A stretch of DNA of 64,000 bases from Delphinus delphis. Taxonomy: Eukaryota > Chordata > Mammalia > Artiodactyla > Delphinidae. The position numbers and the translations under genes were made by a program. Below, in pieces: positions 1 through 64,000 of the stretch (its first letter is position 1; every line of letters begins with the position of its first letter). Below the pieces are notes generated by a model that was not told where the DNA came from, searched no databases, and worked only from the letters and a program-made list of their open reading frames with translations. Location of the stretch: positions 37,592,451 through 37,656,450 of the forward strand of contig NC_082694.2 in the NCBI RefSeq assembly GCF_949987515.2. Direction: 5' to 3'.

Positions 1-170
1 CTGTGTTTGGACCTGATCTCCTTCCCAAGCTTCCCAGATCTTCATGTCTAAAAATGGCCCAGCTATTGCTGGAAAAAGTATAAGATTCCTTTCACCACTG
101 AGATATAAAACAAAGTCAGGCGCAGAAAGGAAGAATATGCTGTTATAAAGCATGTTATAAAACTGTTACA

Positions 171-377
171 GGGCTTCCCTGGTGGCGCAGTGGTTGAGAG
201 TCCACCTGCCGATGCAGGGGACACGGGTTCATGCCCAGTCTGGGAAGATCCCACATGCCGCAGAGCGGCTAGGCCCGTGAGCCATGGACGCTGAGCCTGC
301 GCGTCCGGAGCCTGTTGCTCCGCAACGGGAGAGGCCACAACAGTGAGAGGCCCGCGTACCACGAAAAAAAAAAAAAA
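171..377 (+). mobile_element. CHR SINE, short form
   Basis: A tRNA-Glu-derived SINE of about 190 bases plus an A-tail. The polymerase III A-box region (tggcgcagtggttgagag) and B-box region (gggttcatgcc) are visible. It is flanked by the perfect 12-base duplication aaaactgttaca at 159-170 and 378-389. An exact duplication indicates a fairly recent insertion. Confidence 0.95.
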
Positions 378-414
378 AAAACTGTTACAAATATATTTTA
401 GAACTTTAATAACA

Positions 415-605
415 ATCATGGTAATGATGTCAATGACAATGATAAAAGCTAATATTCATTGAAATTATTTAATCCTCACAAACCTGTAAATTGATTGCTG
501 AGAAGTTAAGAAACTTACCACAATCACAGAGCCTATAAATGGAAGAGCTAGGGCTTGCAATTAGGTCTATCAGACTCCAGAATCCACATTCTTTCTCACT
601 GTATC
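415..605 (-). repeat. MIR SINE, ancient
   Basis: Reverse-oriented MIR core and tail: a run resembling the reverse complement of the MIR consensus (atttaatcctcacaa, then aagaaacttaccacaatcac and a truncated end). Many substitutions, as expected for this old family. Confidence 0.6.
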
Positions 606-1149
606 TTCATGGCCTGTCTTCCCTAATCTCCATTCAATAAACATTTATTAAACAACTACTGTATGCCTGCAAGTCACCTGGGACTCCACAATATGTAAAC
701 TAATTGAAGATGATTATTAAAGTACCACTCTAGAATCCCTCAACCCAAAGAGTTAAAGCATATACTTTTTTTTAAAGATTTCTAAGATCATTCATAGTTT
801 CATTCAACAAATGTTTCAATGAGCATTTGTTATGTGAGAAGCACCATATCAGATGCTAAATAGATAAAAAGATGAATAAGACATGATCCTTCCCTCAAGC
901 CCCCAACAGAATACATAGAGCATATACATAATTCAGCATTGAAGAGTATTTTTACGTCTATATTTTTAACAAAAATATTTACAAATAATTCTGCTACCGG
1001 CTATCATTTCATTTAAAAAAATCTAAAAGTTACAAATCACTATTTAATTTTTATAAGGCAACATTTCTCCTACCACCAAAATGCTAATGTACCTTAGTAA
1101 TTTATACAGTCAAAAATATGAAAGGTGACAGAATTTACGATTAGCTTAC

Positions 1150-1203
1150 ATTTTCTATGACAAATGTCCACTCTTTATCTTCAAATTCCTCTGCATGAGG
1201 ATC
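1150..1203 (-). CDS. EHBP1: EHBP1 coding exon (NT-C2 domain, third exon in window)
   Basis: On the minus strand this 54-base exon reads DPHAEEFEDKEWTFVIEN, which I recognise as about residues 87-104 of EHBP1. It is preceded by a pyrimidine-rich acceptor ending in ttgttacag and followed by the donor gtaagc. It begins and ends between codons (phase 0-0), so skipping it would keep the frame. It encodes part of the N-terminal C2-type domain, which in this family binds membrane phospholipids. EHBP1 links EHD proteins and Rab8/Rab10 on endocytic recycling tubules to actin. The next coding exon must lie beyond position 1, because I find nothing like it in 1-1149. No stop or frameshift is seen. The paralogue EHBP1L1 is the only realistic alternative, but the residues fit EHBP1 as I remember it. 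Confidence 0.92.
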
Positions 1204-1459
1204 CTGTAACAAAAGTAAAATATAAAGTTGAAATACATTTCTTAATTCAGTCAATCCAGTTAAAAAAAATACAAACAGCCTTGCTCCTAGCTTTTTCCAA
1301 GTTTTTAAAAAAGGAGAGGCAGAATGGCCTACTCTTAAGAAACTTCCATAACTTACCTAAATTTAAATCATTATTTTTTACTAAGAAATTCTCTATTTTA
1401 CTTATGTTAATGCATATCATTATCTTCTATCATTGCATCTAAAACAATACAAAAAGAAA

Positions 1460-1741
1460 CTGAGGGACAAATATATGATATCACTTATATGTGGAATCTA
1501 AAAAAATTGGTACAAATGAACTTATTTACAAAACAGAAATAGAGTCAGAGATGTAGAAAACAAACTTATGGTTATCAAGGGGGAAGGAGGGGTGGGAGGG
1601 ATAAAATGGGAGATTGGACTTGACATATACACACTATATATAAAATAGATAATTAATAAGAACCTACTGTATAGCACAGGAAACTCGACTCAATACTCTG
1701 TAATGACCTACAGGGGAACAGAATCTAAAAATGAGTGGATA
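1460..1741 (+). mobile_element. Older L1 3'UTR fragment, left part (split by the transducing L1)
   Basis: This is 5'-truncated L1 sequence (from atatgatatcacttatatgtggaatct to the region before the L1 tail). It is interrupted after position 1741 and resumes at 9310. A weak 9-base duplication, aaaaagaaa (1451-1459 and 9399-9407), may be its target-site duplication. It served as the landing site for the younger composite insertion. Confidence 0.85.
1727..1741 (+). repeat. Outer target-site duplication, left copy
   Basis: aaaaatgagtggata, repeated at 9295-9309 with one mismatch where the copy merges with the poly(A). It is preceded by ct, giving CT|AAAA, close to the L1 endonuclease preference TT|AAAA. 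Confidence 0.85.
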
Positions 1742-1742
1742 G

Positions 1743-1753
1743 AACCAACAGGA
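1743..1753 (+). repeat. Inner duplication, left copy
   Basis: aaccaacagga directly before the L1 5' end, matched exactly at 8770-8780 right after the L1 poly(A). The flanking context here (AG|AACC) is a poor L1 endonuclease site. Confidence 0.85.
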
Positions 1754-1754
1754 G

Positions 1755-1763
1755 GATGGCGGA
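1755..1763 (+). promoter_or_regulatory. Putative YY1 site at L1 5' end
   Basis: gatggcgga contains the ATGGCGG core of a YY1 motif at the very start of the element. A YY1 site near the 5' end of human L1 is known to direct the start point of transcription; the assignment here is by motif only. Confidence 0.5.
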
Positions 1764-3127
1764 AGAGTTAAGACACGGAGATCACCTTCCTCCCCACAGA
1801 TACATCAGGAGTACATCTACACGTGGAACAACTCCTACAGAACACCTACTGAATGCTGGCAGAAGACCTCTGACCTACCAAAAGGCAAGAAACTCCCCAC
1901 GTACTTGGGTAGGGCAAAAAAAACCCCAATAAACAGAGACAAAAGAATAGGAACGGGACCTGCACCAGTGGGAAGGAGCTGTGAAGGAGGAAAAGTTTCC
2001 ACACACTAGGAAGCCCCTTTGCGGGCGGAGACTGCGGGTGGCGGACGCGGGAAGCTTCGGACATAGAGCCACGGAGGAGAGCACAACAACGGGTGCGGAG
2101 GGCAAAGTGGAGAGATTCCTGCACAGAGGATCAGTGCTTACCGGCACTCACCAGCCCGAGAGGCTTGTCTGCTCAACGGCCGGGGCGGGCGGGGCTGAGA
2201 GCTGAGGCTCCGGCTTCAGTCAGAGCGCAGGGAGAGGACTGGGGTTGGTGGCATGTACACAGCCTGCAGGGGGTTAGTGCACCATGACTAGCCAGGAGGG
2301 AGTCCGGGGAAAAGTCTGGACCTGCCGAAGAGGCAAGAGACTTCTTCCCTCTTTGTTTCCTGGTGCCCGAGGAGAGGGGATTAAGAGCGCAGCTTAAAGG
2401 AGCTCCAGAGCCAGGCGCGAGCCGCGGCTAACAGCGCAGACCCCAGAGATGGGCAAGAGATGCTAAGACTGCTGCTGCCGCCGCCAAGAAGCCTGTGTGC
2501 GAGCACAGGTCACTCTCCACACCTCCCTTCCGGGGAGCCTATGCAGCCCGCCATGCCAGGGTCCCGGGATCCAGGGACAACTTCCCCGGGAGAATGCACG
2601 GCGTGCCTCAGGCTGATGCAATGTCACGCCAGCCTCTGCCACCGCAGGCTCGCCCCGCACTCCGTACCTCTCCCTCCCTCCGGCCTAAGGGAGCCAGAGA
2701 CCCCGAATCAGTGGCTCCTTTAACCGGCGACCTACACACAGAAGCGGGGCCAAATCCAAAGCTGAGCCCCGGCAGCTGTGCAAACAAAGAAGAGAAAGGG
2801 AAATCTCTCCCAGCAGCCTCAGGAGCAGCGGATTAGATCTCCACAATCAACTTGATGCACCCTGCATCTGCAGAATACCTGAATAGACAACAAATCATCC
2901 CAAATTGAGGAGGTGGACTTGGAGAGCAAGATTTATTATTTTTTCCCCTTTTCCTCTTTTTGTTAGTGTGTACGTGTATGGTTCTGTGTGAGATTCTGTG
3001 TGTATAGCTTTGCTTTCACCATTTGTCCAAGGGTTCTATCCGTCATTTTTTTTTTTACTTTTTAAAAAAAGTTTTTTCTTAGTAATGTTTTTTAATCTTT
3101 ATTTTATCTTACTTTATTTTCTTTTAT

Positions 3128-3157
3128 CCTCTTTCTTTCTTTCTTTCTTTCTTTCTA
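3128..3157 (+). repeat. (TTTC)n simple repeat in L1 5'UTR
   Basis: Six or so uninterrupted TTTC units within the T-rich part of the L1 5'UTR. Confidence 0.85.
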
Positions 3158-3677
3158 CCTTTTCTACTTTTATTCTGAGCCGTGTGGATGAAAGGCTCTT
3201 GGTGCTTCAGCCAAGAGTCAGTGCTGTGCCACTGAGGTGGGAGAACCAACTTCAGGACGCTAGTCCACAAGAGACCTCCCAGCTCCACGTAATATCAAAC
3301 GGCAAAAATCTCCCAGAGATCTTCATCTCAACACCAACACCCAGCTTCTCTCAACAACCAGCAAGCTACAGTGCTGAACGCCCTATGCCAAACAACTACC
3401 AAAACAGGAACACAACCCCACCCATTAGCAGAGAGGCTGCCCAAAATCATAATAAGGCCACAGACACCCCAAAACGCACCACCAGACGTGGACCTACCCA
3501 CCAGAAAGGCAAGATCCAGCCTCATCCACCAGAACACAGGCACTAGTCCCCTCCACCAGCAAGCCTACACAAACTACTGAACCAACTTTAGTCACTGGGG
3601 ACAGACACCAAAAACAACGGGAACTACGAACCTGCAGCCTGCAAAAAGGAGACCTCAAACACAGTAAGATAAGCAAA

Positions 3678-4571
3678 ATGAGAAGACAGAAAAACACACA
3701 GCAGATGAAGGAGCAAGATAAAAACCCACCAGACCTAACAAATGAAGAGGAAATAGGCAGTCCACCTGAAAAAGAATTCAGAATAATGATAGTAAAAATG
3801 ATCCAAAATCTTGGAAATATAATAGAGAAAATGCAAGAAACATTTAACAAGGACCTAGAAGAACTAAAGATGAAACAAGCAATGATGAACAACACAATAA
3901 ATGAAATGAAAAATACTCTAGAAGGGATCAAGAGCAGAATAACTGAGGCAGAGAAACGGATAAGTGACCTGGAAGATAAAATAGTGGAAATAACTACTGC
4001 AGAGCAGAATAAAGAAAAAAGAATGAAAAGAACTGAGGACAGTCTCAGAGACCTCTGGGACAACATTACACGCACCAACATTCGAATTATAGGGATTCCA
4101 GAAGAAGAAGAGAAAAAGAAAAGGATGGAGAAAATATTTGAAGAGATTATAGTTGAAAACTTCCCTAATATGGGAAAGGAAACAGTTAATCAAGTCCAGG
4201 AAGCACAGAGAGTCCCATACAGGATAAATCCAAGGAGAAACACGCCAAGACACATATTAATCAAACTGTCAAAAATTAAATACAAAGAAAACATATTAAA
4301 AGCAGCAAGGGAAAAACAACAAATAACACACAAGGGACTCCCCATAAGGTTAACAGCTGATCTTTCAGCAGAAACTCTGCAAGCCAGAAGGGACTGGCAG
4401 GACATATTTAAAGTGATGAAGGAGAAAAACCTACAAACAAGATTACTCTACCCAGCAAGGATCTCATTCAGATTTGATGGAGAAATTAAAATCTTTATAG
4501 ACAAGCAAAAGCTGAGAGAGTTCAGCACCACCAAACCAGCTTTACAACAAACGCTAAAGGATCTCCTCTAG
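3678..4571 (+). CDS. L1 ORF1 protein, open reading frame intact
   Basis: A 297-residue frame, uninterrupted from ATG to TAG. It encodes the L1 RNA-binding nucleic-acid chaperone that coats the L1 transcript. Residues about 30-125 form a long, charged coiled coil with heptads (trimerisation in this family). The RRM-type domain follows, with IRIIGIPEEEE at 135-145. The C-terminal domain has PRHILIKLSK, ILKAAREKQ and LTADLSAETLQARRDW in the expected order, then LYPARISF near 257-264. It ends with LKDLL. It is somewhat shorter than the 338-residue human protein, mainly at the N-terminus. ORF2 starts 58 bases downstream. I see no frameshift, so this half may still make protein if transcribed. Confidence 0.92.
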   Translation: MRRQKNTQQMKEQDKNPPDLTNEEEIGSPPEKEFRIMIVKMIQNLGNIIEKMQETFNKDLEELKMKQAMMNNTINEMKNTLEGIKSRITEAEKRISDLEDKIVEITTAEQNKEKRMKRTEDSLRDLWDNITRTNIRIIGIPEEEEKKKRMEKIFEEIIVENFPNMGKETVNQVQEAQRVPYRINPRRNTPRHILIKLSKIKYKENILKAAREKQQITHKGLPIRLTADLSAETLQARRDWQDIFKVMKEKNLQTRLLYPARISFRFDGEIKIFIDKQKLREFSTTKPALQQTLKDLL

Positions 4572-4629
4572 GCAAGAAACACAAGAGAAGGAAAAGACCT
4601 ACAATAACAAACCCAAAACAATTAAGAAA

Positions 4630-7600
4630 ATGGGTATAGGAACATACATATCGATAATTACCTTAAATGTAAATGGATTAAATGCTCCCACCAAAAGACA
4701 TAGACTGATGAATGGATACAAAAACAAGCCCCACATATATGCCATCTACAAGAGACCCACTTCAGACCTAGAGACACATACAGACTGAAAGTGAGGGGAT
4801 GGAAAAAGATATTCCATGCAAATGGAAACCAAAAGAAAGCTGGAGTAGCAATTCTCATATCAGACAAAATAGACTTTAAAATAAAGCCTATTAGAAGAGA
4901 CAAAGAAGGACACTACATAATGATCAAGGGATCAACCCAAGAAGAAGATATAACAATTGTAAATATTTATGCACCCAACAGAGGAGCACCTCAATACATA
5001 AGGCAAATACTAACAGCCATAAGAGGGGAAATCAACAGTAACACATTCATAATAGGGACTTTAACACCCCACTTTCACCAATGGACAGATCATCCAAAAT
5101 GAAAATAAATAAGGAAACACAAGCTTTAAATGATACATTAAACAAGATGGACTTAATTGATATTTATAGGACATTCCATCCAAAAACAAAAGAATACACA
5201 TTTTTCTCAAGTGCTCATGGAACATTCTCCAGGATAGATCATATCTTGGGTTACAAATCAAGCCTTGGTATATTTAAGAAAATTGAAATTGTATCAAGTA
5301 TCTTTTCCGACCACAATGCTATGAGACTAGATATCGATTACAGGAAAAGTTCTGTAAAAAATACAAACACATGGAGGCTAAACAATACACTACTTAATAA
5401 TGAAGTGATCACTGAAGAAATCAAAGAGGAAATCAAAAAATACCTAGAAACAAGTGACAATGGAGACACAACGACCCAAAACCTATGGGATGCAGCAAAA
5501 GCAGTTCTAAGAGGGAAGTTTATAGCAATACAATCCTACCTTAAGAAACAGGAAACATCTCGAATAAACAACCTAACCTTGCACCTACAGCAATTAGAGA
5601 AAGAAGAACAAAAAACCCCCAAAGTTAGCAGAAGGAAAGAAATCATAAAGATCAGATCAGAAATAAATGAAAAACAAATGAAGGAAACGATAGCAAAGAT
5701 CAATAAAACTAAAAGCTGGCTCTTTGAAAAGATAAGCAAAATTGATAAACCATTAGCCAGACTGACCAAGAAAAAGAGGGAGAAGACTCAAATCAATAGA
5801 ATTAGCAATGAAAAAGGAGAAGTAACAACTGACACTGCAGAAATACAAAAGATCATGAGAGATTACTACAAGCAACTCTATGCCAATAAAAATGGACAAC
5901 CTGGAAGAAATGGACAAATTCTTAGAAATGCACAACCTGCCAAGACTGAATCAGGAAGAAATAGAAAATATGAACAGACCAATCACAAGCACTGAAATTG
6001 AAACTGTGATGAAAAATCTTCCAACAAACAAAAGCCCAGGACCAGATGGCTTCACAAGCAAATTCTATCAAATATTTAGAGAAGAGCTAACACCTATCCT
6101 GCTCAAACTCTTGCAAAATATAGCAGAGGGAGGAACACGCCCAAACTCATTCTAGGAGGCCACCATCACCCTGATACCAAAACCAGACAAAGATGTCACA
6201 AAGAAAGAAAACTACAGGCCAATATCACTGATGAACATAGATGCAAAAATCCTCAACAAAATTCTAGCAAACAGAATCCAACAGCACATTAAAAGGATCA
6301 TACACCATGATCAAGTGGGGTTTATTCCAGGAATGCAAGGATTCTTCAATATATGCAAATCATTCAATGTGATACACCATATTAACAAACTAAAGGATAA
6401 AAACCATATGATCACCTCCATAGATGCAGAAAAAGCTTCTGAGAAAATTCAACACCCATTTATGATAAAAACCCTCCAGAAAGTAGGCATACAGGGAACT
6501 TTCCTCAACATAATAAAGGCCATATATGACAAATCCACAGCCAACATCATCCTCAATGGTGAAAAACTGAAAGCATTTCCACTAAGATCCGGAACAAGAC
6601 AAGGTTGCCCACTCTCACCACTCTTATTCAACATAGTTTTGGAAGTTTTAGCCACAGCAATCAGAGAAGGAAAGGAAATAAAAGGAATCCAAATCAGAAA
6701 AGAAGAAGTAAAGCTCTCACTGTTTGCAGATGACATGATACTATACATAGAGAACCCTAAAGATGCTACCAGAAAACTACTAGGGCTAATCAATGAATTT
6801 GGTAAAGTAGCAGGATACAAAATTAATGCACAGAAATCTCTGGCATTCCTATACACTAATGATGAAAAATCTGAAAGTGAAATCAAGAAAACACTCCCAT
6901 TTACCATTGCAACAAAAAGAATAAAATATCTAGGAATAAACCTACCTAAGGAGACAAAAGACCTGTATGCAGAAAATTATAAGACACTGATGAAAGAAAT
7001 TAAAGATGATACAAATAGATGGAGAGATATACCATGTTTTTGGATTGGAAGAATCAACACTGTGAAAATGACTCTACTACCCAAAGCAATCTACAGATTC
7101 AATGGAATCCCTATCAAACTACCACTGGCATTTTTCATAGAACTAGAACAAAAAATTTCACAGTTTGTATGGAAACACAAAAGATCCCGAATAGCCAATG
7201 CAATCTTGAGAACGAAAAATGGAGCTGGACGCATCAGGCTCCCTGACTTCAGACTATACTACAAGGCTACAGTAATCAAGACAGTATGGTACTGGCACAA
7301 AAACAGAAATATAGATCAATGGAACAGGATAGAAAGCCCAGAGATAAACCTACGCACAGATGGTCACCTTATCTTTGATAAAGGAGGCAGGAATGTACAG
7401 TGGAGAAAGGACAGCCTCTTCAATAAGTGGTGCTGGGAAAACTCCCCAACACCATACACAAAAATAAGCTCAAAATGGATTAAAGACCTAAATATAAGGC
7501 CAGAAACTATCAAACTCTTAGAGGAAATCATAGGCAGAACACTCTATGACATAAATCACAGCAAGATCCTTTTTGACCCACCTCCTAGAGAAATGGAAAT

Positions 7601-8411
7601 AAAAACAAAAATAAACAAATGGGACCTAATGAAACTTCAAAGCTTTTGCACAGCAAAGGAAACCATAAACAAGACCAAAAGACAACCCTCAGAATGGGAG
7701 AAAATATTTGCAAATGAAGCAACTGACAAAGGATTAATCTCCAAAATTTACAAGCAGCTCATGCAGCTCAATATCAAAAAAACAAACAACGCAATCCAAA
7801 AATGGACAGAAGACCTAAATAGACATTTCTCCAAAGAAGATATACAGACTGCCAACAAACACATGAAAGAATGCTCAACATCATTAATCATTTGAGAAAT
7901 GCAAATCAAAACTACAATGAGGTATCATCTCACACCGGTCAGAATGGCCATCATCAAAAAATCTAGAAACAATAAATGCTGGAGAGGGTGTGGAGAAAAG
8001 GGAACACTCTTGTACTGCTGGTGGGAATGTGAATTGGTACAGCCACTATGTAGAACAGTATGGAGGTTCCTTAAAGAACTACAAATAGAACTACCATATG
8101 ACCCAGCAATCCCACTACTGGGCATATACCCTGAGAAAACCATAATTCAAAAAGAGTCATGTACCAAAATGTTCATTGCAGCTCTATTTACAATAGACAG
8201 GAGATGGAAACAACCTAAGTGTCCATCATCGGATGAATGGATAAAGAAGATGTGGCACATATATACAATGGAATATTACTCAGCCATAAAAAGAAACGAA
8301 ATTGAGTTATTTGTAGTGAGGTGGATGGACCTAGAGTCTGTCATACAGAGTGAAGTAAGTCAGAAAGAGAAAGACAAATACAGTATGCTAACACGTATAT
8401 ATGGAATCTAA
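4630..8411 (+). pseudogene. L1 ORF2 (endonuclease-reverse transcriptase), inactivated
   Basis: This is nearly the whole ORF2 in order, broken by five lesions. There is a 1-base deletion near 4705 (after the NVNGLNAPTKRHRL start), a 1-base deletion near 5057 within the endonuclease GDFNTP-type motif, and a 1-base gain in the A run near 5889. There is a TAG at 6153-6155 where TAT (Tyr) is expected and a TGA at 7893-7895 where AGA (Arg) is expected. Visible motifs are LQETH (near 4748), FSDHNAMRLDI (near 5305), [12 protein letters not shown] (near 6598) and the catalytic FADD of the reverse transcriptase (near 6723). An in-frame loss of about 36 bases is seen near 7437. The C-terminal Cys motif (near 7978-8031) has Tyr where the family has His. 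Few other changes are seen, so the copy is young but cannot make an active enzyme. Confidence 0.9.
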
Positions 8412-8771
8412 GAAAAAAAACTGTCATGAAGAACCTAGGGGTAAGATAGGAATAAAGACACAGACCTACTAGAGAATGGACTTGAGGATATGCGGAGGGG
8501 GAAGGGTAAGCTGGGCCAAAGTGAGAGAGTGGCACTACCAAAATGTAAAATAGATAGCTAGTGGGAAGCAGCCGCATAGCACAGGGAGATCAGCTCGGTC
8601 CTTTGTGACCTCCTATAGGGGTGGGATAGGGAGGCTGGGAGGGAGGGAGACGCAAGAGGGAAGAGATATGGGAACATATGTATATATATAACTGATTGAC
8701 TTTGTTATAAAGCAGAAACTAACACACCATTGTAAAGCAATTATACTCCAATAAAGATGTAAAAAAAAAAA
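8412..8771 (+). mobile_element. L1 3'UTR and first poly(A)
   Basis: About 350 bases with the G-rich tract typical of L1 3'UTRs (near 8490-8510). It ends ctccaataaagatgt and an A run at 8761-8771. The AATAAA at 8750-8755 lies only about 5 bases before the A run. A weak or bypassed signal at this point would favour read-through, as proposed for the transduction. Confidence 0.88.
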
Positions 8772-8780
8772 CCAACAGGA

Positions 8781-9285
8781 AGTTGATTTAGCCTCTCTTA
8801 GATTAATTTGGACATTAAAAAACTGCTCACTAAGGGTTGGGAAATCAGAAAGTAAAATGTGGAAAATGTGCTTACTTTTTGTACAGGGACTGCTGTTGTA
8901 CTCTGATATCTGCTCTTCCCTTCTTATATAGTAATAGAATCCCCTATTTTTAAGCTGGGCACAGGGCCCTCCAAAATATTTCTCAGTTAGGACTATGTTA
9001 CTAAATTCTGGCCCAATCCATGTCAAGGGAAGAGTCTTTGAAGTGTCAGAGAGAAGTCCCTTCTTCCCACTTTCCTCCTTCCTGCTGACTGGAATGTGAA
9101 TATGATAGCTTGAACTCAAGCAGCCATCTTGGGCCATGAGGTGGGAGCCACAGGTTGAGGATGTGGAGCAAGAAGATAGAAGGAGCCTGGGTTCCAGATG
9201 ATTGTGGAGCTGCCACACCAGTCCTGATTACTTATCTCAAAACGTTGTTTATATAAGAAAAATAAACTTCTATCTTGTTTAAGCT
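8781..9285 (+). mobile_element. Putative 3'-transduced segment
   Basis: About 505 bases that are not L1, placed between the L1 poly(A) and a second poly(A) (9286-9300). AATAAA at 9261-9266 stands 19 bases before the tail, the normal spacing for cleavage and polyadenylation. The end (aataaacttctatcttgtttaag) resembles the end of an old dispersed mammalian repeat whose family I cannot name with confidence. The likely origin is the 3' flank of the source L1. An independent retrocopy is the alternative. Confidence 0.7.
9261..9266 (+). promoter_or_regulatory. Polyadenylation signal AATAAA of the transduced segment
   Basis: Canonical hexamer 19 bases before the poly(A) run at 9286-9300. Confidence 0.8.
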
Positions 9286-9294
9286 AAAAAAAAA

Positions 9295-9309
9295 AAAAAA
9301 GAGTGGATA
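9295..9309 (+). repeat. Outer target-site duplication, right copy
   Basis: aaaaaagagtggata, the partner of 1727-1741 with one mismatch. Confidence 0.85.
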
Positions 9310-9398
9310 TATGTATATGTATAACTGATTCACTTTGCTGTACAGCAGAAACTAACACAACATTGTATATCAACTATACTCCAATAAAAATTAAAAAA
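9310..9398 (+). mobile_element. Older L1 3'UTR fragment, right part
   Basis: It continues the fragment broken at 1741: tatgtatatgtataactgatt through ctatactccaataaaaatt, then poly(A) to about 9403. Joining 1741 to 9310 gives a continuous L1 3' end. Confidence 0.85.
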
Positions 9399-9402
9399 AA
9401 AA

Positions 9403-11480
9403 AGAAATCCAGGTTCAGATAACTTAGTGAGTGAACTATTAAGAAGCACTTTATTAAGATATTAAATGCCCATATGAAACTCTGCCCTCATTTCTATACC
9501 TCTAAGTATTTTAAACTCAAAGTATCACTTGAGGCAAGGTTTTCTTGGTGCAGAGGTTATATAAACATCTGGAATTTCGAAGTACCGCAAAGGACTTCAT
9601 AATCTACACAAAATGGCAAGTTGGATGTTGATACCCCCATCCACCCTCCACCACCAGAAACCTGAGAAAGGGTAACAGATCCCACAACCAAATGCAGCTT
9701 TTCTCTATATGAGGCATACTTTTGCAAGTATTTGACAAATATTTATTAGCTACTTATTATACAAGGAATTGTAGAGGTGTTATATGGATTCAAATATAGT
9801 TGTCCTTGCCTTCGAAGACAAACAACTAATGTAAATACATATATGATGAATGAAATACATGGTTTTACTAAAGAATTGAAGACAATACATTTCTTAGAGG
9901 AATGAACAATAAAAGCTTGATGAGTGAGGAAGCATTTGGACTAGGTGGGATTGTACAGAATTTCCACAGATATTAGAATAAGTAAAGGTAAAAGGCAATA
10001 GATTATAAGACAGCCAGGTCTGTCTGGCTTTTAGCCCTGTTGTTGGTTCAGTTTTATCTCTGCGTCCCCAGGACCTAGAAAAGTACCTGGCACACAGTGG
10101 TTTCTCAAGACTACTTCATGAATGAATTAATGAATATATATCTTACAAATTAACAAATATTGAACAGTAACTTATATATGATATACATTAATTCTCAAAG
10201 CTGATGAAACATTTTTTAGAAACAGAGATGATATATTACCCTTAAAAGAATAATTTTAATGGGACCAAGGGACATATCTGATAGGGCAAAGTCACTAAAA
10301 AGATGTAAAGGAGCAACAATAATGTTCATTTTGGACTATGTACATAATTAACTAATTATATTATTGATTAAACAAAAACATTTGTAGTAAAAATTGCTTC
10401 TAGCTTGAATCAACTGTCTTCTTTATATCCTACTCTCTACCCTCTAGTGTCTCTTTTACTACCATTGCACTAAAGAGAAAAATTGAAAATGGCTTAAAGA
10501 GCTGTTTTCCTTCTCAAAACCCTAAAATAGGTTTTTTTTTTCATTTACTAGCAATAGCTATTTTCAATCTAATTCAAATTTCAAAATCAAGCATGCAGGC
10601 TAAAGAAATTAATTTCTGGTTAAGTCAGAGAAAAATGAAATACATTGATAACTTTTTTAAAAAGTATGTTGTCTATGAGCACAACTCTGAATACCATACC
10701 TAGGACAAAAAGGATTCAGAGCAGTCCTTTCCTATTTACAAGTTTCAGGATTAAGTAAATTGTGAGACTTTAAGTAAAAGGAAGGGGGAAATATGAAAGA
10801 GTTTTCCACTTGAATATTTTAAATGCAAGATCAAAAAAAATTACCATGAAAGAACGAAAAATTATTTTGTTTTACTTTTCTGCTTTTCTATGGAACTCTG
10901 GGAAGACATAGAGTAAGGAAGATAAAGTTATTTATCTAAGTATTTATTTAAGTATTTTAAATGGTCACAAGTTTGCCTCCATAGCACAACTGAAGAGAAA
11001 TGTGTGTAATACAGCAAAATGGGGAGGAAGGGGTATTTGGGTTTTTTCCCTACAGACCAACACTTAAAGACATAAGAGTTCAGTGATAGGATATGCTGAA
11101 CATTCTCATCAGCACTTGAAAACTACACTCACACCTCCTAATCCTCCAAGTAACACATTTCAACAGCCACTTTCAACTCAGAATCACTCAGTGCATATCC
11201 TTTGCCCAAACACATGGCTGTCAGCCATTTATTGGCTCTCTTAACCCCTTGTTCTCTATCATTTTTTTTTTAAAGTTGTGTAACTGTGTCCATTCACTTG
11301 CTTTACCAATATAAACAGACTGAATCAAAAACACACAAGAGATTACTTAAAAGTCTTCCTCAAGCATGTCAGAGATTTTGCTGTTGTAATCTATATTCAG
11401 AATGGTTTGTATTACAGAACAGGCCATACAATGTAAAACAAAATCAAAAACAAACAAACCACCACCACCCCAGGGCTAAA
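9403..11480. other. Intron sequence with small ancient repeat pieces
   Basis: A stretch near 9720-9840 (atttgacaaatatttattagctacttatta) looks like an old mammalian repeat. 10030-10140 looks like an L2 3' end (ggacctagaaaagtacctggcacacagtgg, then atgaatgaattaatgaat). The remainder is AT-rich unique intron with nothing further visible. Confidence 0.5.
10030..10140 (+). repeat. L2 LINE 3' end, ancient
   Basis: Contains the L2-type end: cctggcacacagtggtttctcaa followed by a GAAT-rich tail. Confidence 0.6.
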
Positions 11481-11484
11481 TCAC

Positions 11485-11560
11485 AGTGTGACTGGGCAAG
11501 TTACCTTCTTCCTTAGTCTCAGTTTCCTTATCAGTACAATGGGAATAATTACAGAAGAAT
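11485..11560 (+). repeat. MIR fragment
   Basis: tgtgactgggcaagttacc, then tcagtttccttatcagtacaatggg, is the MIR core order. Confidence 0.65.
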
Positions 11561-11614
11561 TAAATGAAATAGTACTCTAAAGTACTAAGAATTAAATGAA
11601 ATAGTACTCTAAAG
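11557..11614 (+). repeat. Tandem duplication, 32-base period
   Basis: A 26-base unit beginning gaattaaatgaaatag occurs at 11557-11582 and exactly again at 11589-11614. Confidence 0.9.
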
Positions 11615-11835
11615 GTCTTGTTAACTACCAATCTTACTATATCATTTCATTAGGAGAGGTATGGTTAAGGGGGGTTTAATAATAGCCTTTGAGGACAGCT
11701 GACTAAAGGGTAATAGGATGGTTCTGATCTTTCCTGAAAAAAAAGGAAGAGCAGCTACAGTCTCATCCCTTATTTCTCCCTGGGCAAACAAATCAAGTAT
11801 TGTGTATACATGATAAGCATAATCAAGTAAGTTAT

Positions 11836-11893
11836 AATAACAATAATATCAAAACTATAAAGGATCCAATAACAATGATATCAAAACTATAAA
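11836..11893 (+). repeat. Second tandem duplication, 32-base period
   Basis: A 26-base unit (aataacaataatatcaaaac and on) at 11836-11861 recurs at 11868-11893 with one difference. Confidence 0.88.
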
Positions 11894-13012
11894 ATATACA
11901 TAAAGTGTTAAGAATCTCTGATAAAATAGAGTATCTATGAAACAGAGCGTTTAAAAGTAGTGTCCCATTCATGGGTTAGTACATCAACATTCAACATACT
12001 GTTTTGTTCTATTGATCCCTGCAGTAGTTCCAGAACATAGGAATTAATATACTGGATTACAAAATCAAAAGTATTTTTTTACACAGTGATTTCACACTCT
12101 AAGCCATATAACTTTGCTCAACTTAGATTTTATATCCTAAAGTATTTTAGTGGATTTTCACAAACTTTATGTTTGTGCTTAATGAGATGTCTTCCTTCAT
12201 TCTGTCCTTCTGCAAAAGTAACGTCAACACAATTGGAAGGATTCAAAGAAGAAATAAAGCATTTGTTTCCTAACTGCACCACTTTCAAGAAGGCTGAAAC
12301 TGAGACATACTGGTCTCCACCTTTTTTTTTTGAGCAGGTAAGGAATTGGTTAGGAAAGTAAATATTCTAGTGCATAACTGTCATATGTGTGAGGACTATT
12401 TTATAATGTTAAGAAATAAGGAATACTTTCAAGAAAAAACATATATAAAAAGAGTTAGCTATATGCACAGCTATGTTTTTGGACCTGCACTTGGAATTTA
12501 TTATCAAAATTTTTATTTTAAGCTATAGTATTTATAAAATATTAACATTTATAAAATATTTATCAAAAATCAATTTTAAACTTATCTTCTTATATTAACA
12601 TCAACAAAATATTTATCATATACTAATTTAAAAACCTATCTTGTTATTAGACAAACAAGGCTAACAAAATGAGGGTCAGGACTAAGAATTCCACAAACCT
12701 CAGCTTTCCACAGAAAAAGCACTTTAAAGTTCCCTGTGGGGAGAATGTAAGAAGTAGTAAAAGAAGTATTCCGACTGATCTTAATTGGAATAAGTTCAAA
12801 AAGACTCCCAAATTATTTGGACTTTATAGACCATGAAACACTCTGATATCCTTACATTGTTATAAACTGCTATATCTCTAAAAATAACGCACATTAAGGT
12901 CCTTACTGCACATTAAGGACCCAAATGTATAGAACAATGAATACTGAAATATTCCATCATTTAGAACTATGATTATATAATAAATCCTATAACTTATAAA
13001 ACTGGAACTTAC
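11894..13012. other. Intron sequence 5' of the gap to exon 13013-13108
   Basis: AT-rich unique sequence. A degenerate, roughly 60-base internal repeat is seen around 12550-12660 (aaaatatttatc twice). A 19-base-period duplication of gcacattaagg lies at 12889-12923. No exon or other feature recognised. Confidence 0.55.
12889..12923 (+). repeat. Short tandem duplication near EHBP1 exon
   Basis: gcacattaaggtccttact is followed at once by gcacattaaggaccca. It lies about 90 bases from the donor of exon 13013-13108. Confidence 0.8.
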
Positions 13013-13108
13013 CTTAAAAAGTGTCACAGTGATTTCAATGTTTTCAGGAACAGGCCACACTACAACACCACGGTATGGATTTTTTATTCCAGGCTGCCAG
13101 CTATGAGC
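13013..13108 (-). CDS. EHBP1: EHBP1 coding exon (NT-C2 domain, second exon in window)
   Basis: On the minus strand this 96-base exon encodes 32 residues, starting AHSWQPGIKNPYRG and continuing VVVWPVPENIEITVTLFK. It matches EHBP1 at about residues 55-86, in the strands of the NT-C2 beta sandwich. The acceptor reads attctggtag and the donor gtaagttcc, both standard. The exon is phase 0-0 and joins in frame to the exon at 21641-21698 upstream and to 1150-1203 downstream. A (CA)n tract lies about 220 bases upstream of its acceptor and a short tandem duplication about 90 bases past its donor. The coding sequence looks intact, so the locus appears functional here. Confidence 0.95.
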
Positions 13109-13325
13109 CTACCAGAATAAAAATAATGGCTTCAATTTGAAGTACAGGAAATGCAATGTTAATAATTTACAAAAATATATTGACCCTATTTAACTATCCA
13201 TTAGATCTCCCTAAAACAAAAATGATTAGTCAAATAAAACTTTTCAAGCATTAAACTTGGGCTATGACGGTTATATCACATGGTAGCTACAGATTACTAT
13301 CTGTAAACAAACCTTTACCCTCTCC

Positions 13326-13329
13326 CACG

Positions 13330-13380
<51 letters not shown>
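13326..13380 (+). repeat. (CA)n microsatellite
   Basis: About 55 bases, starting cacgcacacatacac and then pure CA units. Read on the gene strand it is (TG)n about 220 bases upstream of the exon 13013-13108 acceptor. Confidence 0.95.
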
Positions 13381-13382
<2 letters not shown>

Positions 13383-13829
13383 GAAGATGCAAAAATGAGG
13401 TGCCTCATATTTTCAAAAGCTATTTAGGATTGAATAAAAACCTTATTAGGAGAAACATTTTTAAAATTACTTTGTGATTTAGGAACTTAAGGGCAAATTC
13501 ATTCTTTAAAAGGAAAAATTAATTGTATAGTCTGCATTTAAGATCATTTCCCACTAAACCATAATGTTTATTTGGGTCAAGTAAAGAAGAAAGCAGTTTG
13601 TACAGTTTATGTTTCTAGTGCCTATAATTTTAAAGACTTTTTTCCTTGTAAATATTGATTATCAAGGTTCCCTAAGGAATCCCCTGAAATGTGGGGGTCA
13701 CCGCTCTAGGTCTTCCGTTGTGGTGGCGTTTCCAGCCAAAGCTAATGCATAATGGCATGCCAGGACAGCTCAACTAAATCTTCATCTCTCTGGGCTTCAG
13801 GACTGGTCCGTGGACATGCTATGAAGGTG

Positions 13830-13945
13830 GTAATAAAAGCTGACACTTAAGAAGTACTTTCTATATGTCAGTGCATATTTGGAATTTACTTACGTTTAAC
13901 TCATTCAATCTGCATAAGAACCCTATGAGGTAGCTACTATTCATT
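13830..13945 (-). repeat. MIR fragment
   Basis: Reads tgacacttaagaagtactttctatatg, then aactcattcaatctgcataagaaccctatgaggtagctac, the reverse-strand MIR order. Confidence 0.6.
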
Positions 13946-13968
13946 CATTCATTCACTCATTCACTCAC
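13941..13968 (+). repeat. (ATTC)/(ACTC) simple repeat
   Basis: cattcattcattcactcattcactcactc. Confidence 0.8.
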
Positions 13969-13974
13969 TCAATT

Positions 13975-15440
13975 GATACTATCTGCCAAGCATTGTCTAG
14001 GAACTGTAGTAAAAAAAAAAAAAAAATCTGCCTTAGTGGAGTTTTCAGAATAGTAGGAAGAGACAGACAAACAAAATAATTAAGTAAAACAGGCAGCATG
14101 TTAGGTAGAGAGAAACGCTGTGGAGAAAAATGAAAGTAGGGAAGAAGGATGGAAGGGGCAAGAGAAAGTAACAATTTTCAACAGGTTAATCAGAGAAAAG
14201 TGTCAATGAGCAGGTGACGAGAGAAGACCGTAAGGAGTTGAATCAGATATTTTAAAACATGGGAAGAGCTTTCTAGGGAGATGGACCAGCAACTGGAAAG
14301 GTGCTGAGGCAGTTAGATAACAACAATGCCAATGTGGCTGGAGCAGAGTGGTCAAAGAGAAGAGCAGCAGGAGATAAGACTAGAGAAATCACAGAGGGCC
14401 CAATCATATGAAGCTCTGGCAGCCCATTCCAAAGATTTTGGTTTGTAATTTGAGTGAGATGGGAAGCCACTGGAGGATTTTAAGCAGAGGAATGATGAAG
14501 TTATGTTTTTTGACTCTAGCAAATGTATTTAGAATAGGCTTCAGATGTAAGAGAGGAAACAGGGAGACCAGTAAGCTACTGCAATAATCCTTTGGAGAGC
14601 TAATGGTGACTTGGCTTGGGGTGGTACAAAGTAGTCAGATTCCATATATTTTTTCATAGTTTCAAGATAGAATCAATAAAGTTTTCTGTCTGATTGTATG
14701 AAAGAAAGTAGCCAAGGCTGATTCTAAGGCTTTCGCCCTTGAGCAAGTACATAAAAGGAATTGCTATTAACAGATATGAGGCAAAACTGCTGAAGGATCA
14801 AGTTTGGAAAATAAGATTAGGAACTCAGTTTTATACACATTAAATCTAAGTTGCCTTTTAGATATTCAAGTGTAGGTGTTTAAATAGGCAGCTGGATGTA
14901 TGTGCCGGGAGTTATAAATTTGGGAATCATTAGCGTGCAGGTGATACTTAAAACTTGGATGTGATCCCAAGGGAGTGAGGAGAGAGAGAAAGAGAGAGAG
15001 GGAGAGGGAGGGGGAAAGAGAGAGAGAGAGAGAGATAAAGGCTCAGGAACTGAACCTTGGAGCACAACAATAACAGGTCCAGGAAATGAGGAGGAATCAG
15101 CAAAGAAGGGTCAGTAAAGCAGAAGGAAAAGCAGAGGCATGTGGTATTCTGAAACTCTAGTGGAGAAAATGTTTTAAGGAGAAAGGAACAACCATCTGTC
15201 CCAAATCTTGGTGACAGGTCATATAGGATGAGGTCTGGAAAATGATCCCTGGATTTAACAAAGCAGAAGCCATTACTGACCTCACAAGAGCAGTTTCAGT
15301 GGAGTGACAAGGGTAAACACCTGACTGGATTAGCATGGATTCAAGAAAGAACAGGAAGAAAGAAACTAGCAAGTACATTCAACTCCTCTGAGGTGTTTTG
15401 CTGAAAGAGAAAGAGAGAAATAGGTTGGTGCTAGTGGGAG
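13975..15440. repeat. Long ancient interspersed repeat, family not assigned
   Basis: The text-like order (retained phrases such as gggaagccactggaggattttaag, aataatcctttggagagc, agcagtttcagtggagtgac) is that of a widely dispersed old mammalian repeat more than 1 kb long. I cannot name the family with confidence. A GA-rich simple repeat is embedded at about 14976-15034. Open frames on its minus strand have no protein features. Confidence 0.35.
14976..15034 (+). repeat. (GA)n purine-rich simple repeat
   Basis: Imperfect GAGA tract, purine only for about 60 bases. Confidence 0.9.
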
Positions 15441-15654
15441 AAATAGTGTCAGAAGAGAATTTTTTAAATAAGAGAAAAATATTTTTAGGCTGATGAGAAA
15501 TATCCAGTTAAGAGGGAAGATTTAATGATGCAGAAGAGAAATAATTGCTAGAGTAATGTCCTTAACAGTACAAAAGGAGACAGATTGGCCTTTGCTCGGA
15601 GCACAGACGATTCTTCCATAATAATAGGAAAGGAGCTAAAGTATATGAGTGCAG

Positions 15655-15770
15655 GTGCATGTCAGGGAGCAGATTTAACACATGAAGAAACTGAGGCACA
15701 GACTGGCCCAAGATCACACAGCAAGTAAGTGGCAAAAGTTGGATTTGAACCCAGGAAGTGGAACTGAGAA
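15655..15770 (-). repeat. MIR fragment
   Basis: gaagaaactgaggcacagac, ccaagatcacacagcaagtaagtggc and gatttgaacccagg are the reverse-strand MIR landmarks. Confidence 0.75.
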
Positions 15771-15838
15771 GGGATCAAGATCATGGAAACTTATGTCCGT
15801 GCAAATCTTATCATATCTTGTTAGTTAAAATACCAGCA

Positions 15839-15873
15839 GAATATTGTAAGTTAACTATACTTCAATAAAAGAT
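15839..15873 (+). mobile_element. Ultra-short L1 tail insertion (35 bases)
   Basis: The last bases of an L1 (ttaactatacttcaataaaag) lie between perfect copies of aaaataccagca at 15827-15838 and 15874-15885. The left copy is preceded by TT, a perfect TT|AAAA endonuclease site. This is a complete retrotransposition event that copied almost nothing. Confidence 0.8.
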
Positions 15874-15885
15874 AAAATACCAGCA

Positions 15886-16890
15886 CAAGATACAGGTTTA
15901 GCAGCACTAAACTACTCCCACTCCAGCTAAATTGTCAATAACTCCCTCTCTATTCTCTCTTCATTGCCCCCAGATCACAAAACTTCAGGTGAGGAAAGGG
16001 AAGTAGTGACTCACAAGAGACTTAGCACACCACAGCCAAAGGTAAAGAACTGAGTTTTGCTGATTAAAAAACATCTCCAGGGATTCCTCTGTTCCCCTGC
16101 CTATTTCTATGCCTGTTGACAGTCCTAGAACAAAAACTCCACAAAGTAAACAATATCCATTTTGAAAAGTAAATTGCTGCCCATCTTAGAAAATCTTTTA
16201 TCAAAACTCTACATAGTCTACATATTTAATTCTTAAGATTTATGACAACTCTAATTCTCATGTACTGTCATGGTAGATCAAGCAATTTCTCTGGTCTCTT
16301 CAAACTTCCCATAATTATATTTTCATAGTCGCCCGATACATTAAAAAAAAAAAGACCATAATAACTGAACTTTATTTATTAGCCACGGCAGAAAAGATAG
16401 AGTTTTTGTAAAATTTGGAATGAAAAAAAAGACCATCAAAGAATTTTAGGCCTGAAAATATCTTTAGGAGATCTAAACCAGGTCCAGATAAGGAAACTGA
16501 AGCAATTAAAGAGTAAATGGCTTGCCTGAGGCCATACTAATAATCAGTAGGAGAACCAACTCCATGATTGTCAAGTTCGGAGTTCTTCACCCAACCGACA
16601 TCATAGCAAACTCTACTTCTGATTCACACAGTAGTCAAGAGAATAGTCTTCTATCCCTAAGGTCTTAACATTTATGTATATGACACAGAGGTCAAGAGTG
16701 GGAAAAGCAGGGAATGTGGAGACCAACTAACAACTGGGCAGGGTTAGAAGATGGTGATACCATGTAATTTCCTCAGGTATCCTAATGCTGCTCCTCTAAA
16801 TGACCTCTTTAAATTCTCAATCTTGGATCAGGGAATGGTAATTAGACCAATAAACAAACAAAAATACAATCTGCTTAATGAATTAAAATA
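15886..16890. other. Intron sequence, mostly unique
   Basis: A reverse MIR-like piece (aaggaaactgaagcaattaaagag, then atggcttgcctgaggccata) lies at about 16440-16600. Nothing else is recognised. Confidence 0.5.
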
Positions 16891-16900
16891 TTTTTTTTCT

Positions 16901-17102
16901 TTTTTTTTTTGCGGTACGCGGGTCTCTCACTGTTGTGGCCTCTCCCGTTGCGGAGCACAGGTTCCGGACGCACAGGCTCAGTGGCCATGGCTCATGGGCC
17001 CAGCCGCTCCGCGGCATGTGGGATCTTCCCGGACCGGGGCATGAACCCGTGTCCCCTGCATCAGGAGGCGGACTCTCAACCACTGCGCTACCAGGGAAGC
17101 CC
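16901..17102 (-). mobile_element. CHR SINE, short form, reverse
   Basis: Poly(T), then gcggtacgcgggtctctcac, ending ctaccagggaagccc: the reverse complement of the short-form CHR SINE. It is one of only two SINEs oriented with the EHBP1 transcript. Confidence 0.93.
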
Positions 17103-18758
17103 TCTTTCTTTTTTCTAATAAAAAGAGATGGAAAGGTGCTAGTTCCCAAGCTGCTAGTATGCTGCCATCTTCTGACCATTCTATCCAGCAACCCTTCCCA
17201 GCAAGAGAAAAGGTCAAACTAAGACAGAGCTCTGGCTTTCTGATAGTCTTTTTAGGGACTGTACACCTAGCTAAGTTAGGACAGTGTAACAATACCAATT
17301 AGTCCAGCTGAGTATCTGGCAATGCCAGCTTTATAATGTTAGCTAATTATTATATACTAGGCAGAATCAGTAAATTTTGCTGGAGAGGAAACTATGGATG
17401 TACATAGCAGCAAACCTGAAGAAAAAAAAAAGTGTTCCTAGTCAGAAGAGCTTACTACAACTTCTACCTCAAACAGAATTAAAGAACCTGAAGCTAGAAA
17501 AAGAATGAAAAATCTAATACAGGTAACTAAAAATAGCTGCAGTATTAAACATCTAACTGTACAAATCAACTGAGACAGGAATTTAGGTTCTTAAGAACTT
17601 TATTTTTTAAAAAGCACCTCATACTGGCACTCATCAGCACTACAAGAACCCTGATCAGTTTTTATTCAGAGCAACAGAAAGGATTTCCCTAGAAAATAAT
17701 TTGGTACAAAACACATACAGCTATTTAGCTAGCTCCTTAGTAGAGTCAGGAAAGGCAGGTTATTTAATCATTTGCCAGCATCCTAGTACAGTTAACGACA
17801 GAAAGGATGAAGCCGCATTATCCAGTTCCATTCATATTTTTTTTCACTTTTTAATCATATCACAGATCCTTTAGCAAAGGCAGACCTAAGGAAAAGGTAA
17901 CATTTCTCAATTTTGAGTAATGACTCTATAAAATGCCTTATTTTCAAATTATTTCATATCATATCTTACCTAAAAGACTTGTACCTAATATGGAACTAAA
18001 CACAGAATAAATATTCACTTGTTACTTCTGATTCCTACAAAATCAAAACATTTCACTGAAAATTTATAACTGTCAATTTAGTTTTTAAATTGATGATTTT
18101 CAATTTATAAAACTGCATCTACCCATAGGTTTAAGATGTCACACATAAATTTACCTTAGAGTTGTCCATATCATGGTCATAACTCAAAGCTCTACAACTA
18201 TACCCACCCCTTCGTGATACCACAGCACATTGATAAAGGCTATAGTACAACCACAGAGCAGGGAAGTAGAGGTGGTAATGCCATCCAAAAGCTGGTGAGG
18301 ACTTTCAAGCTCTTGTTTCCCTTTGGAACTCTCCCATCTCTCTGTGGGTTTAAATTTACAAAACTAGATTTAAGGCAACAGACTACTCTGCCATAATTCT
18401 TCTTGACTATCACAATCTCCCTGCTTCCTATTGTCAAACACTGTACTGAAAAATAATTTATTTAAGCATATACAAATCAACTACAGCCTGAAAAAATCTG
18501 TTATAAATGCCATGACTTGAGGATAAGAGGCGGGGAAGATGCATATTGGGATAATTACTCATGGTTATTATTTTCTCGATAAAAAATGATTCAGCAATGA
18601 GTTCTTTATATACTTAACTAGAAAAATAGACATGTACCCAAAGAAAGTGAGCAATAAACTGAAAACTAAACTTTAAATTAAATAAGGCAATGTGCCTTAT
18701 TATTTTACTGTCTAATCTGTTATCCGGGTGTCAGTTATAAATTTCAATCCACCAATAT
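17103..18758. other. Intron sequence, nothing recognised
   Basis: AT-rich unique sequence. Open frames here (for example 18214-18396) show no domain, motif or splice context. Confidence 0.5.
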
Positions 18759-18772
18759 AAAAAAGGTAGATA

Positions 18773-18799
18773 ATCAACTATACTTCAATAAAATAATTT
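18773..18799 (+). mobile_element. Ultra-short L1 tail insertion (27 bases)
   Basis: atcaactatacttcaataaa plus seven bases, the extreme 3' end of L1. It is flanked by aaaaaggtagata (18760-18772) and aaaaaggcagata (18800-18812), with one mismatch. Confidence 0.75.
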
Positions 18800-18812
18800 A
18801 AAAAGGCAGATA

Positions 18813-19970
18813 TACTCAGAATCAGGCAAGATAAATAATAACTTATACAGATAACCAAAGAAAATTAATTACTGCGTAGTTCAAACTCTTTCCAGAAACA
18901 CAGTTAAAAGTAAAAACTAGACTATTTTCTGGGCAATGGCTGCAGAGATCTGCTTTCCCCCTAAGTGATTTCAAAGGGACTTAGCAAGCAAATAATATTT
19001 CAAAGGAAAAATGTCAGAAAACAGAAGAGTCTTTCAGAAGAAAACAATGGTTCTAGTCTGTGGATTTAATATAACTGATAGCTAATTTTTAAAAAATAAT
19101 AGCTGGGGACAATTTTATTTTTTTTTAATTCCAAAATGCCATGGATCTCAAGCTTCTCAAGATTAAAAAAAAAGTTATTTGTTTAATTTTCACAATAATA
19201 TCATTAGCATTTCTTTCATAGCTTCTGGAACTGATTTTTACGTCCTTATTTAGCTGTTGTGAACAATTTACAGAACAGCATTTCACATATACATGAACAT
19301 ATTATGTATATGCTATAATAAACAACACATTGTAACTTCTCATAAACTTTTCAAAAGTACACCTATAATGTTTCAAGAGAAAATACAATGATTCTAAAAT
19401 ATCCAGAAGGGATCTGAAATATTAAGAGCATCACAACTGGAAAATTAGTCCAATAAGAAATAGTTCCTTCTAGAAAATATATTTTGAGAAAAATCAACCT
19501 GTAGCCTATGTTTGTATTTCACCATCTGGATTCAATCAATATTTGATACAATATAAAATAGAATCTGGACCTAAAATTTATTTGACTGACTTTCAAAAAT
19601 GTAATTAAATTAAAAGTATACTTAATTTCAAATATGGGTATTCTGAATTGACCTTTAATCTAAAGTATTTCATTATGCTTCATAATGTTTTAAGAAAACA
19701 GTTAGTATCTAGTTTCTAAAAGAGGGACATCACTTTTTGTTGATAGCTAAAAACATTTAGGGTCGATTTCTAATGTTTATAGTTATATTCAGATTCTTCT
19801 ATCACACTTAGTGGATGGCCTAATATTGTTCCTTTTCACAAAAGCTTAAGACCCACTGAGCAAAACTGACAAGACGACCCTAAGTCTATTTTTAGAACCC
19901 CTTCTCATAAATAGATAAGAAAATATTACATGTCCAAAATATAATGCCCCCAAACTACAAATGTATGCTT
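18813..19970. other. Intron sequence, nothing recognised
   Basis: AT-rich; no repeat landmark or coding signal that I can name. Confidence 0.45.
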
Positions 19971-19974
19971 TGAA

Positions 19975-20625
19975 GAAAATGCTATTCATGAGGTGAAGCA
20001 ACTGGACCTTACCTATATTGCTGGTGGGGGTATATTAAAAGTTCAAAATGTATGTACCCTATTACCCATTGATTCCATTCCAAGTTATTCGTCCAAGAGA
20101 AAACATTTGTCCCCCAAAATACCTGAACAGTAATGTTTACAACAGATTTATTCACAATAGTTGAACACTCAGAATATTCACTAGAAACAAATCAAATGTT
20201 CATCAACAGATGTATAAAAAATCACACTGCAGTGTATGTGCATGATGGAATACTGCTCAGCAATGAAAAAAGTTAAACTACCAACATTCACAATACCATG
20301 AATAAATCTCGAAAACATGCTGTACAAAAGAAACCAGACATAAAATAGTACTTTTGTATGATTCTATTTATGTGAAATTTAAGAACAGGCAAAAATAGCC
20401 TACGGTGATAGAAGAATCGGAATAGTAGTTGCCTCTAAGGATTGGGAATTGACTGGAAGAGGACTCAAAGGAAAAAGGTGATGAAAATTGTCTATATCTT
20501 GATAGCAGTGGTAATTATACAACTATATATTGATCAAAACTCATAAAATTGTGTACTTAAGATCTGTGACTTATACCGTATATAAATTTTAATTCAATAA
20601 AAATAAAATTTAAAAAGATGCCCTT
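19975..20625 (+). mobile_element. Old L1 3' fragment
   Basis: L1 landmarks in order: ctatattgctggtggggg, ttacaacagatttattcacaa, gatggaatactgctcagcaatgaa, gacataaaatagtacttttg, then an A-rich end with aataaaaataaa. Heavily diverged. Confidence 0.75.
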
Positions 20626-20844
20626 AAAAAAATTTTAATTCTGAAATTTAATTAAATTAAAATTTAATTTCAGTTAAAATGAATAAATTTTTCTTTACGT
20701 AAGTCTACTTACGGAAAAACCAACATTCAATAAACATGCTTGTAGTTATCGTGTGCTTATAAAAATATACTCACACTTACTTGTCTACAGATTGGAATTT
20801 TTAAAATACTTAGAATTGTTACTGAACATTTTAAAATTCTGTTC

Positions 20845-21163
20845 TCGGCTTCCCTGGTGGCGCAGTGGTTAAGAATCCACCTGCCAACGTAGGGGACAGG
20901 GGTTTGAGCCCTGGTCTGGGAAGATCCCATGAAGTTGCCGCAGAGCAACTAAGTCTGTGAGCCACAACTACTGAGCCCATGTGCCGCAACTACTGAAGCC
21001 CGTGCACCTAGAACCTGTGCCACAAGAGAAGCCACCACAATGAGAAGTCCATGCACCGCAACGAAGAGTAGCCCCCGCTCGCCGCACCTAGAGAAAGCCC
21101 ACGTGCAGCAACGAAGATCCAACACAGCCAAAAATTTTTTAAAAAAATTATAAATAAATAAAT
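20845..21163 (+). mobile_element. CHR SINE, long form
   Basis: The 5' tRNA-related part is shared with the short form. It is followed by repeated accacaactactgagccc-type units and a cagccaaaaa end with an AAAT-rich tail. Perfect duplication aaaattctgttc at 20833-20844 and 21164-21175. Confidence 0.92.
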
Positions 21164-21175
21164 AAAATTCTGTTC

Positions 21176-21640
21176 CACTCCCCACAAAGCCATAAGAACA
21201 AAAAATTAAAACCTTTGAAAAATCCAACTCCTCTTCAGTAACCCAGCAATGGACTCAGATAACTCATCATTCCTTATGTGTGTCCTAACTTCATCCTCTT
21301 GGAATCTGAATAAAGTAATCCTAGGTATAATTTTGTAACTGATATTTATTTAATCATTATTTCATGATATCCTAGCACAGAGAAGTTAAATAACTATTAT
21401 GTTATTCAAGGCTACCAAATCCAAAATCAAAACTCAGGTAACTGGCTCCTGCTTTAGGAACTGCAGTAACAAGATTACATACAGCGCCTGATCAATCATT
21501 TCAGTACATTAGATAATAAGAAATAACCTAAAATATCAAGTAATATTTTAAAACATTCTTCACTGGGACCAGAGAGGCTTAATAATTTGACCAAAAGTCA
21601 AATTCAATATTTGGGTAAGAAATTTAGAAAACAGACAAAC
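21176..21640. other. Intron sequence beside exon 21641-21698
   Basis: No repeat or other feature recognised. Confidence 0.45.
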
Positions 21641-21698
21641 CTTGGAAGACTTCCTTCGGCTTCTTCTCGTCCAAACTACCACCAGTTTATCTGGTTGC
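21641..21698 (-). CDS. EHBP1: EHBP1 coding exon (NT-C2 domain, first exon in window)
   Basis: This 58-base minus-strand exon starts with the last base of a split codon (expected Trp) and then encodes Q followed by PDKLVVVWTRRSRRKSSK, about residues 36-54 of EHBP1. The acceptor is ttttcttgtttggcag, with a good pyrimidine tract, and the donor is gtttgt after AAG. That is a weaker donor than those of the next two exons, because it has T instead of A at intron position 3. The basic RRSRRK run lies in the C2-type domain and could touch acidic phospholipids (inference). The exon carrying the start codon (about residues 1-35) should lie at higher coordinates, but I could not find it within the window. 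Confidence 0.94.
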
Positions 21699-21991
21699 CT
21701 GCCAAACAAGAAAAAGATTACGTATAATTTATCTTAAATCAAATAATAAAATTTAGTTCTGGCGCCTTTAAAAGAACAAAAAATCATCTGCTTTAGATTA
21801 CATAGAACCGTTGCACTTACGATAAAGCTCTATAAATTATTCATATATAGTAGATGTTGAATACAGATATGATCTAATTTAAATGACTAATATTTCATCC
21901 ACATGTTTTTCTAAAAATACTTTACCAAGTAAATTCATTGGGACAAACCAAGTAAAATTAAATACTTAGACTATTTTAAAAAGAAAAGCAG

Positions 21992-22183
21992 GGGCTTCCC
22001 TGGTGGCGCAGTGGTTGAGAGTCCGCCTGCCGATGCAGGGGACACAGGTTCGTGCCCTGGTCCGGGAAGATCCCATATGCCACGGAGCGGCTGGGCCCGT
22101 GAGCCATGGCCACTGAACCTGCGCGTCTGGAGCCTGTGCTCCGCAACGGGAGAAGCCACAGCAGTGAGAGGCCCGCGTACCGC

Positions 22184-22211
<28 letters not shown>
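21992..22211 (+). mobile_element. CHR SINE, short form
   Basis: Full short-form body with a long A-tail of about 28 bases. It lies about 290 bases upstream of exon 21641-21698 on the gene strand, in antisense orientation. Confidence 0.93.
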
Positions 22212-22214
<3 letters not shown>

Positions 22215-23027
22215 CCTTTAAAACAATACTATATTTCTAACACATTATCCACTTTAATTTAGAGAAAATAAGCATAAAAACGATACTTCCAAAGTAATTT
22301 TAATCTGTGGTTTACACTACTCTTGCATCTCTGTATCTTATGACCAATGCTTATGGTTTTCAAAAACTTTTTATAATCAATCATCTCAACTATCTTCATA
22401 AAAACAATATAATACCAAAAAATAGGCAAGGTACATTCTGGCAAAGTTACATAACTCATCGAAAGTTCTGGCAAAACCAAGACCAAATGAAATACAGGTC
22501 TTCTAATTCTCATACCTCTCTTCTTTATCTTCTGTCAACATAAAGTTAAAAACAAAACACACTCACATTTTCAGCTAATACAACTAAGTTCTCTTTAATG
22601 CTTAGGGAAAACATAAAAACTATGATTATCAGTTCTTTTACTTAGATTTTTATTTTTAAAAATCTTAGATAAAAGCTTTTTAACCAAGAAATGAATGATA
22701 TTACTCATCTCAGTGACCTTCACCACTTTCTCTGTCTCCTTCATTTTACCCTGGTATCTTTCATTATCAGCAGATGACCTGTCCTCCTATTTAACTACCT
22801 ACCTACCTACTTACCTTCCTACCTACATACATATATTATAAAAGGTCACCAGCCATAAACTCCTGATCCAGTGATTTACCTAGAAACCTGTCCAAAGAGC
22901 AACAGTTGTCTAATGAAAAATATTACTGAGGAACTGATCCTGAATGTAGTACAGAGAAATAAAGTGGTAATATTTTTAAAGAAGGTAAGAGACATAGAAG
23001 ATAGATTGAGAAGTACACACACCTAAC
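22212..23027. other. Intron sequence with a CCTA-type simple repeat
   Basis: A short tetranucleotide tract (ctacctacctacctacttac) at about 22794-22830. The rest is unrecognised. Confidence 0.5.
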
Positions 23028-23038
23028 AGAAATTCTAG

Positions 23039-23367
23039 GGCTTCCCTGGTGGTGCAGTGGTTAAGAATCCGCCTGCCAATGCAGGGGACACGGGTTCAAG
23101 CCCTGGTCCGGGAAGATCCCACATGCTGTAGAGCAACTAATCTCGTGCGCCACAACTACTGAGCCTGCACTCCAGAGCCCATGTTTCACAACTACTGAAG
23201 CCCACATGCCTACAGTCCGTGCGCCGCAACAAGAGAAGCCACCGCAATGAGAAGCCTGCACACCACAATGAAAGAGTAGCCCCTGCTCGCCGCAACTAGA
23301 GAAAGCCCGCACACAGCAACAAAGACCCAAAGCAGCCAAAAATAAATAAATAAATTTATTTTAAAAA
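23039..23367 (+). mobile_element. CHR SINE, long form
   Basis: gggcttccctggtggtgcag through cagccaaaaataaataaata. Perfect duplication agaaattctag at 23028-23038 and 23368-23378. Confidence 0.93.
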
Positions 23368-23559
23368 AGAAATTCTAGAAGTTTAGAATAGTGGGAATGG
23401 CAGAGGCAATACTAAGGAGAAAAGGCTAAGAATGTTCCAATAAAGATAGGAGTCCTTAGGTCGAAAATATATATTAACAAATAAACAGGATAAATAAAAA
23501 ACTAATCTATGTCTAAATACCTCACAACTACGGAACAGCAAGAATAAAGAGAAAAATCA

Positions 23560-24300
23560 TAAGAAAAGATAGGTTACCAGCAAAGGCGTAATTATGCTGA
23601 CAACAACTTCTTAGCAGCAACAGCGCCCAAAACACAATGAAGCTAATGATCTTCAAGTGCTAAGGGAAAATAGATGCCATCCTGGAGTTTCATATTGGCT
23701 AAACTACCATTTAAGAAATGGTTTCAGACATAAAAGACTAAGAATTTACAATCTATATAACCCAGCTAAATACAGGAAGGAGGAGGATGCAAGAAGCAAT
23801 ATAAATGTGGTAAAATGTTAATACTTGTTCATTTTCAGTGATAGGACCTGAAGAAAACAAGAGTAGACAAAAAAACAAAAGTAAGGTTCCATTGAAACTA
23901 TTTCATCAAGGCATCTTCTAAACAAATGCAGTGTGTTTCTGATGGTGATAGTAACCAGCATAGTATGAAAAAGAAAAATGGTGGTTCTCCACCCAAGACT
24001 AAACCAGTTCCCAAAGAGTGTCAGGCTTTGAAGACAACAATTGTAAAAACCAGTAGCTTGCTTTGGTGAATCTTTCCAGCGTGAGATGTTGGGAGCAGGA
24101 GCCAGATGCCAAAGTGCTAAATTACAGATGAAATAGAAGAAAGTTTCTATGAAACATCAGAGTGTTCATCTAAGAATCTGAACCAATGGAGAAACAAACA
24201 AAACCTTGTTCAACACACAGAGAAGTAGAACAGGACAAATGACATGAAGATGGGGAGCAGTATAGCAACATGACAACAGAGTTGGGCAGAGGGTATGATC
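23560..24300 (+). mobile_element. Ancient L1 ORF1-region fragment (probable)
   Basis: Around 23610-23780, broken frames give an order resembling the C-terminal domain of L1 ORF1 (acaatgaagctaatgatcttcaagtgcta, then atcctggagtttcatattggc). The stretch is strongly decayed and its limits are uncertain. Confidence 0.45.
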
Positions 24301-24399
24301 AATGATGGCAGCTTAACAGCAGAGGGACTGCGTAGCCAACCAGTGCAAGCTACCTTATTTGAAAGCATTGGTGGCTTGCTGGAACCCTTTACCTAGATT

Positions 24400-25305
24400 A
24401 CTACACTAACCTTTTTACTATGTTCTCACCTCCACATTTCCAGCCCAATCTCAACCCTTAGTTATATTTCTGCAATACTTCTTTAGAAATGCTATAAAGA
24501 TCTTACTGATTTTCCTTATTATCCTTACTGGGCTCTTATACTGAAGGTACTACAGACTGGCACTTGAAGGTTGAATTTCACAGATTTATTTGACCTAAAC
24601 AGTATTCCATTTTAGTTTAAATTTAAACTTTAAAAAACATTTCTTACTTAAATGCCTTTAAACAAGGTCCATGCTATCCAGATTACTAGAGCCTTCAATG
24701 CTATCAACTGCTTCACACCTGACCAGCTTCACTCTTAAGATGATCTACTTAGTCCCTGTATGCATTTGACTCTGTGACACCATAGCATGCAAGATAACAT
24801 CCATATTCCTGAATGTGGTTTATAAGGCACTTCACCAGCTGACTCTGATCTACTTTTCTAGATGCAAAACCTACAAATATCTCAAAGGCATCTTGCTTTC
24901 CAATCAATCCCTGAACACTTATTCAATTTCTTCACATCTTTGCATGTTACAAACTTTTTTTAAAACCTCCTCTTTTCTCTCCTTTTCTACCTGATAAACT
25001 CTTAATTCATCACTTCCTCTGTGAAAACCTGACCATTTCTCATTCCATTCCCACTTCATCCCACATCCTAAACCTCAGGCAGAGTTAACTGCTTCTTCTA
25101 CTGTATTTCCAGTAATACTCTAGACACCTCTTTTTTAATATCCTATGCGCCCTGTATTACATTATTTGTTATTATTTCTATCTCCTCCACTAGACTGTGC
25201 TCCTTTATCAACCATATCTTATTTATCTTTCTATTCCTAGTAACTAATAAGAATCTGGTACAAGATTGAGGCTCGATGTACATTCACTACTGAATGAACC
25301 TTAAA
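24400..25305 (+). repeat. L2 LINE, ancient
   Basis: L2 landmarks in order: tataaggcacttcaccagctgac, cttcacatctttgcatg, ctctgtgaaaacctgaccatt, ctccactagactgtgctcc and cctagtaactaataagaatctgg near the end. Long for an L2 remnant, about 0.9 kb. Confidence 0.7.
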
Positions 25306-26333
25306 TTTCATCCAGGAATTCCCAATTGGTTAATTATAATTGATGCAGTCCAACTAAAGCCTGTAGCTACATAATACATTCTCTCTGCAGCTTATTTGAG
25401 CTTTGCAAGCATCCTCACCTTGGCTGCACATTGGAATCTCCTGGGAAGGGAGAGTGCAAAGCAATCCCCACACCTCCCGACTTGGAACATTAGTGAGGTA
25501 TTAGTTGTGATGGCAGTGAGGGTGTCTCCCCTCCATGATATTGTCCTAGTGCCACCTGCACAGTTGCCTCCACCTAACTTGGCCTCTCAGCATCTCCCTC
25601 CCCTCAACCCGTTCTGATCTTGTGTTTCAGAAAAGGGAAGCCACTTACTGTAAAAAATTAGGAAGGGTGGTCTCCTAACCTATATGCCTGAAGTTCCAAG
25701 TATGTAAATATAACATAAATTACTTATTTGAGAATGTCTCCAGAGATGAATAAACTTTTTTGTAATTCTAAGTCATGTCCAATTTTTATAATGTCTTCAT
25801 TAGAAATCAGCCCACCTTTACATTATCAGGGACAAAGCAAGGCAGAATGTTATAAAATAAAGAACTGTGCTGTTATTGTTCTCATAGAAGAACACCAAAA
25901 ACCACACAACTGGTTGACCACAATTAATATTTTAAGCATCCATGCTGTACTAGAAAAGAACCATTAAATATTTACTTACGTGCTCCCAAGAGGCCAGGGA
26001 TAGAGCAATTGTGAGAGTTTTATCCAACTACCAAAGAACCTATATAACTTTCTATCAAAAAAGTCAACACAACCTGATAGAGCCCAGATTTTAGAGAGAA
26101 TCTAACAATCACGTACTTAAAATTTCTACCCCATTACCTAAGTAACCAGGTAGCACTACACATACAGATATATAAACATACACACATATATTTATATACA
26201 GATATTTACATATATAAACATTTTATATACATACACATAAAATGTACACAGACACACTGCCTGAGTTCCACTGGAAAATTTGTAGTTTTTTGGTGGGCTT
26301 ATGCAGCAGAGGAAACTTTACAGTTAAAAATAA
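25306..26333. other. Intron sequence with a possible MER5-type piece and AT-rich tract
   Basis: ccttggctgcacattggaatctcctgggaa (about 25418-25447) resembles a MER5-type hAT fragment. 26158-26240 is a TA/CA-rich low-complexity tract. Nothing else recognised. Confidence 0.4.
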
Positions 26334-26472
26334 GGGACTTCCCTGGCAGTCCAGTGGTTGAGACTCCACGCTTCCACTGCAGGGGGCATGGGTTTGATCC
26401 CTGGTCGGGAAACTAAGATCCCACATGCCGGGCAGTGCGGCCAAAACATGAATGAATGAATGAATAAAATAA
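26334..26472 (+). mobile_element. Older CHR/Bov-tA-like tRNA-Glu SINE
   Basis: gggacttccctggcagtccagtggttgagactcc, later cgggaaactaagatcccacatgc and ggccaaaac, then a GAAT/AAAT tail. This is the older, shorter form shared widely in cetartiodactyls. Confidence 0.85.
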
Positions 26473-26474
26473 AA

Positions 26475-27250
26475 ATTGACCTTCTATCCTACCCTCAGAG
26501 TCCTTAAAAGGCAACAAGTTGAATCTGAAGGTGGCAAGGCTTATCTCACGCTACAGTCCTGATGCTAAATTCTGTAGAGGAGGAAGGACAGGAGGAAAAT
26601 GGAAGTGGAAGGAGGAAAAGATATGAGAGCTACAATGAACCAGCTTATAAAGCAATAAACTGTATCTTTCTTTCGTCTGCAACTAAGTTTTGGGCCCTTC
26701 TCTTTGTCACTAGTGATCTACTGTGATCAAAGTAAATTTAAAGAAAAACATTTCTGGCTTAAATTTAGATTCCCTTACTCTTTCCTACTCTTGCATGTAT
26801 GTCACTTGCGTGAGGTGAGACACAAAGCCATGAGAAAAATTCCAAAACCATCATGTGAAAACCAGCCTCATCACTCTCCAGAATCATAATAAGCATTCAA
26901 CAAATATTTTATTGAATGCCTATTACATTCCTGGCACTGTGGTGATCCATGGAGATGAAAAGACAAAAGAAGACAAGCCTTGATCCTCTGGAAGTTTACA
27001 TTCTAGTGGAGACATAAACAATTAAACCAACTACCCAACTCCAGGCACAACCTGTGATAACTGTGGTTACTATTAGGAAATGAAATTACATGTCATTTAA
27101 AGAATATACTTTTCTGTATTTTCTACAATGAATTTGTATTACTTTATGGTGGGGAATTATTTAAATGTGGAGGGGGAGTTATTTAAAATAAAATAGCACT
27201 TTTAAGTTTGGAATTACATATGAACAGACAGAATTAAACAATTAAATTTT
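26475..27250. other. Intron sequence with an ancient repeat piece
   Basis: At about 26890-27020 the order ttcaacaaatattttattgaatgcc, cctggcactgtgg and gaagtttacattctagtgg is that of an old dispersed mammalian repeat whose family I cannot fix. The rest is unrecognised. Confidence 0.45.
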
Positions 27251-27267
27251 AAAATTTCATTGTATTT

Positions 27268-28125
27268 ATTTTTTTATTTTTAAACTTTTTATTTTATATT
27301 GGAGTATAGCCAATTAACAATGTTGTGACAGTTTCAGGTGCACAGCAAAGAGACTCAGCCATACATATACATGTATCCATTCTCCCCCAGACTCCCCTCC
27401 CATCCAGGCTGCCACATAACATTCAGCAAAGTTCCCTGTACTATACAGTAGGTCCTTGTTGGTTATCCTTTTTAAATATAGTAGTGTGTACATGTCAGTC
27501 CCAAACTCCCTAACTATCCCTTCCCTCCATCTGTCTCACACTGGTAACCGTAAGTTCATACTCTAAGTCTGTGAGTCCATTTCTGTTTTGTAAATACATT
27601 CATTTGTATAATTTCTTTTTAGATTCCGCATATAAGCGATATCATAGGATATTTCTCTTTTTCTGTCTGACTGACTTCACTCAGTATGACAATCTCTAGG
27701 TCCACCCATGTTGCTGCATTATTTCATTCTTTTTTATGACTGAGTAATATTCCATTGTATAATATATGTACCACATCTTCTTTATCCCTTCCTCTGCTGA
27801 TGGACATTTAGGTTGCTTCCATGTCTTGGCTATTGTAAACAGTGCTGCAATGAACACTGGGGTGCATGTACCCTTTTGGACCATGTTCTCTGGATATATG
27901 CCCAGAAGTGGGATTGCAGGGTCATATGGTAGCTCTATTTTTAGTTCTGTTCTCCACAGTGGCTGTATCAATTTACATTTCCACCAACAGTGTAGGAGGG
28001 TTCCCTTCTCTCCACACCTTCTCCAGCATTTATTGTTTGTGGATTTTTTTGATGATAGCCATTTTGACTGGTATAAGGTGATACCTCACTGTAGTTTTGA
28101 TTTGTGTTTCTCTAATCATTAGCGA
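27268..28125 (-). mobile_element. 5'-truncated L1, reverse
   Basis: The reverse complement of the L1 3'UTR and end of ORF2. On the minus strand it encodes [16 protein letters not shown] and the [11 protein letters not shown] order. Flanked by aaaatttcattgtattt (27251-27267) and aaaattccattgaattt (28126-28142), a 17-base duplication with two mismatches. Confidence 0.88.
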
Positions 28126-28142
28126 AAAATTCCATTGAATTT

Positions 28143-29565
28143 AAAGACCTCTCAGCTGAATTAATCTGTTTTCTAAGTCAATAGAAGTGGAAGAGGTGTA
28201 TTCTTTGTCTTAAGTTAACATAAATGTTCCCTAAGGTCTGAGCTGGCCATAGACAAAATTTTGAAAGAGGCCCCACTTGACTCTGCAGCCCTCCTTTACC
28301 TGCAGCCCCTCCAATGTCTGGGGCATTCTTCCTTGGGCCTGCAAAGTCAGTATGGCACTCCATTACAGGACCCAACAATAACAATATGACAAATGCTTTT
28401 CAGATCACTAATTCTCTTCTATATCAATTAAAATCCCCCTTTCTCCAGGGTAAGTATCTTAGGAAGGTAGTCAAAGGAAAGAAAACTGGGGAAACAATTT
28501 GTATTAATTTAGGAGGTATGAATTTGTAAAAGAAGGCTCCTCAAAGATGACATAGTACAGAGGAGAGATTACTAGACTGGAGGTTGGGAAACTTGTTTTT
28601 CCTAGTTCTGGCACGTAGTGACCTTAGGAATGCCTCTCCATATCTCTGAGCCTATTCCCTAATTTATCCAATGAAGAGATTGTACTAAGACCTCAGCTAG
28701 TTCTAAAACTATGATTCAGTGACCATATGATTAAATGACTCAAATTGGTTAAATATTTTGTGGTTTAAAATGAAATGAGAAATTAAAGAACAGGGTAAAG
28801 AATTTGTGGCACAGAGTGCTTTGCCTCCTGTTTTCTGACAACCTAGAGGTAGTTAATAGTACCACCTTTGAATAATATTATGAAAGGGGAAGTAGTATCT
28901 TTTAGCAGAGCAGTAAATGGACCACCGAAGATTCAGGCTCCCTGTCCAAAGCACAATGTTAAACCTGGGAGATGTTGCAGGAAGCCCCTTGCCCCCAACC
29001 ACCACCACCACTCCCAGCATGCTGACACTGCGATGGAACTACATGATACCTCTCACCAGTGGTGTCACTTCTGGAGGAGAGTGGATAATAAATGAGTATG
29101 CCTTCTCCACACCAGCTGAATGGAGAGGATTCCAGAATGCAAAGGAGGGCAGAGTCATAAGATAAAAGGTGTATGGGCTCCTGAATGACCACGTGGAAGT
29201 CCAGTCAACCTCTCTAGACTGAAAAGTGAGCAAGAAATGGACTTTTATTGGGTCAAACCACTTTGATTTTGGGGTGTGTCTGCTACAGTAACTCCTCAAC
29301 ATATAGAAAATTCAAAAGACACACATACGTAACAATAAAGCAGTTGCTGTCTTGTAGAAGCTTACACTGCAAAGTGCTGAGACCAAATTTAACCTTTTTA
29401 TGTCCTACTGGTTTTCACATATATGAAATTGATGTTTCCGAAGATAAAAGACAACTATACCTCAGAACTTAGTAATTAATATTTATGCCTTTGAGCCTTT
29501 CCTAAATTATAAATAAGAAATCATAAGCCTTTAGAACACAAAAAGTACAGCATATTCCTCTCACC
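28143..29565. other. Intron sequence with a MIR
   Basis: Mostly unique. A plus-strand MIR lies at about 28565-28725. The open frames at 28868-29165 and on the opposite strand have no recognisable content. Confidence 0.5.
28565..28725 (+). repeat. MIR SINE
   Basis: actagactggaggttggg, tagtgaccttaggaatgcc and tctctgagcc in MIR order. Confidence 0.65.
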
Positions 29566-29578
29566 AAAGAATACAGGA

Positions 29579-29784
29579 GGGGCTTCCCTGGTGGCGCAGT
29601 GGTTGAGAGTCTGCCTGCCGATGCTGGGGACGCGGGTTCGTGCCCCGGTCCAGGAAGATCCCACATGCCGCAGAGCGGCTAGGCCCGTGAGCCATGGCTG
29701 CTGAGCTTGCGCGTCCGGAGCCTGTGCTCCGCAACGGGAGAGGCCACAACAGTGAGAGGCCCGTGTACCGCAAAAAAAAAAAAA
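29579..29784 (+). mobile_element. CHR SINE, short form
   Basis: Full short-form body and A-tail. Perfect 13-base duplication aaagaatacagga at 29566-29578 and 29785-29797. Confidence 0.95.
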
Positions 29785-29797
29785 AAAGAATACAGGA

Positions 29798-32085
29798 TAT
29801 GCTTACAATGAGGAAAAGAAAGCTCATAATATTAACCCTGATGTTAATGTGAATAGGTACTTCACTAAATAACAAGGTTATTCCTTTTAGGGGAAAGGGC
29901 TCTTAGCCATAACTGAACATTTCATGGTGGGATGTTGTGAATATTGAAACGAAAGGGGGAAAATTGTCTTATCACAGAAATACTCTAACTTAACTATTTC
30001 TCAAGTAATTATTTTTATCCTTCAGTAAATACACCTGCCTCCTATTGTACTATCACTGCTTGTAGCTCCAGTTAATTATACTCCTTTATGCTTACTTCAC
30101 AAGAGTTATTTAGCAAGCTGTAATAATTAATTCAATAGGAAAAAAAAATTCTACAAGACCAAGTACACATACACAGTATATATTTCTTTTCTGTAAAAAT
30201 GAAAGGACAGTTCTAATAATAAGAGATGTAAATCTTTGTCACTCAAATAAAAATATTTTTTAAAAAATTATATTTTGCCTCTTCCTACCATCTTTAAAAT
30301 ATTTTCATAGAGTGATTGCTTTTGGTTAAAAATGTTTAACTGGTGACACATATGGACTTACGCTGACAGGGATTCTAATAGCTCTGTATTTAGGAACAGC
30401 ACCATTCAAACTGAGGAAGTGCAGTTTGACAAACTTGAGCTAAGTAAACCTCCTGAGAGGCCATCAAAAAATACACACACATGTATATATAATTTTTTTG
30501 CTATACTATTAAACAGTATAAAGGGTTTTTAATTTCTAATATAAAGATATTTGAGAGAAATAGTGTTATAATCAATCACTGCTGTATCATGTGTGCAATA
30601 CTGACCTTCCCAAATAATACTTCCTACTTTCTTTACTGTTTTATAAAATCACCCATGATGCTTCCTTTAATTTAGCTTATTACTTACTACTTCTTTTTTT
30701 CTAGTCCTGTTTGAACAAGCCTCACATGTCACTCACATAAATATTAATATTTCCAAGTCATGTACCGGGCTTCCTGCAAAAGAGATTAGTAGAAAAAAAA
30801 AGGATACATCACTCAGACCATTCCCCAGCCCTCCTAAACAATCATATTCACCATTTTCTCTCAACACAATTCTGTAATTGCTGTCATTTTGTGTTTGGAT
30901 GATTACATTTGTCTGTCTTGTTTCTATATGACTTTAAGGTTCTCAAGAGTTTTCCTGGTATTCATAAAGCGTTTTCCTGGTATTCACAAATCATTTACTG
31001 GGAGGGAGGCAGGGAAACAGAATATCATGGATAAAAAAATCATATGAAGGCAGACAGATCTGGGTTCCCCTCCTTTGGGTTGTACCATCTAAGCCTCAAG
31101 ATGTTCCTCATTTGTGAAATTAGAACCTCACAGGACCAATGTAAAGATCTGTTAAGATAATGCAAATAAAGTACTTAGATCAGTGCCTGTCTTTCAGCAA
31201 ATTTTCAGATAATGTTAGCAACCATCCCGTGTCTATGCTTCCAAACAGCTTTGTATAGTCTCCCTCTTAAATGTGAACAAACGAAGGATCATCTGAGGAA
31301 AGTTTCTAATATAAAAGGCAAGTGGCTAAAAGAGAGAAAAATTCAACTTGAAAGAAACTGAAGACATGATCACTAATAACCTTGGAAATACAGAAGATAC
31401 TGTACCCATGAAAAATATAAAAGGAAAATTAAAAGAATAGTAAAGAAATCTGGAAATTATGTTATGTCATCCTTTTTCATTTAGGAAAGTAAAAATTGAA
31501 GAGTCTGAAGATAAAGTTGAGGAAATCTTCCACATCTAGAATAAAGTAACAGAGATGTTCAATGGGAGAGAAAAGACTAAAATTTAGATCAATCCAGAGG
31601 TTAAAAGTCTCACTAATTTCCCAAGATGACAGTGAAAAAAGGTCTCAAGATATCATCTATGCCACAGGCCTAGAAAGAAATCATTCCAAAGTGGAATAGG
31701 ACACTGGAAGACTCCAGGAGAAAAAGGAATTGATGAGTCACCAATGTTTAACTGTTTTGAGAGGGATATTGAGAGGGTGACAGAAAAATTTGGAAATAAT
31801 AGTGATATATACATGAGGGGAAAGGGGAAAAAAAGTAATTTTTAACCCAAGAAAAATCAAAAGAAAGAAAATGTAATCATAATACCATAGCGCTCGATGT
31901 AAACAATACTAAGTCATAACAATGAATTCTGACCTAGCTCTGGTAGAGCTGATTGAAGACTAGGAAGGATGGGGAAAGGGAAGGGTAAGTATGCTTCAGG
32001 GAGGAAGTGGTAGACAGCTAAACCCTCACCTACCATATCAAGAAGCTAATAGATAAAGTCTAAAATCAAAAGGTTAAAAGAAAAA
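29798..32085. other. Intron sequence, mostly unique, with a MIR
   Basis: MIR landmarks (gacagatctgggttcccctcc, then gtaaagatctgttaagataatgcaaataaagtacttag) lie at about 31050-31230. 31240-32085 is purine-rich but has no landmark I can name. Confidence 0.45.
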
Positions 32086-32089
32086 GTTG

Positions 32090-32278
32090 AAAGTATATTG
32101 TTGAACAATGAAATACCACTTCACACACCTATCAGGAAGACTATATCAAAAAGACAGATAATAACAACTGTTGATGAAGATATGTTAAAATTGGAACCCT
32201 TACACATGGCTGGTGGGATTGTAAATAGTATAGCTGCTGTGTATAACAGTTTGGCAGTTCTTCAAAAAGTTAAACATA
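32090..32278 (+). mobile_element. Old L1 fragment, left part
   Basis: aatgaaataccacttcacacacctatcag through agtttggcagttcttcaaaaagttaaaca. It continues at 33957 after a younger L1 insertion. Confidence 0.8.
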
Positions 32279-33941
32279 TGGAACAGGATAGGGAGCCCAG
32301 AAATAAACCCACATGCTTACGCTCAATTAATCTATGACAAAGGAGGCAAGAATATACAATGGAGAAAAGACAGTCTCTACAATAAGTGGTGCTGGGAAAA
32401 ATGGACAGCTACATGTAAAAGAATGAAATTATCAATAGAACATTCTCTTAACACCATATACAAAAATAAACTCAAAATGGATTAAAGACCTAAATGTAAG
32501 ATTGGATACTATAAAACTCCTAGAGGAAAACATAGGCAGAACACTCTTTGACATAAATCACAGCAATATTTTTTTGGATCCGTCTCCTAAAGCAAAGAAA
32601 TAAAAGCAAAAATAAATAAAGGGGACCCAATTAAACTTAGAAGCTTTTGCACAGCAAAGGAAACCATGGACAAACTGAAAAGACAACTTACTGAATGGGA
32701 CAAGATATTTGCAAATGATAAGACGGATAAGGGATTAATATCCAACATATATGAACAGCTAATACAACTCAAAATTAAAAACAAACAAACAACTGAATTA
32801 AAGAACAGGCAGAAGAAGTGAATAGACATTTTTCTAAAGAGGAAATGAAGGTGGCCAAACAGGCACTTGAGAAGATGTTCAACGTCGCTTACTAATCATC
32901 AGGGAACTGCAAATCAAAACCACAATGAGATATCACCTCACACCTGTCAGAATGGCTATCATCAAAAAAAACACAAATAACAAATGTTAGCAAGGATGTG
33001 GAGAAAAGGGAACCCTCCTACATTGCTGGTGAGGATGTAAATTGGTTTGGCCTATGGGAAACAGTAGGGAAATTCCTCAAAAAAACTAAAAACAGAACTA
33101 CCATATGACCAAGCAATTCCACTCCTGCATATATGTAAAAAACAAAAACAAAAACACTAATTCTAGGGCTTCCCTGGTGGCGCAGTGGTTGAGAGTCCGC
33201 CTGCCGATGCAGGGGACGCAGGTTTGTGCCCCAGTCTGGGAGGATCCCACATGCTGTGGAGCGGCTGGGCCTGTGAGCCATGGCCGCTGAGCCTGTGCGT
33301 CCAGAGCCTGTGCTCCACATCGGGAGAGGCCACAACAGTCAGAGGCCCGCGTACTGCAAAAAAACAAAAAAACACTAATTCTAAAAGGTATGTGCACTAC
33401 AATGTTCATAGCAGCATTATTTACAATTGTCAAGATATGGAAGCAACCTAAGTGCCCATCAACAGAGGAATGGATAAAGAAAATGTGGTATATATATACA
33501 GTGGAATAGTACTCAGCCTTAAAAAACAGAAAGAAATTTTGCCATTTGCAGCAACATGGATGGACTTGGAGGGCATTATGTTAAGTGAAATAAGTCAGAG
33601 AAAGACAAATGATATCACCTATATGTGGAACCGAAAAAAATACAACAAACTAATGAATATAACAAAAAAGAAGCAGACTCAAAGATACAGAGAACAAACT
33701 AGTGGGGAAAGGGAAGAGGGGAGGGACAATATAGTGGTAGGTGATAAGAGGTACAAAATATTAGATATAAAATAAACTACAAAGATATATTGTACAAAAC
33801 AGGGAATATAGCCAATAATTTATAATGACTATAAATGGAGTATAACGTTTACATATTATGAATCACTATACTGTACACATGTAACATATAATATTGTACA
33901 GCAACTATACTTCAATTAAAAGAGACAGAAAAAATTTTTTT
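32279..33941 (+). mobile_element. 5'-truncated L1 inserted into an older L1
   Basis: The C-terminal part of ORF2 and the 3'UTR, from tggaacaggatagggagccc to ctatacttcaattaaaag. Perfect 15-base duplication aaaaagttaaacata at 32264-32278 and 33942-33956. The frame is broken at several places. A CHR SINE (33166-33368) sits inside it. Confidence 0.92.
33166..33368 (+). mobile_element. CHR SINE, short form, inside L1
   Basis: Short-form body. The duplication aaaacactaattcta occurs at 33151-33165 and 33369-33383. Confidence 0.93.
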
Positions 33942-33956
33942 AAAAAGTTAAACATA

Positions 33957-34495
33957 GAGTTACCATATCATTCAGTGATTTCAATTCTAGGTATATACCC
34001 AAAAACTTGTACATGAATGTTCATAGCAGCATTATCCATAATAGTCTAAAAGTGGAAACAACTTAAATGTCCACTGACTGATGTACAGGTAAACAAAATG
34101 TGGTATATCCATGCAATGAACTATTATTTGGCCATAAAAATGAATAACATACTGACACTTGTTACAACATGGATGAGCCTCAAAAACATGCGAAGTGAAA
34201 GAAGCCAGACACAAAAGGCCACTTATTGCGTGACTTCATTTATAGGAAATGTCCATAATAGGCAAATCCATGGAGACAAAAGTAGATTATGTTTGCCAGA
34301 GGCTTGAAGGGGGAAACAAAGATGGGGAATGACTACTAATAGGAACAGGATTTCTTTTTTGAGTGATGAAAATATTCTGAATTAAATAGTGATGATAGTT
34401 ACACAATGTTGTGAGTACACTAAAAGTCACTGAATAGTACATTTTTAAAAGGTAAATTTTATGGTACATTAATTGTAACTCAATAAAAAATAAAG
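33957..34495 (+). mobile_element. Old L1 fragment, right part
   Basis: It resumes the L1 broken at 32278: gagttaccatatcattcagtg, tatacccaaaaacttgtacatg, catgcaatgaactattatttggcc, ending in an A-rich tail with caataaaaaataaag. Confidence 0.8.
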
Positions 34496-34734
34496 AAAAC
34501 AAAAATATGTTACTGAAGAATACAGAGTACAGCACCAGAAGAACCAACGGGGTTGAAAGTGGTTTTCTGTAGGGAAGGAGAGTCAAGGTGGGGCAGGGTG
34601 GGGCAAGGAACCGTTGCTTTCTCTGTTATAAGCTTTGCGGTACTCTTTGAATTTGTAAACCATTTAAATATATCACTTTGTAAAATTTAACCTTAAATTT
34701 TTAAATGATGAATCTTAATTACAAAGAAGAAATT

Positions 34735-36060
34735 TGGGCCCAGAAATAAACCCATGAATATATGGTCAATTAATTTATGACAAAGGAGCTAAAGAATATA
34801 CACTGGGGAAAGGGTAGTCCCTTCAATAAATGGTTTTGGGAAAACTGGACAGCCACAATCAAAAGAATGAAATTGAACCTCTATCTTACACCATACACAA
34901 AAAACAACTCAAATGGACTAAAGAATTGGACATAAGACCTGAAACCATAAAACTTTTAGAATAAAACATACAGGGTAAGCCCTTTGACATCAATCTTGGC
35001 AATGATTTTTTAGATATGACACCAAAAGATCAAGGAACAGAAGGAAAAATCAACAAATGGAACTACATCAACCTAAAAAGCTTCTGCACAGCAAAGGAAA
35101 CTATCAAGAAATTAAAAAGGCAACCTATGAAGTAGAAGAAAATATTTGCAAATCATATCAGACAAGGGGTTAATATCTAATATATACAAAGAACTTATAC
35201 AACTCATTACCAAAAAAAAAAATTCCAGTTAAAAAATGAGCAGAGGAACTAAACAAACATTTTTTCAAAGAAGACATACAAATGCCCAACAGGTACATGA
35301 AAAGGTACCCAACAACACTAATCATCAGGGAAATGCAAATCAAAACCAAAATGAGATTATCATCTCTTACCTGTTAAAATGGGTATTATCAGAAAGACAA
35401 GAGATAACAAGTGTTGGCGAGGACGTGGGAAAAGTGAACTCTTATACACTGTTGGTGGGAATGTAAATTGGTTCAGCCACTATGCAAAACAGTATGGGGA
35501 TTCCTCAAAAAATTAAAAATGGAACTACCGCATGATCTAGCAATTCTACTTCTGGGTACTTATCTGAAGAATACAAAACACTAACTTGAAAAGATATATG
35601 CACCCCAATGTTTACTGCAGCATTATTTACAATAGTCAAGATATGGAAATAACCTAAGTGTTTGTCAACAGGTGAATGGATAAAGAAGATGTGAGGTGTG
35701 TGTGTGTATATTCTTTATATTATATACACACACAATAGAATACTATCAGCCATAAAAAAGAAGGAAATCCTGACATTGGCGACAACATGAATGGACCTTG
35801 AGGGCATTATACTAAGTGAAATAAGCCAGAGACAGAAAGATAAATACTGCATGATCTCATTTACATGTGGAATATAAAAGCAGTGGACTACTCACAGATA
35901 CAGATAACAGATTGGTGGTTGTCAGAGGTGGGTGTTGGGGGTGAGGGAAATGGGTGAAGGTGGTCAAAAGGTACAAACTTCCACTTATAGGATAAATAAG
36001 TTCTGGGGATTTAATGTACAGCACAGTGACTATGGTTAACAATATTGTATATATATATTT
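34735..36060 (+). mobile_element. L1 ORF2 3' part and 3'UTR, decayed
   Basis: gcccagaaataaacccatgaatatatgg through the C-terminal ORF2 order (gcaaaggaaactatcaag, ggaactaccgcatgatctagc) to the 3'UTR (atttacatgtggaatataaaag). Multiple breaks. The 36061-36390 stretch after it is unrecognised. Confidence 0.82.
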
Positions 36061-36389
36061 TTTGTATTTTCATGATCAGCTCTATTCATGTTCTGTGCCA
36101 AAGCATTTAAATACCCTGTGCTACTCATCACATAATGTGGGTGGTAAAAGAAGCCATCCTTAATTCAACGTGTTATTCCTAAAGCGTCTATTCCTGTCAG
36201 TGCTGCAAAGATACAATTAATTTGTATAACCCAATATCCTGAGGTTGAAACACAAAGCACACAGAGCAAAACATTCTCTTATGGAAAGAGAAAAATATAA
36301 ACTCTGCTTTATGCAATTGCCCAAAGCTATTTTAAGTAAACAAAATAATTTTAATTAACAAATTATTGTAGTAAATCATTTTTATGAGA

Positions 36390-37315
36390 TATACCTTTTT
36401 AAATGAGATATAATTGTCATATAACATTATATTAGTTTCAGATATGTAACATGATTCAATATTTATACATATTGTGAAATGATCACCACAATAAATCTAG
36501 TTAACATCCATCAATCACCATACATAGTTACAAATTTTTTTTCTTATAATGAGATTTACTCTTAGCAACTTTCAAATATGCCATATAGTATTATTAACTA
36601 TAGTCACCATGCTGTACATTATATCCCAATGACTTATTTTATAGCTGGAAGTTTGTACCTTTTGACCTCCTTTACCCATTTCACCCACCTCTGCCTCTAG
36701 CAAACACCTATCTGTTCTCTGTGTCTATGAGCTCAGTTTTGTTTTGTTTTTTAAAGATTCCACATATAAGTGAGATCATCTATATGTCTTTCTCTGACTT
36801 ATTTCACTTAGCATAATGCCCTCAAGGACTATCCATGTTGTCACAAATGGCAGGATTTCCTTCTTTTTATGGCTGAGTAACATTCCTCTGTGTGTATGTA
36901 TGTGTCTGTGTGTTTTCTTTAACCATTCATCCATCGATGGACACTTAGGTTGTTTCCTTATCTTGGCTACTGTAAGCAATGCTGCAATGAACATGGGGTG
37001 CATATATCTTTTAAAGTTAGTGTTTGGTTTCTTCTGATAAATACCCAAAAGTGGAACTGCTGGATTATACAATAGTTGTTGTTTTTAATTTTTTGAGGAA
37101 CTTCCATACTAGTGGATGAACCAATGTACATTCCCACTAACAGGGTACAAGAGTTCCCTTTTCTCCACATCTTCACCAACACTTGTTATTTCTTATCTTT
37201 GATAACAGTCATTCTAACAGGTGTGAGTTGATATCTCACTGTGGTTTTGATTTGCATTTCCCTAATGATTAGTAACGTTGAGCACCCTTTCAAGTATGAG
37301 GAGGCTAACAATACT
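36390..37315 (-). mobile_element. L1 3' fragment, reverse (first of two)
   Basis: The reverse complement of the L1 3'UTR and ORF2 end. The minus strand encodes YNPAVPLLGIYQKK and WIVLEGIMLSEISQRK. It stops at the gagcaccctttcaag region and is followed by a short non-L1 spacer. Confidence 0.85.
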
Positions 37316-37354
37316 GTATTGTATTTGAAAGTTGCTAAGACATTAGACCTTAAA

Positions 37355-39413
37355 AGTTCCCCTCACCAACATTTGTTATTTGTTGACTTTTGATCATAGC
37401 CATTCTGACAGTAGTGAGGTGATATCTCACTGTGGTTTTGATTTGCATTTTTGTAATGATTACTAATGTTGAGCATCTTTTCATGTGTCTGTTGGCCACC
37501 TGTATATTTTTCATAGAAAATGTCTATTCAAGTCCTCTGCCCATTTTTAAATCAGATTGCTTGTGTTTTTTTTGATATTGATTCATGTGAGTTCTTTACA
37601 TTTTTTGGATATTAACTCCTTATCAGATATATCATTGGCAAATATCTTTTCACATTCAGTACATTGCCTTTTCATTTTATTGATAGTTTCCTTCACTGTG
37701 CAAAAGCTTTTTAGTTGATATGGTCCCATTTGTTTATTTTTGCTTTTGTTGCCTTGGCTTGAGGCGATTTAGCCAAAATTATACTGCTAAGACCAACACC
37801 AAAGAGCATACTGCCTGTGTTTTCTTCTAGGAGTTTTATGGTTTCAGGCCTTACATTTAAGTCTTTAATCCATTTTGAGTTTATTTTTGTAAATTGTATA
37901 AGAAAATGGTTCAATTTCATCCTCTTGCATGTAGCTGTCTAGTTTTCCCAACACCACTGATTGAAGAGACTCTCTTTTCCACTGTAAATTATTGTCTTCT
38001 TTGTCAAAAATTAACTAAGCATATAAGCATGGGTTTACTTCTGGGCTCTCTACTACATTCCATTGGTTTATGTGTCTGATTTTGTGCCAGTACCATATAG
38101 TTTTGATTACTATAACTTTGTAGTTTAGTATGAAATCAGGACATGTGCTGCCTCCAGCTTTGTTCTTTCTCAAGGTTGTTTTGGCTACTTGGGGTCTTTT
38201 GTAGCTCCATACATATTTTAGGACTATTTGTTCCAGTTCTGCGAAAAATGCTGTTTGTATTTTGATAGGAATTGCACTGAATCTGTAGATTTCTTTGTGT
38301 AGTATGGATATTTTAGCAATATTAATTCTTCCAATCCATGAGCACAGTATTCGATCTGTGTTTGTATTCAATTTTGTTCATCAATGTCTTATAGTTTTCA
38401 GAGTATAATTCTTTCACCTCCTTGATTAAATTTATTCCTAGGTATTTTATTCTTTTTTGATGCAACTGTAAATGCGACTGTTTTCTATATTTCTCTTTCT
38501 GATAGTTCATTACTAATGTATATACAGAAAGGCAACATGTTTCTGCATACTGATTTTTCAGTAAAGTTGCAGGATACAATTTATTTATTAGTTCCAATAG
38601 TTTTTTAGTGGAGTCTTTAGGGTTTTCTATATAGTATCATGTCATCTACAAATAGTGATAGTTTTACTTCTTCTTTTCCCATCTGAATTCCTTCTATTTC
38701 TTTTTCTTAACTGTTTGCTGTGGCTAGGACTACCAATACAATGTTGAATAAAAATGGTGAGAGTGGGCATCCTTGTCTTTTCCTGATCTTAAAGGAAAAG
38801 CTGTCAGCTTTTCAACACTGAGCATGATGTTAGCTGTGGGTCTGTCATATATGGCCTTTATATTATGTTGAGGTATGTTCTTTCTATACGTATTTTATTG
38901 AGAGTTTTTATCATAAATGAATGTTGAATTGTGTCAAATGCTTTTTCTGCATCTATTGAGACGATCATTTGATTTTTATCCTTCGTTTTGTTAATGTTGA
39001 TTGATTTGTGGATACTGAATCCTTGCAGCCCTGGAACAAATCCCACTTGATCATGGTGTATGATCCTTTTAATGCATTGTTAAATTAAGTTTGCTAATAA
39101 TTTTGTTGAGGATTTTTGCATCTATGTTCATCAGAGATACTGGCTTGTAATTTTCTTTCTTTTTGTAGTGTCTTCATCTGATTTTGGTCTCAGGAAAATT
39201 CTGGTCTCATAGAGTGAGTTTGGAAGCATTCCTTCCTCTTCAATATTTTGGATTATTTTGAGAAGGATAGGTATGAACCTCTCTTTAAATGTTTGGTAGA
39301 GTTCACCTGTGAAGCTGTCTGGTCCTAGACTTCTGTTTGTTGGAAGTTTTTTGATTACTGATTCAGTTTCATTACTACTGATCGGTCTGTTCAGATTTTC
39401 TATTTCTTCCTAG
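37355..39413 (-). mobile_element. L1 ORF2 fragment, reverse (second of two)
   Basis: It starts with ORF2 sequence that overlaps the end of the previous fragment and runs back to the reverse transcriptase. On the minus strand broken pieces encode [40 protein letters not shown] and [20 protein letters not shown]. The catalytic region lies near 38630-38660, where the ADD motif can be followed. Confidence 0.85.
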
Positions 39414-40265
39414 TTAAAAAAAAATTTTTTTTAAAGAGACTTTTCTAATTGGAAAAATGCTGGTGATGGAGAACAGGGACTTGGCGGAGAATAACTGTAT
39501 CTTCAGGATCACCTTATAATGGGCATACAGAGTAGCTAGCCTCCAGAAAAAAAGCCCCATGGCTGAAGAAAATGCCCAGAAGTATTTGCTGCACAGTAAA
39601 ACAGAAAATAATAGCACTTCTTGATGACTTTCAGGCACATAAATAACATCTACCAATCAGCAGTCTGGTCCACAGCTTAAAATAACCCAGTTCAATACAG
39701 TCTAGTTATGGCCAAAGAGAAACAGAGCTGTGCTATTTTCAGCTGTAGCCCCACCAAGAAGTTGAGTATGTTACATATATCCAATAGTCCAGAGACGTGT
39801 ATCTATTTCTAGGGCCAAAGATTAGCAACAACCAGGAAGAACTAGTTCCCCTGGTACTAATGACCTACCTTATATGCACCTCACTTAGCTGGAAAGGAAT
39901 TCAATTTTTCAAACACAAAGGAGATACCAGCTCTCTACCCCATAGAATTATTATTTCATTATCCTTTTTATGCCTTACTGCTGTCTAGAGAATAAAATTC
40001 AAACTCACTTAAAGCCTTCCCCCATTTGACCTCTGCCAATCTTCTCGTCTAATTTCCTACATTTTATGCTGCAAACAAATGACACCAGTCATTGTTCCAA
40101 AACATGTATTTTTCCTGTATTTTTCCTCCTGTGTCCTCCATGTTTCTAAATGTAATAAATATTTGGGCTGGGGGGGGCGGTCCTCATCTTATCTGATCTC
40201 TTAGCAACACTGACATTTGTCCATTTTTCCCTCTTTGTGGGGGTTAGCCTCCTCTACCTGACCAG
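39414..40265. other. Intron sequence, mostly unique, with an L2-like piece
   Basis: About 39990-40135 has an L2-like order (cttaaagccttcccccatttgacctctgcc). The rest is unrecognised. Confidence 0.4.
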
Positions 40266-40269
40266 GCAA

Positions 40270-40765
40270 TATTGGGAAGTTTCCAAAAATTGGCCATACT
40301 CTTACCTTACACCATAATCAAAAGTTAAAACAGATAAAAAATCTAAACATAAAAGCTAAAACTATAAAATTCTTAGAGGAAAACAGAGATCAAAAGTTTC
40401 ATGATGTTAGATTTGGCAGTGATTTCTTGGATATGACAAAAGCACAGGCAACAAAAGTAGATAAAGTGGACTTCATTAAAATTAAAAACTTTTGTATATC
40501 AAAGGACACTAAAGTAATGAAAAAGCAACCCACAGAATGAGAGAAAATATTTGCAAATCATATATCTCTTAAGGGATTAATAGCCAGAATATATAACGAA
40601 CTCCTCCTATAACTCAACAACTACAATATACACACTATAAAAACCCCAAATGAGAAATGGGCAAAGAATTTGAATAGACATTTCTCCAAAGAAGATATAC
40701 AGATGGCCAATGAGCACTAGAAAAGAAGCTCAATATCGTTAATCACTAGGGAAATAAAAATCAAA
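40270..40765 (+). mobile_element. Old L1 ORF2 C-terminal fragment
   Basis: ccttacaccataatcaaaagtt, tcttagaggaaaacag, aatagacatttctccaaagaagatatacagatggcc, in ORF2 order. It breaks off abruptly at about 40765. Confidence 0.78.
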
Positions 40766-42200
40766 GCCAAAAGCTGGTTCTTTGAAAAGATAAATAAAAT
40801 TGATAAACTGTTAGAATGATCAGGGAAAAGAGATGACACAAATTACCAATATCCAGAATGAGAGAGGTGACATAATTATAGATATTAAAAGATAAAGAAA
40901 TGTTATGAGCAATTTTATGTCAATAAACTTGACAACAGATCAAATAGACAAATTCCTGAAACACACCAAGCTCACTCAAGAAAAAAAATTAGATAGTGAA
41001 TAGTTCTCTAACCATTAAAGAAATTAATTTTGTAATTTAAAGCCTTCCTACAAAGAAATCTCCAGGCTAGATGGCTTCACTGGTGAATCCTATCAAACAT
41101 TTAAAAGAAAAATAATACCAGTCCCACACAAACTCTTCCGGAAAACTGAGCAAGAAGAAATACTTCCCAACTCATTTAATGAGGCCAGCATTATCCTGAT
41201 ACAAAAACCAGGCAAAGGCTTTAAAAGAAAACAGAAACAAAAAGAAAACACTACAGAGAAATATCCCTCATAAACACAGATGTAAAAATACTAAATAAAA
41301 TTTTAGCAAATCAAATCTAACAAAACATTAGAGGGATAATATATCATTACCAAGTTGGGTTTATCCTAGGAATGTAGGGTTCCCTTAACATTAAAAAAAA
41401 AAATCAATCAATGTAATTCACTATATTAGCAAACTAAAAAAAAAACACCGTATGATAATCTCAACGGATATTTAGAAAAAGCATTTGATAAGATCCAACA
41501 ACCATTTCTGATGAAAGCTCTCAGCAAACTAGGAACAGAAGAGAACTTCCTCAACCTACTAAAGAACATCTACAAAAAACCTATAGCTAACATCATATGA
41601 CTGGTGAAACATGGAATGTTTCCCCTAAGATCAGGAACATAACAAGTCTCTCCATTCTTATCATTTCTCTTCTGTGTTGTACAAGAAAGGCTAAGCCGTG
41701 CAATCAGGTAAAAGAAGAAATAAAACATCCAGATTAGCAAGGAAGGACTTAAAATGTCTTTATGTGGATGATATGATCTTTTATGAAGAAGACCCAATGA
41801 AATCTACTAAAAAAAAAAAAACCACTAGAACTAATAAGTGCGTTTAGCAAAGCTGCAAAATACAAGATAGATGAACAAATATCAATTCTATCTTTATATA
41901 CCAGAAGTGAAAAATCAGATATAGGAATTTAAAAATATTTTTACAATATGAAAAACACTACTTAGGGATAAATCTAACAAAAGAAAGTAAGTGTAACGGG
42001 TGATACACTGAAAATTACAAAGCACCGTTTAGAGAAAGTAAGACCTAAATAAATGGAGAGATGTACCTTGTTCATGGATTTGAAGACTCATCAGTCTTCC
42101 CCAAATTTAGCCACAGATTCAATGCAATTCCAAATAAAATCCTTGCAAGCTTTTTTTAATAGAAATTGACAAGCTAATTCTAAAATTCATATGGAAATGC
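40765..42200 (+). mobile_element. Old L1 ORF2 middle fragment
   Basis: It begins aaagctggttctttgaaaagataaa (upstream of the reverse transcriptase), then aagaaatctccaggctagatggcttcactgg, then the tatgtggatgatatgatc catalytic region near 41760, ending near a catatggaaatgcag motif. It lies out of order relative to the fragment before it, so they are separate copies or a rearranged one. Confidence 0.8.
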
Positions 42201-44300
42201 AGTTTTTATGATGCTTTTTTAGAGTATATACTTTTTATAAGAGAAAGACCTTTTTAAGATATTTACCGTTTAAAACCGACATATTTAAGATCAATTTTCC
42301 AACATTTCCAGGACATTTATGATGCACATTTAACCTCTAAATTGGGAAATAAGGAATTGTACCTTATTTCCTTTATCTATAGATTCTCAAAGTGAGTCTA
42401 TTATATGAATTTGTAAATTACTTTTGACAATGTTTATTGCCTATATTTGTGTTTTCTTCTATTTTACAAATGCTTAAAATGTGTATTTTTATAACAATGC
42501 ATATATTCCTTTCCTTCATTTTCTAAAAGTCACCCACACTCTCACTATAACACAAATCTAATTGTAATCATACTATACACAAATGTGTGTCCTAGGTTTT
42601 CACTATATGATTTGCCGTAAGTTGTATGTTCTTCTAAGGTGCTATACAGAATCATTTAAATATACTTTGATTCTTGTGAAATCATGCATATAAGAATAAA
42701 AAAGTACAGGAAATACTAACTAAAAAGTATAAATCTCATTTCTTGGACCACCTACTGGCTTTTTACTAGAATGTGTGTCCTTGTGTGCCCCAGTATTTCT
42801 TCTTTTCCCAGATGTCCCAGCCTCTACTTCCATATCATCATTTTCACGTTTTCAAGATTTGTACCCTGCACATTTTGTGCTATTATAAATAAGTATTTTG
42901 TGTTTTGGCTAAGAGTTATTTCGTAAATAGAAAACAAATATCTAGGGCCCACAATATCAAATATATAACTCTCACTCAGAATCAAACAGCGTTTGGACAT
43001 AGAGAGACATATTGTTAAATATACACCACTTGACGAAAAAAAATGGATTAATAAGAGGGGTGAGAAACAAGAGGAACACATTCTTTTTTATTGACTATAT
43101 AATGCGTTTTTACCTTCTGAGATTAATTAGCTTCTTCACCATAAAGAATAAAGTTATTCTTACACAATCTTCTTGGACCTTCAAACCTCCTGTTCTAATG
43201 TGAAACATTTGCTTTTTAACAATACCTGCTCTACAGGTGTCAACCTAGGATTATCATTTTGTTTTGTTGTGTGTGTGTATGTGTGTGTGCCTGTGTTTTT
43301 GAGGGAGGGGCCCTTCCGAGATTTTATACACTGTTTTCTTGGAACTCAGGACTTGATATTTCTTGAGTTGTTGTTGCTTTTAAATTGGAGTAAATCCTCA
43401 AGTAATTCTTTTAGGAAGTGAGAGTGGGTGATTTTATCAATCATGATCCAGTTAAGAAAACAGAAACTCCACTAGGTTATGCTAAGAACAGTGATTTAAA
43501 AATACAAAATTGTTTAAACATGTGATAATGGACTAAAAGAACAAAAAGGTAACCTAGAAGTAATAACTGCAGTAAGCAGCTAGCACTCCTAGGGCTATGG
43601 GAACAAAAGGTAAGAGGTTGGTGTCATCAAAACCTAAGAGTTTAGAGAAGGAGGCAGTGGGCACAGCCCAGCTGCTGCAGGTAACTCAACAGTGTCAAAA
43701 TGAGGACAGTTCTAGCAATATCAAAAGAGGCTAGCAGATGGAATCCACTATTACTGCTGGGGTAACATTGACCACAATATCAAGAAAACAGGTAGGAAGT
43801 CCCATCTCTTCTTTTCTTGCCTGTCTCCTAATGGTAGAAACTAATACCAAGCTAGTTAACAACACAGTCTGAGAAATATAATTTGCATAATCCCAGCCCA
43901 GCATCAGAGTAGAATACAGAAGGGTGTATTTGCAGCTTAAAGAACTTCAAAGAACCAGCATAGTTCTTATTTTTAAAGCTTCGATGAATAGAGAATTCTA
44001 GATCCAAAATCATCTTCCCTTATAACTCTGAAGTCATTTGTTACTTTGTCTTCTATCATGCAGTGTTACTTCAGAAGTCTAATTCTCACTATGGTGATCT
44101 ATTAGATGTTCCTATGTTTCACCACCTACATAGACCAATTAAAGAATGAACAATTTACTCTTTTGATTACTAAAATAGTAAATGATTTAATAATTAATAT
44201 ATATGATATAAAAATATACTTTAGAAAAACAAGATCATATTATTACTACTATCTAACATTTCATGAACCTGTAAAATATAGTAAGTATTCTTCTACACTG
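42201..44300. other. Intron sequence, largely unrecognised
   Basis: A GT-rich tract lies at 43268-43294. 43430-43990 has the look of an old dispersed repeat but no family landmark that I trust. No coding signal. Confidence 0.4.
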
Positions 44301-44620
44301 TAATGGCCACAAAGTATTCCTTCACATGGATGGCAGCACAATTTAACTAATCCTCCAATTACAGACATAAATGTCAGTCAAGCTTTTTATTATTATAAAT
44401 AACACAAAATAACTTTTTTATAGACGAATATTTGCACAAGCCCATGAGTATGCTTTTAGGATGAATTTCTAAAAATAAAATTGCAGGGTCAAAGCATATT
44501 TTTAAGACTTTTGATACATACTACCAAACCTCTATCCAAAAAGGTCATACTAATTTATATTCTCATAAGCAGAAGAATCAAAATTTTTCCACACTACAGC
44601 AAGCAGCAAGTATTTTCGTT
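44300..44620 (-). mobile_element. Ancient L1 3' fragment, reverse
   Basis: agtattccttcacatggatgg, aatttctaaaaataaaattgcagggtcaaag and aaaaaggtcatactaatttatattctc are the reverse of the old L1M 3' region. A further piece with the same orientation lies at about 45490-45690 (tttgcctgtttttctg, then ttattgacatg). Confidence 0.65.
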
Positions 44621-46095
44621 ATTTTATAAATATGAAGAAAATTATAAAATCCTACCAAAGCACATAAAACAAACCTAGACAAATGGAAAGACATGTCACA
44701 TCCCTAAGTCTGCCACTTTTGACATTACAGCAGACTAGATAACCCAAAGGGTCCATCCACTACAAAACAAGTAGATTCTAGGAAAAAATACAGTATTTTA
44801 AACATATTGGTGGGCTCCCTAAAAGTAGGGGGATTCTCTAAGGACCACATCCTAGCTTTCCCCCAACTATTTCAAAAAAAGGTGATAGGTAAGGGATACA
44901 AACCATGAGTCTAGCTAACATGGAAGCTGGGAGCTCTGATCTGTAGGAGAACTGCGGAAAAGCATGCCTTGAGGGCAAATATCAATACCAGCACTGCAAC
45001 TGGGGTCCTAAGGTTGAGGCCAGAAGCAAGTGGTAGAGCTGAAACTGGTGGTTCTTCTACATTGAGTCTGGCTCTTTTGAAGAGGGCTAAAGGGGGTCCA
45101 AGTCAGTAGCACTGCCAGATCCCAGAACAAATCTCTGGAGGAAAGAATACCCAACTTAGGTCCTTAGGAGTCCCACAGATCAAGGGGGGAAAATACATGT
45201 TCACACAAAGATCAGTCAGCAACTGAGGTGGCAAGCTAAATTTAGACACCTTCCCCCAATAAGAGAACAATTATTTTAAGGTGTCCATATATTTTATTTA
45301 AAAGCACATAGAACACTTATTTATATTGTATAGGTGTATATACATAATGAGTTAAATTCAAGAATGATCACCACTAGATTAATGATGGTTATATTCAAGT
45401 GACCATCAATTTCTCCTTACACTATTACAATAATGTTTCAATTTATCTAATGAAAATATGTATTTTTTTATTTATTCATTTAAAATCTATTTTAATTATA
45501 AGGGGGAAAATTTCAGTGTTATTACTAGCCATTTCCATATCCTCTTTTATGAAAAACTCATGTCCTTTGCCTGTTTTTCTGTAGTACGGTCATCTTTCTT
45601 ATTGACATGTATCCCCCAATTTGCTGATTGCCATTCAATTTTGTTTCCAGTTATCTTAATACTAAAAACCTTTAAATTATTAACCAGTTATATATATCAA
45701 TACTTTTCCTCATGGTTTCTACTCTGATGAAACTTTAACTTCAATCTCTCTTTTCTTTCTCCATCCAATACTTAACATCATAAAAAGGAAGCAAGGATAT
45801 TGAAGAAGATTTTAGAAAAGTAAAGAGATAGTTCATAATGTTCTCCACTGTTGATCTCTGATAGATAATTTGTTCTCTGTGTCTCCTTCAATTCCTACTC
45901 ATTTGTGTTTAGTAACTACATGCTGACAAATTCTCTTTGTAGACCTGAAAATGCTCACATACTGTATATATATAGTAAATTTACTTTTGCAATTATAAAG
46001 CAACTCTAAATTAATCTAAGCACCACTAAATTAATCTGGATCAGGAACATTGTTCTCAGCTGATTAATCAGGCATCCTCATAAATGATGTCACAG
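44621..46095. other. Intron sequence, possible old L1 5' region
   Basis: 44880-45240 may be diverged L1 5' sequence, but I cannot prove it. The remainder is unrecognised apart from the L1M piece at about 45490-45690. Confidence 0.35.
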
Positions 46096-46958
46096 ATAAG
46101 CAGGAGGTCAGGATAAAAAATCATCAGAGAGCTAGACTTCTATTTCTAGAAAGACAGAGTATACACTTCTCCCTATTCCTCATACTGGGTACAACTGAAA
46201 ACATTGTCCATTATATATAAAACAAACATAAGAAGACTCTGAAGGCTGGAGAGAAGGCAGACTGCAAGGAATCTAGCCTCAAATATCCCAGACTTGGAGC
46301 TGAAGAAACCAACGACCCCAAAACACCAATGGGTTCACATATAAAGAACCCCAACTGAAGTTAAAGGGCCAGGAAAGGGACAGTCTCACAAGACAAAAAG
46401 CTTTTAGAAAATAGCCACTCTACATCAGCCGAACATCACAGAAAATCTGTGACCCTTATGCCTGTAAAGACCAAGTGGGGTACCTAGAATTCTCCTTTCA
46501 GGAGACTGTAACAAGGTGCCCACTGGGCTGGTGTCAAAGGAGGCCAAATAGCCAGGATTTTCATCTCTGCCAGCCAGTATCAAGGTTTTACCCACATGCA
46601 GTGCCAGTGGAAACCATGCGTGGAACCTGGACTCTCACCCCCATCCAGTAGTAATGAGGCTCTTTACTGACCTCTCTTGACAGGGGGGACTTCTTGTTGT
46701 TACTGGGTGGGGTTGGGAATTCTCAGTACTAGTGGGTGATGATAAAAGTTCTGACTCCCACTATGCCTCTGACACTGACCAAGTGGGGAGTAGAAGGGTG
46801 TCTTCCTGCTGGGTGGGGGTAATAAATTATATGTATATAATATATTAACTAGAGCAGCCACTTAAAAAAGCTATAACGAAGAGGTACACTCAAAAATACT
46901 ATAGATAAATTAAAATTCCAAAAAGTATTCAAGAAACCCACAGTAAAGAAAGAAAAAG

Positions 46959-47306
46959 AGGATTTCCCTGGTGGCACAGTGGTTAAGAATCCGCCTGCCA
47001 GTGCAGGGGACACAGGTTCATGCCCTGGTCTGGGAAGATCCCACATGCCACGGAGCAACTAAGCCCATGCGCCACAACTACTGAGCCTGCGCTCTAGAGC
47101 CCGAGAGCCACAACTACTGAGCCCAAGTGCCACAACTACTGAAGCCCGCACACCTAGAGCCTGTGCTCTGCAACAAGAGAAGCCACCCAATGAGAAGCCT
47201 GCGAACCGCAACAAAGAGTAGCCCCCACTCGCTGCAACTAGAGAAAAGCCCGCGCGCAGCAGCAAAGACCCAAGGCAGCCAAAAATATAAATAAATAAAT
47301 AAATTT
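46959..47306 (+). mobile_element. CHR SINE, long form, inside old L1
   Basis: It starts ggatttccctggtggcacag and ends cagccaaaaatataaataaa. Perfect 14-base duplication aaagaaagaaaaag at 46945-46958 and 47307-47320. Confidence 0.93.
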
Positions 47307-48112
47307 AAAGAAAGAAAAAGAAAACAGAAATGAAAAACAGAGAAAACAAAAACTAAAATAACAGACATCAGCCCTAACATATTAATACTTACATGACATG
47401 TAAATGGTTTAAATACAAAAAGTAAAACATAGACACTGGCAGAGTGAGTTAAAAAACATGGCCCAGCTATAGGCTGTCTGCAAGAAACTCACTTCAAATT
47501 TAATATAAGCAAACAAAGTAAAAAGTAGGGAAGAGATTTATAAAGGAAAAATTAGTCAAAGGAAAGACTATTAATACCAGAAAAGGAGATTTCAGAGCAT
47601 AGAAAATTACCAGACACAGAGAGGGACAATATATAAAATTAAAAGGTAAACCCAAAAGAGATATACAATCCTAAATAAGTATACACCAAAAAACCAAGCT
47701 GCTAAATATGTGAAACAAAAACTGACAGAACTGAAAAAAGAAATAGATAAACCTACAATTATATTGGAAATGTCAACATCTGTCTCTCAAAAATTGACAG
47801 AATAACTAGACAGAATACCAGGAAGGTTACAGAAGAACTCAACAATACTATCAACCAACAATATCTAATCAACATTTATAGAGTACTCCCTCCGACAAGA
47901 ACAGAACATACATTCTTCTCAAGTGCCCACAGAATGTATATCAAGAAAGACCGTATCCTGAGCCAAAGCAGAAACTTCAACAAACTTAAAAGAATTTAAA
48001 TCATAGAGTGTGTTCTCTCTGGTCATCATAAAATCAAACTAGAAATCAATAACAGAAAAATAACATGATAATCTCCATACCTGGAAACTAAACAAAACAC
48101 TTGTAAATAATA

Positions 48113-48553
48113 CAGTAAGTCCCCTACATACGGACCTTCCAGTTGTGAACTTTCAAAGATGTGAATATGTGTTCCATGAACATCAGGCATGAGTGAAATT
48201 GCATCCTGCCCTCCATCTCCTACTGCTGACTATCCTTAAGCCCTACCAACGCCCACCTCCCCTCCTTCCTCCAGTCAGTAACTCCTCTTGCCTGTTCACT
48301 TGATGCCAGACCCTGTATGCCTGCTATTGTACTGTACTACTGTACTTTTCAAGGTACTGTACTGTAAGATGAAAAATGTTTTCTTTATTTTTTGTGTTTG
48401 TTTTTTATGTATTATTTGTGTGAAAAGTATTATAAACCTATTACAATATAGTACTATATAGCCGATCGTGTTAGTTGGGTACCTAGGCTAACTTTGTTGG
48501 ACTTATGAACACACTCTCAGAACAGAACTCATTCACATGCAGGGGACTTACTG
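48113..48553 (+). mobile_element. Tigger-like (Tc1/mariner, pogo group) non-autonomous DNA transposon
   Basis: 441 bases bounded by inverted repeats: cagtaagtcccctacata at the left, and the complement of cagtaagtcccctgcatg at the right. A TA target duplication lies at 48111-48112 and 48554-48555. It contains no transposase frame. Removing it rejoins the L1 sequence. Confidence 0.85.
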
Positions 48554-49670
48554 TACCTGGTCAAAGTGGGTGTCTTAAGGGAAATCAAAAGATATATAGA
48601 CCTGAATAAAAAGGAAAACACAATATATCAAAATTAGTGGGACATAGGAAAGCAGTGCTAAGAAAGAAATCTGTAGTACTAAATGCATACATTAGAAAAG
48701 AAGAAATGCCTCAAATCAACAATCCAAGATTCTCCATCAAGAACCTAGAAAAAGAAGAGCAAATAAACTAAAAGCAAGCAGAAGGAAGGACATAACAAAG
48801 AGCAGAAATCAATGAAACTGAGAACAGAAAAACAACAGAGAAAAAAATCAATGACATAAAGCACTAGTCCTTTGAAAAGACTAATGAAATTGACAAATTT
48901 GTAGCATAACTGACAAAGAAAAAAGGAGAGAGGACACAAGTTACCAATATCAGGAATGCAACCAGGGATATCACCACAGACCCTGCAGACACAAAAAAGA
49001 TAATAAGAGAATACCATGAAAAAAATCTACACACAAAAACTTGACAACTTCAATGAAATGGACCACTTTCTCAAAAAACACAAACTACCACAACTCAACC
49101 AATATGAAATAGATAAGCTGAATAGCCCTAAAAATTATTTTAAAAATTGAATTCATAATTTTAAAACTCTAAAAGAAATCTTCAGACCCCCCTTTTCACT
49201 GGAGAATTCTATGAAACATTTAAAGTAGAATAAACACCAATTCTACACAATCTCTTCTAGAAAACAGATGAGGAGGAGACACTTCCCAAATCCTTTATGA
49301 AATTAGTATTACCCTGATACCAAAACCAGACAAAGACAATACAAAAAAGAAAACTACAGGCCAATATCCCCCATGAATATTGCTTAACAAAATATTATCA
49401 AATATAATTCAGCAATATATAAAAAGATTTATATACCATGAACAGGAGAGGTTTATTCCAGGAATTCCAGGCTGTTTCAATATTTGAAAATCAATCAGTA
49501 TAATCTACCATGTCAATAAGCTAAAAAATAAGAATTAGATGATCATATTAATCAATGCAGAAAAACATTTGACTAAATTAACACCCATTCACGATAAAAA
49601 CACAAACAGAGTGGAACTTCATTAACTTTATAAAGAGCATCTACGAAAACCTATAGTTAACATTATTCTT

Positions 49671-49927
49671 TTTTTTAACTGAAGTATAGTTGATTTACAT
49701 TGTTGTGTTAGTTTCTGGTGTAAAGTGGTTCAGTTATACATACATATATTCTTTTTCATATTCTTTTCCATTATAGTTTATTACAAGATATGAATATAGT
49801 TTCCTGTGCTATACAGTAGAACCTCGTTATTTATCTATTTTATATACAGTAGTTTGTATCTGCTAATCCCAAACTCCTAATTTATCCCTCCCCCCCTCCC
49901 CTTTTCCCCTTTGGTGTAAGTTTGTTT
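49671..49927 (-). mobile_element. Small 5'-truncated L1, reverse, inside old L1
   Basis: Poly(T), then aactgaagtatagttgatttacattg: 257 bases of L1 3'UTR. Perfect 14-base duplication ttaacattattctt at 49657-49670 and 49928-49941. On the element strand the site reads TT|AAGA. Confidence 0.92.
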
Positions 49928-50440
49928 TTAACATTATTCTTAATGGTGAAAGACAATGCTTTCTCCCTAAGATTGAGAACAAGGTAAGGATATCCACTCT
50001 CTCCATTCTTACTCAACACAGTGCTGGAAGTTCTAAAGAGTGCAATAAGGGAAGAAAAGGAAATAAAAGGCATACAGATTGGAAAGGAAAAAATAAAGAC
50101 TATTCCTCTTTGCAAAGGATGTAACTGTCTACATAAAAAGAATTCCAAGGAATCTACAAAAAAACTCAGAATAACTGAGTTTAACAAGGTTACAGGACAC
50201 AAAGTAAACATACAAATGTCAATTATATTTCTATGTACACCACCAAAATTAAAAATACAATACCATTTATAACTGCTAAAAATAATGAAATACTTAGGTG
50301 TGAATCTAAGAAAACATACAAAGGACTTGCATGTTGAAAACTATGCAATGCTGATGAAAGAAATAAAAAGTGATCCAAATAAATGACAAGACATACCTTG
50401 TTTATGGATTAGAAGACTCAACACAGTGAAAATGCCTTTC

Positions 50441-50890
50441 AACAGGTGACTGGTTAAACAAATGGTAGTACATCTATACCACAGAAAACTGCTCCACAAT
50501 AAAAAACAAGGACCTATTGATACATGTAACAACCTGTATAAATCTCCAGAGAATTATGCTGTATGGAAAAAATGCCAATCCCCAAAACGTTACATACTAT
50601 ATTGTCCCATTTAACATTCTTGAAATGACAAAATTACAGCAATGAAGAACAGATTGGTGTTTGCACAGGGTTAAGAAGGGAGGGGGATGGGAAGGAAATG
50701 GATATGACTATAACAGAACAACATGAGGGATCTTTGTTGTTATGGAAATACTCTGTATTTTGAGTCTATTGATGTCAATATCCTGGGTGTAATATTGTAC
50801 CATAGGAAGAAACAGTTAAAGGTCTATAGGATCTCTATTATTTCCTACAACTACATGTGAATTATCTCAAAATAAAAAGTTTAATAAAAA
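50441..50890 (+). mobile_element. Old L1 3'UTR
   Basis: ccataccacagaaaactgctccac, gaagaacagattggtgtttgcac, gggatctttgttgttatgg and ctcaaaataaaaag are typical of old L1M 3' ends. Confidence 0.7.
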
Positions 50891-50899
50891 TAGGCTTCA

Positions 50900-51335
50900 G
50901 AAATACACTGTGGTAGCTCCTCTCCTTGCTGTACGCGCATGTCATTCCTTCATGGAGAAGTGGAACCTATTCCTTCCTTCTCCTTGAATGTGGGCCAGTC
51001 TTAGTGATTTGATTAATTTATAGAATTTTAGGGGCTTCTACCTGCTCTCTTGGAAAACCTGCCCTGGTGGAAGCCAGATGTCAGATAAGAAGTTCGATTA
51101 CCATGAGACAGCTATGAATAGAGTAAGTGATGCTAGCTGGTCTCTACCTGTGAAGGGAAGAAGCCATCTTGGATATTCCAGCCCCATAGTTTCTTGGGAA
51201 AAAAATCAAGGCCCCAGATATACGGTCCCAATCAAGTTTTCCCAGCTCTGTTTTTTCAAGCCAACCCACCAGATGCCCCAAATATTATGGAGCACAGATA
51301 AACCATCTCATGTCCAAACTACTGCCCCATAGATT
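50900..51335. repeat. Probable old LTR (MaLR-type) fragment
   Basis: agaagccatcttggatattccagcccc and tattatggagcacagataaaccatc recall MLT1-type LTRs. Diverged, limits unclear. Confidence 0.35.
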
Positions 51336-51344
51336 TTTTTTACA

Positions 51345-51550
51345 CCATGAATTGGCAAACATTGTCAGTAAAGGGCCAGACAGTAACTTTCTAGGCTTTG
51401 AGAGTCACCGATCTCTCACAACTACTCAACTCTGGTATAGTAGCACAAAAGAAACCATAGGCAATATGTAAATGAATGAGTGTGGCTGTTTTCCAAATTT
51501 ATGAACATGGAAGTCTGAATTTCATGTAATTTTCATGTGTCACAAAATAT
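51345..51550. repeat. Probable hAT-type DNA transposon fragment
   Basis: aaagggccagacagtaactttctaggctttg, caactactcaactctgg and ggcaatatgtaaatgaatgagtgtggctg match the order of a common mammalian hAT element. Confidence 0.55.
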
Positions 51551-51749
51551 TCTTGAGGGTTTTTTTTAAAGCATTTAAAAATGTAAAGTCAATTCTTAGT
51601 TGGTAGGCTGTACAAAACAGGTAGAAGGTTGGGCTCCTGACTTACATGTTCTTTCATTTTGCAATCCTTACTTACTTAAGGATTAAGGTATTGAATTGCA
51701 TGCTCCAGATTGCCTCTGTCATTTTACTGAATCCTAAACTCTTAGACTT

Positions 51750-52260
51750 GGAAAGAATTTTAAAGATCAATTTGATAGTCTAAACACCTACTTAGTCTAA
51801 ATACATGAATCCACTGTATACTGTGCCTGCCAAGCAGATACCCAGATCCTCCAGCAATAGGGAAACCATCAGCTCCACCTAAACTGCCCAGTCTACCTTC
51901 AGACAACCCTGATTTTTTTCCCCTATGCTGAGGGAAACCTGTCTCTCTATAACTTCTATCCATTGATTCTAATTCTGCCTCTTGGTGTCAGGCAGAATAC
52001 ACCTACTTCCATTTTCCAAAAACAGGCTTTCAGATACTTCAAATAGCCACTCTGTCTCCTGGAGTATTTTCTTTTCTCTAAGCTAAATATCCCCAACTCC
52101 TTAAACCTAACCTTGTATAATCTCTGAACTTCCTTTAACCATCTAAAACTAGGATGCCCAAAACTGAAGATAACACTCCAAATGTAGTCTGACGAGAGAA
52201 GAACCACTAACTCCCTTTTTCAGAAACCTCCATTATTGTAATTTGAAAACACATTTGTTT
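51750..52260 (+). repeat. L3/CR1 LINE, ancient
   Basis: gatgcccaaaactgaagataacactccaaatgtagtctgacgag is the CR1/L3 3' signature. It is preceded by the matching upstream order. Minus-strand open frames here are incidental. Confidence 0.6.
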
Positions 52261-52598
52261 GTTTTGCTTTGGGTTTTTTTTTTGACAGCCACATCACATC
52301 AGACTTATGGTAAACTTACCACTGATTAAAATCTTTTCCTTACATGGTAAGTCAAATCTCTTCCACTAGACACTCACATGGAAGAAATCTTAGACTCAAG
52401 TACACAACTTTATATTTATTCTATTCAATGTAATCTTGTTAAATCCAGCCCCTGACTCCAGACAGTTGAGATCTTTTGAGATCCTAGTTTTTGCTTCACC
52501 TATTTACTAACCCCAGAGTTCACCATGACCTGCAAATTTGAAACATATACCTTTTATATAGCATATAAGTAAAGTAATTGACAAAAATAAACAGAACC

Positions 52599-52790
52599 GG
52601 GACTTCCCTGGAGGTGCAGTGGTTAAGACTCCACGCTCCCAATGCAGGGGGCCGGGGTTCAATTCCTTGTCAGGGAACTAGATCCCACATGCATGCCGCA
52701 ACTAAGGAGCCTGAAAGCTGCAACTAAGGAGCCCGAGAGCCGCAACTAAGACCCAGCACAACCAAATAAATAAATTAAATTAAATTAAAT
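52599..52790 (+). mobile_element. Older CHR-type SINE
   Basis: gggacttccctggaggtgcag, then gcaactaaggagcc repeated, ending aaccaaataaataaattaaa. Flanking aaacagaac occurs on both sides. Confidence 0.85.
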
Positions 52791-52799
52791 AATAATAAA

Positions 52800-53565
52800 A
52801 AACAGAACACAGGCAAGTACCAAGTCCTATGGTAAGGCTGTAGAAATGTCCCTTTAGTCCTAAAATAATAAATTATATTACTTTTTCCATCTTGACAATA
52901 TCACCATGGAACTTAGCAAACCTTTTACTAAATAACTAACAACTTTCGTTGTTAACTGCTTATAAATAAATCATGGTTTTTGTCATCTTTTTTTTTTTAA
53001 TCTTCCTAAGGCTCAGTGTTAACTTGTTTAATCCATTTCTTGAAGAAAAACAAACAAAAATCACCCTTGCCCATCTCTAGGTTTCTTTTCTAGATCTCTC
53101 TTGATCCTTTTGGTTCTTCAAAAAAATAATCCATGGAAATGTAGATTTTTCTTTTTCTTCCTTTGAAGTTTTTGAACAAAAAAGCCTTAGTGCAGTGATA
53201 TTTCTTTTTATTTTTAAACCTACCTTTCACATGTTTTTTATTACTTTTTTCTCTTCTTAGTAAATTACATTTTAAAGCTAGAAATTTTTATAGCCCTCAG
53301 TCTGGTATCAACTTGGAACTACCATGGCATTTTGCCTGGAATCCAATTATTTTTTTCGATGCTTATCTAGTTTGTATTTTAAATTGGGTTATCTTAATTC
53401 TGAATGCTAATATTCAATATCTCAAAATCTGCTTGTTCATAAAGGCAATTACCACATTTATTTGTTTTCAATAAAAACATCAATTTTGCTTCATGATCAA
53501 ATCTACATGATTACTATCTTGCTATTTCCGATCACATACATTAAGAACGAATATCCCACACTGTA
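52800..53565. other. Intron sequence, nothing recognised
   Basis: T-rich unique sequence without landmarks. Confidence 0.4.
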
Positions 53566-53569
53566 ACAA

Positions 53570-54300
53570 ATAAATATCTATATGGAATAAAAAGTGAACC
53601 TCAACCTTTATCTCATATCACACATAAATATTAACTTGAAAATGGATTATACACCTAAATGTAAATGCTAAATCTATAAAGCTTCCAGAAAAAAAAAACA
53701 GGAGAAAATCTTCATGACCTTGCAGTAGACAAAGATTTCTTAGCTAGGACACAAAAAACACTAACTGCAAGAGAAAGTATTTATAAATTTTATCAAAAAT
53801 AAAAATTGTTGGGCTTCCCTGGTGGCGCAGTGGTTGAGAGTCCACGGGTTCGTGCCCTGGTCTGGGAAGATCCCACATGCCGCGGAGCGGCTGGGCCCGT
53901 GAGCCATGGCCGCTGAGCCTGCGCGTCCGGAGCCTGTGCTCCTCAATGGGAGAGGCCACAACAGTGAGAGGCCCGCGTACCGCAATAAATAAATAAATAA
54001 AAATAAAAAAAATAAAAACTGTTCTTAAAAATATTATGAACATGAAAAGGAAAGACAGAATTGGAGAAAAAAATATTCATAGTGCTTTCATCTGCCAAAG
54101 TGTTGGTATCTTGAATATTAAAGTTAATAATAAGAAAGCAAACAGCCCAATTTTTTTTTAAATGGGTAAAAGAGTTGACAGCTCAAAAATAAGATAAACA
54201 AATGGCTAATAAGCACATGAAAAAATACTCAACAGCATTAGTCATCAGGAAAATGCAAATTAAAAGTAAAATAAGATATCACTAACATACTTACCAAAAT
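53570..54300 (+). mobile_element. Old L1 ORF2 3' fragment
   Basis: aaaatggattatacacctaaatg, ttcatgaccttgcag and ataagatatcactaacat in ORF2 order, split by the SINE at 53811. Confidence 0.7.
53811..54013 (+). mobile_element. CHR SINE, short form, with 18-base internal deletion
   Basis: Short-form body lacking the usual gcctgccgatgcagggga between the A-box and B-box regions (it reads gagagtccacgggttcg near 53836). Flanks are aaaaattgtt (53801-53810) and aaaaactgtt (54014-54023). Confidence 0.92.
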
Positions 54301-55685
54301 GGCTAAACTTTTGATTAAAATTTTTGATATATAAGTTGATTACAGATCTCCTTAACAATACATAGAAAGCAAATTTCAAGGTGGAAAATTACGTTTCCAT
54401 TGACATTTCTATGAAAAAAAAACCTAATTATATAAAGTTCCACTCAATATTAAAATAACATTCATATCTAACAATTTGTTTAATATATCAATTAAATATG
54501 ACCTAATTTAACCACTCATTTAAATATAATTAGGAGCATCATATGCAGCGGGAAAACTGTAGCAGAAGAATCTTTCTCTTTCTTACCTCTATAAATTAAC
54601 TATTTAAGACCTTAATCATTTCTCTTAGTAAATACTGAAAAAGTGAATAATTCAAAGTTAAAATACATTCTATACCAATCAGTGAGTAAAACATTTATTA
54701 AGTGCCTATTTACATACTATGTACACGCTTGATTAGTAAAATCATTTTCTAAAAGGTTTTACAGTCAAAGGTAGAAAAAAATAAATTGCACACAAAAGCA
54801 TCAAATATTGGAACTCAAATCCCATTGTGCTAGATATGCTAAAACTTCCCCCAACAAACACAGTGCTGGATAACATTCTTCTCTTTTCCTCCTTTCCAGC
54901 CCTCTCTCCCCTTTTTTTTTTAATGATAGCCATTTTAATTATAGTAGCAAAGCCCTTTACTTTGTTACTTTAGGAAGGAGAAGGTGCTCGAATTATAACA
55001 GTGAACCTCTTTTATGTGGGATGGAGGCTATATATAATCTTTGTGATCCAATGAAACTTCTGTCACATTTATATCATAATCCAGTTTCTTTCAAGTAAAT
55101 CTGTCATCTCCAATATACTTGATACACCTGGAAAGTTAACGTCTCAACAAATATTTTACATATTTGAATAATCAATGGTTTGCTATCGAGACCTGTTTAT
55201 TTATTTATTTACTTTGAGATTGCTTCAGAGACCTCATCCCCAAATTTCATGTAGGAGTCATTCTAAAATGCAGTAAGTTTCTTTGTGAAACAGGAAATTC
55301 AGGATCTTGTCCACAATAGACACATAAGAACTTTGCCCACACATGTAAACAATCTGACAAATTATGGCCTGAATCACAATTTTAAATTGCGGATCCTGAG
55401 TGGTAGAGAGGTTTATTATAGGATAGCCAACATAGAACCAGTAGTGATTACCTTATTTGTTTCAGTAAAGATGCTATTGAAGATGTCTGGCTCTATTTCA
55501 TATAGGTCAATTCCCTTCCTATTAAAAAGCACTCACTTCCCACTCTTAGACCAGACCCACAATTTCTGTCAAAAGTCTCATAATGAATCAGGAATAGGAA
55601 TGCCACAGCATAAATCAAATCCTTCTACCAGAACAACAATTCAAAGTCCATAAATAATTAAGACCGAATAAATCTTCCAAGATTC
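54301..55685. other. Intron sequence, nothing recognised
   Basis: Includes an open frame of 122 codons (55285-55653) with no domain, no repeat landmark and no splice context. I do not call it a gene. Confidence 0.4.
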
Positions 55686-55689
55686 AAAA

Positions 55690-55985
55690 AAAGCTGCGGG
55701 GGGAATACTGAGAAACTGTCCCAGATAGCTAAATACAACGTGGCATCCTGGATTGGATCCTACAACAGAAAAGGGGCATTAATGGAAAAAACTAGTAAAA
55801 TCGGAACAGAGTCTGGACTTTAGTTAATAGTAGTACACCGACATTCATTTCTTAGTTTTGACAAATGTACCACGGAAATATAAGACGATAACATTTGGGG
55901 AAACTGAAGCTGAGTAAAGAGTGTACAGAAAAAGTTCTCTATTACCCTTGCAAATTTTCTCTAAATCTAAAATTATTCCAACAAC
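55690..55985 (+). mobile_element. Old L1 3' end
   Basis: gtggcatcctggattggatcc, cttagttttgacaaatgtacc and ctctaaatctaaaattattcc, a common old L1M 3' end. Confidence 0.65.
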
Positions 55986-56159
55986 AACAAAAAACTCCAC
56001 AAAAAACCAGAATTAGAAGGAGTTGTATGTAGACTAAAAGGCTTTAAAATCTGAAAACAAAACAATAGAGCACACCTATCAATTGGAAAAAAATAAAGAC
56101 TCCAGTCAGTAGTAAATATATAATAATGCACAGGTGAGTTATAAAAGAGGCAAGGCAAC

Positions 56160-56800
56160 TAGTTAACGAATAAAAGAAAAATATTAAATTTACAAAAAAT
56201 TTCTAAAAAGTGAAACCATTTTTCACATATCGAATTAGCAACTTTAAAAATTATATTATTGGTAAAAGTATGGTGACTCTGGCACTGCCATACATTGCTG
56301 ACTACAGGGTACATTAAGATAATTTTTATAAAGCAATTTGGCACAATATATCACAAGCCAAAAAGTAAACTTAGTAATCCAACTTTTGTGAAAATAAACT
56401 GAGGAAATAAGATGGAACATAAAAAACCTTTATACAAAATATGCTAACTAAAGCATTCCTGATATTCAATTTTTACTGAAACAACCTATAAGACATCTAC
56501 CATAGGAAAATAGTTAATTATGGCTCATCCACTTAATAGGCAGTTATTAACAATGACATTCACAGAACTCATACTAAACTTAAGAAATTCAGATTGAGAA
56601 TTGTAAACAAAGCATCATAAAAGGTAAAATAATGAACAAAAATTATGCTTGTAAAAGAGACTGGAAGAAAGTACACCAAAAACATGCATAATAATTATCT
56701 CTGGGTGATGGGATTATAGGTAATATCTCCTTATATTTTTCTAAATTTTATGATTTTTATTGTAAAGGACTTGCTTTTAAATAGGGAAAACTACATTTTT
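56160..56800 (+). mobile_element. Ancient L1 3'UTR (probable)
   Basis: aaagcaatttggcacaatatat, ctaaagcattcctgatattc and ttatctctgggtgatgggattatagg are in the order of L1M 3'UTRs. Confidence 0.5.
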
Positions 56801-57109
56801 AAGAAACCAAAGTGGAGGAAGCATAATTCAATATATCATGTATATGGATGGTTTTACTTTACAGATAACGATCATAAAATATTTTTGTACATATCAAAAA
56901 ACCATTTAAATTATTTTATATATATATATGTAATCATTACTGAACTTCCTATAAGATATTCTGGTACTCCTCAAAAACTATCAGCATGCATTTTGGCTCA
57001 TATTAGAAATAAGGTCTTACCCTCAATGATTTTACAATCTAGTAAAGATTAAGTTACAAGAATGAGAAAAAAGAACAAAAAAAGAAGTTAAATATTTAAA
57101 TACTAACAA

Positions 57110-57345
57110 AGTGGTTGAGTATAGACTCTGTAATCAGATAGACCTAACCTGAATCCTGGCTCCAATAACTGTGTGACCTTGGGCAAGTATCAGCCTCTCT
57201 AAGCCCAAGTCACCCTGGTCTGTCATTTGAAGATTAACAGTACTGACTTTGCAGAATTAATGTGAGCACTAAATGAAATATTCAAGGAAAACACCTGGCA
57301 AAATGTCTGGCACATAATCAGTATGTAAATTTAGCTTTTTTTTTT
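57110..57345 (+). repeat. MIR SINE, near full length
   Basis: ctctgtaatcagatagacc, actgtgtgaccttgggcaag, then a tail with tgtctggcacataatcagtatg. Confidence 0.85.
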
Positions 57346-58330
57346 TTAACTACTCTTAGTGGTATTATTGACTATCAGGGTTTTAAATGGTCAGAGGAAC
57401 AAAAAGAGATCATTAACAGCAAGAATTGAGGAAGGCTTTAAGAATTCTGCTAATCCTTGAAGAAGAGTTGAACACGGTAAGACTGGGCAGAGATGCAGAG
57501 CAGTATTAAAAACTTATTCAAGCAGAGATTTGAATAAGTAGGGCATGTTTATAGAACAGTGAAGTGAACCATCCAACTATAGCAGAAGAGACATAGGAAC
57601 ACTTCTTATGGAAAGAAGTGAAATAAGATATTTTTTAAAGAAAAAATAAAAGATTGTCAATTAATAGCATTTGTGTTATTCAACACAGAGTTATCATCAA
57701 GGGAAAAAAATTAAAGTGCAAGTTAAATTACTGTATCTCAAACATACTATATAAAAATCACTTTAACAAAACAGTAATTGACCTTGTAATATTTAACAAC
57801 GAAAGTCTTCGAAGAAAAAAATACCCAAAATAACCAACAGCTATTAAATAAAGAAATATTCATGTGCACTGGGAGAAAAGAGGGAAGGAGGTAAAAATAA
57901 AAACTAGAAGTATTTTTGTACATACTAAGAAATCATAAGTATGTGAAAAATAAGATAAAGATGGTATTTAAGAAGGATGTACAATTAAAATTCCTTAAAA
58001 GTTCATGCATATAATTTTATGATTATAATTGTTCTTGCCTATTACATATATGTTGCAAAATAACTCAATAAACTTGAAATAAGAAAAATTATTTCTAAAT
58101 TAATGAAATGGCAGATTTTCCTGATTTACAGAAATCTATCTTTTCTAGACAACGTATTGAGAACCTATTTATTTATCAATCCTAATTTAGTAGAATTAAC
58201 ATAATTTTATTATTATGGTGAACTTTCTTTAAATTATCTTTTTGCAAAAGGAACTACACACCATTTTCTCTTGTAGTAACCTCCTACTGCCCTACTGGAA
58301 ATACAGGACACATTATTAATCATTAAAAAT
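57346..58330. other. Intron sequence, nothing recognised
   Basis: AT-rich unique sequence. Confidence 0.4.
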
Positions 58331-58340
58331 AACAAACTAT

Positions 58341-58465
58341 TGGGAATTCCCTGGCGGTCCAGTGGTTAGGACTTGGCGCTTTCACTGTTGGGGCCCAGGT
58401 TCAATCCCTGGTGGAGGAACTAAGATCCCTCAAGCCATGCGGCATGGCCAAAAAATAATAATAGT
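58341..58465 (+). mobile_element. Older CHR/Bov-tA-like SINE
   Basis: gggaattccctggcggtccagtggttagg, then gaggaactaagatccctcaagcc and ggccaaaaaa. The near-repeat aaactatt lies on both sides. Confidence 0.88.
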
Positions 58466-58599
58466 AATAATAAACTATTAAGCCCAATACTATGACCTTG
58501 ACATTTATCAAATATTTCTAAGTAAAATTAAAACAAAACAAACCAATTCACTTAAGAACTCAGAAAGCTTCAGTAAGCTCATTACACACACACATATTG

Positions 58600-58875
58600 G
58601 CTAAGAAAGCAAGCTCTGGAGTCAGGCTGCTTTATGGGTCTGAGATTTATGAGTTTAAATCTCAGTTCTAAGCCCCATTAATAAGCTGCATATGTTGAGA
58701 AAATTATTTAATCTTCCTATGCCTAAGTTTCTTCCTCTGTAAAATGGGGACAGTAAGTAATAGTGCCTTCCCTCATAAGGTCACTATAAGGATTAAATGG
58801 CATAATGTGTATAAACCATATATCACAGTATCTAATCTAGTACAGAGTAAGAGCTTCATACGTAGAAATTATCAT
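58600..58875 (+). repeat. MIR SINE, near full length
   Basis: gcaagctctggagtcaggctgc, gtaaaatggggacagtaag, ataaggattaaatggcataatg and gtacagagtaagagcttcatacg. Confidence 0.85.
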
Positions 58876-60674
58876 TAATCATCATTATGTGTTTCTATAA
58901 TACATAATGTTTCAATATATAGGAAACCCCAAGACAACAAGGAAGATTTAAAAATAAATAAAAGGTACACAGAGGAAATTTTAGCTACAACAAACAGTAA
59001 ACACAACATACTCCTATCCAGATAAAACCTTATAGTAAAGGCTTATTTGCCTCAGTTCCATTCATTCAGTACATCATGACCAGCTTTAAACAAAAAAATT
59101 ACAAAGCATGCTAAAACACAAAAAGTACAGTTTGAAGAGACTGAGCAAGCAGTAGAGAACCAGGCTCAGATGGCAGAAATGTTGGAATTATCAGACCAGG
59201 AATTTAAAACAACTACAATGAATATGCTAAGGTTTCTAATGGAAAAAGTAAGACAACATTCAAGAACAGATGGGTAATAAAGCAGAAAGATGGAAACTCT
59301 AAGAATCAAAGGGAAACGTTAGAAACCAAAAATACTGTAACAGAAATGAAGAATGCCTTTGATAGGCTCATCAGCAGACTGGACACAGCCAAGTAAAGAC
59401 TCAGTGAACTTGAAGAAATGTCAGTAGAAACTTCCAAAACTGAAATGGAAACAGAAAAAAGCATGAAAAAGAACAGAATATCCAAGAACTGTGGAGCAAT
59501 TACAAAGGGTATAACATACACATAATGAGAATACCAGAAGGAAAAGAAAAAGAGAAAGGAACAGAAGAAATATTTGAAGCAATAATGACAATTTCACAAA
59601 ATTAATGATAGATACCAAGCCTCAGATCCAGAAGCTCAGAGAACACCAGGCAGGATAGATATTTAAAAATCTATACCTAGGCATATCATATTTCCACTGC
59701 AGAAAATCAAAGATAAAGTCTTAAAGGAGGCCAGAGGAAAAACACTTTTCTATAGGGGAAGAAGGATAAGGATTACATCGGACTGCTTTTCAGAAATCAT
59801 GCAAGCAAGAGAGTGAAATAAAGTATTTAAAGTGCTGGGTGTGTGGGGGGGTGAGAGGGATGGAATGCAACCTAGAATTCTTTATCTAGTCAAATTATCC
59901 TTTAAAAGTGAAAAAGAAATAAAGACTTTCTCAGGCAAACAAAAGTCAAGGGAATCCGTCACCAGTATACCTCCCTTGCAAGAAATGTTAAAAAAAAAAT
60001 CTTCAGAGAGAAGGAAACATATAGGTCAGAAGTCGGAAACTCAGATCTACATGAAGAAAGGAAGAGCACTAGAGAAAGAAAAAATGAAGGCAAAGTAAAA
60101 TTTTTCATTTTTCTTATTAATTTATCTAGCATATAATAGTTTGTTCAAAATAATAATAGCAACGATGCATTTGATGATTAGAGCCTATAGATAAGTGAAA
60201 TGAATGACAGCAATGTTATAAGGACAGGAGGGAGGAACTGGGAATATGCTAAGATACTTGCACTATCAGTGAAACAGTGCAGTGTTACTTGAAAGAGGAC
60301 CTGGATTAGTTGTAAATGTATATTGCAATCTCAAGGGCAATGACTACAAAAAAATCCTTTACGAAATAAAACTGATATGCTAGGAGAAGACAAATAGTAG
60401 AATCATATAAAATGCTCAATTAAAACCAAAGAAGGAAAAAAAGCAAACAAACAGAGGCAGAAAAAGAGTGGAAAACAAAATAGAAACAAAGAATAGGGCA
60501 AAGAATAGAAAACATTAACAAATATGGTAGATGTTAAACCAACTGTATCAGTAATCATTTTAACATGAATGGTTTAAATAAATCAATTAAAAGACAGCCT
60601 TTCAGAATGGATTAAAAAAAAGATGCAACTAAACTTGAGTCTACTAAATAAATGTTGTCTGTGATAAACTAACT

Positions 60675-60878
60675 ATTTTTTTTTTTGCGGTACACGGCCC
60701 TCTCACTGTTGTGGCCTCTCCCGTTGCGGAGCACAGGCTCCAGACCTGCAGGCTCAGAGGCCACGGCTCACGGGCCCAGCCACTCCGCAGCATGTGGGAT
60801 CTTCCCGGACCGGGGCACGAACCCATGTCCTCTGCAGCAGCAGGCGGACTCTCAACCACTGTGCCACCAGGGAAGCCC
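60675..60878 (-). mobile_element. CHR SINE, short form, reverse, inside L1
   Basis: Poly(T), gcggtacacggccctctcac, ending gccaccagggaagccc. Perfect duplication taaactaact at 60665-60674 and 60879-60888. Confidence 0.94.
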
Positions 60879-61946
60879 TAAACTAACTTTTAATATAAAG
60901 ACACATATAGATTAAAAGGAAGGGATGGAAAAGATATGCCATGTTAACACTAATCAAAAAAAGCTGGAGTAGCTATAGTAATTTCAGACAAAGCAGACTT
61001 TACAGCAAGGAATATTAACAGAGATAAAGAGGGGCATTACATAATGATAAAGGGGTCAGTTCTCCAAGAAGACATAACATTCTCTAATTTGTATGAGCCT
61101 AACAACAGAGCATCAAAATATATGAGACAAAAACTGATAGAACTGTAAAGAGAACTGGATGAATTTACTATTATAGCTGAAGATTTCCATACACCTCTAT
61201 CAGGAATTAAAAGATCAGCTGGCAAAATATCAGGTAAGGACACAGTTGAACTGAAAAGCACCATCGATCAACTGGATCTATAGAATACTTCATCCAACCA
61301 GAGCAGAAATACACATTCTTCTCAAGCTCACATATAACATTCACCAAGACAGAACATATCCTGGGCCATAAAACACATCTTAACAAATTTTTAAAAATTG
61401 AAATCATACAAGGTATGCTCTCATACATGATAGAACGAAATTAGAAATAAATAACCGATAGCTAGAAAACCAAAAAAAACTTGGAGATTAAACAGTGAAC
61501 TTCTAAACAACAGATGTGTCAAAGGAGTCTCAAGAGAAATTTTAAAATATTGAACAAATAAAAATGAAAATGTAACTTATTAAAAGTCGTGGGAACCAGA
61601 AAACCAGTGCTTAGAAGGAAATTAATGGCATTGAATGCACAATACTGAAAAAGAAGAAAGATCTAAAATCATTAATCTAAGCTTCCAATTTAGGAAACTA
61701 GAAAAGAGCAAAGTAAATCCAAAGTAAGCAGAAGGAAAGAAATAATAAAAATTAGAGCAGAAATCAATGAAACTGAAAACAGGAAATCAACCAAAACCAA
61801 AAGTGGATTCTTTGAAAAGATCAATAAAATTGATACATTTCTAGCCAGGTTAACAAGAAAAAAAAAGAGTAAACAAATTACTAATACTAGAAATGAAAGT
61901 GGGCCCATCAGTACTGATTCTATAGACATTAAAAAGATACTAAAGG

Positions 61947-62289
61947 GGGGCTTCCCTGGTGGTACAGTGGTTAAGAATCCACCTGCCAGTGCAGGGCACA
62001 CGGGTTCGAGCCCTGGTCCACGAAGATCCCACATGCCGCGGAGCAACTAAACCCGCGTGCCACAGCTACTGAGCCCGCAGGCCACAACTACTGAAGCCCG
62101 CGTGCCTAGAGCCCATGCTCCACAACAAGAGAAGCCACCGCAATGAGAAGCCTGCACACAATGAAGAGTAGCCCCCACTCACTGCAACTAGAGAAAGCCT
62201 GCATGCAGCAACGAAGACCCAACACAGCCAAAATAAATAAATAAATAAATATTTAAAAAATTGTGAATCACTACGTTTAAAAAAAAAAA
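61947..62289 (+). mobile_element. CHR SINE, long form (first of a three-SINE block)
   Basis: gggcttccctggtggtacag to cagccaaaataaataaataa, with a tail that includes a few L1-like bases (attgtgaatcactacg). The duplication atactaaagg at 61937-61946 recurs only at 62908-62917, beyond all three SINEs. Confidence 0.9.
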
Positions 62290-62560
62290 GGGCTTCCCTA
62301 GTGGTGCAGTGGTTGGGAGTCTGCCTGCCGATGCAGGGGACGCGGGTTTGTGCCCCGGTCCCGGAGGATCCCGCGTGCCGCAGAGCGGCTGGGCCTGTGA
62401 GCCGCAGCTGGGCCTGTGAGCCATGGCCGCGCCTGTGAGCCATGGCCGCGCCTGTGAGCCATGGCCGCTGAGCCTGCACGTCCGGAGCCTGTGCTCCGCA
62501 GCGGGAGAGGCCGCAACAGTGAGAGGCCCGCGTACCGCAAAAAATAAATAAATAAATAAA
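62290..62560 (+). mobile_element. CHR SINE, short form with internal expansion (second of three)
   Basis: Short-form body enlarged by a 19-base tandem repeat (see next entry). Its tail is AAAT-rich, like its neighbours, instead of a pure A run. Confidence 0.9.
62389..62468 (+). repeat. Minisatellite-like expansion inside a SINE
   Basis: The unit gcctgtgagccatggccgc (19 bases) is present about three times, after two further diverged units (gggcctgtgagccgcagct). Confidence 0.9.
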
Positions 62561-62884
62561 GGGCTTCCCTTGTGGCACAGTGGTTAAGAATTTGCCCGCC
62601 AATGCAGGGGACACGGGTTCGAGCCCTGGTCCGGCAAGATCCCACATGCTGCTGAGCAACTAAGCCAATGTGCCACAAGTACTGAGCCTGCGCTCCAGAG
62701 CCCGCGAGCCACAACTCCTGAAGCCTGGGCACCTAGAGCCCGTGCTCTGCAACAAGAGAAGCCACCGCAATGTGAAGCCCGTGCACCGCAACAAAGAGTA
62801 GCCTCCGCTCATCGCAACTAGAGAAAGCCTGCGCACAGCAACAAAGACCCAACGCAGCCAAAAATAAATAAATAAAATAAATAA
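62561..62884 (+). mobile_element. CHR SINE, long form (third of three)
   Basis: gggcttcccttgtggcacag to cagccaaaaataaataaat. It directly abuts the second SINE. Confidence 0.9.
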
Positions 62885-63353
62885 TTTTTTTAAATACCTT
62901 AAAAAATATACTAAAGGAATATTATGAACAACTCTGTGCCCATGAATTTCATTACCTAGATAAAGCAGACCAATTTCCTGAAAGACACAATCTACTAAAC
63001 CCCCTATAATGAGAAATGGGTAAGCTGAATAGTCCTGTGTCTATTAAAGAAATTGAATTAATAATAAACAGCCTTCTAAAACAGAAAGCACCAGGCCCAG
63101 AAGGGTTCACTGGTGAATTCTACCACACATTTAAGGAAGAAATTATACTAATTCTCCAGACAATCTCTTCCAAAAAATAAAAGCTGAGAGAATACTTCTT
63201 AACTCATTCTATGAGGCCAGCATTACTGTAATACTCAAACCAAAGGCATTATAAGAAAGGAAAACTAAATACCAACATCCCTCATGAACACAGATGCAAA
63301 AATCCTCAAGAAAATATTAGTAAATTAAATCCAATAATGCATTTTAAAAAAAC

Positions 63354-63567
63354 GGGCTTCCCTGGTGGCGCAGTGGTTGAGAGTCCGCCTGCCGATGCAG
63401 GGGACATGGGTTCGTGCCCCGGTCCAGGAAGATCCCACATGCTGTGGAGCGGCTAGGCCCGTGAGCCGTGGCCGCTGAGCCTGCGCGTCTGGAGCCTGTG
63501 CTCTGCAACAGGAGAGCCCACAACAGTGAGAGGCCCGCGTACCACAAAAAAAAAAACAAAAAAAAAT
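63354..63567 (+). mobile_element. CHR SINE, short form, inside L1
   Basis: gggcttccctggtggcgcag to cgcgtaccac and an A-rich tail, splitting the L1 reverse-transcriptase region. I could not fix the duplication because the flanks are A-rich. Confidence 0.92.
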
Positions 63568-64000
63568 ACACACTACAACCAGGTGGATTTATTCCAGGTA
63601 TGCAAGTCTGGTTCAATATTTGAAAATCAATTAATGTAATCCATCACATCAACAGACTAAAAAAGAAAAATTACATGATCATATCATTAGATACCAAAAA
63701 AAGCATCTAACAAAATCCAACACTCATTCATAGTAAAAACTCTCAGCTAACTAGGAGTAGAGGGGAGTTTCCTCAACTTGGTACAGAACATCTACAAAAA
63801 AACTATAACACCATATATAATGGTGAGAAACTGGATGCTTTCCCAGTAAGATCAGGAACAAGGCAAGGATGTCCACTCTCACCACTCCTATTCAAATCAT
63901 ACTGGAAGTCCTAGCTAATGCAGTAAGATAAGAAAGGAAAATAAAATGTATACAGGTTGGGAGAGAAGAAATAAAACTATATTTGTTTACACATGACGTG

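Follow-up and report, generated by a model that had tools for sequence, protein, structure and literature searches.

A full-length L1 flanked on both sides by donor sequence: probable 'parentless' transduction from a site that is empty in the same assembly

The unit at positions 1727-9309 of the window (the whole stretch of 64,000 nucleotides analysed here) is a full-length L1 on the plus strand that carries extra sequence at both ends and is surrounded by a 15-bp duplication with one mismatch. We hold with high confidence that a single retrotransposition placed it there, the copied RNA having been a read-through transcript of an L1 at another locus, C19, that included donor flank on both sides, 9 to 12 nt at the 5′ end and 505 nt at the 3′ end. 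The best reading of the unit is a 'parentless' transduction, that is, one whose donor allele is absent from the assembly. Its parts are as follows.

1441-1726, plus strand: left part of an older, truncated L1 3′ end (the target), 75 to 77% identical to further old L1 tails of the window
1727-1741, plus strand: left outer target-site duplication, AAAAATGAGTGGATA, at the site CT|AAAA
1742-1750, plus strand: short 5′ donor flank, a G followed by the left copy of the donor duplication, AACCAACA; it reaches 1753 if GGA is counted
1751-8760, plus strand: L1 body, full-length with a defective ORF2; 28 of 39 listed relatives have their alignment start at 1751, and Pfam gives L1 ORF1 domains and RVT_1
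1753-1762, plus strand: YY1-like site, here AGGATGGCGG, with one change relative to AAGATGGCGG
3678-4571, plus strand: ORF1, 297 amino acids, open, with three Pfam L1 ORF1 domains (PF02994, PF17490, and PF17489)
4630-8411, plus strand: ORF2 region, broken by comparison with seven relatives
8750-8771, plus strand: the L1's own poly(A) signal (8750-8755) and poly(A) (8761-8771), read from the sequence
8770-8780, plus strand: right copy of the donor duplication, AACCAACAGGA, whose first two A's are common to the poly(A)
8781-9285, plus strand: transduced donor 3′ flank of 505 bases, 97% match to C19:21824987-21825491 over bases 3-505
9058-9285 (start approximate), plus strand: part of the tail lying in an old dispersed repeat, which supplies AATAAA at 9261-9266
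9286-9300, plus strand: second poly(A), untemplated; the donor reads GCTACTGTAG at that point
9295-9309, plus strand: right outer target-site duplication, AAAAAAGAGTGGATA, one mismatch against 1727-1741
9310-9402, plus strand: remainder of the older L1 3′ end, 88% match to 8676-8770

This layout is that of an L1 3′ transduction: beyond the L1's own signal and poly(A) lies extra sequence that has another signal and another poly(A), and one target-site duplication encloses the whole. The outer endonuclease site, CT|AAAA, is L1-like, being one step from the consensus TT|AAAA, while that of the inner pair is degenerate at best. An earlier, sequence-only reading of this DNA had given the same coordinates, both poly(A) tracts, the 505 extra bases, and AATAAA, all of which were recovered when we recomputed them. 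It had also described an inner pair, AACCAACAGGA, around the L1. The two copies (1743-1753 and 8770-8780) are indeed exact, and they are the sole exact copies on either strand of the 64 kb, but the full 11 bp is not secure as a duplication. The secure common part is probably 6 to 8 bp, with 11 as the maximum, because two A's of the right copy belong equally to the poly(A) and because GGA (1751-1753) probably also opens the L1 itself, besides being donor sequence. The pair is nevertheless not due to chance, since the donor locus reads AGAACCAACAGGA directly ahead of the tail, exactly as the window does at 1741-1753.

The landing site can be restored. When the flanks are joined without the insert, they run gaplessly across the junction along an old L1 3′ end at 27646-27286 of the window, and with a 4-base gap near the junction along a second old L1 tail at 49934-49663. 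By alignment, then, 1441-1726 and 9310-9402 once formed a single stretch, belonging to an older, truncated L1 3′ end. The outer pair proposed earlier (one mismatch, CT|AAAA) is therefore real, as its flanks continue along other old L1 3′ ends, and the restored empty target bears out the idea that the copy landed inside an older L1 tail. Farther upstream, the minus strand shows an exon-like stretch at 1151-1204, in which 54 open bases (by eye DPHAEEFEDKEWTFVIEN) stand between an acceptor-like TTTTGTTACAG and GTAAGC; the L1 may be intronic, in antisense orientation to a gene. The window also holds a tRNA-derived SINE with poly(A) at 176-380, presumably of a type found in cetaceans and their kin, and a tandem array at 62393-62468 (four copies of a 19-base unit, 91%) that by eye resembles part of a SINE body.

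The tail at 8781-9285 has one other near-full-length match in the window's own assembly, on the same strand of C19 (40 of 205 candidates scored in the full-tail search). Among the candidates scored there were 38 further matches, at 69 to 85% identity, all in the second half of the tail. Its unique first 280 bases occur at the same two places, together with three short, weak fragments at 79 to 82% (5 of 5 candidates scored). The donor's left flank, 300 bases upstream, has a single match in the assembly (1 of 1 candidate), and its right flank is found at C19 and in the window only, apart from those three fragments. Beyond the point where the tail ends, the C19 sequence continues without poly(A), within a dispersed repeat at about C19:21825261-21825531 that, by its look, may be an old LTR. 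Viral contigs scanned for exact copies of the tail end gave 0 hits. The extra sequence maps to another locus, where it has no poly(A).

The order of parts at C19 is ...TCAAGAACCAACAGGAAATTG..., with a single copy of AACCAACAGGA, no L1 alongside, and no poly(A). The letters ahead of the tail there, TCAAGAACCAACAGGA, equal one copy of the inner pair, preceded by G as at window position 1742, and the whole of 1742-1750, GAACCAACA, is identical to C19:21824973-21824981, so that the unit shows the hallmark of a short 5′ transduction as well. Because C19 has the G at 1742, we take that base as donor sequence; the alternative of a cap-derived G was considered and rejected on the same ground. C19 is evidently the original locus and now an empty site, since its sequence runs on past the tail's end, lacks poly(A), and holds only one copy of the duplication. 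The sequence-only reading had proposed looking for a locus where gaaccaacaggaagttgatt continues into unrelated flanks, with an L1 or an empty site, and C19 from 21824973 onward is such a locus, with an empty site. It had also placed the source L1 between copies of the inner-pair sequence; the order at C19 and its emptiness are as this predicts, but the donor L1 itself was not found.

The absence of that donor L1 counts against the single-event account. No source L1 lies directly upstream of the C19 locus in the assembly. Within 9.5 kb upstream and 6 kb downstream of that locus, nothing resembles the window's L1 more closely by than a 71-base piece, at 80%, that ends 2.4 kb upstream. A left-flank search (1 of 1 candidate) showed no filled second allele of C19 on another contig of the assembly. 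The earlier reading had also suggested checking whether other L1s carry the same tail; in this one assembly no sibling transduction came to light (40 of 205 full-tail and 5 of 5 unique-half candidates scored). The missing parent lowers the level of proof, yet the class of L1 3′ transduction still stands, since most transductions in one dog set likewise have no visible parent: for 24 of 27 dimorphic dog L1s with transductions, the 50 bp around the source sequence hold no L1, according to the available text of PMC12458276.

The course of events that we propose would have begun with the insertion of an ancestral L1 at C19:21824973, which, to judge from the inner pair, would have duplicated 8 to 11 bp (AACCAACA to AACCAACAGGA). 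This donor L1 would have lacked its first bases, its internal promoter setting the start some 10 to 17 nt ahead of the YY1-like site, and its transcript would have begun in the neighbouring DNA, about one base before the left duplication. The polymerase would then have passed the L1's own poly(A) signal, and the RNA would have ended 505 bases farther on, after the AATAAA of the old repeat, as the donor sequence indicates. Such read-through of the first poly(A) had been suggested from the sequence, and the C19 donor flank and the untemplated second poly(A) now bear it out. L1 proteins would have copied the RNA into the older L1 tail on C12 at CT|AAAA, leaving the outer 15-bp duplication, of which both copies and the restored target are seen. 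The donor L1 allele would have been lost from the population or would be missing from the assembly, the donor site itself being visibly empty, and later decay would have broken ORF2.

Several lines of evidence converge on this single event, namely the donor locus, whose parts stand in the order predicted and whose site is empty, the occurrence of the tail's unique half at two places besides the three weak fragments and of the donor left flank once, the identity of the left 9 to 12 bases (G included) with donor sequence, the untemplated poly(A), and the restored target. The spacing of 13 nt to GATGG also fits, since five of eight relatives (one of the five weakly) show spacings of 3 to 18 nt. 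Against the account stand, besides the unseen donor L1, the one change in the YY1-like site and a start that does not fall on a pyrimidine/purine pair (A|G or A|A at the donor). Our confidence is not higher because of a tension in the apparent ages (see below) and because of the rarity of 5′ transductions, which are thought to make up less than 0.1% of human L1-Ta insertions (PMC6425141, in the text available).

The start of the transcript can be considered in the light of related elements. A search of the assembly for the 5′ end of this L1 (40 of 10157 candidates scored) listed 39 relatives, of which 29 were cut out as loci. The L1 begins with GGAAG.TGG in 22 of the 29, and AAGATGGCGG is exact in 21. 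In the window, the start lies 13 nt ahead of the YY1-like GATGGCGG, and the spacing to GATGG is 13 nt from the outer duplication and 4 nt from AACCAACA. Of eight relatives, the five with a readable duplication have corresponding spacings to GATGG of 16, 18, 9, 3, and 17 nt, the 18 coming from a weak pair. The pairs of L013, L022, and L035 are clear, that of L028 is an 11-base pair 60 bases past the L1 end, and that of L015 is weak and A/T-rich; left out were L014 (5′ truncated), L020 (3′ end outside the fetched stretch), and L016 (no clear pair). YY1 is known to direct the start of L1 transcription near the 5′ end, upstream of the YY1 site (PMC10620060 and PMC2912911), with a start peak in mouse 15 bp upstream of that site (PMC10620060 / PMC2912911), and human L1s that begin at positions 6 to 25 and keep the YY1 site frequently have extra 5′ bases, ascribed to upstream starts (PMC2912911), so far as the available text of these sources goes. 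The most economical reading gives the donor L1 a short head and puts its start, measured from the YY1-like site, 9 nt outside the L1. This agrees with the earlier proposal of a transcript start about 12 bases upstream, the left 9 to 12 bases with their G being donor sequence.

The heads ahead of GATGGCGG differ among the relatives L012-L040: GGCTTCCGGGAA occurs in 8 of 29, and CTAGAGGGGAA and GGACGAGGGGAA in 3 of 29 each (one error allowed). They look as if they had been exchanged between lineages. If the start is measured from the YY1-like site, the first 10 to 17 nt of this L1 family might be unfixed, headless copies gaining a new head from flanking DNA and some of these heads becoming lineage markers. 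We offer this as a tentative idea that stands somewhat below even chances; the sharing of one head by 8 of the 29 relatives and of two others by 3 each hints at it. Were it true, the window's L1 would be a step caught in the act, with its new head traced to a locus. A relative designated L028/L048 (C12:59456281 onward) has a possible duplication, AATAATTATCT, 60 bases past the L1 end and beyond non-A sequence, and may carry a short 3′ transduction too.

The principal alternative supposes two insertions: a C19 transcript (GAACCAACAGGA...poly(A)) would first have left a 520-base retrocopy, and an ordinary L1 would then have entered at the 5′ edge of that copy, duplicating AACCAACAGGA. The letters at the junctions fit this equally well, and the empty C19 site would require neither a lost allele nor a rare 5′ transduction. 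The L1, however, would have to hit within about 1 base of the 5′ end of a 520-base target (some 1 to 3 chances in 520), in the same orientation, and the 13-nt spacing between the outer duplication and GATGG would be a coincidence. We regard two insertions as improbable, though less so than any other rival. The sequence-only reading had held that the inner AG|AACC context speaks against a nested insertion; this argument is symmetric and does not discriminate, because a templated G makes the donor site AG|AACC as well if the pair starts there. When one substitution beside the poly(A) is allowed, the donor gains TC|AAGA and the window AT|AGAA, the latter giving two insertions a degenerate site of their own, and both motifs fall in degenerate classes used in the available part of PMC3649969. 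Short duplications of full-length L1s that were extended in this way, allowing one substitution, then fit TT/AAAA better (PMC2912911, same limitation). The right copies of both pairs may differ from the left ones by a single change to A beside the poly(A) (9295-9300 and 8767-8771), T to A in the outer pair and, if the donor site is TC|AAGA, G to A in the inner pair. Instead of arising by later mutation, these changes may stem from priming with a mismatch or from trimming at the nick.

The apparent ages are the weak point of the single-event account. Across 512 aligned sites (counted from 8772), 8 substitutions separate the tail from the donor (0.78% per branch; the 95% range for a count of 8 is 3.5 to 15.8), and a 2-base and a 4-base indel set them apart as well. 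Of 3417 sites compared in the L1 body, 80 carry private substitutions (2.3%), none falling in CpG by the test used, and seven relatives span 63 to 105 (7 of the 8 fetched relatives were used, L047 being left out for a large internal deletion). The L1 looks 2 to 3 times older than the tail. With equal rates and joint arrival, about 20 tail-donor differences would be expected against the 8 observed, which is rejected (P = 6e-4); if all 8 changes fell on the tail, as they would with a constrained donor locus, 11.5 would be expected (P = 0.17). A long active prehistory of the donor lineage does not explain the gap well, since selection has left no visible trace on the branch leading to the window's L1 (50 replacement and 16 silent changes, against 373:130 for the seven relatives pooled). 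The dating leans against an L1 younger than the tail, which two insertions would need; equal ages, however, likewise fail the equal-rate test.

Two further alternatives can be regarded as most improbable. In the first, the L1 arrived before the tail, which was later copied into the L1's poly(A), its own duplication being hidden among the A's. Poly(A) is a favoured target of the L1 endonuclease, and this order fits the apparent ages (2.3% for the L1 and 0.78% for the tail), but it leaves unexplained, and is already contradicted by, the left copy: GAACCAACA at 1742-1750 is C19 sequence, and a chance match of 9 to 10 letters at a fixed place has a probability of about 1 to 4 in a million. Later insertion of the tail into the L1 poly(A) was accordingly rejected. 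The second, in which reverse transcription of an unrelated C19 RNA switched template to L1 RNA in one event, draws on L1 chimeras by template switching or RNA ligation (described in the available text of PMC13174262), yet it accounts neither for a second AACCAACA beyond the L1 nor for an RNA starting exactly there.

Returning to the single retrotransposition, the element itself has decayed. Compared with the seven relatives, ORF2 has three single-base frame shifts, two premature stops, and one 36-base in-frame deletion, and one ORF2 piece still matches RVT_1, the Pfam reverse transcriptase domain. The closest kin among the candidates scored reach 90% at the 5′ end (40 of 10157) and 93% in ORF2 (40 of 9106), and no near-identical L1 was seen among them; a recently active donor would so have left no close kin in the assembly within those two sets. 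Outside CpG, the 5′ UTR of the window's L1 differs from those of its relatives by 7.6% (median), and the relatives differ from one another by 6.3%. One relative, L046 (C21), has an insertion of about 220 bases near the point that matches window position 6244.

The unit is a clear but ordinary instance of a known process, and the general picture of L1 movement is unchanged. Its value is that one insertion records both ends of a donor insertion missing from the assembly, so that the absent allele can be placed within a few bases, and that it offers a test case, in an L1 family of neither primates nor rodents, for start sites measured from the promoter. A search of the literature by title and abstract start (LINE-1, transduction, cetacean) found no whale L1 transduction, and we make no claim that none has been published. 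The comparisons that follow hold for the available text of the sources named. One close parallel, documented in human cells, is a de novo L1 whose donor is missing from the reference and which carries a 10-nt 5′ and a 44-nt 3′ transduction (PMC6425141). Both elements are full-length, carry both donor flanks, an internal poly(A), and their own duplications, and have a donor missing from the reference or assembly; ours differs in being old and found in a genome assembly, in its 505-nt 3′ piece, and in having a donor represented by an empty site only. In the 'parentless' transductions of dogs (PMC12458276 and PMC13103737), the transduced sequence likewise maps to a locus without an adjoining L1, and a dimorphic L1 was later identified behind one such case (PMC13103737). 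The dog cases are recent and dimorphic, whereas here the donor duplication is kept at both ends of the copy and marks the donor insertion point. Human full-length L1s with a YY1 site (PMC2912911) also have extra bases between duplication and L1 start, ascribed to an upstream start; in the present case, by contrast, the source of the extra bases is identified.
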